In this document: piece by piece, positions 1 through 64,000 of the stretch | Layout: every line of letters starts with the position of its first letter | Numbering within the stretch: position 1 is the first letter of the stretch | Assembly: GCF_041260155.1 (NCBI RefSeq) | Contig: NC_091928.1 | Coordinates: 37,579,888 to 37,643,887, forward strand | DNA from: Ptychodera flava | Lineage: Eukaryota > Hemichordata > Enteropneusta > Ptychoderidae | Length of the DNA stretch: 64,000 nt | Direction of reading: 5' to 3' | Notes under the pieces: generated by a model | What the model was told of the DNA's origin: nothing | Databases searched by the model: none | The model's input: the letters and a program-made list of their open reading frames with translations, nothing else | Program-made: the position numbers and the translations under genes

Positions 1-490
1 GGCAAGGATATTGTCTGAGTTGCTGACTGCTGACACTGCTTGCTAGTGGTAGTTTTGCGTGTTTTACTGGGAAAAGAGACTCCATGCAGTTCCAAAACTC
101 GTTCTCGTAATCTGTTGGATTACGGGTATACTGCGTGTTTTGCTCGCGACGCGTGTTTCACGTTTTTCTGTCAAAGAAGCGATGATTTATGGCATGGCCA
201 CATTTCACTTTAACCGTCAATTCAACAAACAACACAAATAATGTTGACTGAGTAGATGATTCTGAGACTGATAAAATGTTGGCTGACTATCATGATGAAG
301 TCTGCAAACGTTGCATAACATTTCCTTGCAAAGTTTGTCTTGATAGACGGTCAAAGTACAATTCTCTTACACAGCTTCAGAATAGTCAAAAGGTACGCAA
401 TGATTAACGTTTATACAGTCTTATTTTGCAGTTTTGTTTGATAAATATCAATAATTATTGAGTTATCAGCAGTCATCGTAAGTGCTTGAT
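1..490. other. Intergenic sequence, no gene recognised
   Basis: No conserved protein, RNA gene or clear repeat is visible here. A short open frame near 59-241 encodes a hydrophobic peptide, but it has no recognisable family, no splice context and no support as a gene. The stretch ends at the inverted-repeat element that starts at 491. Confidence 0.5.
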
Positions 491-1969
<1,479 letters not shown>

Positions 1970-2330
1970 TAAATTTGTGCTTCTGTTTAAATTAAAATCT
2001 ATGCCACATGTCATGTGCATAAGCAGTCAGTCAATTATTCAGGGGTCAATAACAGGTCAACTTGATCTGTCGTGAAAATACTGCAAAGTTTCTGGTGAAT
2101 GTACTGGGCATACAACACTTTACCTTTAAATCCATGTCGTCTCAGACATTTGCCAACTTGAACAGCGTTCATGTTTTTGTAAAATTTACAAAGATACAGC
2201 AATTGTAAAGGCCTTTCAAATCCTGGTTTACCCTGCTAGATTGTCGCCAGTTATGATGGTTGAAAAAGATGAAACTAACAAAATGAAATTCAAAATCAAA
2301 ACAAAATATAGATATAAATTATCACGCTTT

Positions 2331-5159
2331 AAGGGACTGGACACAAATTACAGGGGGTGGGCCGGTGTTTTTTGGGGGTGGGTCACCATTTTTCGCGCAA
2401 GCATTTTTGAAGGGTCATAAAATTTTGTGTATGCCTATGGGGGAGGGTCACCTTTTTTTATGCATCAAAGCTGAACTTGCATGTGCACGTATTGAAGAAT
2501 ATGGAATACTGAAAAAAGAAAAAATACCTCCTGGCACTTTCATTTTCTGCCATTTCCATTTTCGGCGCGCCCTTCGGGTGCAAGTTTAAGGGTATAATAA
2601 ACAATGTATTGATGATCCAAGCACTCACATTGATTTAAGTTTTCATGGTTTCTACTTATCCAACTCCTCTATTGTGCATAACTGTCCCCTATTATGACTC
2701 TTTCAATAACAATTTGGGAGATCACTTATCTGATATCATTCTCCCATTGGCAATACATTAGGTATTGGTGTCAAATGTTCATGTCGCTGTATGTACATTT
2801 TTTTTTTTTTGAGGACATTGACAGAATACAAACTATTCAGAATAGTGCAAAATGTCATCAATAGCAACTAGAAGCTTCAGGCGGAACAACTTTTGAATAA
2901 CAATTTAGGATCAGATAACTTATGAGTTATTTGTAGTTTCCTCATTGCCTACAATGTATAGTGAATCAACATTTCGGTGAAATTCCAAAATCAAATTTCT
3001 TGCACAACCATGGACTTGAAACCACTCTAGTCTAATCATTAACATTAATACTAATAATTAAGTGTACACAAATGCACAGATTTACTTAGTTTTGTATTGG
3101 AAAAAAAATTCATAGTTTTGTCATAGACTGCTATGCATTGTGAATCGACATTTCAGTGAAATTCCAAAATCAAATTTCTTGCACAACCATAGACTTGAAA
3201 CCACTCTAATCTAATCATTAAAATTAATACTAATAATTAAGTGTACATAAATGCTCAGATTTACCTAGTTTAGTATTGGAAAAAAAAATATTCATAGTTT
3301 CATTTTAGACTGTTATGCATTGTGAATCGACATTTCAGTGAAATTCCAAAATCAAATTTCTTGCACAACCATGGATCTTGAAACCACTCTGGTCTAATCA
3401 TGAACATTAATACTAATAATTAGGTGTACATAAATGCACAAATTTACCTAGTTTTGTATTGGAAAAAATATCCATAGTGTCATCATAGACTGCTATGCAT
3501 AGTGAATCGACATTTCAGTGAAATTCCAAAATCAAATTTCTTGCACAACCATGGACTTGAAACCACTCTGGTCTAATCATTAACATTAATACTAATAATT
3601 AGGTGTACATAAATGCACAGATTTACCTAGTTTTGTATTGGAAAAAAATATCCATAGTGTCATCATAGACTGCCATGCATAGTGAATCGACATTTCAGTG
3701 AAATTCCAAAATCAAATTTATTGCACAACCATAGACTTGAAACCACTCTAGTCTAATCATTTACATTAATACTAATAATTAGGTGTACATAAATGCACAG
3801 ATTTACTTAGTTTTGTATTGGAAAAAAATATTCATAGTTTTGTCATAGACTCTTATGAATGTGAATCGACATTTCAGTGAAATTCCAAAATCAAATCCAT
3901 TACACAACCATGGGCTTGAAATCTCTCTGGTCTAATCATGTACATTAATACTAATAATTAGGTGTACATAAATGCACAAATTTACTTAGTTTTGTATTGG
4001 AAAAAAAATATCCATAGTGTCATCATAGACTGCTATGCATAGTGAATCGACATTTCAGTGAAATTCCAAAATCAAATTTCTTGCACAACCATGGACTTGA
4101 AACCACTCTAGTCTAATCATTAACATTAATACTAATAATTAGGTGTACATAAATGCACAAATTTGCCTAGTTCTGTATTGGAAAAAAAATATCCATAGTG
4201 TCATCATAGACTGCTATGCATAGTGAATCGACATTTCAGTGAAATTCCAAAATCAAATTTCTTGCACAACCATTGACTTGAAACCACCCTTGTCTAATCA
4301 TGAACATTAATACTAATACTTAGGTGTACATAGATGCACAGATTTACTTAGTTTTGTATTGCAAAAAAATTATTCATAGTTTTGTCATAGACTGCCATGT
4401 ATAGTGAAACAACATTTCAGTGATATGCCACTAAAATCAATTTCTTGCACAACCATGGACTTGAAACACTCTAGTCTAATCATGAACATTTCCAATAATC
4501 GAGTGTACATAAATAGACAGATTTGCCAAGTTTTGTATTTTAAAACAATTATTCTTACTTTTGTCATAGACTACAATGTATGATGGATGAATTTTTTATG
4601 CGAAATTCCAAAAACAAAGTTCTTGTACACAGATGCACATGTTACCACCCTCTTCTAATCAAGTACATTATGTCAATTATTCAGGGTCCATATATGCACA
4701 AAAAGTGCATATTATTAATTGTGAAAGAATTTTTTTACAGTTTTGTCATAGACTCCCATGTATAGTAACTCAACATTATCGATGAAATCTAAAAATTACA
4801 AATTGTTTGTACACGCATGCACTTTTTACCTGCCACTTCAAGCAAAGTACATTTACATGAATTATCACACACATATGATTTGAAATTTTTTGGACAAAGC
4901 GTTATATCAGCCACATTTTGCCTTCCTTTTGGAGGGGGATTCAAAAGTATAGCAAGTTAGAAGGGGGGTCTTGAACACATTGCGGGTTTGTTGGGGGGTA
5001 ATGAGTAACAGGGGAGGGTAATTTATTTTCATGCACGGATAAGGGGGAGGGTCACTAATTTTTGTGCATGAACTTTTGAAGGGTCACTATTTTTGACGCA
5101 GCGGTGTTTCGAAAAACTCTGGCCCACCCCCCCCCCTGTAATTTGTGTCCAGTCCCTTA
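2331..5159. mobile_element. 2.8 kb inverted-repeat element carrying a 180-bp satellite
   Basis: The left end AAGGGACTGGACACAAATTA and the right end TAATTTGTGTCCAGTCCCTT are exact inverted copies, both continuing into G/C runs and a GTGGGCC-like block. Inside are a CGGCGCGCCCTTCGGG motif (about 2563), shared with family A, and then a tandem array (2870-4890). The start AGGGACTGG is shared with family A, so the two are probably related. No transposase is seen, so it is non-autonomous. What I infer is that the array amplified inside the element or was captured by it. Confidence 0.8.
2870..4890. repeat. Tandem satellite, period about 180 bp, about 11 units
   Basis: The block GTGAATCGACATTTCAGTGA recurs at about 2961, 3140, 3322, 3502, 3682, 3861, 4042, 4223, 4404 and more weakly at 4581 and 4765, which gives spacings of 177-184 bp. 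Each unit also has a TTGCACAACCAT segment, an ACATTAATACTAATAATTA segment and a short A-run. The central units are nearly identical while those from 4400 onward are clearly diverged, the usual pattern of homogenisation within an array. No coding potential is seen. Confidence 0.93.
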
Positions 5160-7249
5160 CCAGTATCCAACCATAAAGTCACAGTTCCTCCAGGAGTGAT
5201 AAAGTATAATGTAATTTGGATGGGTATCATGACAGGGTTTACTCACACCTAACAGGAAAGAAAGTGCTTGGAATGGAGGACACGCGAGATGCCTAGGACG
5301 ATAGCGCCAGCTAGGTGTCCCCTTTCTTGCGTGGTTGAGGAATTGATGCGTGTAATAGTGTAGTCTCGTACAATTTTAAAGGTGTTTCAATTTTATGTTA
5401 ATCACTGTTAGAAAATGACATGTCACTCAGGAGGCGAAGAGCACGAAAAGAGGTGTCCTCGCTCTCGCGTCTAATTTTTTTAGAAATCAATGTGGGCTAC
5501 GCTACAACCTGAGAGGTGGTTCAATTTATTTTGCACTGGGTAAAACTGTTTGCAAATGACATTGGACACTTATTACATTTTTGCAATATCAGTGTTTTAG
5601 CCACACTATTCGGCAATCAAACAATGATAATACCTTTTCTACCTGGTAAAAAAAAACAGTTCTCAGTTGGCATGAGTTTGCAGATCAAAGAATATCCAGG
5701 AATGGAAAATTGGCGATTTTGTTGTGTCATTTGCAAAATCTTACATTTCCGACCAACAGTCAGAGTCAGTATTTTTATTAACCTATTTATTGTTTGCTTG
5801 CAAATTTGAGATTTTCCAGCCAGAAAACTGACGTCAACTGACGTGTAATTTCTCCGCCTGATGAAAAGTTTGATAGTACAACATGCTTGTCAAAATGTTC
5901 ACTGAACTTAAGTCAATTAACAGCACGTTTCTTTGATTATAAAGGATAGGTTTACAACAGTTCAGTTTTGTCCAAGATCATTTGCTCTAAAACTAGTATC
6001 TGCTGAGAGTATTCCTCTATGACTTTCTCTTTATATTCAACATTCATATTAGTAAAATATACTTTATTAGATAATCATTTACATCCATAGAATGCATTTT
6101 ATGAATTTTATTCATATTGGGTATCAAAACTTTGTTTCTGCAATGTTATGTTTATCGAGAGAGTGTCAAAACCTTGTCAAAGAGGACGGAGAAAGTAACC
6201 AAGACAAAGAAAACAAAAATTAAATGTAGAGATTAAACTTACACTTCGATGAAAGATAGGGAAATCTCTGTCGCTAAGATATTTCTGGACTATGACAAAT
6301 TATGTTCTTGCAATAAAAGATACGTTTTTATAATATCGAGGCAGTCCAATGTATTAGATACTTTGTAGAATTAGTTTTTAATGCACATTCTTCCAAATGA
6401 TCAGCACCCTATACAGAATTTAGATTAGATGTTTCTCATGCTTGATCAGGCAGGTAAACCAAATTGTATCAGGAAATATTGAAAATTACTCATTGAGGAA
6501 TGACAGTCAATATAAATTACATATCAAATTGTTCCATGTTTTTTTTTAATAAAATTTTGCAATTTTCTAATCTATTTCCCATTCTTTACTACGATTTGTG
6601 TATCATTTCATGTCTGCATTGACTAAATGCTTCACAACAATTGAATCGCCACCCCTCTTCCTTTCCACATTTTGAGTGTCCCCTTGTAGATTTCAATTGT
6701 TGAGTCACCCTTTCAGATTCTCCCGACACCACGGTCATAAATAATGACGTCGCTCTTACAGACGACGTGTCCCGCCATGGCTAATTAGTTCCATGCACAA
6801 ACAGCAAAACATAAAAAACACCCGCTAAATACACAAATACACTAAACGTAAACATTAAGATATGAACGATGTGTGGAGTTGCTTTCCCTTTATTCTATTA
6901 TGAGGAATGTTTGCTGTCAGAAGACATAATGCAGGGATTTTTGTTCATGGTAACATATGCGCATGTCACACAATCAGATGTTATATTTACAGAACAGATA
7001 TCAGCAAAGGCCATCACAAGATTACATTATTGTATGTTGTTTTCGGATGCTGTCAATGTAATTAGTTCCAGCTTTATGGAAATCGAATACTGGTAGATTT
7101 GCAAAGTTCCTGACAATTTGTGAGTCCTGCCTTAAGCTGGGTAGGAAATCGTCATTGGGATTGAAGGTACGTTGCCAGTTTGATCGCAAATGAATACGAA
7201 GAATGTACATCATATGATAGACAAGTGGTAAACACCTCATTGTCCTGCT
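5160..7249. other. Intergenic sequence, nothing recognised
   Basis: This is AT-rich single-copy-looking DNA between two inverted-repeat elements. Short open frames at 5516-5809 and 6869-7096 lack family resemblance and splice context. No RNA gene was seen. Confidence 0.5.
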
Positions 7250-7497
7250 AAGGGACTGGTCAATTTCTTCGGCCTGGGGGGGCGGTGGATTCATGGGGGG
7301 GGGGGGTTACCCTGTTTTTGACTTTGGTGGCAGGGGGATCACCATGTTTTTGAAATGCCCAATGGGGGGGGGGGGTAGTGTGTTTTTTTAATTTCGACAT
7401 GGCTCATACTTGTGAAATATGCATTGTGCCAGCCACAAATTTCATCATTCAGTTGCATTTTTCGGCGCGCCATTCGGGTGCATAACTTTAATAATAA
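7250..7497. mobile_element. Family A element, left end (second copy)
   Basis: AGGGACTGGTCAATTTCTTC followed by G-runs, the ACCCTGTTTTTGACTTTGGT block and the GGCGCGCCATTCGGGTGC motif matches 491-720 base for base apart from scattered changes. Similarity ends near 7497. The matching right half, in the same orientation, appears at about 11670-12594, so the two parts may be one copy split by about 4.2 kb of later insertions. Confidence 0.75.
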
Positions 7498-7789
7498 CAA
7501 GGCAGTATTGCTGAAGGCAATGAGTACTTGGGCCGAGATAGAGTAATTTTGAGGACTGTACTACTATTCAAATATGGTCTTGAATTTCCTCCTGTCAATT
7601 AGGCATTTGATTAACTGGTTATTAAACGAAGCAATGGCATGACAACGGCAAAATATGTCTAGCAACTTTTGTGGAGTTTGAGGCAGGGGTTCTTTATTTA
7701 TAGTGAAATTGCTTAAACTCCTTAAATATTCAAATTACAGCAAATTTGTTTTGTTCTCGATGGTAGATGTCTAATATTTAGATGGGCAT

Positions 7790-8350
7790 ATTTAGATTTC
7801 TACCCTATAGTTATCCCTATATACCAAAAATCGGACATCCAGCTCTATTGGCTTGCTCAGAATTAGATATGCGCATAATTAATGAGGTAAATTATCTGGT
7901 GTCATATGGTGTCCCATCATACCAAATATGAAGGGTGTAGCACTTGTGGTTACTGAGTTGTGGACAAATATATATATTTGATGTCAAAGGTCATTGAGGT
8001 CACGTGACATTTTGTCAAAATAATTGTATTGCTAAGTTATTCCTATATACCAAAAATCAGACCTCTAGCTCTATTGGCTCGCTCAAAATTAGATATGCGC
8101 ATAATTAATGAGGTACAATATATGGTGTCATAAGGTGTCCTATCATACCAAATATGAAGGGTGTAGCACTTGTGGTTACTGAGTTGTGGACAATAATGTA
8201 TATTTGAGGTCAAAGGTCACCAAGGTCACATGATATTTTGTCAAAATGTCTGAGATATCTGCGTGAACCGATGGACTCACTGATGGACTCACGGACGGAT
8301 ATGACCCAATCTATAAGCCCCCTGGACTTTATCCGTGGGGACAAAAAACT
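7790..8350. repeat. Dispersed repeat: two tandem ~230-bp units plus a conserved tail
   Basis: Two units, each with CCTATATACCAAAAATC, a GATATGCGCATAATTAATGA block and CATACCAAATATGAAGGGTG, start near 7808 and 8037. They are followed by a tail (about 8240-8345) containing GAGATATCTGCGTGAAC, GACGGATATGACC and CCGTGGGGAC. The same tail occurs at 8585-8680, a related hairpin tail at 22745-22820, and an inverted relative at 37290-37450. This is a multi-copy element family; its class is not identified. Confidence 0.7.
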
Positions 8351-8399
8351 GTGTCACTGCATCCTTTAGGCAATATGAATACGATGAGAAACTAAATTT

Positions 8400-8685
8400 T
8401 TATTTTTCTTGGCCTTATACATGAAAGTCTATGGAGAACTGCCTTATACATGGGAGTCTATGGAGGTGTAAACTAAAAAGTCCTCTAACACGGCCAAATT
8501 CGATCACATTGTGAAACAAATCGACGTGCATCTGTATGGGGTTGGGTACTATTCTTGTGCAAAGTTTGAAAGAAATTGACCAGGACATGTCTGAGATATC
8601 TGCGTGAACGGACGGACGGACGGACTGACATGACCAAACCTATAAAACTCCCCCAGGACTTCGTCCGTGGGCACTAAAAACAACG
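8400..8685. repeat. Dispersed repeat, second copy of the tail-bearing family
   Basis: It contains two short units with the CTTATACATG(A/G)(A/G)AGTCTATGGAG phrase, then an AAGTTTGAAAGAAATTGACCAGG stretch shared with the 22.7 kb copy, then GAGATATCTGCGTGAAC, a GACG run and GACTTCGTCCGTGGGCACTAAAAA. It is the same family as 7790-8350. Confidence 0.65.
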
Positions 8686-8891
8686 CAACAGTTATTACAG
8701 CTACACCGGCGGCAGGTTCATATCCAGTCGAGCCCCGTACGGTCTGCCGCCGTCGCTTGAAAACAATCATAAACCTGGCCATATGGGCAACTGTGTGTGA
8801 GCAGCTGGATGCTTGACTTCCCGGAGAAGGCGAGCTGTCACGTTCAAGCTCAGGATTATTTGTCGATCAAATTTCAGTAAATTTACCTTAC

Positions 8892-9748
8892 CAGGGCTCG
8901 AAATTAGCGGTAGTCCCGCGTCCACAGACTACCAACTTTTCCCTGGGGCTACCAAAGTCCATGAAATGGTAGCCCACACGGACTACCAAAGCCTGGGACA
9001 GGAAATTACTTAGTGGGCGACATGATGTTGATCGCTGACGCCACTACACATGCTATACCGACGATCATACAGTCAACCCAGCTGGACACAGAAAGGACAT
9101 GTCGAATTTGTTGCGACAAACTTTCAATAAAATATCATTTATATCTGAACTGATGTACTTGGATAACAGGCTCGAGAAATGATGGCCAATGAAAATTCAT
9201 TTTCATATTTATTTAGTCACAATTTATCAATCACAATTGGACACAAAATTATTCAAACTGCAAAGAAAAAGCTGTCGGGCCATCCACACATTTAGCTTTC
9301 CGGGGGAAATATAGTCAAAATTGCCACGAAAGTATTAGGAACATGACTGTACCAAGTTGTCATCCTGAAATTCATAGCCAATCTATTTTTAGCCATGTTA
9401 TGTTTACACGTGTGAGTGAAAAGTCGTTGTCATTGCGTACATCAAAGCTCTGCGTATGTGTGAATAGGTCGTCAAACTTTGAGGCGTCACCGTCGTCCAC
9501 TACACAATGCTATACCGTTCTCCTAAGGCCATGATCAGCAGGTATTGATGTCAAATGACTAGAAAATTCACTCACTGGATAGAATCATGAAAAATAAATC
9601 GTTCATTGTCTAGATATAAATAAAATATTCTTTACAAAAAAACCTCTTCATTCATGCATGGGCTACCAGACCTTGTCGCTGGGCTACCAACTTCAGAAAA
9701 TGGTAGCCCACTGGGACTACCAGGGTAAAAAGTTAATTTCGAGCCCTG
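8892..9748. mobile_element. Inverted-repeat element with hAT-like ends
   Basis: The ends are CAGGGCTCGAAATTA at 8892 and TAATTTCGAGCCCTG ending at 9748, a perfect 15-bp inverted pair. A subterminal phrase GGTAGCCCA...GACTACC recurs in both halves (about 8925-8995 and 9655-9722). CTTAC flanks both sides and may be a target duplication. The CAGGG start resembles hAT termini, but hAT duplications are normally 8 bp, so the assignment is tentative. The interior (9000-9650) shows no transposase. Confidence 0.7.
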
Positions 9749-9913
9749 CTTACCTAGATGAAATTTGTCTATATGCTGAAATTTCGCCGAAGTTTTACAA
9801 AATTGCATCGATTTTTCAGGTTCAATCCGACATTTTTGAGTTTTGAGTGCAGACAGAAATAAGTTTTGAGCCTTAAAATTGAGGCAACATGGCTGCGACC
9901 CCATGTTGACCCC

Positions 9914-10233
9914 TAGCCCTGCGTACGATGCTATGTGCTACAGCTAACACACAGCATCGTACGCAGGGCTAGCGAGAGAGTTGCCGACATCGACGGTTAT
10001 TTACGAGAAGTGAATAAAAGACTGTCATTTTTGGAAGCGATCGAGTAGTGAGGTAGGCTGGGATACGACTTGGGCCCAAGAACGCTGAATTTCGGCAGTA
10101 ATTTGGCTTTTTACGTCAAGTCCAAAAATGGATTTGAAGTCACCGACCCTACGTACGCGTACGGGTCTTTGCAGGGCTGTGGTGAGCGGGGCGATTAGCT
10201 GTAGCGGAACACACAGCATCGTACGCAGAGCTA
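9914..10233. mobile_element. 320-bp MITE with 9-bp target duplication (MULE-like)
   Basis: GTTGACCCC occurs exactly at 9905-9913 and 10234-10242, on either side of ends TAGCCCTGCGTACGATGCT and, inverted, TAGCTCTGCGTACGATGCT (19 bp, one mismatch). A third, inverted copy of the end sequence at about 9952-9972 turns the left end into a 20-bp-arm hairpin. A 9-bp target duplication is characteristic of Mutator-like elements, so a MULE-derived MITE is the best guess. No transposase is present. Confidence 0.85.
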
Positions 10234-10242
10234 GTTGACCCC

Positions 10243-11669
10243 AAGTGAAAATGTGTTCGCGATCAAATCTTCCTATATTTTTTTCAGAATTTTCGACAAA
10301 ATCATTGCTTCTTACATCTTTTGTAAAATATAAAATATTAATATAAAAATGCGATGTGCCATGTCTCCAGATTTCTAAAATATCGTTCGTTGACCGTTCG
10401 ACGGAATACTCATTTCGCAAACTTGTGACGCAGTTGAAATTCAATACTGACCGCCAAATAATCTTAATGAGACTAATCATTCTAGACATCCTCCAAATTA
10501 TCCAACCATTCGCGTTAGAGTTCAGCTCGCTTAGAGGATCATAACATTCTTCGGCCTTCGTTTAGATCGACCCTAATCTCTCCCATTTAGGAAAATAAAT
10601 ACACAAGCTACCTTGACAAAACTTCGTGCACCATCCAGGACCAAACACACTACAACTCTGTCTTGACGTCATCATCTCCTTACATGGTAATCGGCATACC
10701 GTATTTTTTAGCAAAGGAGACACAGAATTCGTCGGAGTATTCAGTTTCAAAACGTATTACATTGTGTGATGTTGTCAAAAAAGGTAATGTTACTGTAGTG
10801 GTATAAATTACAAAACACAAAAGTTCAAATCAGTTTATTTTGGACTGGCTTTACCCAACATTTCATATTGTTTCTTATGCCAGATTTGACCACGTGCTTA
10901 CTGGCGACCCCTTTACATGCAAATTTTGTGTCAAATGGTGTGTTCTCCTGGAAAAACAAACGTACGATTTCTATATGAAGGAGGCGAAATTTGCCCTCAA
11001 AACTCGAAACCACCCCTTTATGGGGTGTACCTAGCTATTTTGAACGAGCTTCTCGAATCTGCAGCTCTATTTCGAAATGATGGTCTGGTTTTCTCAGCTC
11101 AAGGATAAGTGTTCTCCATCGCTGTGGGCATTACTATTCTCAACTGGGGGTACAGTTTCCAGTCGTAATGTTTTTCATTGTGTCCGGGATATAAAACCTT
11201 TCCTTTTCACAATTTTACTTCGGTTAACACTAGTCCACATCTTGTCAGCGATTAAACATGTTTCAAGTTTAAATGTTAAATTCTGGTCTCGAGCCCTCTT
11301 GTTCGACCAAACTGAAATTACCCCTCCCACTTTGGCTCGTCCAGTGGGTGTAGCAAGGTTCGTGCCATCGCCTAGGAAACGGAGGGTGCATTAATTGTTG
11401 CATTTCGATGCACATTTTGATTATATTCAGAAGATTTTGTGGCAAAAACTCAGATAGAGAAGCATTAATATTCACATCTCACTTATTCAAGACTGGCTGA
11501 GAGCAGCACTTCCATTCAGTTAACATCATTACGCCATTTATTATGCCAAGAAAGATGAAGCCAAGACATTTTGCCCTCCCTGGTCTCAGCCAGGAATGGT
11601 TATACCTTACAGAGTTTTTTCCCACGGAATGAAAACAAATGTACTTGGGCTGAGGCCCAAGTACAATAA
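10243..11669. other. Intergenic sequence, no gene recognised
   Basis: No protein family, splice structure or RNA gene was found. A perfect short hairpin with arms GTACTTGGGC / GCCCAAGTAC and loop TGAG lies at 11641-11664. If the split-element reading is right, this stretch is DNA inserted into a family A element. Confidence 0.45.
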
Positions 11670-11748
11670 GACATTTTTCAGAGCCATGCCCTAGTGCAAA
11701 ACTTTAATATATCAGACATATATATATATTATATATATATATATAATA

Positions 11749-11786
<38 letters not shown>

Positions 11787-12314
11787 CATACTGTATGCTT
11801 AAAATTTTTCGGTGCGCCCTTTGGGCGCATTTCTTTAAAATATCAAACAATATTTTTCAGCATGCCCTTCAGCTACATGACTTTCATATATCAGATATGT
11901 ATATATATTAGAGATATCTGGATGTTTAATATTTTTCGGCGCGCCCTTCGGGCACAGTAAATTAATATATCAGAGATATAATGTCAGATGTATCTTGATG
12001 TCTGTAAATTGAAAGTCTGTTTTGCAAAGTGTAATGAAATCTGCAGTTCATATGAAAAGCATGACAAGTTCCTGATAGTTTTCTGTTTCCTCTATGAGAA
12101 TTTAGTGTTAGAAAGCAACATGCACTAATATTTCACGATCGCATTTTTCTCACAACAGTTCTTGACATCTGCTTTATGCATAAAAAGAGTGGAGTACATT
12201 CACAGCTCATTCAAAATACTGTATTCAAACTTTAGAATTGACACTGTTAAGTTCCTATCTTACAACTGACATGACAACAATTTCATTAAAACACAGTATG
12301 ACATGAATGTTTAA

Positions 12315-12398
<84 letters not shown>

Positions 12399-12594
12399 TG
12401 AATTATTCAAATTATATTCCACCTTTTGTTTTACCTTTGTCGCGCGGGGGGGGGTCACCCTGTTTTCGAAAGGTGGAATAGGAGGGTCAGCCTGTTTTCG
12501 AAATTTGGAATGGGGAGGGGGTCAGCCACTTTTTGACGTCGGCAAAAAATAATCCACCGGCCCCCCTCAGGCCGAAGAAACTAATCAGTCCCTA
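11670..12594. mobile_element. Family A element, right part
   Basis: The GCGCCCTTTGGGCGC-type motifs (11815, 11870, 11940), the region around ATGAAATCTGCAGTTCATATG (matches 1021-1060) and the right terminal block (GACGTCGGCAAAAAATAATC, then CAGTCCCTA) follow the same order as in the 491-1969 copy. Two (AT)n runs lie inside, at 11717-11785 and 12317-12395. The left end is missing locally and is probably the piece at 7250-7497. Confidence 0.75.
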
Positions 12595-12933
12595 AGGGAG
12601 CCGTTATTATTTACGGCCTGGGTGGGTCGAAGGAATGTGAGGGGGTCACTCAAAAAATTAAAAACTTCAAGGGGTTGATCAAAATATGGAGAGGAAGAAA
12701 GTGGGAGGTGACTCAATTTTTTGTGCGAAATAAATTGAAACTCCTCTCAGATTGCACCATTGCACACATCAATATCTCAAAATGTTTGATGCGAGGGGGA
12801 ACACCCTCTCGTGCTCCCCCCTTAGGGTGTTCTAACAGTTTTACTAGTAAAAGACGAATTGAAAATGCCTCCCAGATTGCACCAGACTGCACCATGCGAA
12901 CCCCTCAAGGCCGTATATAATGACGGCTCCCTA
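12595..12933. mobile_element. 340-bp MITE, AGGGAGCCGT ends
   Basis: The left end AGGGAGCCGTTATTATTTAC and the inverted right end AGGGAGCCGTCATTATATAC both continue into GGCC, giving a ~24-bp inverted repeat with two mismatches. The element abuts the right end of the family A element directly. The interior is G-rich with no protein. Confidence 0.8.
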
Positions 12934-13318
12934 ATCATACTTTTACAGATTATGAGTTAATGATGATTACATTGTTGGAACTTCAACAGTGCCAAGACGC
13001 CTCAACGTGAAGTGGAATTTATGGCCCTTCAACTTAGTATTGAATAGCACGAACAATATGTCTACCGGCCTTTTGGTGGAATGTTGCTTGTTGGTTTCTG
13101 GGCGCGTTTCTGCGCTGTTTTGGGATTACATTTTGCTTCTGCAGTACGTACTGTGCTCGTTTCAGGTGGTTTACTTCTATAAATAGGTGGTTAATGCTGG
13201 TTTTAAGCCACTTTACTTGGTTTGAATATGGTTTGATTTCCAGGTTGTGTGCTTGGTTTCAGAGTCTACATTTTGTTTTGTTTGATACCTGTCAATAGTA
13301 AAGTTCAGTTCTTGAAGT

Positions 13319-14167
13319 TTCAGGTGCAGTCAACGAACAATGCACTTTTAAAGGGGTCCTTACTATGATAAGATATATTGTACATGACAAGTAATGTGAA
13401 CTGACTAATTTTAAGTCAAGAGGGTAATTAATTAGCTGTTCATAATTTGCCCTCCCACTGACAATTTTTCGACTTTCCCTCCCTCACTCAAACTTCATTT
13501 TTCCCACTCCCCACTCATTTTTGCCTGTTTCCCCTCCCCATTGTGAATTTGTGAAGCTCCCCAGCCCTGTGGCGAAAATAAAATTGCCGATTTCCCCTGC
13601 CTTGGAAAAGATTCCCCTAAAAATTTTGTCATTCCATTTTCCCTACAGACATGAAGCTACCCTACCCTGTGATGAAAAGACCTGTCGATTTTGTCGATGT
13701 TTTCGCCATGGCTTATTCAAATATTAACGACCAGTTTGTTTATTTTCACACTAACAGCCAAAACACAATTTAGACACAAAACACACTAAAGCACATACAA
13801 GATGAGCTAGGTGATGTGTGAAGCTATTTTCTCTTTAGACCCTATTGCAATAAGGCTAAGTAGTCTGGGTATTAAACCTGTAAAAGGTATAAGTACTTGC
13901 CCTGTCTACCCATCCCCAGAAACACCATGGCTCAACTTCCCTTGTCCTCGTTTTAAAAGTAGCTTCCCCTCTCCTCATTTGTTCGCCAAGCCCTGTCCCC
14001 AGGACAATCAACCGATATCTGCCCTGCCCGACAAAAACACTAAAATTTGCTCCCCTGCCACCTAAAAATATGTCCCCTGCCCAAGCAAAATTAAAATTTC
14101 CCCTGCCCTCAAAAATTGCTCCCGGAATATAGCTTTTCGATGAATAGCTCCGTTGACTGCACCTGAA
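13319..14167. repeat. Pyrimidine-rich block between 17-bp inverted repeats
   Basis: TTCAGGTGCAGTCAACG at 13319-13335 reappears inverted at 14151-14167. Much of the DNA between (13440-14120) is strongly C+T-rich on this strand, with recurring TTCCCCTGCCC-like phrases. Open frames here reflect the composition bias. It could be a transposon with a low-complexity interior; no target duplication was identified. Confidence 0.5.
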
Positions 14168-15814
14168 GTTTACTGGCTAAGACTGAAAGAATAGGCGTTA
14201 CAAGTTCAATTGCTATTTGACCAATCATAAAACATCAACTGATCTTTTAACGCCAGGTTAAGGGGTTGATTCCGGAGTTTTAAGATCTCGTTGAATTACG
14301 TGGAATTACGGGGATTTCGGCATTTCGAGGAAACGAAGACCAAGGTTCCGGCCGGGGCTTATTACTAGCAATTGGCCACAGATGGTGTTGCCCCGATGGT
14401 AATGCCGTGGAGATGCGTTTGATGCTGATTTCTTCGACGACGATTATATTTTCAAGTTTTAGTTATATTTTCCGTTTTAGGCAGACTTGCCTTGACGAGA
14501 ACCGAGGTAGCGGCCCTGGCGAATAACTGGTGACCGGACCGGACGAGGTGTTGCTCGCGGATAATTTTAGGAGCCGCATGAATCTGTATGAGTCACATTT
14601 GTCTGCTGAACAGACGAGACAGCTGGACGCGTGCTGTGTACGGATGTACTGACATTGACGAAGATTACGGTTCACGGGCATGTGTAATACCATAGTGACA
14701 ATAAAAGAATTCGCAGTCTTAACAACGCAAGGCCAGTACATGTGAGTATCAAACGCTATCTTGGATTTACTCATTTCATAAAGGTTCAAAGTTCACTCTG
14801 GGGGAAAAGCCGGCGTGCTATGCCTATCAATGATTGATAGACGTCTGTCCATAGGCGAATGACACGGGGTCATGTTCTCGCCAAACTTTTATGCAATTTT
14901 TGCGATATGAACTGCTCTTCTTGCACTTAAATGAAGAACATAAGCTTATTGTTCTGTTATTTAAAAATAAGGGAGCCTTTGGTTTTTTACAGGAGTGTGT
15001 GGGTCGATGGAAATTTAGGGGATTAAGTTTTACAAAACCGTTTTTACGGGGTCGTCAAATTTTACAATCAATGCTTGGAGTCAATTTTTGCTAATAAAAG
15101 TTTACATGGAGTTATTAAAAAAATTGACTTTGAAATTTCGACGAATTTTTTGGAGGGGGTCGCTTTTACATTTCATTTTATCGCTTGAGTTCCACCGACC
15201 CCCTACCCTCCCCGTGAAAAACGGATGATCCCTTGCAAGTTCCAATACATCACAAATTCATGGTTTTGAACGCAGCATAGTAGCAAAAGCCGTCAGTCGT
15301 ATCACCCATGCAACAGCATTTGGCCACGGTCCTCACAGTGTTAATGTTCTGCAAGCGTATTTTGGCCACTAGATAAATTTGTATGGTACAATTCAACTTT
15401 TTAGTGATGACGAAGTCCGTTTTGCAGTGTTAAAGTCGAAAAAATCTAGTTCACTTCACATAACTGTCACGACATCGACATTCATTGTGATTTCCCATGG
15501 CCGCGACACTGACACTGACAGCTGATCGCCTTCAACATGGCTCCTTGACTGCGCTGAGAATTATGGCTATAGACGGTGGAGACAACGAAATTGTAAAACG
15601 CTCATTTAGGTCTATAATTAATTTCCGTTATTGATACATATATGAACACCAAAAGCACAAACTTTCTTTGAATCCGAGTAATACATTGGCCTCATTATGG
15701 TTTGATACTGCTGAAACTTTGATGAGCATGACATTTTGATTGTTAGCTTTTATACATCATTGTTTTCCCGATTTACATAACATACTCTGTGTATTTTACT
15801 TTCTCTTTCCCCAG
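14168..15814. other. Intergenic sequence upstream of the LRAT gene
   Basis: No gene is recognised. A possible 266-bp inverted-repeat element (AAGGGA start at 14969, TCCCTT end at 15234, imperfect arms) lies within. The stretch 15480-15810 probably holds the promoter and any untranslated first exon of the LRAT gene, because a good splice acceptor (polypyrimidine then CCCCAG) ends at 15814. No core promoter element could be identified with confidence. Confidence 0.4.
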
Positions 15815-15858
15815 ATGTTAAGTACTTGAATGCCTGAATAATAGTTTGAAACCACGGA

Positions 15859-15968
15859 ATGTCTGGATTTGATACACTCACGGATATAAAGAAGAGCGAA
15901 GATGGGGAAGGTAATTTTTTCATGAATCACAAGCAACCGAGACAAGAATTATAATAACCTTCGCAAGG

Positions 15969-16037
<69 letters not shown>

Positions 16038-16293
16038 GATCGAAACTAATTTAGGATAATTGGATCTTCATATTTTTCAAATTTCTCAAAAGTGTTAGGT
16101 GCCTAGGTGCCCTATAGCTGTATGTTCCAATATTATAAATAACTCATAAAAACAAGCATTTAACTTAAAAAGAAGAGTAGATGAGCTTATATTTGCAGAT
16201 TAAACCTACATTACTTCACCATCCTATTATCCCGTATCAGTTCTAATCGTGTTATATATATATATTAATCGTGTTTTATGTATATTAATCGTG

Positions 16294-16332
<39 letters not shown>

Positions 16333-16338
16333 CATACA

Positions 16339-16426
<88 letters not shown>

Positions 16427-19400
16427 ACAAGTGGAAAACAGGACTAAGGATTTATTAAGAGTTGCGATCATTAGACGAATGTCTCAACTTATCTTTTTCC
16501 GTTGCTTTGGTTCTGCGTGTCCTTAATTGTGTTCATTATGCATGTTTCCACATTGTGCGCTGGATGGTTCCATTCCTGCAGTAGATAGGGGCATGAAAGT
16601 TGAAAAGGGGATCTTTTTCCGTTGTTTATCTCAACCCTATTACTCAGGGTTGGCTCAACCAATTTATCTTATCTCTTCTTTCTAGCCTTGCCTTTTATTT
16701 CATTTTCCTTTTTGCATTTTATCTCCTCGTCTTAGCCGCCGGCCTTGAGCGCGTTGTTGTCTACAGATGCTCTACTTTGTTGAATATCTTTTCATCGCCA
16801 GAGAGCACCGAATATGCGCTTGCTGATCGCAGACGGTAGATTTTTGGTGATCACAGGAGGATGGTTGAAGTGTTTGTGAATATTTACTCGTAGGTAGATG
16901 GGCTTTCTATACGGAGAGTTCTTTCCATCTTGAAAGGTTCATTGGTAGATCCAAGTAGTCTATTTTTAAGTTTGTTTCCACAGGTATTTTCAGTTCTCTA
17001 TCGCGGAAGAGTGATCTAATGTCTTTCTTTATTTTCTCTGACTTGTTAAATGTTACCTGAGATGTTTTTGAAGACAGCTGGGCTGTCATCTCTGTATACA
17101 CCTATTTGGTTTTTTTTCGTATTTTAGTGCCAGGATGTTAAGGATGCAGAGATCTACCAGTTCACATAGTTTCGCTCCATCATAACGCCCTATTGTGATG
17201 TCGAACATATCTTTATTTTCTCATTTCGCCAATGGCTGATCTTTATCAAATAGAGCTATTCTGGCATTCGTTATGACGTTGATATTCTCATCAGAAATTA
17301 CGGTGTACTGTTTCGCAAAACAAAGGGATTTACGTAGAATTCCTTTTGTGAATGATGGGTAGAAATTGACGATATCAAATTCTATGAATTTGTAACTACT
17401 TTTGTCTGGTATGGCCTTGAACCGGTTTATCACTGATGCTGACGCCAATGGATGATCTATTTCGGCATTTATTCTGTCAAGCCACTCCTTACTCGCACGT
17501 CCCATTTCGCTCTTCGTTGTGTTGATAGTCGACGTCTGCAGTTTGGGCTGAGGTATGTTGTGGAAGTTGTCCTTGTGATCTTTCAACGTGACGAATGTTT
17601 GTTGTTTGGCCAGTGTATTCATTCTGACGTCGATGCCAAGACGTTCTGCAATGTTCTTCGCTTCAGTATTTATGTCAGTATACAATCTCTTTGGCAATTT
17701 TGTAAGTCTTTGTCATGTTGTTCGTAACAGCAGTTTCTCGTAATAGGTATGGACTGACCTTGTAGAAATTTCTGGTCTTGTCGGCAGGCACAAATATTTA
17801 ATCTGATTGTTTAACAGTTTTGATATCTGCTTTTAGCTTGTTTTGGAAGGCGGCACCCGTGTTCCTGAATTTGATGTTTGCTATCATCCAAGCATATGAT
17901 CCTCAAAAGGTTTCATCATGTCAATCTATGGTGGGCATTTTCTTGTTTTGAATCCGAATTTCTCCTTGTGATTCTGCTAATCAATATTGTCTCTACCCTT
18001 CCGGTAAAACATTCTGTTACATGACTTTAGCTTACTGCTGCTTCCTGATTAATGTAACCTACTAAATGGCTACAATGTTACCCTTAGACAATCGTCCTCA
18101 AAAGACTCTTTCAACATTATTCATGCCAAATTAAAAAAATATTCGGTTCCCACCATTTCAGATTATTGCCTTTCAAAGTCCTTTGACGGTTTCCTGTTCT
18201 CAAGTTGGTCCCAATGAATATTTACTTGATCTAGTTCCTGATTGCTGTTTAATAGAAGTTTGCATTTTGAAAAGTATATACTGCAAATTAAAAAATAAAC
18301 ACAGAGTAACACGATATGAACTAATTTGGTTGAATTGGATATATTAATTTTTCAAATTTACCAAAAGTTTTGGGTGTCATACAGCTTAAAGTTGCAATAT
18401 TACAAATTACCCACAAGAACAAGTGTATATCGGAAACAGAAAAGCAGATGAGCTTAAATTTGCAATGAAAAGCAACATTACTACAATATACAATATCCTA
18501 AATTAGTTCCAATCGTGTTCTCTGCATATGGGTTAGTGGTGTGAAACCCGTGAAACATTTGTTTTCATGTTCGTGGTCATTGTGTTCAGAGACTGTCAAT
18601 GCAAAAACTCACGGTGGTTCTGTGACGGCCTATTCAGAAATGAACTGAAAGGGGCTTATGATAAAGTCTGTTTTTTTCTGTACCTTCATCACCCAGAAAT
18701 GGCACACAACGACAACAAACTTGGAGAGCCCTTGAAATCCATGAAGGGAATAGTACGTGGTGATCATTTGGTTGTCAAGAGGACAATTCACCTACACCAT
18801 GTTCTTGCGTTAGAAGACATAACTGACGCAAACAAGACGAGTATTGAGGTAATTGAATACAAACATCACTTACTGGTACTTCATAAAGTTGCAAAGTCTG
18901 ATATTTCTGTAAACTTAGAAAAGGATTTATGGTACAAAGTTGACAGTAATTCATGTATGTCTTTTGCTGAAATCGAAAGAGGTCTCAAGAAAGCAGAGAC
19001 ACAGATTGGTTTTAAATCTTATTCTCAGACATGTGAAAACACCTGCGAAAATTTTGTGTATTGGTGTCTTTCAGAAACAATTTACAGAGAGCCTGTTTCC
19101 GATATATGTGGTATAAAACGAGGTGATCATATCATTCAAAGTGGGGCTCTGGATTAGCATATGATAGCTTAGGAAGATGGTTCACAAGACACACCATTGG
19201 AAGTCATTCAATACACTTTTGGGAAAGTGAACAAAAGTGAAATAGCGTTAAATCCCAATAAGCAGTCGCTTTTGAGAGTATTGTATCCGGAAAACTGCAT
19301 GATAGATGGAATTTTCAATGATGCAAACATAGTTCTTAGAAAAGCGGAAAGCCAAATCGGTTTTACAAAGTATTCTTCAGAGAGAAATAATGACGAGCAT

Positions 19401-21416
19401 TTCGTCAACTGGTGTAAGACAGAAACTGGGCACAGAGAACGCGTCAATAAGATGTCAGATATTAAACTTGGGGACCATATCATTTATGTAGGGGCTTTGT
19501 CCATCGACTATCACTATCTCGCTCTTAAAAATGGCAAAGATAGTTGTGACACAGTACGTGTAATACAATATAAAGTTAATAAAGTCGTTGAAGAGGATGT
19601 CAAACTAAGTACAAATGGAGGTCGATTATACCGCTTTGTAGACGATGACGATGATCTCATTGAGCATGATGTCGAGGAAATTATTTCTCAAGCAAAACGA
19701 CAACTTGGCGAAAAACAGTATTGTGACGAAGCTAACGACAATGAGCATTTTGTGTATTGGTGTAAAACACGAGCAGAACACAGAGAACGTGTTTCCAACC
19801 TCGAGCAACTTCGAGATGGCGATCATCTTATTATAAAAAAGTATAGAGGTTTGAAAGAGCATCACTCGTTGGTTGTTGAGAATGAGTTTAGAGAAAAGGA
19901 GATTATTTATTACGACTCGAACATGGTTTCGAAGGATAGGCTGTCTGTTGACCCCTCAAAAGAATATGTATATCGCTCGTACAGAAACCCCTATGATACA
20001 GCCCACCTACTAAGAAAGGATAAATTTGGCCAGAAGGCAAGGGGAGAAGTTGGCAAGAGTTTCTACTGCATCGGGAATAATGAAAACAGACATTTTGTGA
20101 AATGGTGCATGGTAAACACAGAAATTATTGAGGAAGTTAATAAAATTGAGGAAATAATTACAGATGACTGGTTCATTCTTTTTGACAGAAGTAAAGAGGA
20201 GCACCAACTTTATCTGGCGACTGGAAATGGCCATACAAATAAAATTGATGCCATAAATATGTCCTACTATCTACAGAGCCCAAGCACTAACAAAACAATA
20301 TCTGTTCATGTGAATCCTACGGATCAAATATTTCGAATCCTGTACTGCTTTGAAGAAGATCCAATATCGGATATGAGGTATAATTTTGAAAGCAACATGA
20401 AAAATGGGCAATCTGTTTACGGCTCTCTGTTTGTCGAAATGATGCACTTAATGAGACCTGACCCCACAAGAGTTAAACCTGTTACGAGGGCTGCAGATAT
20501 AAGAAAAGGTGACCACTTAATGCAATGTCGCTTTGGAGGTCTTTACTACCACCACTTATTGGCTGTTGAAAATGGTTCGTGTTCCAATAAGATAAAAGTA
20601 ATTCACTTCAGTAAGTCTAGAGCAGAAGAGTTAAGGAGTAAAATAAAAGAAGAGGAAGTTGAAATAGACAGTAAAACTGGACACTGTTTCATTATTCTGT
20701 ACGACGTTTGCGATGATACTGACACAGTGGTTAAAAGGGCGAGACAAAGAATTGGTGAAAAGGGTTATTCTCTGGAAAACAACAACTGTGAACACTTCGT
20801 TACCAAATGTAAGATCGGTTCCAAACAATGTGATCAACTAAATTACGGGGGCAGAAGAGTGCTAGCAGCTTTAGCAGAACAGAGTATCGACGTTTCCAAA
20901 CAGCAATTTATAGATGCGCCTTTGAAAACTTCAGCTGCTATTGTGGCAGAAGCAGCATTACTCCGTATTGTTATGAGAGCAGCGGCCAGAGGTCTCAGTC
21001 CCACAGCCACGGGGATTCGGACTGTTGTTGCCTCAAGCAGTATTGCAGCAGGCGTAGCCGTCCTTTCTGAAAGTGCTTTTTTAACACATGACGCCATAAA
21101 AGTGGAGAGAAAGCTAAATCAAGTCCGTAACACGAAGAAGGAGAAACATGACATTTTCACTTGGCAGTGGCAAATTGGAGGGGCATTTGTAGGTGGAGTT
21201 GGAGGGACTATTGGAGGAGGAGTGGTAGGTCAGATTTTAATACCAGTACCAGTCTTGGGATTTGCCGTCGGTAGTGTAGTTGGGGGATTAGTGGGGAAGC
21301 TTACCGCAATGGGTGCAGGTACGGGCATAGGCCATGCAGCATACAAATCAAAAGGGATCGATGTATATATGGATTTTCTTTGCTCCGTGAGGAGAAATAA
21401 AATTCTCAATCAGTGA
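15859..21416 (+). CDS. Six-module LRAT-domain protein, two in-frame stops
   Basis: Coding exons are 15859-15910 and 18697-21416. The first ends in phase 1 at a GTAATT donor; the second starts with AA after CTGTACCTTCATCACCCAG, so the join gives ...DGE-E-MAHND in frame. LRAT-fold modules (NlpC/P60-like thiol enzymes; acyltransferase or phospholipase activity in known members) start with GDH-type boxes at about 18758, 19120, 19469, 19817, 20160 and 20505. Only module 6 has the complete signature: GDHL, YYHH, NNNCEHF with the catalytic Cys, and [10 protein letters not shown]. Module 1 keeps a Cys (TCENF); modules 2-4 have Asp or Asn there, and module 5 is degenerate. A Gly-rich hydrophobic C-terminus (about 21170-21340) suggests membrane insertion. 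TAG codons at 19155 and 19170 lie in frame inside module 2, where sister modules have Tyr and Leu, yet 739 codons stay open afterwards. It may be a null allele, an assembly error, or two separate units. An AATAAA lies at 21536. Confidence 0.8.
15968..16034. repeat. (AT)n microsatellite
   Basis: Pure alternating AT in the first intron of the LRAT gene, directly abutting a MITE copy that starts at about 16035. Confidence 0.9.
16035..16253. mobile_element. ~200-bp MITE (AACACGATTGGAACTAA family), copy 1
   Basis: It matches the better copy at 23640-23838 along its length, with ends GATCGAAACTAATTTAGGA and the inverted TCAGTTCTAATCGTGTT. Both ends adjoin (AT)n DNA. It is diverged relative to the 23.6 kb copy. 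Confidence 0.75.
16254..16422. repeat. Compound (AT)n-(TACA)n-(AT)n microsatellite
   Basis: It begins with two extra copies of the MITE end AATCGTGTT separated by TA-rich spacers (16267-16294), then (AT)n, about eleven TACA repeats (16328-16367) and (AT)n again. Open frames through this are repeat products. Confidence 0.92.
16600..17990 (-). mobile_element. Decayed Penelope-like retroelement fragment (reverse transcriptase)
   Basis: On the minus strand, 17221-17697 encodes part of a reverse transcriptase with TLKDHKDNF, an ILDKIN-like helix region (WLDRINAEI) and the [13 protein letters not shown] catalytic-motif block. Flanking minus-strand segments (about 16620-17100 and 17700-17990) resemble the parts that normally precede and follow it in a widespread invertebrate retroelement family that I associate with Penelope-like elements bearing a GIY-YIG nuclease; the nuclease end is not seen. 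The copy is clearly broken in several places and is a fossil. It lies antisense within the first intron of the LRAT gene. The family name comes from memory and is not certain. Confidence 0.7.
18308..18519. mobile_element. ~200-bp MITE (AACACGATTGGAACTAA family), copy 2
   Basis: It starts AACACGATATGAACTAATTT and ends with the inverted AAATTAGTTCCAATCGTGTT. The interior matches the copies at 16035, 23640 and 38231. It lies about 180 bp before the large LRAT exon. Confidence 0.8.
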
Positions 21417-22290
21417 AAATTTAGTGGTCTTCAGCTAAGTTTCCATCGCCGTTTAAGTAGTAACTCTGTTGTCATCATTATTGCTCGTTTTTTCCTTCCA
21501 ACATGCCTTAGCGCATCCCATTTTGACAGACCTCAAATAAACAAGTCATTTTCAATGACATAGTACCCACCAAATATAAATTTTGTCACTGTACTGCAGT
21601 GAAAGTGCGGAAATGTGTTTGCAAATGCACTTTCAAGTCACAAGACCAGTAGTAAGTAAAAGTCGTCTCAAGTGTGTGTACACACTTTGGCAGGATACAA
21701 GCATTAAAATATGCTGAAACAGTAAATGATATTGGGACATGGGAAGAAAAGTGGGGGAGGGTGCTTCACAGATAATTTTGTAGGATTACTTGGACAGGAA
21801 GGGTTAGTGGTGAGACTACAGTGGAATTGAAGTTGTATAAATGGGGGATCGAAAATAACCTTGGAATTTTCTTAGCAAATTTTAATGCAGATCAATAGCA
21901 ATTATGCCAATGTTACACTAATAACATGTTTTATGTTGGTATGGGTCATTTAAGATCTTCAGAAGCAACAATCCCAAAAATATTCATAATAAAATACAAA
22001 ATGTAAAAGTATCGCAACAAAGTAACACATTTGCATAGGAATGTGAAAAGTAACTATGGGACATTTATCAACCTAATGTAACCTACAAATAATCAGTTTT
22101 GGCAATGTTGCTCATTTTACCTTTTTTAACCTGGTTGTCATATTTTGATCGATGGAAACATATTCAATCATACAACTTCACATCTAAGCCCTAAACCCCT
22201 GATTTCCATTTGCATTGCCACTGATTCAGATTCGTGTATGGGCTGGGATTCAGAAAATTGCACTGTCACATTGGTATCAGATTCAGATTT
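21417..22290. other. LRAT 3' flank, no other gene recognised
   Basis: The probable 3' UTR runs to a polyadenylation signal AATAAA at 21536-21541. Beyond it is AT-rich DNA with no recognisable gene. A short open frame at 22145-22408 has no family resemblance. Confidence 0.5.
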
Positions 22291-22299
22291 GTTTTTCAA

Positions 22300-22820
22300 T
22301 CAAGAGGTTTTCGCATCGAATAACAAGGAACTGGTAAATCATATCACAACAAAAATTGACATGCCTATGCATATCAGTGTGTATTACCTTTGTGACAGTA
22401 CAGATTGAAAGAAATTAGTGCAGGAATATTTGAATTAAAGCTCTTGACATGCAAAAAAAATAGATCTGAATGGCCGCCAGACAGCCATAGTTGATTGTAT
22501 CAAAAGAAAACATTTTATGTACACGTTTGAGTTATAGTGTATTGTCTTTGTGCTAAGTTTGAATGCAATCGGGTAATACTAAAGCTGTATAATGCCCACA
22601 GACATGAAACAAAATGGCCGGATGGCGGCCATATTGAATCATCCCAAACCAATTTGACATGCATGTGTCCGCCATAGTGTATTACCCTTGTACCAAGTTT
22701 GAAAGAAATCAGTCCAGGCATGTCTAAGATATCACTATGGACGCATGGCCGCACAAACGCACGGCACTTAATCTACAAGTCCCCGCCCGAACCAGCGAAG
22801 TCGGGCGGGGACTAAAAAAG
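22300..22820. repeat. Dispersed repeat ending in a GC hairpin
   Basis: It contains repeated ~110-bp phrases (ATGGCCGCC / GTGTATTACCCTTGT / AAGTTTGAAAGAAATC) and ends with a perfect hairpin, arms CCCCGCCCGA and TCGGGCGGGG, followed by ACTAAAAA (about 22781-22818). Part of the tail (CAAGTTTGAAAGAAAT..., GTCTAAGATATC, GGGGACTAAAAA) is shared with 8240-8350 and 8540-8685. Confidence 0.65.
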
Positions 22821-23639
22821 TAATTAAGAAAATGGCGTAATGTGACACATCCCTATCTCTGATAATGTTGAACAATACCACGACTTATTTGTTTGGAATT
22901 CTTCAAACATAATCCTTTGTGTCATGTAGCGTTCATAAATAGTACGAAAATCTGACAGGGCATCACACAAAGTCTTCATAGGGAAAATTTTATTAAAATT
23001 TAGCAAGCTAACAAAAATAGGAGTTCAGTTGTACGACATTTGTTTACAGAATAGAAGTTACTATTCACTTCATAAGTCACCTCCAAATACCACCATCTTC
23101 GAGCTCTCCTCTTTCCTGTTGCTTGAAAGCTAATATTTATTCGAAATCAATTTCTAGCTTGCACAATTTTGCATATGATTGCATATAATGCTATGAACTG
23201 GGAGACTGTTACACAACTTGATTTAGAAGACCAATATCACACTTAGATTTTCGCAGATGTTTCAGAAATACCGGTGAATAGTGAAACGTGATGATGTTTC
23301 TTACTATTTTTTGTCAATATTCTCAGTCATTGAGCACAGCAAGAGCCATATACACAAATGCCATAGAGCGTGCTTGGAATGAAGAGAGTGACTATTTTAG
23401 TTGTTGTACGTATTGTAATGACAGGAGTGCTTTGACTTTTGCTTTTGCCATTGCTTTCTCGTGAATAAGTATTGGTTCATCATTAAGTTGGAGATTTGAA
23501 AAGACAACAAGCTTGAATACTGTTCACTGAATGTAATCACAAAACAAGGCACTAAAACTAAATTCAAGGGCCAAAATAATCTTTTCAAATTGCTTCAGTA
23601 ATTCTTGTTTCATGTGGAAATGTATTTACATTGTTATGT
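22821..23639. other. Intergenic sequence, nothing recognised
   Basis: AT-rich DNA between two repeats. No protein family, RNA gene or inverted-repeat element was identified. Confidence 0.45.
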
Positions 23640-23839
23640 AAACACGATTGGAACTAATTTGGGAGAACTGGATCTTTATATTTTTCAAATTTCTCAAAAG
23701 TGTTAGGTGCCTGAATATTGCAAATTACTTATAAAAACAAGGGCATTGTTGACAAAGAAAAGCAGATTAACTTACAATTGCAGTTTATACCAACCTTTGT
23801 TCACTATCCAATTATCCCAAATTAGTTCCAATCGTGTTT
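23640..23839. mobile_element. ~200-bp MITE (AACACGATTGGAACTAA family), copy 3, best preserved
   Basis: The ends AACACGATTGGAACTAATTT and AAATTAGTTCCAATCGTGTT are perfect inverted repeats extending to about 25 bp (through GGGA / TCCC). It has no coding capacity. It is the reference copy for the family in this window. Confidence 0.9.
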
Positions 23840-24232
23840 GTAGCTTTCTAACTGATAATTTAGAACTTTGAGTGAAGAAGAATACAAATTACACCCACAT
23901 GAAACAAATAACCAAAATACTGTGTAATGAATGTCAGAACGACTTTCATTTCACTGAAATGTATAATTAACATGTATGATTCTCTCTGAACCAGCACTGA
24001 AGTTTTCAGTCACTGCAATTTATGATTCTATGCAGAGTGGAATCTTCAAAATTTTTGAAATTACATGCAATTACTGGCTAGATTGTACATTGAAAATGTA
24101 TTATTTTTTATGTCATCAAAATAGTGCTTTTGCTATGTTAATAGATAATGCAAGTTATTATTGAGAACAGTGGACCTTGTAATATACATCCCATACATTA
24201 CACTATGCTAATGTATAAATTGTACTATGCTG

Positions 24233-24597
24233 TTAAGGTAGAACGCACCTCGGGGACAGACATTCGAACTCTCAAACTTTTACAATTCTCTTCTGATATA
24301 CCACATGTGGGGGTTCACTTTAAAGCTCTTGTTAAAAGAAAACTTTTCACCGGCTTAGTTTTTTGAAATTCGAAAATTTTCATTTTTCTCCATAGAGTTA
24401 ACACAGGGATGGCGGCCATTTTGAATTTCTAACATCGGTAAATCTTGGGTGATTTGTTTCTCTATTACCAAAATTTGCATGGTGACCCCCTATTTTTATT
24501 CTTGATTTTGAAAGAGAATGATTGAAAGATTCTTTGAGGAACGTTAGAGCAAAAGTTTAAGTCTTTCACTTCGAGGTGCATACCGGTACTACCTTAA
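24233..24597. mobile_element. 365-bp TTAA-ended MITE
   Basis: It begins TTAAGGTAGAACGCACCTCG and ends with the inverted CGAGGTGCATACCGGTACTACCTTAA; the arms differ mainly by a small insertion. Truncated, reversed relatives lie at about 26812-26996 (archaemetzincin intron) and 57120-57390 (TTC17 intron), sharing the AATGAGCCCC and AGTGGTAGATCA phrases. TTAA ends point to a piggyBac- or Kolobok-type target preference. Confidence 0.75.
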
Positions 24598-26304
24598 TTA
24601 CTTGGTCCACTGTTCTATTATGGCTAGCCATAATTATTTTCTGGTACTTCATCTACTATTACACTTATGCATCATTGTAATTTGGGAGTTGGTTCTGTGT
24701 TCACCCAAAGATTATTTTGTTGTTTGACACACATGAGGATACATGCAAGTGTTATATTTAGAGTCTGTATTATTCGAGATTATTTGTATTGTTACTTCCT
24801 TAACTAGTTCTTTTGTTAAATATCAAAGAACCAGAGAATTACAGTGTGAAGTTATTTCCTCAACTACGAAAAATTTATTATATTACCTTATATAGGGCAC
24901 ATAGCCTCAGTAGGTTCCAGAAGAAATGATCATACATGTCTCTGTGAAATTACATTCATTTCCCTAACAAGAGGACACTGTAGGGACTTTACTAATTTTC
25001 CAATAAAGATTAATTCACATTTACTTTCAATAATCAACATTTTTCAAGCTTTTGGGCACAAATTTGCAAAAAGACTAATTTCTGGGGCAAATAAAATGAC
25101 TTTTGATTTTATTGTATACATTTTATAATCAAACTGGTCTTTCATACAATTCTAATCTTTTACCAAATTTTAACCATAATACCGATATGTCTCTTTGAAA
25201 ATGTGTTATCTTCAGGTTATTTTACTCTTAGAATAAAAATCAGTTTTCCTTGCTGAATATTTCTCACCATGTTTAATGACATTTTTCCTATTTTCTACTA
25301 TTCCAACCAGTTATGAAATAAATAGCAGATCATAAATTTATAGTGACTGTCTCTCCATTAATTCCTTCCTCCTAAAGCATATCAAAGTTATAACGAAACT
25401 GAGAGTTATAGTAACTGTATCAGTCATGCAAATTTCTCTGGTGTGTGTGTGTATCTGCATGTATGTAGTACCCGGTATGTGTGTGTGCGTGTGTATGTAT
25501 GTACCAGTATATACATATGTGTACCGGTACATGTATGTACATATGTATGTATGTAATGTATGTATGTATGTATGTACCAGTATATACCGGTACATATGTG
25601 TAAATGTATGTGCATATGTATGTATGTAATATATGTATGTATGTATGTATACGTATGTATGTGTACATGTACATGTACATTATGTATACCAGTATATGTA
25701 TATTATGTATGGTAAACTTCCCAGAATAATGCTCCTTTTTATTTTAATGCTCCTTTTTATTTTATCTGAAAAGAATGGTCTCCCACTGGCTAATTTTGCT
25801 GGCAAACAAAATGGTTGGGTATTAATAAAAATATTCAAAACATGGCAATTGTTGGTACGTACATTTAGGTGATGCAGATGAACAGGCGGAGGACAATGTT
25901 GCCAGTCTTTTTTCTATTCTCAGAGATACAATTCACTATTCTCTAAATTTTATTGTCAGCCATTCCATTATTTCAACCGATGTATACAATAACCCAATAT
26001 GACGGTACACTGTACCTGTCAATCAAATTTCACAGCAATCTCGAGACTGGTTTCTGAAAACAAAGTATTTTACCTTGGGCAACCCAATGAGTCATCCGGT
26101 CAGAGGTTCCTCAGGTGGAAATTTTTACCAAAAATGTCAAAACAGGAAAGATTTACTGAGAAACCAAAAAGTCTATATTAGTAAATAACAGAGGTTTTCA
26201 CAAACAAGCTATCAAGGCCTGACTACAAGTTGTTCAAGAGTTTTGCAATTTTAACATTTTTCCAGCTAATTTGCATAATTAGGATGAACATGCTCATTTA
26301 TAAA
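24598..26304. other. Intergenic sequence downstream of the archaemetzincin gene
   Basis: This is AT-rich DNA with a degenerate (GTAT)n / (CA)n region at about 25440-25710 that includes several TACCGGTAC-like palindromes. The right-hand part may hold the archaemetzincin 3' UTR; no unambiguous polyadenylation signal was assigned. Confidence 0.5.
25440..25710. repeat. Degenerate (GTAT)n-type microsatellite
   Basis: Interrupted runs of GTAT and GT with scattered ACCGGTAC and TACATGTACATGTACAT segments. Long open frames on both strands here (His/Tyr/Ile-rich) are repeat products. Confidence 0.9.
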
Positions 26305-28048
26305 TCACACTATGTCCCTTCCATCAAGTGTGTTCAGGAACATGGAGCACTTCTCAAGCCACACTATGGCATCAGCCATCTGTTTGGTTGGGAAGTGTAG
26401 CTGAATCAGGCTGCAGATGCTGTGCAAATCGCGGTATCTTGACCTAACGTCAAAACCGAGTGCGTGTTGGAGTTTTCTGAGACAGATGGGACACAGGAAG
26501 AGTGGCTGTGACATTGCTTCTTCAATGGCGCTGCTCTCATTCATTGCACAGTCAAAGAAGACACAGTGTGCCAATCCAAATATATGGCATGTTTCATGAC
26601 TCAGGACCTATAAATACCAAAATAAAAAAGCATTGTAAGGATGGATTATTTTTCAGATTGAGGTGTATGTACAAAATACTGTACTGAATGTATTTGTATC
26701 AAGAACCCAGAGTTCCCTTTAACTGTTGATATTTATGATTTTTATAAAAAAACATTTCAGTTAGCCCGAAATATGTGATATTTCAAATTTACTGATATTT
26801 GAAATTCACAAAGGCTGAGTTGTCTTAACTATATGGGGAAAATACAATTTTCGATTTTCACAAAAGTAGGATGGCGAAACTTTTCCCACACCAAGAGTTT
26901 TAAAATGAGCCCCTACAAGTGGTAGATCAGAAAAGAACTGTAAAAGTTTGCGAGTCTTCATATCTGTCCTGGAGGCCTGTTCTACCAGTACCTTAATCAT
27001 CAGTTTCGATAAATAGCATAATGAAATGAGTACTATGTGTGATTTTCTTTAATTTTCTCTCTGTAATACTGTAATATAAGCTTACCTTCAACAGTCTCCA
27101 CAGTATCTGTCCATCAATGGCAGTGATGTCTGGATCACCGTCAATTTCATTGCCTTTGTAAGTCCTGGGCTCAAAACGACCAAAACTCAAAACTGCACTC
27201 CGATCCTTGTAGGATGCTTCTCCGAGAACAAAGTTCAAATCCTCACTAGGGTACAAGTCTGTCCAAGATATGCCCACCACAAAGTCGTTTTTAGAGTGTT
27301 TTGTCACATGTCTCGTTATTTTTGTGAGGATATCAGACACCAGGATTTGTTTCTTGCCGGTGACTTTGTGATGCCGAGTTGTAAAAGGTAAGTTGTCTAC
27401 GTTCAGTTCATCCAATATTTCAACTCCCATTCCAGCGAAGAAAGCACTAGCGAAGGCTTTGAGCAGGTTAAAAAGAGTTTTATCTCCGAGGCGGAAGTTA
27501 CGTATGAAGTCTGGGAATTCGCCTAGAGGCTGCAAGAACAGAGTTCGATGGCGTTTCTTTGTCCAGGGTAAAGAGGTAAACAATGACCCTATCTCGATTG
27601 CAACTTTCCACTGAGGGAACGTCTGGCGATCGACTAGTGGAATCGGGTCTTTCACGCGAAAAAGTCTCTCGGTTTCTGATTCTTTACCCCGGTCACCACC
27701 CTGATCGGTGCCACTGGAACCGATACATTCCTCCGATAAAAGGAAAAATTTCCTCATTGGTACATCAAATTTGGCTGAATCTAGGGAGCCAACGAGTACT
27801 CGAACGCGATGAGCTCTCTTTTCGAGGGTAGTTTTCCTTCTGCATAAAACGAGTCGACTGAATTCCATAATAATGAACAGCAATACGCAATACCCTACGA
27901 AAATAACATAACCGCACCCGACTAGGTACACGAACGCGACGTACAACGTCAGAACAAACAGTCGGTAAAGCAAGCTGAATGGAGTCCACATACGACGTCG
28001 ATTTTTCAGAAAGTGTAGATTACTGGGACATATACGCTCTACCAACAT
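26305..28048 (-). CDS. AMZ: Archaemetzincin-type zinc metallopeptidase with N-terminal membrane region
   Basis: Exon 1 is 27086-28048 and exon 2 is 26305-26607, joined in phase 0 (421 residues). The donor is AAG|GTAAGC and the acceptor TTTATAG|GTC. Exon 2 opens with VLSHETCHIFGLAHC, the HExxHxxGxxHC zinc motif, followed by the family's Cys pattern (HC-x4-CAM, then CPIC 16 residues on) and LQHALGF. Exon 1 carries ILVSDILTKI, GISWTDLYP, NFVLGEAS and LSFGRFEP, all typical of AMZ1/AMZ2. Residues ~24-69 are strongly hydrophobic, enough for one or two membrane spans, which AMZ proteins do not normally have. An in-frame TGA lies a few codons upstream of the ATG, supporting this start. Known family members are peptidases of unclear physiological role. 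The vertebrate AMZ1/AMZ2 split may not apply here. Confidence 0.93.
26812..26996. mobile_element. Truncated TTAA-ended MITE in archaemetzincin intron
   Basis: A reversed partial relative of the 24233-24597 element, ending CTACCAGTACCTTAA. It sits inside the 478-bp intron of the archaemetzincin gene. Confidence 0.6.
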
Positions 28049-28892
28049 ACTGACTGGCCACAGTTCTCACTTAGTCAACATCTGATGACAGGCACATAGA
28101 CTTATTGCCACGTAAAGTCGGTACGTCGGCAACTTGCCACTCTTACGGGCTTACCGGAAACAGTTCACAGCGTGCCCTCTGTTCGACTTCAAATGACAAA
28201 CCCCTGCAAACTCCAAAATAGGGTTTCTGCTCCACAGTCCCTTCAACACGCCGTGGATCAGTACAAACAAACTAGATGGTCGGATACACATATGTGATGT
28301 GCTATCGACCCTCTTGGATCCTCATTCTTGATCCTTTACGGTTGTACCAGATAGCTCAGCGGCAACGATCCTTCGGTTGTCATCGTCGTCTACGTTGAGC
28401 AACAATGTCAATTTTAGATTCAGAATCAGTTTTAATTCCACTTTATGCTGAACTCGCACGCTGTACTCTCCACTGGGCTTGGGTGGGCGGCATGCGGCAG
28501 TCTTTGATGCTATTCGCTTCAAAGTTGTTCACGATTGGATCAGTGGCGGGAGGGGAAGGACATTTATTTTATTTTGTCAGTGGACAAAATGATAGCATGT
28601 TTTATATCAGAGGGCGGTGAATTTTTGTTTTTTTTCATGTCACAGTAAGGGGCAAAATCATTTGTTGATGGGAGGATACAGAGTAGCCTAACTTTTGTTT
28701 CGGGAAGAGGGTACTGGAGAGTTCTTGTGATGGGAATTTAGAGAGGCACTGGGTAGTTTTGATAAATTGGGGGTGGGGGTCCGGAGAGGGGATTTTAGTG
28801 TGAGGGGAACTGTTCAAACCGACATTATTTTATACTATCATAAGCCCTAAAATTCTACCAATTACATCCAGGAGTCGGATTGAAGTTGGTGA
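28049..28892. other. Upstream region of the archaemetzincin gene
   Basis: It probably includes the 5' UTR and promoter of the minus-strand archaemetzincin gene (28049-28300), which is richer in C+G than its surroundings. No TATA box or other defined element could be assigned. The remainder shows no gene. Confidence 0.4.
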
Positions 28893-31357
28893 CGGATCAT
28901 TAGGTCTTGGGAGGGGGTGGTCACAATGAATTGTGAATTTTTTTTTCAATTGTAACTTTCTTAAAAAAAATTTTTCCTAATGAGAAAAGCTGTGCTAATT
29001 TTTTTTTCTGAGTAAATTTTCAGATTTATATTTTTTTAGTTCGACGCCGTCTGAGGATAAAATGTAATTCCATATCACTAGCGCAAATAAGATTGTATGC
29101 AGTAACCCCAACATACATATGGCCCAGTGATTTATATTTCTGATAGATTTCGCGAAATGTTGCAGATCATCTTGCGCACTGAATGTCCAACAGTAGTGCC
29201 TAATACTGGAAGAGAAGGAAATGAAGAAGTGGTTGAATCAGAGACTGATCTGTGCACAACCAATGACAGTCCATGCATCACTCCTGGTTCTGTAAACTAT
29301 TTTGAACATATGATTCATATAAATGAGACAAATCAGAAAAAAGACAATGTTGGCAATGAGTTTCCCTCTGTAGGATTTATTTACAAGAGGGCGAAGATGT
29401 GGACCAGGTGCAAAGCACCACAAGCGACCGCATAAGCGGTCGAGGGGGAGGTCAGGAGGGGGGTGTCCCCCCTGCCATTGGAGCTTTTAAAAAATAGAGA
29501 TTAAAATGGTGTTATTTGGTGGCACTTGGGGAGTATTTTTTCAGATTACACATCTTCCTCTGGTCTTCTTGCTCCTCAGTAGCTTCCTATAGTTTTGAAA
29601 ATTGATTATTTTGGTTTCCTGGCTTCCCTTTCTACTGCGTGGTGAAATGCCTACATTCACCCTACCAAACATCATGCATATCTTATGATTTACAATTGAT
29701 CAGCTGAGAAGATGTTTGCAAAATATAGTGAAATTTGCACATTTGTGTTTTTTGGGTGGCAATTTTTGCCCTTTTTTGATCAAAACATCTATTTCTCCGT
29801 AGCAGCATGTCCAAATTGATTGGATGTGTATAGATGTGGTGAAATTTCAATACTTGTCTTTTTAGGTCAATTTATGCCATAAATTTATGGTCAAAAAATC
29901 TGTATTCTCTGAAAGGGCTTGTCCAATTTCTTTGAAATTTGCTACATAAGTCATGCTCTTTTTTGTAATGGAAAAATTCTTCAGATAATTGTCATTCAGC
30001 ATTTGCTACACATAACGATTAGTCATGCAGATTTCTTCAGTATTTGCTATAGAGAAACCTTCAAAGTTCAACCCTTTTGTGTGTTTGTGTGTCAGGATTT
30101 GTTGGATAGATGGCATTCTACGTAGTGTATTGTAGAATGTTAAAAAATGTGTTGCTATTGTGTTTAAGGCTGTTTTTTGAGAAAAAAGAACTGAAAATGC
30201 CTTTTTAAAAGCAAAATAATACATAATGACTTGATGTATAGGATAAAGCCCGAGTACGAGGGCTCTTCTGGTATATAAAGCCCAACCCAACGATAAAATG
30301 TCGAGGCCGCAGGCCGAGACATTTTATCGTAGGGTTGGACTTTATATACCAGAAGAGCCAGAGTACGAGGGTTTTATCCGACTTAAAAACTATCGCCCCT
30401 AACTGATATATTTTTGTTTTTAATGTGTTTACGTCAACCGTCCCCTTGTCAATGTAACATGTTTAGGATATGAATTAAAACTTTTATTTGTGAAATAGCC
30501 TTCCAATGTAATGGAACATCCTATAAATGCCCTAGGGCACATTATATAAATGCCCTAGGGCACAGCAGATTTTGTGTTGCAGTGGTTTCCGCTGTGTTAC
30601 CAAATTTGAATATTAAAACGTACCAGATGTCTACAGAATATGACATGTTCACTTTTGATTGGACAGTACTTTACTACGGTGCTGTCATTCGTTTCTGGAA
30701 TTTGGTGACCAAGGCTTTACGAGTAGATAAAACACCCTGAATTGAGCACTCTGATTGGTCAATCAACCGTAGATAGTTTTTAAATGTTGTTTTATCATTA
30801 TTGACGTGTTTCTACTTGTTCACCCATTCTTGCATTCATCATTTCAATAAAATGCTGTGAAAAAAAATGAACCTGATGTGGCATGCATCTTTTCACCTTG
30901 ATCTTAAAAGGCAAATATAACTTTCTGTCTTGACAACCATACCATAGTTTCAATGTTTTACCTAAAGTACCTGCTTGGTTTGTACGTAGGAAACAAGTAG
31001 AAAACAGGCTCTATAATTTTATAATTTTCAAGTGATCAGAATACAAAATTCCTTAAAAGATAAGATGATCACAACTTCCAGTATAAGGGATACAGTCACT
31101 CTAAATGTATACAATAAAATTAAAAATGTGCCTGGAGGATGTACTAAAAATATAGAAAGCTGCTTCCTGTAGGTAAAATCTAACAAAAAATCAAGATTTT
31201 AAAGACTTTTGCAGATTTTTTTTTACACATTTGTATTCTTATTTATTTTTTATTTATTTTGCAAACTAGTTTGAAGATTTTTTTCCTAACTTTCTGCTCT
31301 GAATTTTTTTTCCTTCTGTTTTTGACCACCCCCTCCCAAGATCTAATGGTCCATCCC
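28893..31357. mobile_element. 2.46 kb inverted-repeat element with internal foldback
   Basis: The left end contains CATTAGGTCTTGGGAGGGGG (from 28898) and the right end its inverted partner CCCCCTCCCAAGATCTAATG, with both arms continuing into TGGTCA / TGACCA. Similarity spans about 33 bp. Inside are a GACCGCATAAGCGGTC hairpin (about 29426-29441), a GGAGGGGGGTGTCCCCCCTGCC hairpin region (29453-29476), a ~140-bp foldback (30241-30379) and a duplicated TAAATGCCCTAGGGCAC (30523-30562). No transposase is seen. Confidence 0.7.
30241..30379. repeat. Large foldback (inverted repeat, ~62-bp arms)
   Basis: The left arm runs from GGATAAAGCCC through GGCTCTTCTGGTATATAAAG to GATAAAATGTC; the right arm is its reverse complement with only a few mismatches, ending at TTTTATCC. 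The loop is a short GC palindrome (GGCCGCAGGCC). Each arm carries a TATATAAAG sequence facing outward. In this window it is found once, inside the 28893-31357 element. Confidence 0.9.
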
Positions 31358-32572
31358 TAACACTCAGCTCATATTGACGTGAGAAGAAAGGTTTCTCCCA
31401 GACGGGTTGCACAGAAAACCGAACCAAACAAAAGAAGAAGTCAAAGCAAAGAAAACATATGTAGTTGTAAAGATAGTAACCTGTGGTGCAGTTAGAAACA
31501 AGTGTCCGACTTATCTATTTTTCAGTCCAACCCTAAAATGTTACGGTCGACTTGTCAAACCCAAGATGGACGCGATTGGAACTCAGTGGGATACTTAGAT
31601 ATTGTACTATGTTGATTTAATCAGCAAATTTAAGCTGACATCGACTTTTCTTCTTTTTTTTCTGCAATTCTCTTGTTTTTATGGGTAATTTCTTATATTG
31701 TAACTTTCAGCTATATGGCAGTAACACTTTTGAAAAATTGAACAATAAAAAGATCATATTCTCCCAAATGATTTCCATTCGGGTTTATAGGAGATTCTCG
31801 GAGGGCAAGTCACACAATCACTTAGCGATCGCAGGTATATGTATCTGACATTCGAAGTGTGTCCTCTTCAGTGCCTCTTTTTGCCATGTTTTGTCCCAGC
31901 AACTAGACTGTCAGTCTGATTAAAATCTGCTCATGGCTATCATCACTTTAGGTCATCGCCTAGGCCATTGTCGCGCCTTGGAGCTATCAGTATCACACGC
32001 AGTGGCCTAAAAGATTGAATTATGAAACATTGAATATTGCATCTAGATCAACCACATATTGCTTCTATGAATCAAAACATGGGCCTTGGCCTGCCTCTAA
32101 ACTGTTTGGGTCAGTGTTTCACGCTGCACGTCGGATGAAATTCTGTTACATATCGCTGATACGTCAATGGTGCAACAACCCCGGTGGTGATGTATGCTGC
32201 TGGAGTTTTATGTCCCAACAGTTCATTGACCCCATTAGGTCAACGTGTATTTTGCATATCGATGTCGCGATGTCGTATGTATGCTTCCATACGTTCTTAT
32301 CATTTCAGCCCATCTTCCTTTTGCAAAGATTGAATTAAGGTGTCGATACCTAATAGGGAGAATTAACGATGAAAAGAAGAGACATTGAAGCCATTGAATC
32401 TTTGCATCCGAAAACTATTCGTATTCTTATTTTATTTTGATCTGCTATCATAACCAGGGACAGCACGGTACAGGTATGTGGACTTCGAACTCGTGGAGTA
32501 AATCGTTCTAGGGCTCCAGTTGCTCATTCTCCGAACAACTTAGCGCTGTCAGGTTGTTAGAAAGAAGACATA
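31358..32572. other. Upstream region of the DUF7064-type gene
   Basis: No other gene is recognised. The final few hundred bases should hold the promoter and 5' UTR of the plus-strand gene starting at 32573. Short open frames at 31407-31598 and 32015-32338 have no family resemblance. Confidence 0.4.
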
Positions 32573-35500
32573 ATGTTGTGTTTTATTTTCTGTAGTATCG
32601 TGTTCTTGTATTTCTTGAGAAATCTTTATCTGCCAGAACCTGTCGCGCTGTACGGTCAGTACGCGCAGCCCGGTCCGTGGTATTGGGAGAAACGTGGAAT
32701 ATTTTTGCTGCTTCTGAAGCTCAGAAAATGGCGGGCGGAGAGGGACCAGCAAAAAGCGTCCGGTGGAGGGGCCGGATATGGAGTACGTTCAAAGAGCAAT
32801 GTTGCAGAGATGGAATGTGCGCAGAAGCTACCTAGCACACCAAAGGTAATGTCCAAATCTCGATTGCATTCCGGTATTTTGTCGTAAGTTTATACAGGCA
32901 GACACTGACGACCGCCCCCCCCCCCCTCCGTTATTTGCGTTCTGAGTTAGGGAATACTCTGCAAAAGTTTTGCGTCATAGCAAACCGCAATAAGTTGTTG
33001 TTATTTTAATCCATTTTAATAGGTGTGCTGTGGTGCAAAGAGATGGCAGAAAAATTATCATGGCTAGACAGCTATCTTATGAGAAATGTAGTGACCCCCT
33101 GGTCTTTGTATTACTTATATTATCTTTTTACAATCATGAAGTGCAATTTCATTGCTTTGATAGGGGCACAGGGTGTTATGATTTGATCATGATATTTTTT
33201 GGTATGCTATAGTTTGTTGAAAGTTCCACTCATAATTATTCTACTTGTACACACAATTATTTGCAAACATTGTAACTTTACAAATGTTTTGAATAATTCA
33301 ATAAATTTGATTTCACCTCCATACAAGCAACTCATTCTCCCATTCATTACAAGTTTGCTGATGATTTTGAATGTGACGATATTGAACTCCTGACAACTTT
33401 CAATAGCGACAACGCTGCTGTCTCATACTGTAAATTTTACAGTAAGTCTGTGATCAGGGGTTTGAGTCCACAGTTCATTGTCCAATCACAAGAGATTAAA
33501 GGTCACCCACCCAGCCTTCAGCTAAACAAACACATAAAGATTGCATATTTAGCTCAGATTGCAATTTGGGTATAAATGTCAAAGACAAAGTAAAGAGGAC
33601 AGATTTTTAAGTTTTTAAAATTTTTCAATTCTTTGCTGGCCAGTGCAATAAGTTGTTCAGAGTCTTTTTGAAACTTATTTCAGAAACAAAGCTTTTACTG
33701 TCTTGTTTGTATGAAAATTAACGTTTCAATGTTTTCTACCATACAATCAAGACAGAGAATGGTGAAAAGTTTGATGACATTAGATTTCTGATCAGAAGTA
33801 TTTCTTTTATCCTTGGACTAATTGCACAGATATCCCTTATTTTTATTCCCAATTCAGCAACAGAGAATATAATTAACCCTTTGAGCGCCAAAATCAATTT
33901 TTCTCACCTTAAGAAAATACACGCCACTTAATTTTTTTCAGATTTTGTTAAAATTTTGATAACAAACTGTAGCCAATGAAATGTGATGTCCATTTGATCC
34001 AAAATTATCAAAAAATTACAGAAAAATTCATAAAAGTTTGTTAAAATGTTGCACTAAAATTTTGGCGGGGAAAAATTACAGCACTCAAAGGTTAAAAACA
34101 TCCTTTTGTAAACTTCATATTGCCGTCATGTCCTGATGTGTACTGGTATATCAAAATCCAGTTGGGAATGAAAGCATTTAAAGCCCCAGTGCTGCTAACT
34201 TTTGATGATAATTTCACCATTTTTATTTTGAATGTGAATCATAATTCCTTGTTCTTCGCCCAAAAGAATGTTGATACACACAGTATCCAGCTTGTCAACT
34301 CAGCCCCTATGGTTGTAAAGTGCATTATTATTGTGGTCCAGACTAGAATTCAAATGTAAACAATATTCATGCATTTTACACATGTAGACGCTAAGTTGAC
34401 AAGCTAAATAGTGGGTGTTTCAACATTCTTTGGGGAGTAGAATAAGAAGTTGCAATTGATCTATAAAGTAAAAATAGTGAAAAAAACCATCGAAAGTTAG
34501 CAGCACTGGGGCTTTAAGTGAAACCTTTATAACACTTACCGGTATATCTCAAAACAGTCATGAATGACTTATCAAGTTTCTCAATTTTCAACTCTTAACT
34601 CTACTTCCTTTCCACACATGGATATACTTACCCTATAGGCTGTTGATGCTGTGTATTTCAATGGATCCAATGAAAATGGTGCTTACATTGTCACTGCATT
34701 GTCCAGAAGACCAAAGAATGTGGCCCAGATTGTGCTCTTCCTGAACATTCCAGAGGTGGGTTTGTTCCAACTTCCGGAGCATCCGGATTCCACCGTGTAT
34801 GAATGTGATCCTGACGCTCATGATGCAGGAGGATTGAAGTTGAAGTGCACCACTCCAATGAAGGAATGGAAAATTGAATATGATGGCAAACTTAGGCAAG
34901 TCTTCCTGAAAATGAACTTTTTTCTGTACTCACCCATACATTTGAAAGTTTAAATGTTGTTGCTGAGAGAGCACAACTGTACAGTATCATAAATGTTATA
35001 ATCTGTAAGGAACCTAGTTTGTTTGGTAAGATATTTGCAATGTGGTTCATTTTGTGGAAATTACCACACTACATTTTTCCATTTGAACGATTCCACCTTA
35101 TTATCAAATTTATCTAACACTAACAGGAAATTTATGTAGATGATAAAAAGTTGAATTGAGAAAATAGATCAACAACATCTGACATGTACGTCCAGTAATG
35201 TGAGAACGAGGGATTGAGAAACTTTCAAAGGAGCATTTAAAAAGTTAGCTCTGCGTGGTAGGGCTGTGTGTGTATATACAGTGGGAGACTGTATAACGCC
35301 GATAACACAGCCCTGCCATGCAGAGCTATTAAAAAGTGCACCCAATATGCATTTGTGATGTAATGTCTGGTATTTTGCAGAAGTAATGGTATCAGAAACA
35401 ACATCCTCAATTATATATGAACAAAGATGCATGCATGATCAAGAATATATTGATTACATTTCATACATTTCATTGTTTTCCTATTCCTCCAACCAAAGTT

Positions 35501-38500
35501 TGTTAAAAGATATATCACTTGGAACATAGGCTGCCGTAGTCACTTGGCTTTTCTCAGCAGTAGTTACAAGGTGGCTGTTTGGTTTTTCTTGGCAGTGTAG
35601 GCAGGCTGAGATTTGTGCGGCAGCTTACCACTAGTGAGACAGTCTGTTGATGTTTATTATTGAAATTTACTATTCTATTTATATGCCAACAGACTTGTTG
35701 CGTTAGTCTTGCTAAAATACAAAATAATAACCTTCCAAATGCAACACAGTACGTGCAACCTGCAATTGTTATAATTGACAACTGATTCCAATCCAGACTA
35801 GAATTCATTTCCACGACATCAACATTTGATATTTAAGCTATAAAGCACAATCAGCAATGTGCCACGAGATTTTGACCAGTTCACGACATAATAAACGAGC
35901 AATAGCGACAAATGTAAACACTACCCACGATGTTTTGGCAATTGATGAAAGTTAAACCATGTTTGTCAAAATGTACATCGTAAAATTTGAAATATTGCAG
36001 CTACATATGTATGTATGTTGACATGATGCATCTACCGGTAGGGTAGATATTGTGCATGAAATACCAGTACAGTGTTTGTAAAGAAGAAAGTTGTACAGAC
36101 ATAGTTCTGGTCCCCGCCCTTTGAAATAAATAAATAGGACACTTGTTGTGAGATTGCACGTGAAATCACTGTGTGCAACATTTAAAAGCCACATTGTAAA
36201 TACTTGCATGTGACCTACCAGTATTTTGTTCAGATGATATTACCCGGTGTCCAGGAATTAAACTCTGGAATTATCTCCTCACAGGAAAGGACCCAGGGAT
36301 GAATGGAAGGATGATGATGAGGGCTTGGTTGATGCAAAACTTGAATTCACGTAAGTTATAAGTGGTCGTTGAAATATGTTTAGTGAGAGAAGTACTGAAT
36401 GCGTTTCGTTCAATCCCTGTATACGGTGTTTAGTACCCGCATAATCTGACTAAGAAGGATGATAATAAAGGAAATTCAATTTTGAAAGTTGCAGAAAAAG
36501 GCAATGAAATGTTTAAGTAAAATCTTCAGGGTTTGAATGTGAATTGTTAATATTTAAATGGTAAATACATGTATGTCAGCAAACTGTAACTTGCTGCAGC
36601 TTTTGCTTCAGTTTCTCTGTAAAATGATTCAAATAATTTTAGAATGGCTTCCTTGCCATTGCGTACATAATAATTATACATTAAAACCTCTGTTTTATTC
36701 AGAAAACATGATTTGTCTTTGATCCACGTTATCTATTCTTGTGTCTGTCTGAAACGTTAACCCTTTGCACCCTGACCCCTGGTACTCTATGACAGCATCG
36801 GATATTTCTGTCCAAGCCGGGTTCAAAGGGTTAAAGGAGAAGTTCATCATTATTAAAAACAGAACATTATTCCCCTTTTTTGAAGCTGCCGTTTTTGAAG
36901 AGTCTCTCATCAGCATTGTATTTTTTCAATCAACAAACAATCATTCAAATTCCATTTTCAGGTGGACTGCCTATACTGACTTTTATGACTTTGATGTGGA
37001 TCAAGCTCCAGAAACCATATCTGATGCCATTGCTAAACAACAATGGAGCAGAGAATTCTTCAAGACCCTGAAAGAGTAAGATGTTAATGTCATTTAGCAG
37101 CCTCCCCCCAACACACATATGGTACACACACACACACTACAAATGGGTATACAGTTGAGATTTAGTTCAACTTGCGACTTACCTGTAAGTAGCTCCAGCT
37201 ACACTGAAGAAATCACATGCAAATAGAGAGTATAGCAGCCTACAGAGGGGTTTATTGTCATTACGTGACATTTTGTTGTGTAAAAGTGTTTTTTAGTCCC
37301 CTAGACTTATAGATTAGGCCATGTCAAAGCGCCTGTGCATGTCTCCATTCACGCAAATTTCTTAGATGCCTGGAGCAATTTCTTTCCGAAACTTGGTACA
37401 AGGATTAGTACCTATGTCATACACATGTATATCGATTTATTTTGTGATACCGTCCAATATGACCATCATTTCCATAGGGTCTAAATTTATGAACCAAGTG
37501 GGGACTATATCATTGACAATGACTTGTTTCCAGTAGTTTTGCATTAACGAATGAAGAAAATTTATTTTTAAAGCTTAGTAGCCATCATCAAACAGAAATC
37601 CAGTGCCAGGGACCAAGCATTGTTTCAAAGAGTAAAACTATGCCAGGCTATGGCAGTGAAGTTGAAGATTATTCCACAGTGAAAAAAAGAGACGATTGAG
37701 ATTTTACTAACACAGAACAGTACAGTATTTATGGAAGAGTAGAACTGTTTTAGACATTCGTTGCGAGTAACGTAGAGAAGCAATTATAACTTTCAGTTGC
37801 TTCACAAAGAATGTCTTGAACTCTCTTCTACTGAATAAAAGTGATTACCAGTATTACTAGTATAATCCGTTGATAATTATTTGTAGTAAAATACCGTAGT
37901 TCGCATTTCATTACCTTTTTCAACTCTGTGTGATTATTGTTGTTGTTTCTATCAGTTCACATCAGACCCACTATGAACAGTTTGGAGAATGGAAGGGCAC
38001 AGTTCAAATTGACGGCAAGGAAGCCATGAACTTGACCTTCAAGGGCATGAGAGATCACTCCTATGGTAGGTATAGAGGATCTGTCTTGGCTAAGGCTTCA
38101 TCAATCACTGTTTACGTACCGTACATTTAGTCTTCCAAATCAAGTTGTCTGAAATCCTCAGTGTCATTGTTATACATTTGCTGCATCTATGATGATTTTG
38201 TATGAGGTTTTGCTCCACATTTTTTACCATGAACATGATTAGAACTAATTTGGGAGAATTGGATCTTTTAATTGTTCAATTTATCAAAAGTGTGTGGTGC
38301 CCTATAGCTACATGTAAAAGCTGCAATATTACAAATTACCCACAAAAGGAAGTGTATTTCAAAAAATGAAAAGCAGACGAGCTTACACATTTGCAGATCA
38401 AACCTACATTAATACACAATTCAATTATGCTAAATTAGTTCCAATGGGGTTCATGCTATGCTATTTCAACTGAGTCATATAGTACCGTTTATGGAGTTGG

Positions 38501-40899
38501 ACAGATTGTGACAATATCATATTGGAGAGACAACGGTGCGACAATACTTGATCAGCATTTCTTTTGCTTTTTGTCGAAATAATGATTAATGTTTTAATTT
38601 GAAGATATTTGAACAGAATGGGACTTTGATGGAATCATTATACAACTGTACACTTTTCACCCAAGTAGGAGGAAACCATTGATAAGAACAATTAAATTGA
38701 AATTGCAAAAACATTTCTGATCACATTCTGTGGCAAAAGCCCGCATGTGGTTAATCTCTGAGGCTAATAAACACGTTTGGTAAGCTACACTTGGCACTAA
38801 ATGCTTTAGTGCAAAGAGTTCAAACATTGTCCAACTTGATTGTAGTCTGTGCATTTCATGCCCAAGACTCTGTACTACATGTACTGGTAGATACTGTAAA
38901 CTCTCAAACAATGACTATGTGCAGCCTTTTCTGATAGAACTGTGATTCAAAAAATTGTCAGTGCTCCTGTGCTATTTTTATAAAGGAAAGTGTTTTATAT
39001 TCAGAGGTGACTGTAGTCTGTTTCTCTGATGAACCACTACTATCTTTTCTGTTGCCAGGGAAACGCCGTGAGTGGGGTGATTTCCATCGGTATGGAATTC
39101 ACATGATCCATCTTCAAGATGGCACTTCAATCAATCTTGGCAAGATCTGCCTCCCTGAGACACTTTCTGAGTAAGTCGGATATCAGTTCAGAATTCAGAT
39201 CAGATGGAAATAAATTATCCCACAATTAATGATGTGTATCTGTGTGTGATGTAGAGTACATAGCATTTTACGATTTGAAAAAATACTCTGATTAACTTTG
39301 ATCATAGATAACTAAATTGCCGTCGGCAAAGCTGGCATAGGTAGGATTCACTGTCAGTGCAGGTCATCAATTAATATGCATTGCAAGGGTGTAATGAAAC
39401 ATTGCGATGAATTTTAGCAAAATACTCTGCTACTTTGTCATTGGAACAAACTTGTCTTTCATCTTTTAATTTATTCATCAAATTAAGACACTGTTCGATG
39501 TGTCCGTTTTCAAAATTATCACATGTAACTTTAATTCTGACTGACAATGCATTGTGAACTTGACTTTAACAGAAAGGCACAGGTGAGCAGCAGATTCAAC
39601 ATTGCCAATAGAACTAAGTGCCATGAATACCAATTATGAGTTCATTAGTGGTAGACTCAGGCATAGAATTTGTCACATTGATACTGTATGAAATCTTACT
39701 CTTTGCAGCCTTTCCATTGGTTACATCATGACACCAGATGGTCAGAAAAAGTCAATCACATCCACTGATATGTCTCTACCAAAGCTTGGTGAAGATGGAG
39801 TCCCACCCAAAAGCTATGAAGTCACCTTTGCAGTCGGTCAGTAAAGATAATACCCAGTATCATGGATTATTCATTGTTATAAGTTCCTATACCTATTTTT
39901 ATGGCCCATTCACTAGTGATTGAGAAATACTTTTAACTTGAAATTGATGTTACAAGGCCAGTAGCTGTCACTTTTGATGACTTTTTTTCAGTAATTTTGT
40001 TTTTTAATTTCAACTCTAGCTTCTTTTTTTACTCCCTAAAGCATGTTGAAACACCAGCTATTTAGCTTGTCAACACAGCATCTATATGACAGTGTAAAGT
40101 GTACTGTTGTTGTTCACAGTTCAATTCTGGAATTCAGTCGTCAGCAATAACAATGCAGTCTACACATGTACATGTACATGCTGAGTTGACAAGCTGAATA
40201 CTGTGTATCTCAACATGGTCTGGGAGTACAACAAGAAACTGTAGTTGACATCAAAAAACAACGATAGTGAAAAAATCATCTAAAGTTATAGCTACTGACC
40301 CTTTTAAGTCTCCTGCCATTGGTTGGTTTGCTTTTCATTGACAGGTGAGGAGAAGTACAACATGCAAGTGGATGTCAAGTTAGCTCCAATATTCTACATG
40401 GGATTCAACTGGGAAGCTAAGATCTATGAACAAATGATCAGTGTCAATGTCAACGGACAGAAAGGATATGGAATAGCAGAATTCCTCTACAGGTATGTTG
40501 TCATGGTAACTATGGGTACATTATCATGGTATGTGTTAAGCTCTGTGTTTAACCCTTGAATGCTGTAATTTTCCCACCAAAATTTTGGTGCAAAATTTTA
40601 ACAATTTTTATGAATTTTTCTGTAATTTTTTTAATTATTTGGACCAACGGACATAACATTTCATTGGCTACAAGTTTTCATCAAAATTTTGGCCAAAAAT
40701 CTGAAAAAATTTGACTGGGGTAATTTTATAAAGGCAACAAAAGTTGACTTTGGCACTCAAACGGTTAATGTTGGTCTGTGTCATATGGTTTATGTCCATG
40801 TACCGGTTGAGCATATGTTGTTGTTAATTTGTATTCATGGCTGTGTTTAGAGAATGTAAAGGTTGGAAACGTTATTCCATGGTGCGATAGCAGAGTTTT

Positions 40900-40961
<62 letters not shown>

Positions 40962-41106
40962 GGGGGCAGAGGCTAAGTTTAAATGTTGTACAGTGTATGG
41001 ATATTTTTAGAATTCTTTATTATTGACCTCAAAAATTTTTGTTCCTTTTTTCATTTTAAGGTGGTACCTGGGATGTCCTCGTCAAGCCAAGGAAAGCTTT
41101 GATTAA
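32573..41106 (+). CDS. DUF7064/DUF7065-type protein, nine exons, single N-terminal membrane segment
   Basis: Coding exons: 32573-32845, 34639-34895, 36285-36350, 36962-37075, 37956-38065, 39059-39170, 39709-39836, 40345-40492, 41061-41106. All phases agree, giving 417 residues. An in-frame TAG just upstream supports the ATG. Residues ~2-15 are hydrophobic (signal anchor or signal peptide), then YGQYAQPGPWYWEKR. Middle and C-terminal parts resemble the invertebrate family annotated DUF7065 then DUF7064, sometimes labelled putative phosphoenolpyruvate synthase: YFNGSNENGAY, FGEWKGTVQIDG, MRDHSYGKRREWGDFHRYG, HLQDGTSINLG, IGYIMTPDG, LPKLGEDGVPP, and VNGQKGYGIAEF near the end. No PEP-synthase catalytic domain is encoded, so enzymatic activity should not be assumed. 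Intron 2 uses a GC donor (CTTAG|GCAAGT). AATAAA at 41855 is a possible polyadenylation signal. The exon model is firm; the family name is from memory. Confidence 0.9.
33873..34095. mobile_element. ~220-bp TTAA-ended MITE (TTAACCCTTTGAGCGC family), copy 1
   Basis: It runs from TTAACCCTTTGAGCGCC to GCACTCAAAGGTTAA, an inverted pair. The interior GTAGCCAATGAAATGTGATG phrase recurs in the other copies (40549, 47926, 49514). Located in intron 1 of the DUF7064-type gene. Confidence 0.85.
34178..34517. mobile_element. 340-bp MITE with perfect 25-bp ends
   Basis: It begins TTAAAGCCCCAGTGCTGCTA (plus ACTTT) and ends with the exact reverse complement at 34493-34517. A second, internal inverted pair (CAGCTTGTCAACTCAGC / GCTAAGTTGACAAGCT) makes almost the whole element foldable. 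It lies in intron 1 of the DUF7064-type gene, about 120 bp before exon 2. A diverged copy is at 39953-40308. Confidence 0.9.
35248..35326. repeat. 79-bp hairpin repeat
   Basis: Arms GCTCTGCGTGGTAGGGCTGT and ACAGCCCTGCCATGCAGAGC are inverted with one mismatch around a ~37-base loop. TTAAAAAG-like sequence flanks both sides. It is probably a small MITE, in intron 2 of the DUF7064-type gene. Confidence 0.75.
36757..36834. mobile_element. 78-bp TTAA-ended mini-element
   Basis: TTAACCCTTTGCACCC at the left and GGGTTCAAAGGGTTAA at the right form an inverted pair. The outer TTAACCCTTTG is shared with the ~220-bp family, but the interior is unrelated. It lies 127 bp before exon 4 of the DUF7064-type gene. 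Confidence 0.75.
38231..38451. mobile_element. ~200-bp MITE (AACACGATTGGAACTAA family), copy 4
   Basis: It begins GAACATGATTAGAACTAATTT and ends AAATTAGTTCCAATGGGGTTC; the interior matches the copies at 16035, 18308 and 23640. It lies in intron 5 of the DUF7064-type gene. Confidence 0.8.
39953..40308. mobile_element. Diverged copy of the 340-bp MITE at 34178
   Basis: It shares the internal CAGCTATTTAGCTTGTCAAC / GTTGACAAGCTGAATAC pair, TCAACATG(G/C)T and the GATAGTGAAAAAATCATC phrase with 34178-34517, in the same order. The ends are degraded. It ends only ~36 bp before exon 8 of the DUF7064-type gene. Confidence 0.7.
40549..40768. mobile_element. ~220-bp TTAA-ended MITE, copy 2 (reversed)
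   Basis: It is the inverse orientation of 33873-34095: starts TTAACCCTTGAATGCTGTAA and ends GGCACTCAAACGGTTAA. It lies just after exon 8 of the DUF7064-type gene. Confidence 0.8.
40904..40959. repeat. (AG)n microsatellite
   Basis: A pure GA dinucleotide run of about 55 bp in intron 8 of the DUF7064-type gene, followed by a G-run. Confidence 0.95.
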
Positions 41107-41929
41107 AAGGAAGACTAGTTTCTTTCCACAATTGATAAAGGAGAGACATCAAAATGATTAGCATTATCTGACATGTTGTGAAGACTTTCAGTTTCAGTTA
41201 CTTTTTATAAATTTTGTCAGGGTGGATTATGTTATTAAAATAACACCATCAAAGTTTTGTATAATATCAAATTGTGTGTGGTCACAAAAATTGATGTCAC
41301 TAGTGTGAAAGACATTTAAGCAAATCAATGTGCAATATGCTACAAAACATGAAAAGTCAATGATTTTCCACAAACTTTTGAAACAAGCAAGAGATTTTTT
41401 ATATAAATGTCTTAGGGTAATATTTTTCGACATACTGGTATATTATGGTGCTTGTATTGACAATGCAAAGACAGGGGAAGATTTTGTAATGGGCATTTAC
41501 TGGATTGTAACTAGATGAAATATATTGGTCATGTGATTAAAGGCAACTTCAGCTCTGCCAATTACAAACTACAAGAAATACAGGGATTTTTACATGGCAA
41601 GCTGAAATGCTCTTTCATCATTCTAGCTCAAAATCTCATAGCCTTTTGTGTTCAAGTCTTTTGTGATGAAATCTTTTTCTGTACTGCTGATTTGACTCAT
41701 TTTCTTCCTATCTCTGTTACTGTGTCGCTTGATTACATAGAGTACATGTATGGGACATGCTTGATTGTGAATTGCAGTCTGGAAATCTGGGCTTGGGGAG
41801 TTTGTCAGACACTCAAAATTGTTATGTGACACTTTATTGATCTGCTGCTTGTGTAATAAACTCGTATTTTAGCCTTTGGAGTAAATGAATTTCTACCATC
41901 TTGTGTGAAAATGAACATCTTATTCTCCG

Positions 41930-42240
41930 GAGATAACACTATGGCGACCACTATGAATTTCAACAATGGGTCAATTTTAGATATTTTTCTCTCATCCCAA
42001 GCTCTACACAGGGACCACCTATTTTCAAACTTGATTATGAATTTGCAAGTTTAAAACTTTTCAGTCTGGAAGTGTGTGCTATCGTATGTCTTCCAAATTT
42101 AATTTTTCCATACAGGGATCACACTGGGTATTGCAACCACTGGGAATTTCAAATATCGGTCATTTTAGATAATTTTTCTTTCTCTTATCTCAACATTTGA
42201 TAATGAATTTTAAAATTTCAGTCTGGAAGTGTGTGCTACC
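41930..42240. repeat. Two tandem ~150-bp repeat units
   Basis: Both units contain a CAGGGA(C/T)CAC block, AATTTCAA, a GGTCA(A/T)TTTTAGATA phrase and TTCAGTCTGGAAGTGTGTGCTA. They sit immediately before a TTAA-ended inverted-repeat element. Phrases are shared with the 24.2 kb MITE family, so this is probably transposon-derived. Confidence 0.55.
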
Positions 42241-43214
42241 TTAAGGTGGTTGGAAAGGCTAGAGCGTCAGTTATAAATTTAAACAATACTATTAAAATAT
42301 AAAAGTAGTCAACATTCTCTGTGGAATAAAAAAACTAGACATTTGGGCACAAAGGCATTGCAGAGTTATAGCCTTTTAAAACTTCTGAAAAACTGACCAA
42401 ATAAGAAGAAGTTGGGCAGTCCTTAGTGTATTAACTATGGTAGACGTCCCCTAGCTTTTATAAAATGTTTGAAAAGGGAAAGTCATTATTTGCTGTTTTT
42501 AAGGAAAGTTTGACAAGGTGGTGCTGGCATTCAGAGTGAGTGACTGCTATTGTAAATGCATTTTTAGATTCTTTGAGTGTCAAAGAGGTGTCAAAAGTGA
42601 GATTGACCAAAAAAAACTGCTCTATGACTTCAAAAGAGGGGTGCAAATATGGCTTGTTTTCAACATTTTGACAGAATAACAGTTTTCCTACATAATTGTA
42701 TACCAATTTAATCCAACTTTGAAATGAGATATGGGTATGGAATTTTTACAGCCTATTAACAAGGTTACAGATAAGATTTGTACGGCACAATTTTCTTGTA
42801 TTTGAAGTACTTTTTGAAAAATAACATTTTGAAATTTGAAAGAATTTTTAATAATTTTTTGATATATAAACCCATGTAAAATCATAAAAACAAATTTTAT
42901 TTACAAATCCTGCCGTACAAATCTTACAATAAATAGTGTCAACATATTTATAACTAATTTGGTAATATTAATACTATCCAATTATTATGAAATTCAAATA
43001 TGTAAAAAAAATATGAAAAATTAAATTTAATATTTACTTGTGTCATATTTCAAAATCATGGCTGCAAATATACAATTTTATATTCTTTGGAGAAAATATT
43101 AACTAAGGGAGTTATCCTGAAAAGCTGAACTAAATATCTTGATTCTAACACTTGAAACTTGACATTAACTCTGAGAAAAGAATTGGTGCAAAAATAGCCT
43201 TTCCAACACCTTAA
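42241..43214. mobile_element. 974-bp TTAA-ended inverted-repeat element
   Basis: TTAAGGTGGTTGGAAAGGCTA at the left and TAGCCTTTCCAACACCTTAA at the right are inverted copies with one indel. The interior is AT-rich with no transposase. The TTAAGGT start is shared with the 365-bp MITE at 24233, which suggests a related terminal family. Confidence 0.8.
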
Positions 43215-46200
43215 ATGTCTTCCCATGACCTTGTAATGAGACCATTGAGAATGTCTAGGCTTACCAGCCGTTATCACCAACCACTGAACTGTCTTATCAT
43301 TTTCAAGATATAGATAGACCATAGAAGAGACTGTCTAGGATATATCCTGGCATGTTTGTAAACCTGTCAGTTATTGTATATTTAGAGTCATGCGAATATT
43401 GGGCTCCCTCTGGCAAAAATTTTCTCATAAGTCCATTCTAAAGATCTTCTAATGTTGTAAGTTGCTCTCAGGTTCAACCTAACAGCAGGGCATACAATAA
43501 CAAGTTGATCACACTTGAAAATTAATACATTGGGTTGGCTGTGGCACCACATACCTTGTACGAATGCATATCATACTTCTGAAAAGTTTGGACAAATGTT
43601 TTCAGTTGTGTGTGACTAACAGATACTGGTGCTTTCACAGTATTGTGAAATTCAGCATCTACACCCCCAATGGAGGGCAGATCTCAGCACTCTATTTGTT
43701 CACTCTCACAATGCAATTCAGTGAGCACACTTCTGAAACATGCATCTTAACATACATCTTACTTTGTTAACATGGTACAGGGCAAAGTTTTTTTCGAAAA
43801 CACAAATGAAAGCAATGCAGACATTCTCCTCTTAATCAATTTAAAAGCATTTTAATTACTCCTGATTGTACCCACCACCAGTAGATGGGGCAGTTTATAG
43901 TACCATTTATCATTTATAACAAAACGTACAAATGTTGCCAAGAACCAAAAACAGAAACAAACACTTTCACATTCATTTGCGTAGACTTGGCGCTGAAAGA
44001 ATAATCTTACATATTTCACTTCAGAGTCAATTTATTTCATAATTCAATTCCTTTTTAAGTTGTAGCATGATTTTGTTGGATTGCTTTCAATTTCTTTGTC
44101 AGCCATTTTGACTGGTGCGTTATGGGCGTGCAGCCATGGCAACAGGGGGAGCCATTCATCATTAGACTGTACCATGACCCAATGACAGGCTGCTTCAGAG
44201 TCTGCACCTTGACTCCATGATTTTATTTTGCAATATGTCCTTTGTCACTCTCTACTGACTGCCCTATGGGGACCCGGATGAATTTACTGAAATATGCAAA
44301 ATCTGTAATTTCTAGACTTATTGTACAACTTATCTCTTGTGAATCATGGATCACTTGATTTTAGGGTATTTGTACTGAAATATATTGTATAAATTTGAGA
44401 AATAAATCATGTAAAGGCAACAGAATATCTGCGGGTTCATTTATTGAAAATTTGTTCATCCAGGTTTGAAATTTATCATGATGTCACTACCCAATAAAAG
44501 GGTTTACCCAGACGTCAGTTTTGCCTTTCCGTAAGTTCAGTACTGGTGCAACATTTAATCTATGTGTTCAGTAGATTTCAGCAATTCCATGTGTGATTGC
44601 ACCAAAGCTGTATTGCGTGAAAGTGGAATAGCCATGTTCAGTGCACAATGCAAAAATTTCAGTCTGCAATTCTCAACCTGAAACACTTGATCGTCATCCC
44701 CTGAGGAGGTACTTGTAACCCACCAAACCACCTTAAACAATGGGCTCAAACCATTTTGTGCTTTTGAAGGGGATTGCAAGTAGCTACCTGAATATTTAAC
44801 ACATTTTGCAATGGCACCAATTTGGTGAAATTTCTCTGTTTACCGATTCATCTGTACCACAATACAGCTTTGAATGAAACCGACACTCGAAATTGCCATG
44901 ACTACACACAACATGATAATTCTTCTGTGATTCTAGCTGTGATGACACACTACTGCCTTCTGTATGGGTGATGTTCAACTTAACAGGTTGAGAAAAAGCT
45001 GAAATTTGAAATGTAGCAAGCAAATGAGAAGAGAATCAACTTGATTAAACTTTTCCGGATAATTTGTATCAGGTTCAGACTATTTTTCTGTCATTGAGAA
45101 ATGCTTTGACAAAAGCTGATGCAAAAGACAATTTTCCATGTGCAGCGAGATCTTATGAGATCTTGGTATCTGATTTACAAATCACTTGTCACTGAAAGGA
45201 AACATACCAGCTGTTGTGTAAGAGGCAAGTCTGGTTGGCACACTACAAGAACACTGTGTTTCGCCCTAATCATGGAAATCAGTGCTCATCCATAGGTGTC
45301 TTTCATGGTAAATACAAACATACCCCCTAACATAATGTTGACTTCTACTACAGAATAGCATGGGCCCAGCATTCTGCAGTCCTGCCAAATGTGTGTAGTT
45401 TAACCCAAATTAGTGATTTGCATCAATGCTGTACAGGGGACACACTTCCCCCGGTGCGACATCTCTGTGGAATGCAAGCATTACATTACAAGCAAACAAG
45501 ATCTCATAAAGTCTAGTGCAAAATGGAAAATAGTCTGTAGAATTTATATAGCGCTAATCAGGAATGCAGTCTTGTGGTTAAGTATAGCATTGTGCACTAC
45601 ATCAGCTGTCGCTGACAGATTTTCAGGCAAATTTTGTCCTTGTGCACCTCTTTGTTTATTGCTGCAGTTTGTGGTCAGAACCTGTGACATGATTTTTGGT
45701 AGTTTCATTCATCATATCTGTGGGTAACTAAGTACCAATTTTGCCATTATTTGTGTGAGGGTACTTTCTGAAAATCTCATCAAAGCTTTTAGATTTGTTT
45801 TCGACATGTAATGATGAGAATGTCCTGCTGTCATTAGAAATAAGTGTAAATGAATGAAGATCTCGCTGGACACTACCAGACTGATTCTGTTCACAGATCC
45901 ATGTTGAATTTGAAGTTCTTACAGCACTGCTGTGAAACCACATGTAAGATAGGTACAACAGTGATTTTGAAGGCGTAAACACATCATCAAAATGACTGAC
46001 TCTTTCATCCCTATTCTCAATACAGTGGTCCCCACAAAAGCAATGAACGCACCTGGGTTGGACCACTGAGTGATAGCAATAGGGGTGACATACACAGTGT
46101 TACATGGTTAGGTTTTACTCCAGTATGTGAAAACTCGAAATTCAGCAGTGCAATTTCCAAATCGTTGACAATCATTCACAAATGAATTGAATGAGTGCAA

Positions 46201-46518
46201 TATTTTCCAATCACTTAGTTGAGGGGCTTGATGGGGAAAATCAATTCTGCTTGGACAGAGCTCAGAGAGTGTACAGAGTTCAAAACCATTTTTATCAAAG
46301 GGTAGGTCAGCTTCCTGCTTTGGCTGACTGTATCAGGCGGAATGGTGATTTTCTTGCAAGTACCAAGAGCAAATGTCATTTTGTAAGCTGTACTCCCCTA
46401 TTTTGAATAGTGAGTCTGATCATCGCCGCTCAAGAGAAAAGACCACACCAAAATTTGAACTGTGGGATGAATTAGCCTTGATTTCATTGCAAACACAAAA
46501 CTGAATTTTCTCTATGTG
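43215..46518. other. Convergent intergenic region between the DUF7064-type gene and TTC17
   Basis: No gene is recognised. An AATAAA occurs at about 44399 on this strand. For the minus-strand TTC17 gene, a TTTATT (AATAAA on its strand) near 45655 would give a ~870-bp 3' UTR; this is a guess. Short open frames here lack family resemblance. Confidence 0.45.
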
Positions 46519-49500
46519 TTATTTCTTGCTGTTCCGTTGCTGAAGGAGTTGGCATTGTATTGTGTTTATCCTTTCCACTGCTGGCTGGAACTCTGGTTGA
46601 AGTTTTAAAGTGGCCTCATAGTACCGTATTGCCTCTACGTAGTTCTCCTGCAAGACAATAAGAATGCACAGCATTATGTGATATCTCTGCAGATCTATTC
46701 ACTCGATTCAATGCAAGAATTTTCATCTGTGATGAATGAGATACATATTACATATGGTCAAGCACTTCATTGATTTGCAAGAGATTGATTTTCAACAATA
46801 TCTCTGTGGCAAATACTTTCGTAAGTGTTTATTTGAGTACTGTTTCTGCTGTCAATGTCCACTGTCTGATCATCAAATATTCTGTTGTTTTTTTCTAATT
46901 TCAGAAAAAGGAAGAATCTTTAACATTCACCTATGGTGGCGCTCTTCATTTCCCGTTTGACACTCCCTATATTACAAAGAGCAATTTCATATAGGATTGA
47001 GACTGAATTTGAATGCTAGATATTTAAAAATGTTTCACTCTTTCAGGCCTGACTTTCTGGTAACTTACCAGAGCTACCCCTATATGAAGGGGTTTAGGCC
47101 TGAAAGGGTTAAAACTCTACTGCCTTTTAGAAATATTATTCAAATGCTCTCTCTTTTTCCCTTTATCTATCTGCAATGGTGTTTTTTCTGAACTGAATTT
47201 CTAAATTTTTTTGACTGGTAATATTACCCAAATTTGTCATCAAACTTTTTACACAAGGATTGTTTTCTAAGTTTGCGCTCCATCTATAGGGTAATGATAA
47301 TGGCAGAAACAGAATACAAATTTAGAGAAGAATCTGACATGAAAAGTCTCCTGCTATGAATGCTGAATAGTATATACTGCTGTACATGACATCATCATCA
47401 TTGTGATGGTTTGTCAGACATTCCAAGGACATTTCATAAAGAAACATTCATCTCAGTAATCTGTCAACCAGACACAGCTGTCCTTATTGAGATAGGGGAC
47501 ACTTCTTAACCAAATTTTCCAGCAAGATTTGGACTTTATCTGATCTATAGGTACATAATTGAACTTTTGCTGAGAGCTAATTAATTTCCCACAGTTGACT
47601 TGCCATGTACGGTATTGGAGCTGTAATTCCTAGCTGGGATAAAAACTCCCATCAGACCACCTGTTGTAGTCAACATTACATAATATGATAGTGGTTATCT
47701 TAAACTACCCTATATTTAGAATTTTGTCGATATTCTTATATATATATCTTCATGTTTGGATAAACAGTGACTGGCAAGCGATAGAATCACATCAATGCAA
47801 GGTTAAAACCCATTTGCCCGGATTCCATGTACATGGGTCAAATCATGGCATTCGCGGTAAAAGAGAGACTATACCGCAGCAACTTAAACCTTTCCCACCA
47901 TGGTTTAGACCCACCACATTGTTATTTATCCCTTTGAGTGCTGTAATTTTTCCCATCGAAATTTCAGTGCAACATTTTACCAATTTTTATGAATTTTTCT
48001 ATGAGTTTTTAGGTAATTTTGGACCAAATGGATCACATTTCATTGGCTACAGTTTTTTTTATCAAAATTTAGGCAAAAATCAGGGGAAAATGGTTCAAAA
48101 AGTTACTTTTGGCGCTCAAAGTGTTAATGGTGATGCTAGACCTGTGTACATTGAAAATGGGGATGAATGGGTCACAAAATACCCTTGAGAAACTGCCGTG
48201 CTGTGGTTATATAATCCATCTTTTATCTCCAATTGAAACTCTGGTAAATTGGATTATTGTAACAGCTTTCCATTCTATCAAAACACTGATACAAAGAGTA
48301 CAATATAACATATAGAATGACCGTTGAAACCACAAGTGAATGACATTCATACAGTATTCCTAAATGTGGAAATGCTCAAAAGAACAAAAGGTCAAACATC
48401 GATTCTGTAACACCTTTACCCCCACCCCTCCACCCCCAACTTTTTTGTGTGTCTGTGATGTAGAAAACCATCCCGTTGAAAGGGACAAATCTGGACCAAA
48501 GTCTGACGGTGACATGGTTTAGGACTAAAGAAACACTGTCAAGTTCATCTGTGTGTCCTCTGTCTCAAAGTGCGGTATTCTGAGTACATGAGAAATAATG
48601 GCTTGCAGAATGACTGCAAAACATACATCTCTTTTTAATCAATGCTCCACACTTTCATGTTTTATGATATGAATGTTCGACTCACCATTGCAGAATAGAT
48701 GTTAGCCATTGTGAAGTGGATGACCACTAGATTGGGTGAAATCTCCATGGCCATCGCAGTGACCACCAAGGCGTCCTCGTACAGCCCAGCACGGTGGAAA
48801 ATGTTAGCCATACTAATAAGTGCAACATCCTGAAACACAGATATCAAGAAATTACACATACATTGTAGGTAATTGTTACTTTTCGAACCATGAATATATG
48901 AAAACATTAAATTTAAAATTCTGACAAAAGTGCCATTTTAAGAAAATTCACATCTTTCCATCTGTGGCAATTTCTACTTTGAAATAATAACATTACTTTG
49001 ATTGTCATATAAACAATAAAAAATGCACTTTCTTCTCCAAAATTTTCAAAACAACCAATGATCTATAAATGACTGTAAAACTCTACACAAATTCTCAACA
49101 GTAAAAAAAAGTGTAGTTTCAAAGATTTCAAGATGACCCACTGTTTATAAATAACAACAAACTTTGATAAAACAACTGTTTTCCTGAAAATCTGTCTGAA
49201 TCATGCAGGATAAATTCCACTTCAGAATGGTAATCTTACCTTGACTGGCCTTGGTGAGAAGAAGAGACCTTGTCTAAGACATTCTAAAGCCTTCTCTGCT
49301 TCGCCTTCCACTCTCCAATACAACGCCGCCATATTGGCAAGCACCCACGATGTCTGGTTGAAACTGATGGCAATGTTAATCCTGGTACCGATGTAATGGT
49401 ATGATTCAAAGTCACCACCAAGGGTTTCTAAAACCTGCAAGACAATAATAATAAAACTTGGTACCTTTGCTTTGCCATACAAAGTCGATATACTGCTGCA

Positions 49501-52500
49501 GTTATCTGACTTCTTAACCCTTTGAGCGCCAAAGTCAATTTTTGTCACCTTTATAAAATGTAACCCAATCAAATTTTTTCAGATTTTTTCCAAAATTTTG
49601 ATAAAAATCTGTAGCCAATGAAATATGATGTCTGTTTGGTTCAAAATTATCAAAACTATAACAGAAAAATTCATAGAAACTGGTAAAATATTTCCCTAAA
49701 TTTTGGTGGGAAATATTACAGCACTCAAAGGGTTAATAGTTTGATTCTGTCATACAGTACATGCAGATACCAAGTCATACAGGATATGTGGATAGCTAGC
49801 CAGCAACCTATCCAGCCCCGTGCTACTTAAGTATTAGGGAAACACAGTGAGGTACTAGTTAGGATACCATTCTCACTATCGGAGGATGGTCAGTTCAAGA
49901 CCTGGTAAGTCCAAGGTAACAGACTCACTGTCAGAGGATGGTGAATTTGAGACTCCAGCGCAGTGTTGGGCAATTGAGCAAGGCACTTTACTCCTCAGTG
50001 CTCTATTGAGCAGTGGGTAAATGGGTACTTAATACGGTAATTGGGCTTTCACTTGTTGGTTGAAGGATAAAAATGTTAAAGATATATTAAATATTACTGC
50101 AATTCTATTTTGCGTAACCAACTTAACGACAATGTAGTGATACTGCCGCAAAAGACACTGGGAACATGACTAGGATCCTGCTGGAATTTTTCTACCACTG
50201 TATGGTCTGTTTTGCAGGGATACTATTGGAGTCACTGTATACTGGTACGTTCTTGTTATACAGGTTCCAATTGAAATAATTTGTTCAGCACCCAGACTCT
50301 TCAATGGAAGCCAGGAGTCTGGACTGTGGACACATCTGAGAAAACAAGATTCATTTTTTTTTGTGTTTATGGAATTGTAATACATGTATATCTACGGATG
50401 AATCGTTCACTCACTTCTTTAAGTCCTTGTTCAGCAGAATATTCAATCTCATCTCTCTCAGCAAGTCCTTTGAGATGATCCAGAGTAAATAGACTTGGGC
50501 CAATGGTTGCTTCACAGTATGGTTCTAAGATGATCTCCTCTATATCATCATCAAAGTTGATGTGGTCTCGCAAGCTGTTTGATGGATCGGTACAATTACT
50601 TACATTTTGCTGTGAAGAATACAATTTGCTTGCATATTTTGCAATTTAAACTTTAATCATTTTAAAACACTTTGAAACAAGTTTGGCAAATAGGTGACTG
50701 CATGAAATTTTGTCAGGAGCCTGTTTCACTTACATGTATGTACAGATACTAAATACTATGTGTGTATCAGGTCAGCTGCTATTTGGATTTACCGGTACTC
50801 TACAGAAATGTTGAAATCATTAAATTACAAGATGAAGAGGCCGGTCTCAAACAAATGTACAGTAGATGTGTATCTGAAATGTAAAACACCACATCAGCAG
50901 ACCACTCACTTGATGTCCTTGGCTGTAACAGAAAGCCATGTGCTCGTAAAACTCTTCAGGTTCACTTTCTTGATGTCTTTACATTCTTCTAAAGAAGGCC
51001 ATGGATACTCTGCCGTCTCTATCAGCATGGCAACAGTTGCTAAGAAACATGTACACAATAATTGCAAGGCTTGTTAGTGTACTGATAGGAAAGCACTGGC
51101 ACTTTTCATAACTGTACTCATAACCATTGGTCAAAAATGTTCTCCGCAAAGTGAATGATGTTTTTTTAGAGTGTAACATGCTGCAGTTGTTGAGTGTTTT
51201 ATGTTGGAAATCAGCAAATTTGAAAACAGGTGATTCATGCAAATATAACTGTGTGAGAAAATTGGTGGATAACTGTCACATGACACGATACGATCAGTTG
51301 AAAGTTTTCACATGATATCGTGCATCATGAAGCAAAATGTAAGGGTGCCGATACTAGCAATTCACTCCTTCGCAAAGCTATCAGATAGAAAATCTATTCC
51401 ACAGGATTGCTGAGGAATTTCAACGAGACGGTTTAGCACATAGTGAACAATTCAACGTTACTGCTGAAATCCTGCAAACAACCAATCAGAGTCCCACTGG
51501 TCCTGGTGAACTTTGACCCATAGGTTTTGTCACATTCATACAGTTATAGAGAAGAAACAGTAACTGGAGATCACACAAAATGCTGACAGCTGTGAATTTC
51601 AGAAGATTTTGACTCACTCTCAAGTTCATGTGTTCCTGGTATCTGGGGTCCAGTCAGTGTTGGGGTGTTTGTTTCTGATTTGCTTCCTCCACCATTGTTC
51701 CTGTTTTTATTCAGATCTTTGCTTTGATTTTTGTTGTGGTTGGAGTTGTTTCCATTTGTAGTACTTGTCTGTTTTGTCTTGGTTGTTGATGATGTTTTTA
51801 AGTTCACTGTCACCTGGGGGGAAATAAATAAATCACAACTGAATTTAAAACCTTGCAGAGATCCCCTACAGATGCACATTTCCAGCTGACAACAGAATTA
51901 TGAGTAACAGCTAAGAGACCAACAATACAGCTGTTTGCAAGTGATGTCATTGTTCTCTCATCAATATGCAAAATAGAAATTTGTTCAAAATTTGGATTAA
52001 ATTTTAGGAACAACAAAAATTTAGAATGAAAGACTTAAACTTTTGCTCAAACTTGCAGCCATTCTCTTTCAAAATGAATAACAAAAATACCGCAATTATA
52101 CAGTGTCGCTCAAATTTGATCAGAATTGGTATATACCAGTACGGGTTACCAATGATCAACAATAAATGTCGTTTCTATCTGTTCAGTGGAGGAAAATTCT
52201 ACGTTGATGTTATGGCAATGATTTCTGCACAGTACAACCAGAAAAACAACAAGAAATATTTAAACCAGAAAAACAAAGAATGACAAAAGTAATTAAGGTC
52301 TGAAACTTTAGGTACTGGAGGTCAACTTTAGCAACATGCATAGCAGAAACAAGACCCTCTTAGTTTAGTATAAACGGTCTTCCCCCATCTACTGTCTATG
52401 GTTGCAGCTGGTCTGTTAATATGTAACAGTTCATATACAATGACAGGAAATGAGTCAAGATCAGTGGAGTTTGCCTGTTTCTCACTGGCATGCCTCCTGC

Positions 52501-55500
52501 ACATTTGCAGGATTTCACTTTTTCTTACCTCATTTGCACATTTTTGACACTGATGTGTTCATTTGAACAAATTCACATCTCAACCCCTGCATCTACCTGT
52601 ACACCAAATACTGAGATGGTAGCTTTGGCGGTATGGGAGTCTTTGTGTGTGACGGACATACATCCGCACATACCCACAAATATACAGACATACAGACATG
52701 CAAATCAGATGCAAATGAACTGATTCAGCTTATACGATAACCTCACGTTGGTACACCAAATGTGAACTAAAAATTGTGCAAATTTTGGTACTAGAGAAAC
52801 AAATTACCAAATATGTACCGATATTTGATATTCAAAATGGCCACCATCACTGTATTATTCTCAAACTACATGTATTCTTGGCTCGCCATAAACCTTGATT
52901 ATTGCATGTCCATAAAGTAAACTTTTTTGTGGGGAGAATTCTCTGAGTGTTTGTCAACTTGTAACAACTTACCATTTTCTTGCCTTCAGTGTCACTGGAT
53001 TTCAAATTCACAACATGCTGTTCTTCACTCAATGCCTTGGCAACCGGCGCAAACAATTCTAAGCTTTCCTCTAGGTTTTCTAAATCCGTGAGATCATCCT
53101 CGCCAATCTCGATGATCTCCAGCGCATCCGAGATGCACTGCTGCGGCGCCGGGGAATGACACTGGAAAGCTTTGTTTTCTTCACACTGCGAGCACACTTG
53201 ACATTTCCGGGGTCCGGATTTGCCATTGGGATCGCCACACATCTCTCTCGACGGAGGGCCACCACAGGTCGTCTGGCAGATGCTGGAGCAGCTTCCGTCG
53301 TCCGCACTGACGACTTTCCGTTGTCTGGTCTCCAGCTGGCACTGTTCAACTCCCTGCACATGGTGACACACAACTCTCCGCTCAGTCTGGCTACTGGAGC
53401 TACTAGTAGCCGACGACGACCGTTCCGGTCTCTGACACATGGCAGAGTCACTGCTCTCATCATCGTTACTTTTTGCTGCGCAGTGATACTTCTCATGGCA
53501 CCTTAGGGTGTGAAGTGTCTTCAGAGCAGGTTCTAAGTCCGGATCTAGATCCAGTGCTCTGATGTATTCATGGGCAGCTCCACTGTAATTCCCTTTAGAG
53601 GCCAGTACATTACCGTATGTGAAATGAGTTACAGCCTGTAGAGAAAAAATAACATTTATTTAGTCAATAAAACATATCTTTCTTAAACTCTTTTTTAAAC
53701 ATATTTGTGGCAGTAAAGAGTCCTTTTCCTGAGAAGAGCAGTTGTTTGAATCATATACAAGATAGAGTATCTAAACATGTCTTCAAAGTTTTGGCAACAT
53801 TTCATTATTGTGAAGAGATAGTGGGCTGTGTCTAAATCACTGACTACAAGGAGATGTTTAGGTTCACAAACAGATGCACTATGCTGTCAGTTAGGTGTAC
53901 ACTGCACTCTTGTCCACTTTAAATTCACAACGTGATGTTCATTTCTGGAATGAATGAACCAAATAGTTTAGGATGTGCAACTACAAATAATTGTCTGACA
54001 GGTGAAAGACAGGAGCTTAGGATCTCTACATGGCTTTCAACTTTGATACTAGTCAAGTAACTACAATATTCTTTGATAATTGTTCATTCCTCCTCCTGTG
54101 CAGAATTACTGAACAGAACATAACAACTTGCTGGTTGTATCCCCTTTGCAATGTTTTAAGGTCAAACCACTGGTCGGACATTATTAGGGGACTGATCACA
54201 GAGTGTAGATTTGCCAAGGTTGGGCCAAAAACTCACACAGAGTAGATTTGCAAGAGTTTGGCCAAAAACTCACAGAGAGTAGATTTGCAAGAGTTTGGCC
54301 AAAAACTCACAGCGAGTAGATTTGCCAGGGTTTGGCCAAAAACTCAAAGAGAGTAGATTTGCAAGAGTTTGGCCAAAAACTCAAAGAGAGTAGATTTGCA
54401 AGAGTTTGGCCAAAAACTCACAGAGAGTAGATTGCAAGAGTTTGGCCAAAAACTCACAGAGAGTAGATTTGCCAGAGTTTGGCCAAAAACTCAAAGAGAG
54501 TAGATTTGCCAGGGTTTGGCCAAAAACTCAAAGAGAGTAGATTTGCAAGAGTTTGGCCAAAAACTCAAAGAGAGTAGATTTGCTAGGGTTTGGCCAAAAA
54601 GTCACAGAGTGTAGATTTGCCAGGGTTTGGTCAAACACTAACTGAATGTAGATTTGCCAGAATTTGGCAAAAAAAATCAAAGAGCGTAGATTTGCCAAAA
54701 ACTCATATAGTGTATGCTTTCCAGTGTTTGGCCAAAAACTCACAGAGTGTGGTGTTTGGCCAAAACTCCCAAAAAGTAAATTTGCCAGCGTTGGGCCAAA
54801 AAATCACAAAGCGTAGATCCAAAAACTCACAGAGGTTGGCCAAAAACTCACAGTAGATTTGCCAGGGTTTAGCCAAACACTCACAGAGAGTAAATGTGCC
54901 AGAGTTTGGACAAAAAATCATAGAGTGTAGATTTGCCAGGGGTTGGCCTAAAACTCACAAAGTGTAGATTTGCCAGGGGTTGGCCAAACACTTTGACTAA
55001 CCTCAGTGTCATTGACTGCCAAGGCTCTCTTCAATAGGATACCAGCATCTTTGTGATTACCGACTCTCTGCATGATATTAGCAAGATTGACCAGAGGTAC
55101 ATCAAGGTACCTCTCCGGTGCAAAGTGTACAGCTCGGCGTAGACACTCAACTCCGTGGTAGTTGTTGCCGATCACTCTCCAATACAATCCAGCTACGGTG
55201 TAGTGCAGCCACTTGTGTGGAAGATCCTGCAAATCAAAAGTGAACACGTTCAATTTTCACTTCAATCAGTTCTGCTCTCCCATGAAAAGAGATGGTGTTT
55301 GAATTTTCTGTCGAAACACAGCATTGCCACTGAGAAATGTCCAGTCAAAAACTTCACTGACTACAGATTTGCTTCCTCTTCATAGTGTCACAAATCACAT
55401 TTGAAAAAAAATTCCTTCAGCGGATATTATTATGACATCCAATGCGTAAAGTCAATGACCTCTACACCCTACCAGTACATAGACAATGAGATGTTGATAA

Positions 55501-58500
55501 AAAAATTTGACAGTGACAAGAGAAGAAGATTGAATTTGTATTTCATAGTAATCTAGACTAGTTTATCCCAGTACCCATAAAAAGGATGCTTGAGATACCT
55601 TACATGATGACAAGACTTACCTGCAGATACTTAATAATTTGTAAATAATATACAAAACTGGGAATTAAATTTCAATTAGAATATGACCATATTATAATCA
55701 TAGAATATTTTCCCATTGTATCTTTTATCAGATACAGTGTTTGCACTGAAATACTGTAGTGTTAGTTGGCGCATTTTCACTTGGGACTTTATGAAATTCA
55801 CAAGTAAATAATCAAAGCAATATTCTAGAGTTTTAACTTACATTCTTCAGTCCAGTGAGGAGTCGTTGACCCACCTCCTCTTCGGTAACATCCCCATCAT
55901 TTACAAGTTTTAACAAAATCTGAGAAAACCCAAACAAAACCAGCAAGTCAAGATCTTATGTTCACACAATTTTAAAACATCAAAAGCTTCGAAACATTGG
56001 CTTGGTGGTTCATGGAGCAAACAACGCCAGCTGTTAAGTCATCGGCTCATGGATTACATCTAAGTGTCTTGGATCCAAGAAATGTGTTATCTTACATGCA
56101 GCAATCATGCTGAATTTTGGACACTTCAAACATTCCTACATTGATTCAGAGAAATCAAAAATCAAAGTCAGCTGTATTACTGACCAGTCAGCACAGTGTA
56201 AAAGCAAAGACAAGATGATTCAAAACTTGGAACTTATGATATTGGGAATTTTTACTGTTTCCCAATATCATAAGTCTTGATCTGTTTCCGGAAAAAAAAG
56301 GAAAACAAGATAATTTTACAGGAGCTGAGAAGATTCACATTTCTATGAGGCACACCTTTTTCACATTGTGGTCAGGCATCTTGATTGGAATTCTGGTCCT
56401 GTGAGCAATGCCGTCCACTTTATCCACTGACGTCTTGATGCCGGTCAGGTCATCGGTGTGGACGCACACTGGTGGGTACCATGGCAACGGGTGCTCCTCC
56501 CCCGGTCCAGGTACAAGTCCAAGGTCTTCAGTGAGCAGCCGCTTCACTCTGTGTGAAATAGGAAATTTAGGTTTGAGAGAAAACTCTTGTAAAGAAAGCA
56601 CAATGTTAGCACTACATTTTTTGAAGTGTAAGGCCGATATTTAATACAGACTTTTGTTTCATACGATATGTTACATTTTTCAAAAAAAAAATTTTTTACA
56701 GCATTTTGCCCCACAAACATTTTATAAACTAGTAAATATTTATGCAGTCTTCATTCTTGGTACTGACCATAGAGTAAATTTATAAAACCTGGCAAAAAAA
56801 TCGAGCAAGATCATTTCGTGAAAAAAATGCAGTATTATTACCATGAGTTTCCTTGTGCTCAGTCAGGACAGGAACAGAATTTTTGTCCACTTTTGTAGTG
56901 GAAGGACAGATAAAACTTACAGTGTAGCTACTTTTTTAAGCATTATAGACACAAAGTCAGGGAAAGCAGAAATGTTGATTTACCGGTAGTGGAACAATTC
57001 TAAGCCTTTAGCATCTTCCAATTACGGTAGTATGCACCTGGAAAGTGAAAGGCTGAAAACTTTTCCTCAAATTTCCTAAATGAAACTCTCAACCATTGTC
57101 TTACCAAATTATCTCTAAAAAACAGGGCCATCATACAAATTTACTAGCTAGAAAAACAAATTACCCAAAATTACCCAACATTTGACAATATTTGAAATTC
57201 AAAATGGCTGCCATCCCTGTGTTAACTCTATGGGAAAAAATTAAATTTTGGATTTTCGAAAAACTAAGACTGGAAACTTTTCTTTCTCCCAGAGCTTGAA
57301 AATGAGCCCCTTCAAGTGGTAGATCACAAAAAAATTGCAGAAAATTGACTGTGCAAATATCTGTCCCCGAGGCATGTTCTACCCGAAGTGTGTGTGATGC
57401 AATTGCCAGACGTCAGTATAGGGCAGAGAACAAATGCTGAAATTCTTAGTGTAGATTATTGCCTGGAAAATAAACACTTACTCAAATCCTTTGTTTTCAG
57501 GTGGGAGGTAGGTTGACTCATATTCCTTCCAGATTGGCAGTCCCTTGTAATTCATATCACAGTCTGTTTTCTGAGGCCATTCTTTGGTGCGATACTCAGC
57601 GTTAGGATCTGGCTCCCTCACAGGTGGCTCACTGGGTTCTGTCTCTTCCTCAGGTTCTTCTGGTTTCACCTCCTCCTCTTCAACCTCAACCTGGTTTTCA
57701 AAACACAGAACAAAAGTGGATACATTCAGGTGTCAGCCATTTTCATTTACTTCCAAGTCTTCGGTTGACCGCAGTGTTTCAAATGGATTGTCATCTTTGG
57801 GTCTTTTCATGTGTCAGCATTGTGGTGGGGGTGTAAGGTGGTGGTGGTGGGGAGGTGGCAAGTTTGACACATTAACGCGTACATCTATGGAATAACACTT
57901 GAATCATCTTTGGCAGAAATTTGATAACTCATGAAATTTGAAATTGTGGTCTCTGTTTGTCTAAATTTGCATGTTAGTCACAAAATCTTTATGCATGTAA
58001 CTTACCGATCACTCACTATCTCAGCATTGCCATGGTCCCTCCGTGGAGAAACCACGAATTTGTACAGTAATAATTAACATTTACTAAATTTTGTTTAGAC
58101 TTCAAATCAATTTCTTTACTATGGTACTTGTTTGAAGTTTCTTTGGTCTTTTGAGATGAAAACTTTTTCATATTGGCCTTGTATTAAGCTTCTATGGTAA
58201 GTGTCAACATGAGCACAAAAGGCAATTCAGAGGTGAATCAGGTAAAAGTTCAAGTACAGAGTGAAAAGTTCATTCACATCATACCTCCACTGTTTCCTCT
58301 TCTCTTTTCAGTAATTCCAACTTCCAATCATTTTCATCTGAGGCCTGTAGCTCCTGCAAGGACAACACAAATAAATGAAAAGATTTATTGACCGGTGAAG
58401 TATTCATAAAGAATACTAGGAGGTGGTAACACATGTCATCAAGTGTTATTGAGAGAAAAGCATATACGTACAGGGAGAGTTATCTGCACAGGATAACATT

Positions 58501-58786
58501 AATTATCACATTACTAACACGATAATGGTGTTATTGACAATGACGGTGATGATTGTGATGTTGGTGAAGACAATGGTGATGATAATAATAATTGAGATGA
58601 TGATTGTCAGTGTTTTTGTTAAAGCCGGTATCCCGGTAAATGTTACCCAGGTTCCCCAGTCATTTACTGGGGTTCCCCTTGGTATATCAATGCAATCAGA
58701 TTAGGGGACAGCAGCAATGTTACTGGGGTTCCCAAATTATTTACCGATATTCCCAAACCTTAGCAAAAACACTGATTATGATGATT

Positions 58787-58833
<47 letters not shown>

Positions 58834-61800
58834 AATTGTAAAACTGCAACGTAATGATCTTGATGGTCGTACAGTTCCCATTAAAAATGCAGATTGTGGC
58901 ATTTACAAATTGATGGTATTTATAACACTGTCCATGGATATATCTACATCAAGAGTTACTATTTATGCAGCCACAGAGGTTACCTATATCTGCAGCATTG
59001 GTATGATACCATAAACTGGAGCCAGTAAAACTTCATGTACAAACTAGACTATTATCTGTCTAGATTACCTTCTCAGTGACGATAGTTCCATAGGCTTCTG
59101 ACTCCGCCTGGATCTCTTTCTTACAAACCAATACTTGTCTTCCAGTATCATCATTGATATGACATTTCTGAGTCTCACCTGAATTTCAAATAATTGATAA
59201 TGTACAGTGTACATGTTCATATGAAAGCAAGACTGGAATTTCAAGCAGTTTATCACATTTATTGCTATAAGTTTGGAACATCTCTCACTGAGAGTTTGTG
59301 CTGTGTAATTTTTGACATGTATAATCCCATGCACCCCTTAACTCTGAATACATGATAGTGATCGTCATGCCAAATGTGAGACCTCAGAACTATGAAATAG
59401 GGGTGATAGCTTGCAAGCATAACAACATTTTACACCATCTTGAAAAGTTCTTATGGACTGAGAGAGATTGGCATCATCAGAACTGATTTGGTAAACTTGC
59501 TCTTTTGTAAGAAACTTTATTTATTATTTCACGATGTATTCTCATGCAAACACTGCTAGGGAAAATGCATTCGTTACTCCATGTTATCACAAATTGGTAC
59601 AAGATTTGTCTAAGGTAGTATGGCAAAGGGGAGGGGATCAAAAATGTGAAGGAGGACACTTACCGACTCCATCTCTGAGCCTTTGCTGTTGGTATTTGAT
59701 ATTCAATTCAAACTGAACTTCCGTGGCTTGTTCATGGTCTGTAATGATCTTACGTTGATCTTGGAAATATTCATGTTTCTTCTGGTAGTCCTTGAGTTCT
59801 GACAGCGTCCTCTGCAAGTGTCTAGAAAGAGGGTGTGTTTTCAAGGTTAATAACAGTATGATGACATATTCATCACCCTTGTGTCACATTCATAGAAATG
59901 TGAAATCTGCATAATGCATTGGTTTGTACGGACTGTTCTTTTGTAAGTTGTCCCGTAAGGATTACCTTGTATCAATACTGTACATTTATGATAAAAACAA
60001 AATTGGTAACGTCAAACACCTATCTAATGTTTATTAGACTGTAAAAGTTGTTATATTTTGCCAGTAATTATATCTGAGATCACTTTGATATTATATTATG
60101 TGGATTTCACTATTATCACAATAATGCAATAGTGATTCATTTGTGTGGCCAAATGTAGCAAAGGACGCTAGCCTGTACAATTTCAAAAAAGATGACACTT
60201 TGGAAAGGCGTTTTCCATCAAGGTGAACTGCAATCTCATTCCTGGGATAAACTCCAGAAAGTCACATGTAGACCCAGTGTCCCAGATTTTCTGAAACACT
60301 GCAATACCTGACTTGATATGAAAGACAACAATCAACACACTATGTATTTATAACATTAAAGATGGCTGAAATATGAGACATGTGGTACCATAGGAAACTG
60401 TCACGATCAAGATGATCATATCTTCAAATTTCAAGTCCAATAATATTACTGTACACTTACTCATGTTGCTCCTCTAACGCGACTTCCAGTTTTTCTTGGC
60501 AGCGCACGGCATGCTTTCTCTTCCGTGCCGCTTCAAAGTCCGGCTGCTGTTCCGTGGTCTGTTCAAAACACAGGACAGACTTGTTGTACTCTCCAAGAAC
60601 CTGAAGTACAGAATCATACATTCAAAATTAGATACTGTGATATATGCACACGCCACATTTTCACTTGTGATTTCAAATCATCACGGATTACTTAATAATC
60701 CGTATTAGATGGCAGGTGTTTGATCAGTCATCCCTACACACTGCTGAAACCCAAATCTTTTCAGTGCTATAGTTGGATCAATACATATAAAATAGGGGTG
60801 TCAGGTTGAAGAAGAGGCATCACAATATGATGCCACAACCCATTGATCTACAAGTTGCTTGATAATTGGAAATTCCTCAACCAACACTATGCAGAGGTAT
60901 ATGTACATTTTTGTGAACAGGACACCATGACTTGCAAAAATGCCGCTCTGATTCCTTTTTCACCATGGTAATGTGGCCGGCGTTGATGAGCCATTTTCAC
61001 GACCCGACCTAACCTTACGTTGTGGTATTTTGTTGGAATGAATCTACCAGAATCTGATTGATTAACTCTCTGTACAAGCAAACCATGCTGAATTCAGATA
61101 CATCACTTAATTCATTTTCAAGCAAAAAATTGTTTTCCCCTATGACTATTGCTTTATTTCTCATGCTGTGTGGCCACATACGAGCACAGTGGTACAAGTG
61201 GTATATTGAAGATGTATGGTAAGGTCATACACAGGGGTCACGAATATGACCTATAGAGAAAGTTGAAAACAAGACCACTTGAAAGGTGATGAATTCAAAA
61301 TGAGGATACCTGTACGTCATACAGTAGTGCCATTGAACTGGAGAATAAGCTGAATGTTCTTATATACCTCCGAATATGAAAGGCACTCTTTGAACAAAAA
61401 TATCAAACAGGTTTTCAGCTATTGCCGGATAATGGAAATGTTATCTGCACACAGATGCTCTCACCAAAAGTCAGAAATGAACCATGCACTGGTACTGAAA
61501 ACTTACTGCGTAAATATTTCCTAAGGTAAAATGATTGACATTCAAGTCTGTAGACACATCTAATGAGGCGTGCACCAAGATGGCGGCGTCTGCTGAGTGA
61601 CGGGCTCTGTGTAAGACATTGGCCATATTCACCAAGGCCACATCCTTGTGTTGTCTGTAATGTGAATGCAAAACAAATACACTCTCAGTAAAGAAAACTT
61701 GGTTATTGAGATTTAAGAATCCTAGTTTTTGAAACACTCACACTCAATAAAAAGAGAAGGTTATATTCAATGGAGCAAGGGAACTTCTGTGGTTGAGATC

Positions 61801-63338
61801 TGGAACACAATGCTTTTTGGACAAGTGCAATGTATTTTCTGTTGATATCTGATTGGATCAGGCTGACCCTAATTTGATTACATTGCAAAAGAATTGATGA
61901 TGGACCATCACAATAGAGAGAAAGACAAATGCTACATGGAATGCTCGTCCTTGAGTCACATTCAGGAACTGTTGGCATATCATTTTGAGAAGCAGTATTA
62001 CACACTCTCAGCTACCATTGGTACAGAATCTGTCACACCTGACTTTCTTTTCTCCATTCCATTTTTCTTTTCTCAATTTTATTTGTGTAGTACATTTATG
62101 TATCGTAGGGTACATGTAAACATGGGTAAGAGAGACACACTGCAGATATTAACATTTGAATCTGTACTGTACTCGTTGTACAAATGCATCCCTAACAGTG
62201 GCAAGCACATAGGATATTCCATTGAAGGACAGGTCTAGACACATGTAGAGAGGGGTGAGTGCCTACCTTGGTGAGAAATGGAGAGCTCTTCTACAGCATT
62301 CAATCACTTGATAAGAATTGCCCTTGATTCTCCAGTAAAATGCCGCCAGATTGTACAACACCCACGACGTCTTGTTCTGTGTTTAGAGAACGGAAAAACA
62401 AACATTATCTTTGGCATTCACCTCTGAGTGTTGAAAAGTACAGTCTACCCAGCACTATAAGTGATCTTACTGATTTTGTGCTGGTTGTATTAGCTAGTAC
62501 AGTGGGAAGTGATAAGATTGTTGGCAAACATGTGTGTACTAGTATACCAAACAAGCACCCCTACACATAACTTTTAATTATGGTTTGGAATAAAACGTAG
62601 ACCAATATTACGGTGTATTTTTTCTTTTTTTTTTTCATTTAGTTCTCCGTTATCACTTTGATATATAATTTATTTCTTAAACTTTACTGGTAATGGTGCA
62701 ATAAAGATTCATGTGAATAAATACAAATACAAAACTTCAACTGTCAAGTATAAACCAAGTACCATTTCATCAAAATTTATGAGGTGTTTTGCATATTTTT
62801 GTTGGCAGACATCTTGTAATGAGCACATGTCAATTAATTCTAAACTGCAATTTGCATGATGTTAAAAAACAAATTTTCACATACAGTGTCCATGTTGAAA
62901 GTGTGCCTGGGGGAAACTATAGGAGATATATCTAATTTGCATACAAATTGGATGGTATAGCTTTCTGGTATAAAGTACAACACAGCATAGAATGACAAAC
63001 CACATCAATTACAGTAATAGGTGATCATTACATGGGCATACAATAAATGAATTCATAAAGAATTATCTAAGTAATTACATTGTAGTAGACTGGTACTACA
63101 ATGAAAGTGTAGGAAAGTCAGAGAATGCGGCAACAGGAAAACAAAAAAGTGCGACCATTATAAAAACCTCTTTACGTTGAAAATATTTTAAATGACATCA
63201 GTTCTGTGCTTGGTACACTACCTTCTGTAGACTTTTGTAAACCAGATGCCCAAACTCCGTTGGTTCATCTTTGTAACCGATTGCACTGCGTAGGCCAGGC
63301 TCTGGGTTGTTGGTCAGGTTAGACCGGTCCTGTACTCC
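46519..63338 (-). CDS. TTC17: Tetratricopeptide repeat protein 17 (TTC17), last 18 exons; N-terminal exons off window
   Basis: Exons in transcript order: 63338-63222, 62376-62267, 61654-61507, 60600-60461, 59821-59664, 59178-59069, 58353-58285, 57690-57482, 56548-56356, 55919-55842, 55226-55002, 53635-52973, 51813-51618, 51039-50910, 50628-50415, 49434-49240, 48829-48686, 46647-46519. All junction phases agree: 1,075 residues plus stop. Three TPR clusters match TTC17: NKTSWVLYNLAAFYWRIKG with DVALVNMANVLHRA; VAGLYWRVIGNNYHGVECLR with DVPLVNLANIM; SWVLANMAALYWRVEGEAEK with DVALISMANIFHRA. Also typical are LQRTLSELKDYQKKHE, YLPPENKGFE, WPSLEEC...STWLSVTAKDI and the ending ATLKLQPEFQP...INTIQCQLL. 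Vertebrate TTC17 supports actin polymerisation in ciliogenesis with CATIP. Many N-x-S/T sequons in or near the TPRs fit a secretory-route protein. Exon 12 holds a Ser- and Cys-rich insert not recalled from vertebrate TTC17. Exon 15 has a competing acceptor 19 nt inside. Confidence 0.95.
47033..47112. repeat. Small palindromic element in TTC17 intron
   Basis: CTTTCAGGCCTGA and TTTAGGCCTGAAAGGGTTAA are imperfect inverted partners around a short spacer containing a CTTTCTGGTAACTTACCAGAG hairpin. The right end carries TTAA. It probably belongs to the TTAACCCTTT group of mini-elements. Confidence 0.55.
47926..48127. mobile_element. ~200-bp TTAA-ended MITE, copy 3 (reversed)
   Basis: It contains CCCTTTGAGTGCTGTAATTT, CATTTCATTGGCTACAG and GGCGCTCAAAGTGTTAA, matching 33873-34095 in inverse orientation; its left TTAA is mutated. 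It lies in the last intron of TTC17. A 167-codon open frame crossing it is fortuitous. Confidence 0.8.
49514..49736. mobile_element. ~220-bp TTAA-ended MITE, copy 4
   Basis: TTAACCCTTTGAGCGCCAAA to GCACTCAAAGGGTTAA, with intact TTAA at both ends. It has the best-preserved termini of the four copies and lies in a TTC17 intron 80 bp upstream of exon 16. Confidence 0.9.
49845..50050 (+). repeat. tRNA-derived SINE, possibly Deu-type
   Basis: A pol III-like box B (GTTCAAGACC, 49893-49902) is preceded by a weak box A (TAGTTAGGATACC, about 49857). Downstream, the phrase TTGGGCAATTGAGCAAGGCA (from 49962) with CTTTACTCCTCAGTGCTC resembles the conserved central domain of the DeuSINE superfamily as I remember it. 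There is a tail near 50050 but no clear target duplication. It lies in a TTC17 intron. Confidence 0.55.
54190..54985. repeat. Minisatellite, ~37-bp unit, about 21 units
   Basis: The unit contains GTAGATTTGC, a variable (A/C)(A/G)(A/G)G step, GTTTGGCCAAAAACTCA and A(C/A)AGAGA. Variants alternate CAAGAG and CCAGGG. Units towards 54650-54985 are more diverged. The array lies in a TTC17 intron and stops about 16 bp short of the exon 11 splice donor. Open frames across it are repeat products. Confidence 0.93.
57120..57390. mobile_element. Diverged TTAA-type MITE relative in TTC17 intron
   Basis: It shares AATGGCTGCCATCCCTGTGT, AATGAGCCCCTTCAAGTGGT and the CTGTCCCCGAGGCATGTTCTACC phrase, in reverse orientation, with the 24233-24597 element. 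The ends are not intact. Confidence 0.55.
58608..58774. mobile_element. 167-bp MITE with hAT-like ends
   Basis: CAGTGTTTTTGTTAA at the left and inverted TTAGCAAAAACACTG at the right. The interior repeats TACTGGGGTTCCC. Flanks are ATG-rich, so a target duplication cannot be judged. It lies in TTC17 intron 7. Confidence 0.7.
58773..58830. repeat. (ATG)n microsatellite
   Basis: About fifteen GAT/ATG repeats immediately after the hAT-like MITE, in a TTC17 intron. Confidence 0.93.
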
Positions 63339-64000
63339 CTAGACATCAAAATTGAAAAAAAAAAGATACTCAAGTCAGCAAAACTTTGACATTTTTTGTA
63401 GAATTATTGGTAAATGCATTCCAGGTATTGTAATTAATCAAGATGGCAACATTGTAAGATAAAACAATACACGTTGACAACAACACATTCATATGCAAAC
63501 TTGAAGGAAATACTAGCAAACAGGTAAAGTCATTGCAGATGCCAATGCATATACATTGGTTACTCTCAGCTAAGATGATTGTTAGCCATCTCATCAGCTG
63601 AGTACACAATTTCTTAGCCAGTTTTCATCTATTCATCATCTCTGGGAAAAAAGCACCCCAGTCAAAGAGTACATACAAATATGTAAAGGAATCCACTAAC
63701 TGACCACAAACTGCTTATTTTGTAATTATGGAAACAAACACAATCAAGTAAAAAAGTGTTTTTACTTGTTGGCAATGGCAGATATCTATCTCATTTAAAA
63801 AGGACCTTGGAAACAGAGAAACTCTGACAGGAAATTTTGTCAGATAGGGTAACTATTATGATGGAATTAACAGATTGTCTCTAAAGATGGTATCTCTGAT
63901 ACATTAGAATAAACAGTGATACAGTGCTATCAGTGGTGATCTTCAAGATATTGATAATGGCACTGTTTGCTGATTCAATAACCAAATTAATTTTGCAGCA
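63339..64000. other. TTC17 intron running off the right edge
   Basis: No further TTC17 exon is recognisable here. The acceptor of the first visible exon (…GTCTAG|GGA on the minus strand) is at 63338/63339, so exons for the signal sequence and N-terminal region must lie beyond 64000. Confidence 0.7.

Follow-up and report, generated by a model that had tools for sequence, protein, structure and literature searches.

On the forward strand of the Ptychodera flava DNA analysed here (64,000 nucleotides; hereafter the window), one frame is laid out as six units of about 115 residues each, followed by a glycine-zipper tail. Modules 1-4 and 6 are shown by profile comparison to be homologues of the LRAT family, a complete His-His-Cys triad was found only in module 6, and two in-frame TAG codons were found in module 2. 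On balance, the locus is probably an LRAT-branch gene in which six units arose by internal tandem duplication, with one intact head, decayed copies and a membrane tail.

Enzymes of the LRAT/PLAAT type remodel membrane phospholipids. In vertebrates they are single-domain proteins, with roles that include the storage of vitamin A and the breakdown of organelles. An array of six modules in which one site is intact would constitute a natural experiment in the passage of a papain-like fold to a non-catalytic domain, physically tied to an active copy. Were the gene a pseudogene, a real possibility given the two stop codons, the array would be of less value.

Reading frame and in-frame stop codons

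18699..21416, + strand: array reading frame, ATG to TGA, 906 codons, with two TAG codons inside
18670..18696, + strand: putative splice-acceptor-like 3' stretch, a pyrimidine run to CAG, proposed from the sequence
19155..19157, + strand: first in-frame TAG, directly 5' of the module 2 His-base codon
19170..19172, + strand: second in-frame TAG, five codons after the first
21536..21541, + strand: AATAAA, the nearest polyadenylation-type signal 3' of the stop, a consensus match only

The initial annotation had placed six units in a single frame between an ATG at 18699 and a stop at 21414-21416 (TGA), and these coordinates were reproduced. The start codon has A at -3 and G at +4, a favourable context. 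Three stops, the terminal one included, were counted in the array frame over 18537-21416, where about 65 are expected at the base composition and 34-88 occur in the other five frames. An acceptor-like CAG lies two bases upstream of the ATG; its pyrimidine score is reached by 93 of the 3501 + strand AG sites in the window, itself included, and a 5' UTR exon upstream of this CAG is possible. No match was returned by Rfam at gathering thresholds. Elsewhere, the window also holds an archaemetzincin-type exon (Peptidase_M54, 31 bits), short exon-like ORFs and tandem repeats.

The same annotation had described a single exon and had overlooked the two TAG codons, both of which fall in the first half of module 2, so that the exon is not open throughout. 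Because of these codons, a six-module protein is not encodable by the sequence as given. As read, the locus would be a disabled allele or recent pseudogene, or a misread copy, or would provide modules 3-6 and the tail from an ATG at 19452.

Decay of the whole locus is somewhat unlikely in our judgement. It would imply a duplicated LRAT gene without constraint that lost catalytic residues, acquired nonsense codons and has no scaffold function. The two TAG codons in module 2 speak for such a dying gene, but the 906 codons show neither a frameshift nor a further internal stop, and the acceptor-like site, the good start context and the poly(A)-type signal are all present. In addition, the chance of two random stops falling within five codons is about 1.1%, and this close spacing may point to a single local event.

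A stretch of 18 bases holds both stops, in a frame that is otherwise open for 906 codons, and the surrounding residues in module 2 still fit the module core. These two observations would also suit stops that are unreal in a living gene, through assembly or base-calling error, editing, readthrough or a small intron, in which case the six-module protein would be made. We rate this as unlikely; it overlaps the preferred explanation, in which no one cause of the stops is favoured. A small intron excising both stops was rejected: with donors taken from 19000-19155 and acceptors from 19172-19419, none of the 94 in-frame GT-AG pairs matched at more than 4 of 7 donor positions, and each would also excise the His-base strand of module 2.

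The in-frame ATG at 19452, with A at -3, stands exactly at the boundary of module 3 and opens it, and no stop interrupts the frame between this ATG and the TGA that ends at 21416. Two separate products, module 1 alone (18699-19154) and modules 3-6 with the tail, could be made on this arrangement. We consider it improbable; module 2, which lies between the two, has remained a good LRAT homologue, and nothing would require this of a spacer.

Homology of the six modules

18741..19103, + strand: LRAT module 1, Pfam LRAT 31.2 bits (piece 18750-19130), triad positions His-Glu-Cys
19104..19451, + strand: LRAT module 2, second half Pfam LRAT 30.1 bits (piece 19173-19490), triad positions His-Gln-Asp
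19452..19799, + strand: LRAT module 3, Pfam LRAT 37.0 bits (piece 19467-19800), triad positions His-Gln-Asn
19800..20144, + strand: LRAT module 4, Pfam LRAT 16.5 bits, triad positions His-Tyr-Asn
20145..20489, + strand: presumed degenerate module 5, from position and length; His kept, Asn second, nucleophile box missing
20490..20834, + strand: LRAT module 6, Pfam LRAT 56.7 bits (piece 20499-20830), full His-His-Cys triad

The borders of the pieces scored against Pfam deviate slightly from those finally set for the modules. At the curated LRAT cut-off of 24.3 bits, modules 1, 3 and 6 and the second half of module 2 lie above, module 4 lies below, and module 5 has no Pfam match at all. Modules were also scored using a leave-one-out sibling profile, with module 5 kept out of training and X placed at the stops of module 2, and using a profile built from 111 distinct bacterial and viral LRAT domains. 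Sibling scores for modules 1, 2, 3, 4 and 6 were 71.1, 99.8, 86.3, 53.5 and 71.9 bits, and none of the corresponding shuffles exceeded 13.1 bits. The bacterial/viral profile scored the same modules at 29.6 to 80.2 bits, and no shuffle equalled them. For module 4, the best of 1985 shuffles reached 11.5 bits with the sibling profile, and the best of 997 reached 8.7 bits with the bacterial/viral profile (module score 29.6 bits).

Module 5 scored 5.4 bits with the sibling profile (15 of 1965 scored shuffles as high, from 2000 made) and -1.2 bits with the bacterial/viral profile (652 of 984 scored shuffles as high). In pairwise comparisons, 6 and 8 of 1000 shuffles were as high against modules 3 and 6, and 144, 45 and 49 of 1000 against modules 1, 2 and 4. 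It is plausible, mainly from position and length, that module 5 is a sixth LRAT unit. Structure models, made for modules 5 and 6 only, are weak evidence on the permuted NlpC/P60 fold expected of the family.

Membership in the LRAT family (PF04970) and the tandem layout, both proposed initially, are supported by the Pfam, sibling and bacterial/viral profiles; alignment to the LRAT profile holds for modules 1-4 and 6 and fails for module 5. The description of six GDH...CEHF modules was correct for five of them, given that module 5 reads DDW in place of GDH and a CEHF-like box is likewise found in five of six. Outside the array, no further LRAT copy was found in the window by tblastn at E <0.2.

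Active-site residues and putative function

20553..20555, + strand: module 6 His at the catalytic base position, residue 22, placed by alignment
20604..20606, + strand: module 6 second His, residue 39, in VIHF, placed by alignment
20787..20789, + strand: module 6 Cys at the nucleophile position, residue 100, in NNNCEHF, placed by alignment

Triad columns were placed by alignment with five plasmid-borne bacterial LRATs and the 111 bacterial/viral domains. From module 1 to module 6, the readings are HEC, HQD, HQN, HYN, HN- and HHC. The base His is present in all six modules (in module 5 by uncertain alignment), the second His is absent from modules 1-5 and the Cys is absent from modules 2-5. The nucleophile-position residues had been identified correctly, as Cys in modules 1 and 6 and Asp, Asn and Asn in modules 2, 3 and 4, with the box missing in module 5. 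Both catalytic His had been assigned to the first box, which is mistaken: the second sits in a later VIHY/VIHF strand, in module 6 only.

In the accessible portion of PMC10318531, the LRAT-family triad is given as Cys-His-His. The HRASLS3 triad is Cys113-His23-His35, and the third residue of HRASLS1 is Asn, according to an excerpt of PMC4624172. Among the comparison domains, HHC was read in 95 of 111 (79 of 79 genomic, 16 of 32 viral), where conservation of the first His and Cys columns is partly by construction because the loci were picked by motif (NNCEHF for genomic loci, NNCEHF or the HH-box for viral loci), the second His being exempt. Module 1 is possibly active, because one of the 111 domains also reads HEC and the third residue of the HRASLS1 triad is Asn. 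The earlier expectation of one or two active heads is thereby narrowed to one canonical head in module 6, with the His-Glu-Cys of module 1 only possible. GDH and FVxWC are retained in modules 1-4 although modules 2-4 lack the Cys, which argues against a gene dying without constraint.

We read the array as a putative gene for a membrane-anchored LRAT-type acyltransferase/phospholipase. On the preferred explanation, this eukaryotic gene would belong to the LRAT branch of the NlpC/P60 papain-like family, and internal tandem duplication would have turned one LRAT domain into six units. By analogy with PLAAT/LRAT enzymes, the Cys of module 6 would attack a phospholipid ester to form an acyl-thioester, the acyl group would then be handed to water or another acceptor, and the tail would presumably hold module 6 on the membrane. 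Modules 1-4 appear to have kept much of the structural core while losing active-site residues; together with the more decayed module 5, they may be non-catalytic spacers or binding domains, for which FAM84B offers a precedent. The LRAT domain of vertebrate FAM84B/LRATD2 keeps the His and lacks the Cys, as stated in the available part of PMC7140883. FAM84B keeps both His there, whereas modules 2-4 also lack the second His and stand in an array.

Selection in an animal lineage for four or five pseudo-LRAT domains that bind lipids or acylated partners, placed before a single catalytic head, is a tentative idea that we lean slightly against. Of the pseudo-enzyme scaffold put forward in the initial annotation, the one complete C-terminal head was upheld, and the scaffold itself is doubtful for the present copy, with two nonsense codons in module 2.

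Relatives and the C-terminal tail

Bacterial relatives were obtained from a plasmid tblastn search, in which 34 plasmid records matched module 6 (E up to 10), and from an alignment of five such proteins with module 6. Identity of module 6 to these five bacterial LRAT proteins is 36, 41, 38, 30 and 32%, and to modules 1-4 it is 25-32%. The bacterial proteins, named lecithin retinol acyltransferase family proteins (PF04970), share HH..VIH..NNCEHF with module 6. They and their viral counterparts are one-domain proteins, as opposed to the six units here: tandem LRAT in one ORF was seen at 0 of 117 loci (80 genomic, 37 viral), in a sample that leans to cyanobacteria, its 80 genomic loci being the top-ranked of at least 588 found with an alignment headed by a Nostoc protein, and in which a copy decayed to the degree of module 5 would escape detection. 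Two profile hits occurred in 8 of the 117 ORFs, and each pair fell on two successive parts of a single domain. One LRAT match each was found in six of six plasmid records, and a Caballeronia match that apparently spanned two modules proved to be a single LRAT domain. Viral contigs searched with a 747-residue part gave no pattern match and with module 6 gave 8 stretches, none a relative; genome contigs searched with module 6 gave 61 stretches, none a relative; phages searched with modules 3-6 gave no match.

A tree was built from five modules (module 5 omitted) and 50 bacterial/viral domains (45 drawn at random from the 111 and the five from plasmids). The modules form one side of a branch against the bacterial and viral LRATs (support 100/99), which shows a common origin relative to bacteria and viruses only, the tree being without other eukaryotic LRATs. 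Modules 1-4 are set apart from module 6 (support 97/84). End branches are long for modules 1, 3 and 4 and not for module 2; these long branches, and a module 5 that is barely recognisable, again favour a dying gene.

Among vertebrate proteins, module 6 matched HRASLS2 at E 0.0014, and a five-module profile matched an HRASLS3/LRAT chimera at E 5.5e-05. The PLAAT/HRASLS (H-rev107) proteins, as far as the consulted portions of the literature describe them, resemble the array in the NCEHFV box, the His-His-Cys triad and a C-terminal hydrophobic membrane part. They differ in carrying one LRAT domain per protein, where six units stand here in one frame with two stops within; the contrast drawn initially with vertebrate PLAAT proteins, which have one domain, is consistent with the parts available of PMC4624172 and PMC9338259. 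In the latter, the N-terminal part of PLAAT/HRASLS is described as proline-rich. Excerpts of PMC5133064 place a 30-residue insertion in the catalytic domain of vertebrate LRAT and state that LRAT itself is absent from invertebrates; because of that statement, LRAT is used here as a family name and does not denote retinol esterification. The two LRAT domains mentioned in the same excerpts, considered as a tandem case, refer to a homodimer interface. No tandem LRAT array was among the literature matches listed, a set mostly without subscription papers, and InterPro/UniProt may well list multi-LRAT proteins.

20835..21413, + strand: C-terminal tail, 193 residues, with the glycine-zipper hydrophobic part at about 21171-21360, from GxxxG count and hydropathy

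By composition, the tail is a glycine-zipper membrane segment, as first proposed: it contains 10 GxxxG against a shuffle mean of 3.06 (0 of 2000 shuffles as high), and its hydropathy rises to 2.1 in a 19-residue window. Homology to bacterial tails was apparent in BLAST without composition correction and was not significant against shuffles, of which 33 to 418 of 500 were as high in comparisons with five bacterial LRAT tails. In NCBIfam, only the tail gave matches, to a profile for a hemolysin BL component (15.8 bits, cut-off 650) and to a ribosomal protein (E 0.14); both are taken as composition matches. The best E in a PHROGs search was 0.14. C-terminal tails of at least 60 residues with at least four GxxxG, like that of the array, occur in 14 of the 117 bacterial/viral ORFs. 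A hydrophobic, putatively membrane-inserted span of the kind typical of the PLAAT/HRASLS C terminus is present in the array tail, as a glycine zipper where PLAAT/HRASLS proteins have a single transmembrane helix (HRASLS5 excepted, in the accessible text of PMC5133064). In PLAAT proteins, this span matters for membrane location and activity, according to the portions seen of PMC4624172 and PMC9338259.

LRAT-family genes in the viral collection

In the viral collection, 37 contigs (L094-L130) carry LRAT-family genes. The His-His-Cys triad was present in the alignment in 16 of the 32 distinct viral LRAT domains, a fraction to be read with the retrieval of these loci by an NNCEHF or HH-box pattern, which partly conserves the base-His (first triad His) and Cys columns by construction. 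Tyr, Trp or Phe occupied the base-His column in 13/111 LRAT domains of the whole bacterial/viral set, every one of them viral; these residues may reflect either an alignment shift or genuine variation.

Other features of the window

2954-4539, satellite-like tandem array (unit 179/362 bases, 8.8/4.4 copies)
17221-17697 (-), ORF of 158 aa, reverse transcriptase-like
26305-26607 (-), exon-like ORF, Peptidase_M54 (archaemetzincin; Pfam match of 31 bits versus a cut-off of 24.4)
52847-53659 (-), exon-like ORF, tetratricopeptide-type (TPR_11; Pfam 24.1 bits, under the cut-off of 26.8)
54196-54992, satellite-like tandem array (unit 37 bases, 22 copies)

The ORF at 17221-17697 looks like a piece of a mobile-element reverse transcriptase, and a Pfam search (E ≤ 0.01) returned no family for it. 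Together with ORFs 54948-55256 and 49222-49578, both without any Pfam match, the TPR_11-type ORF presumably resembles TTC17. The Peptidase_M54-type ORF contains HETCHIFGLAHC, which we take to be a zinc-binding-type motif.
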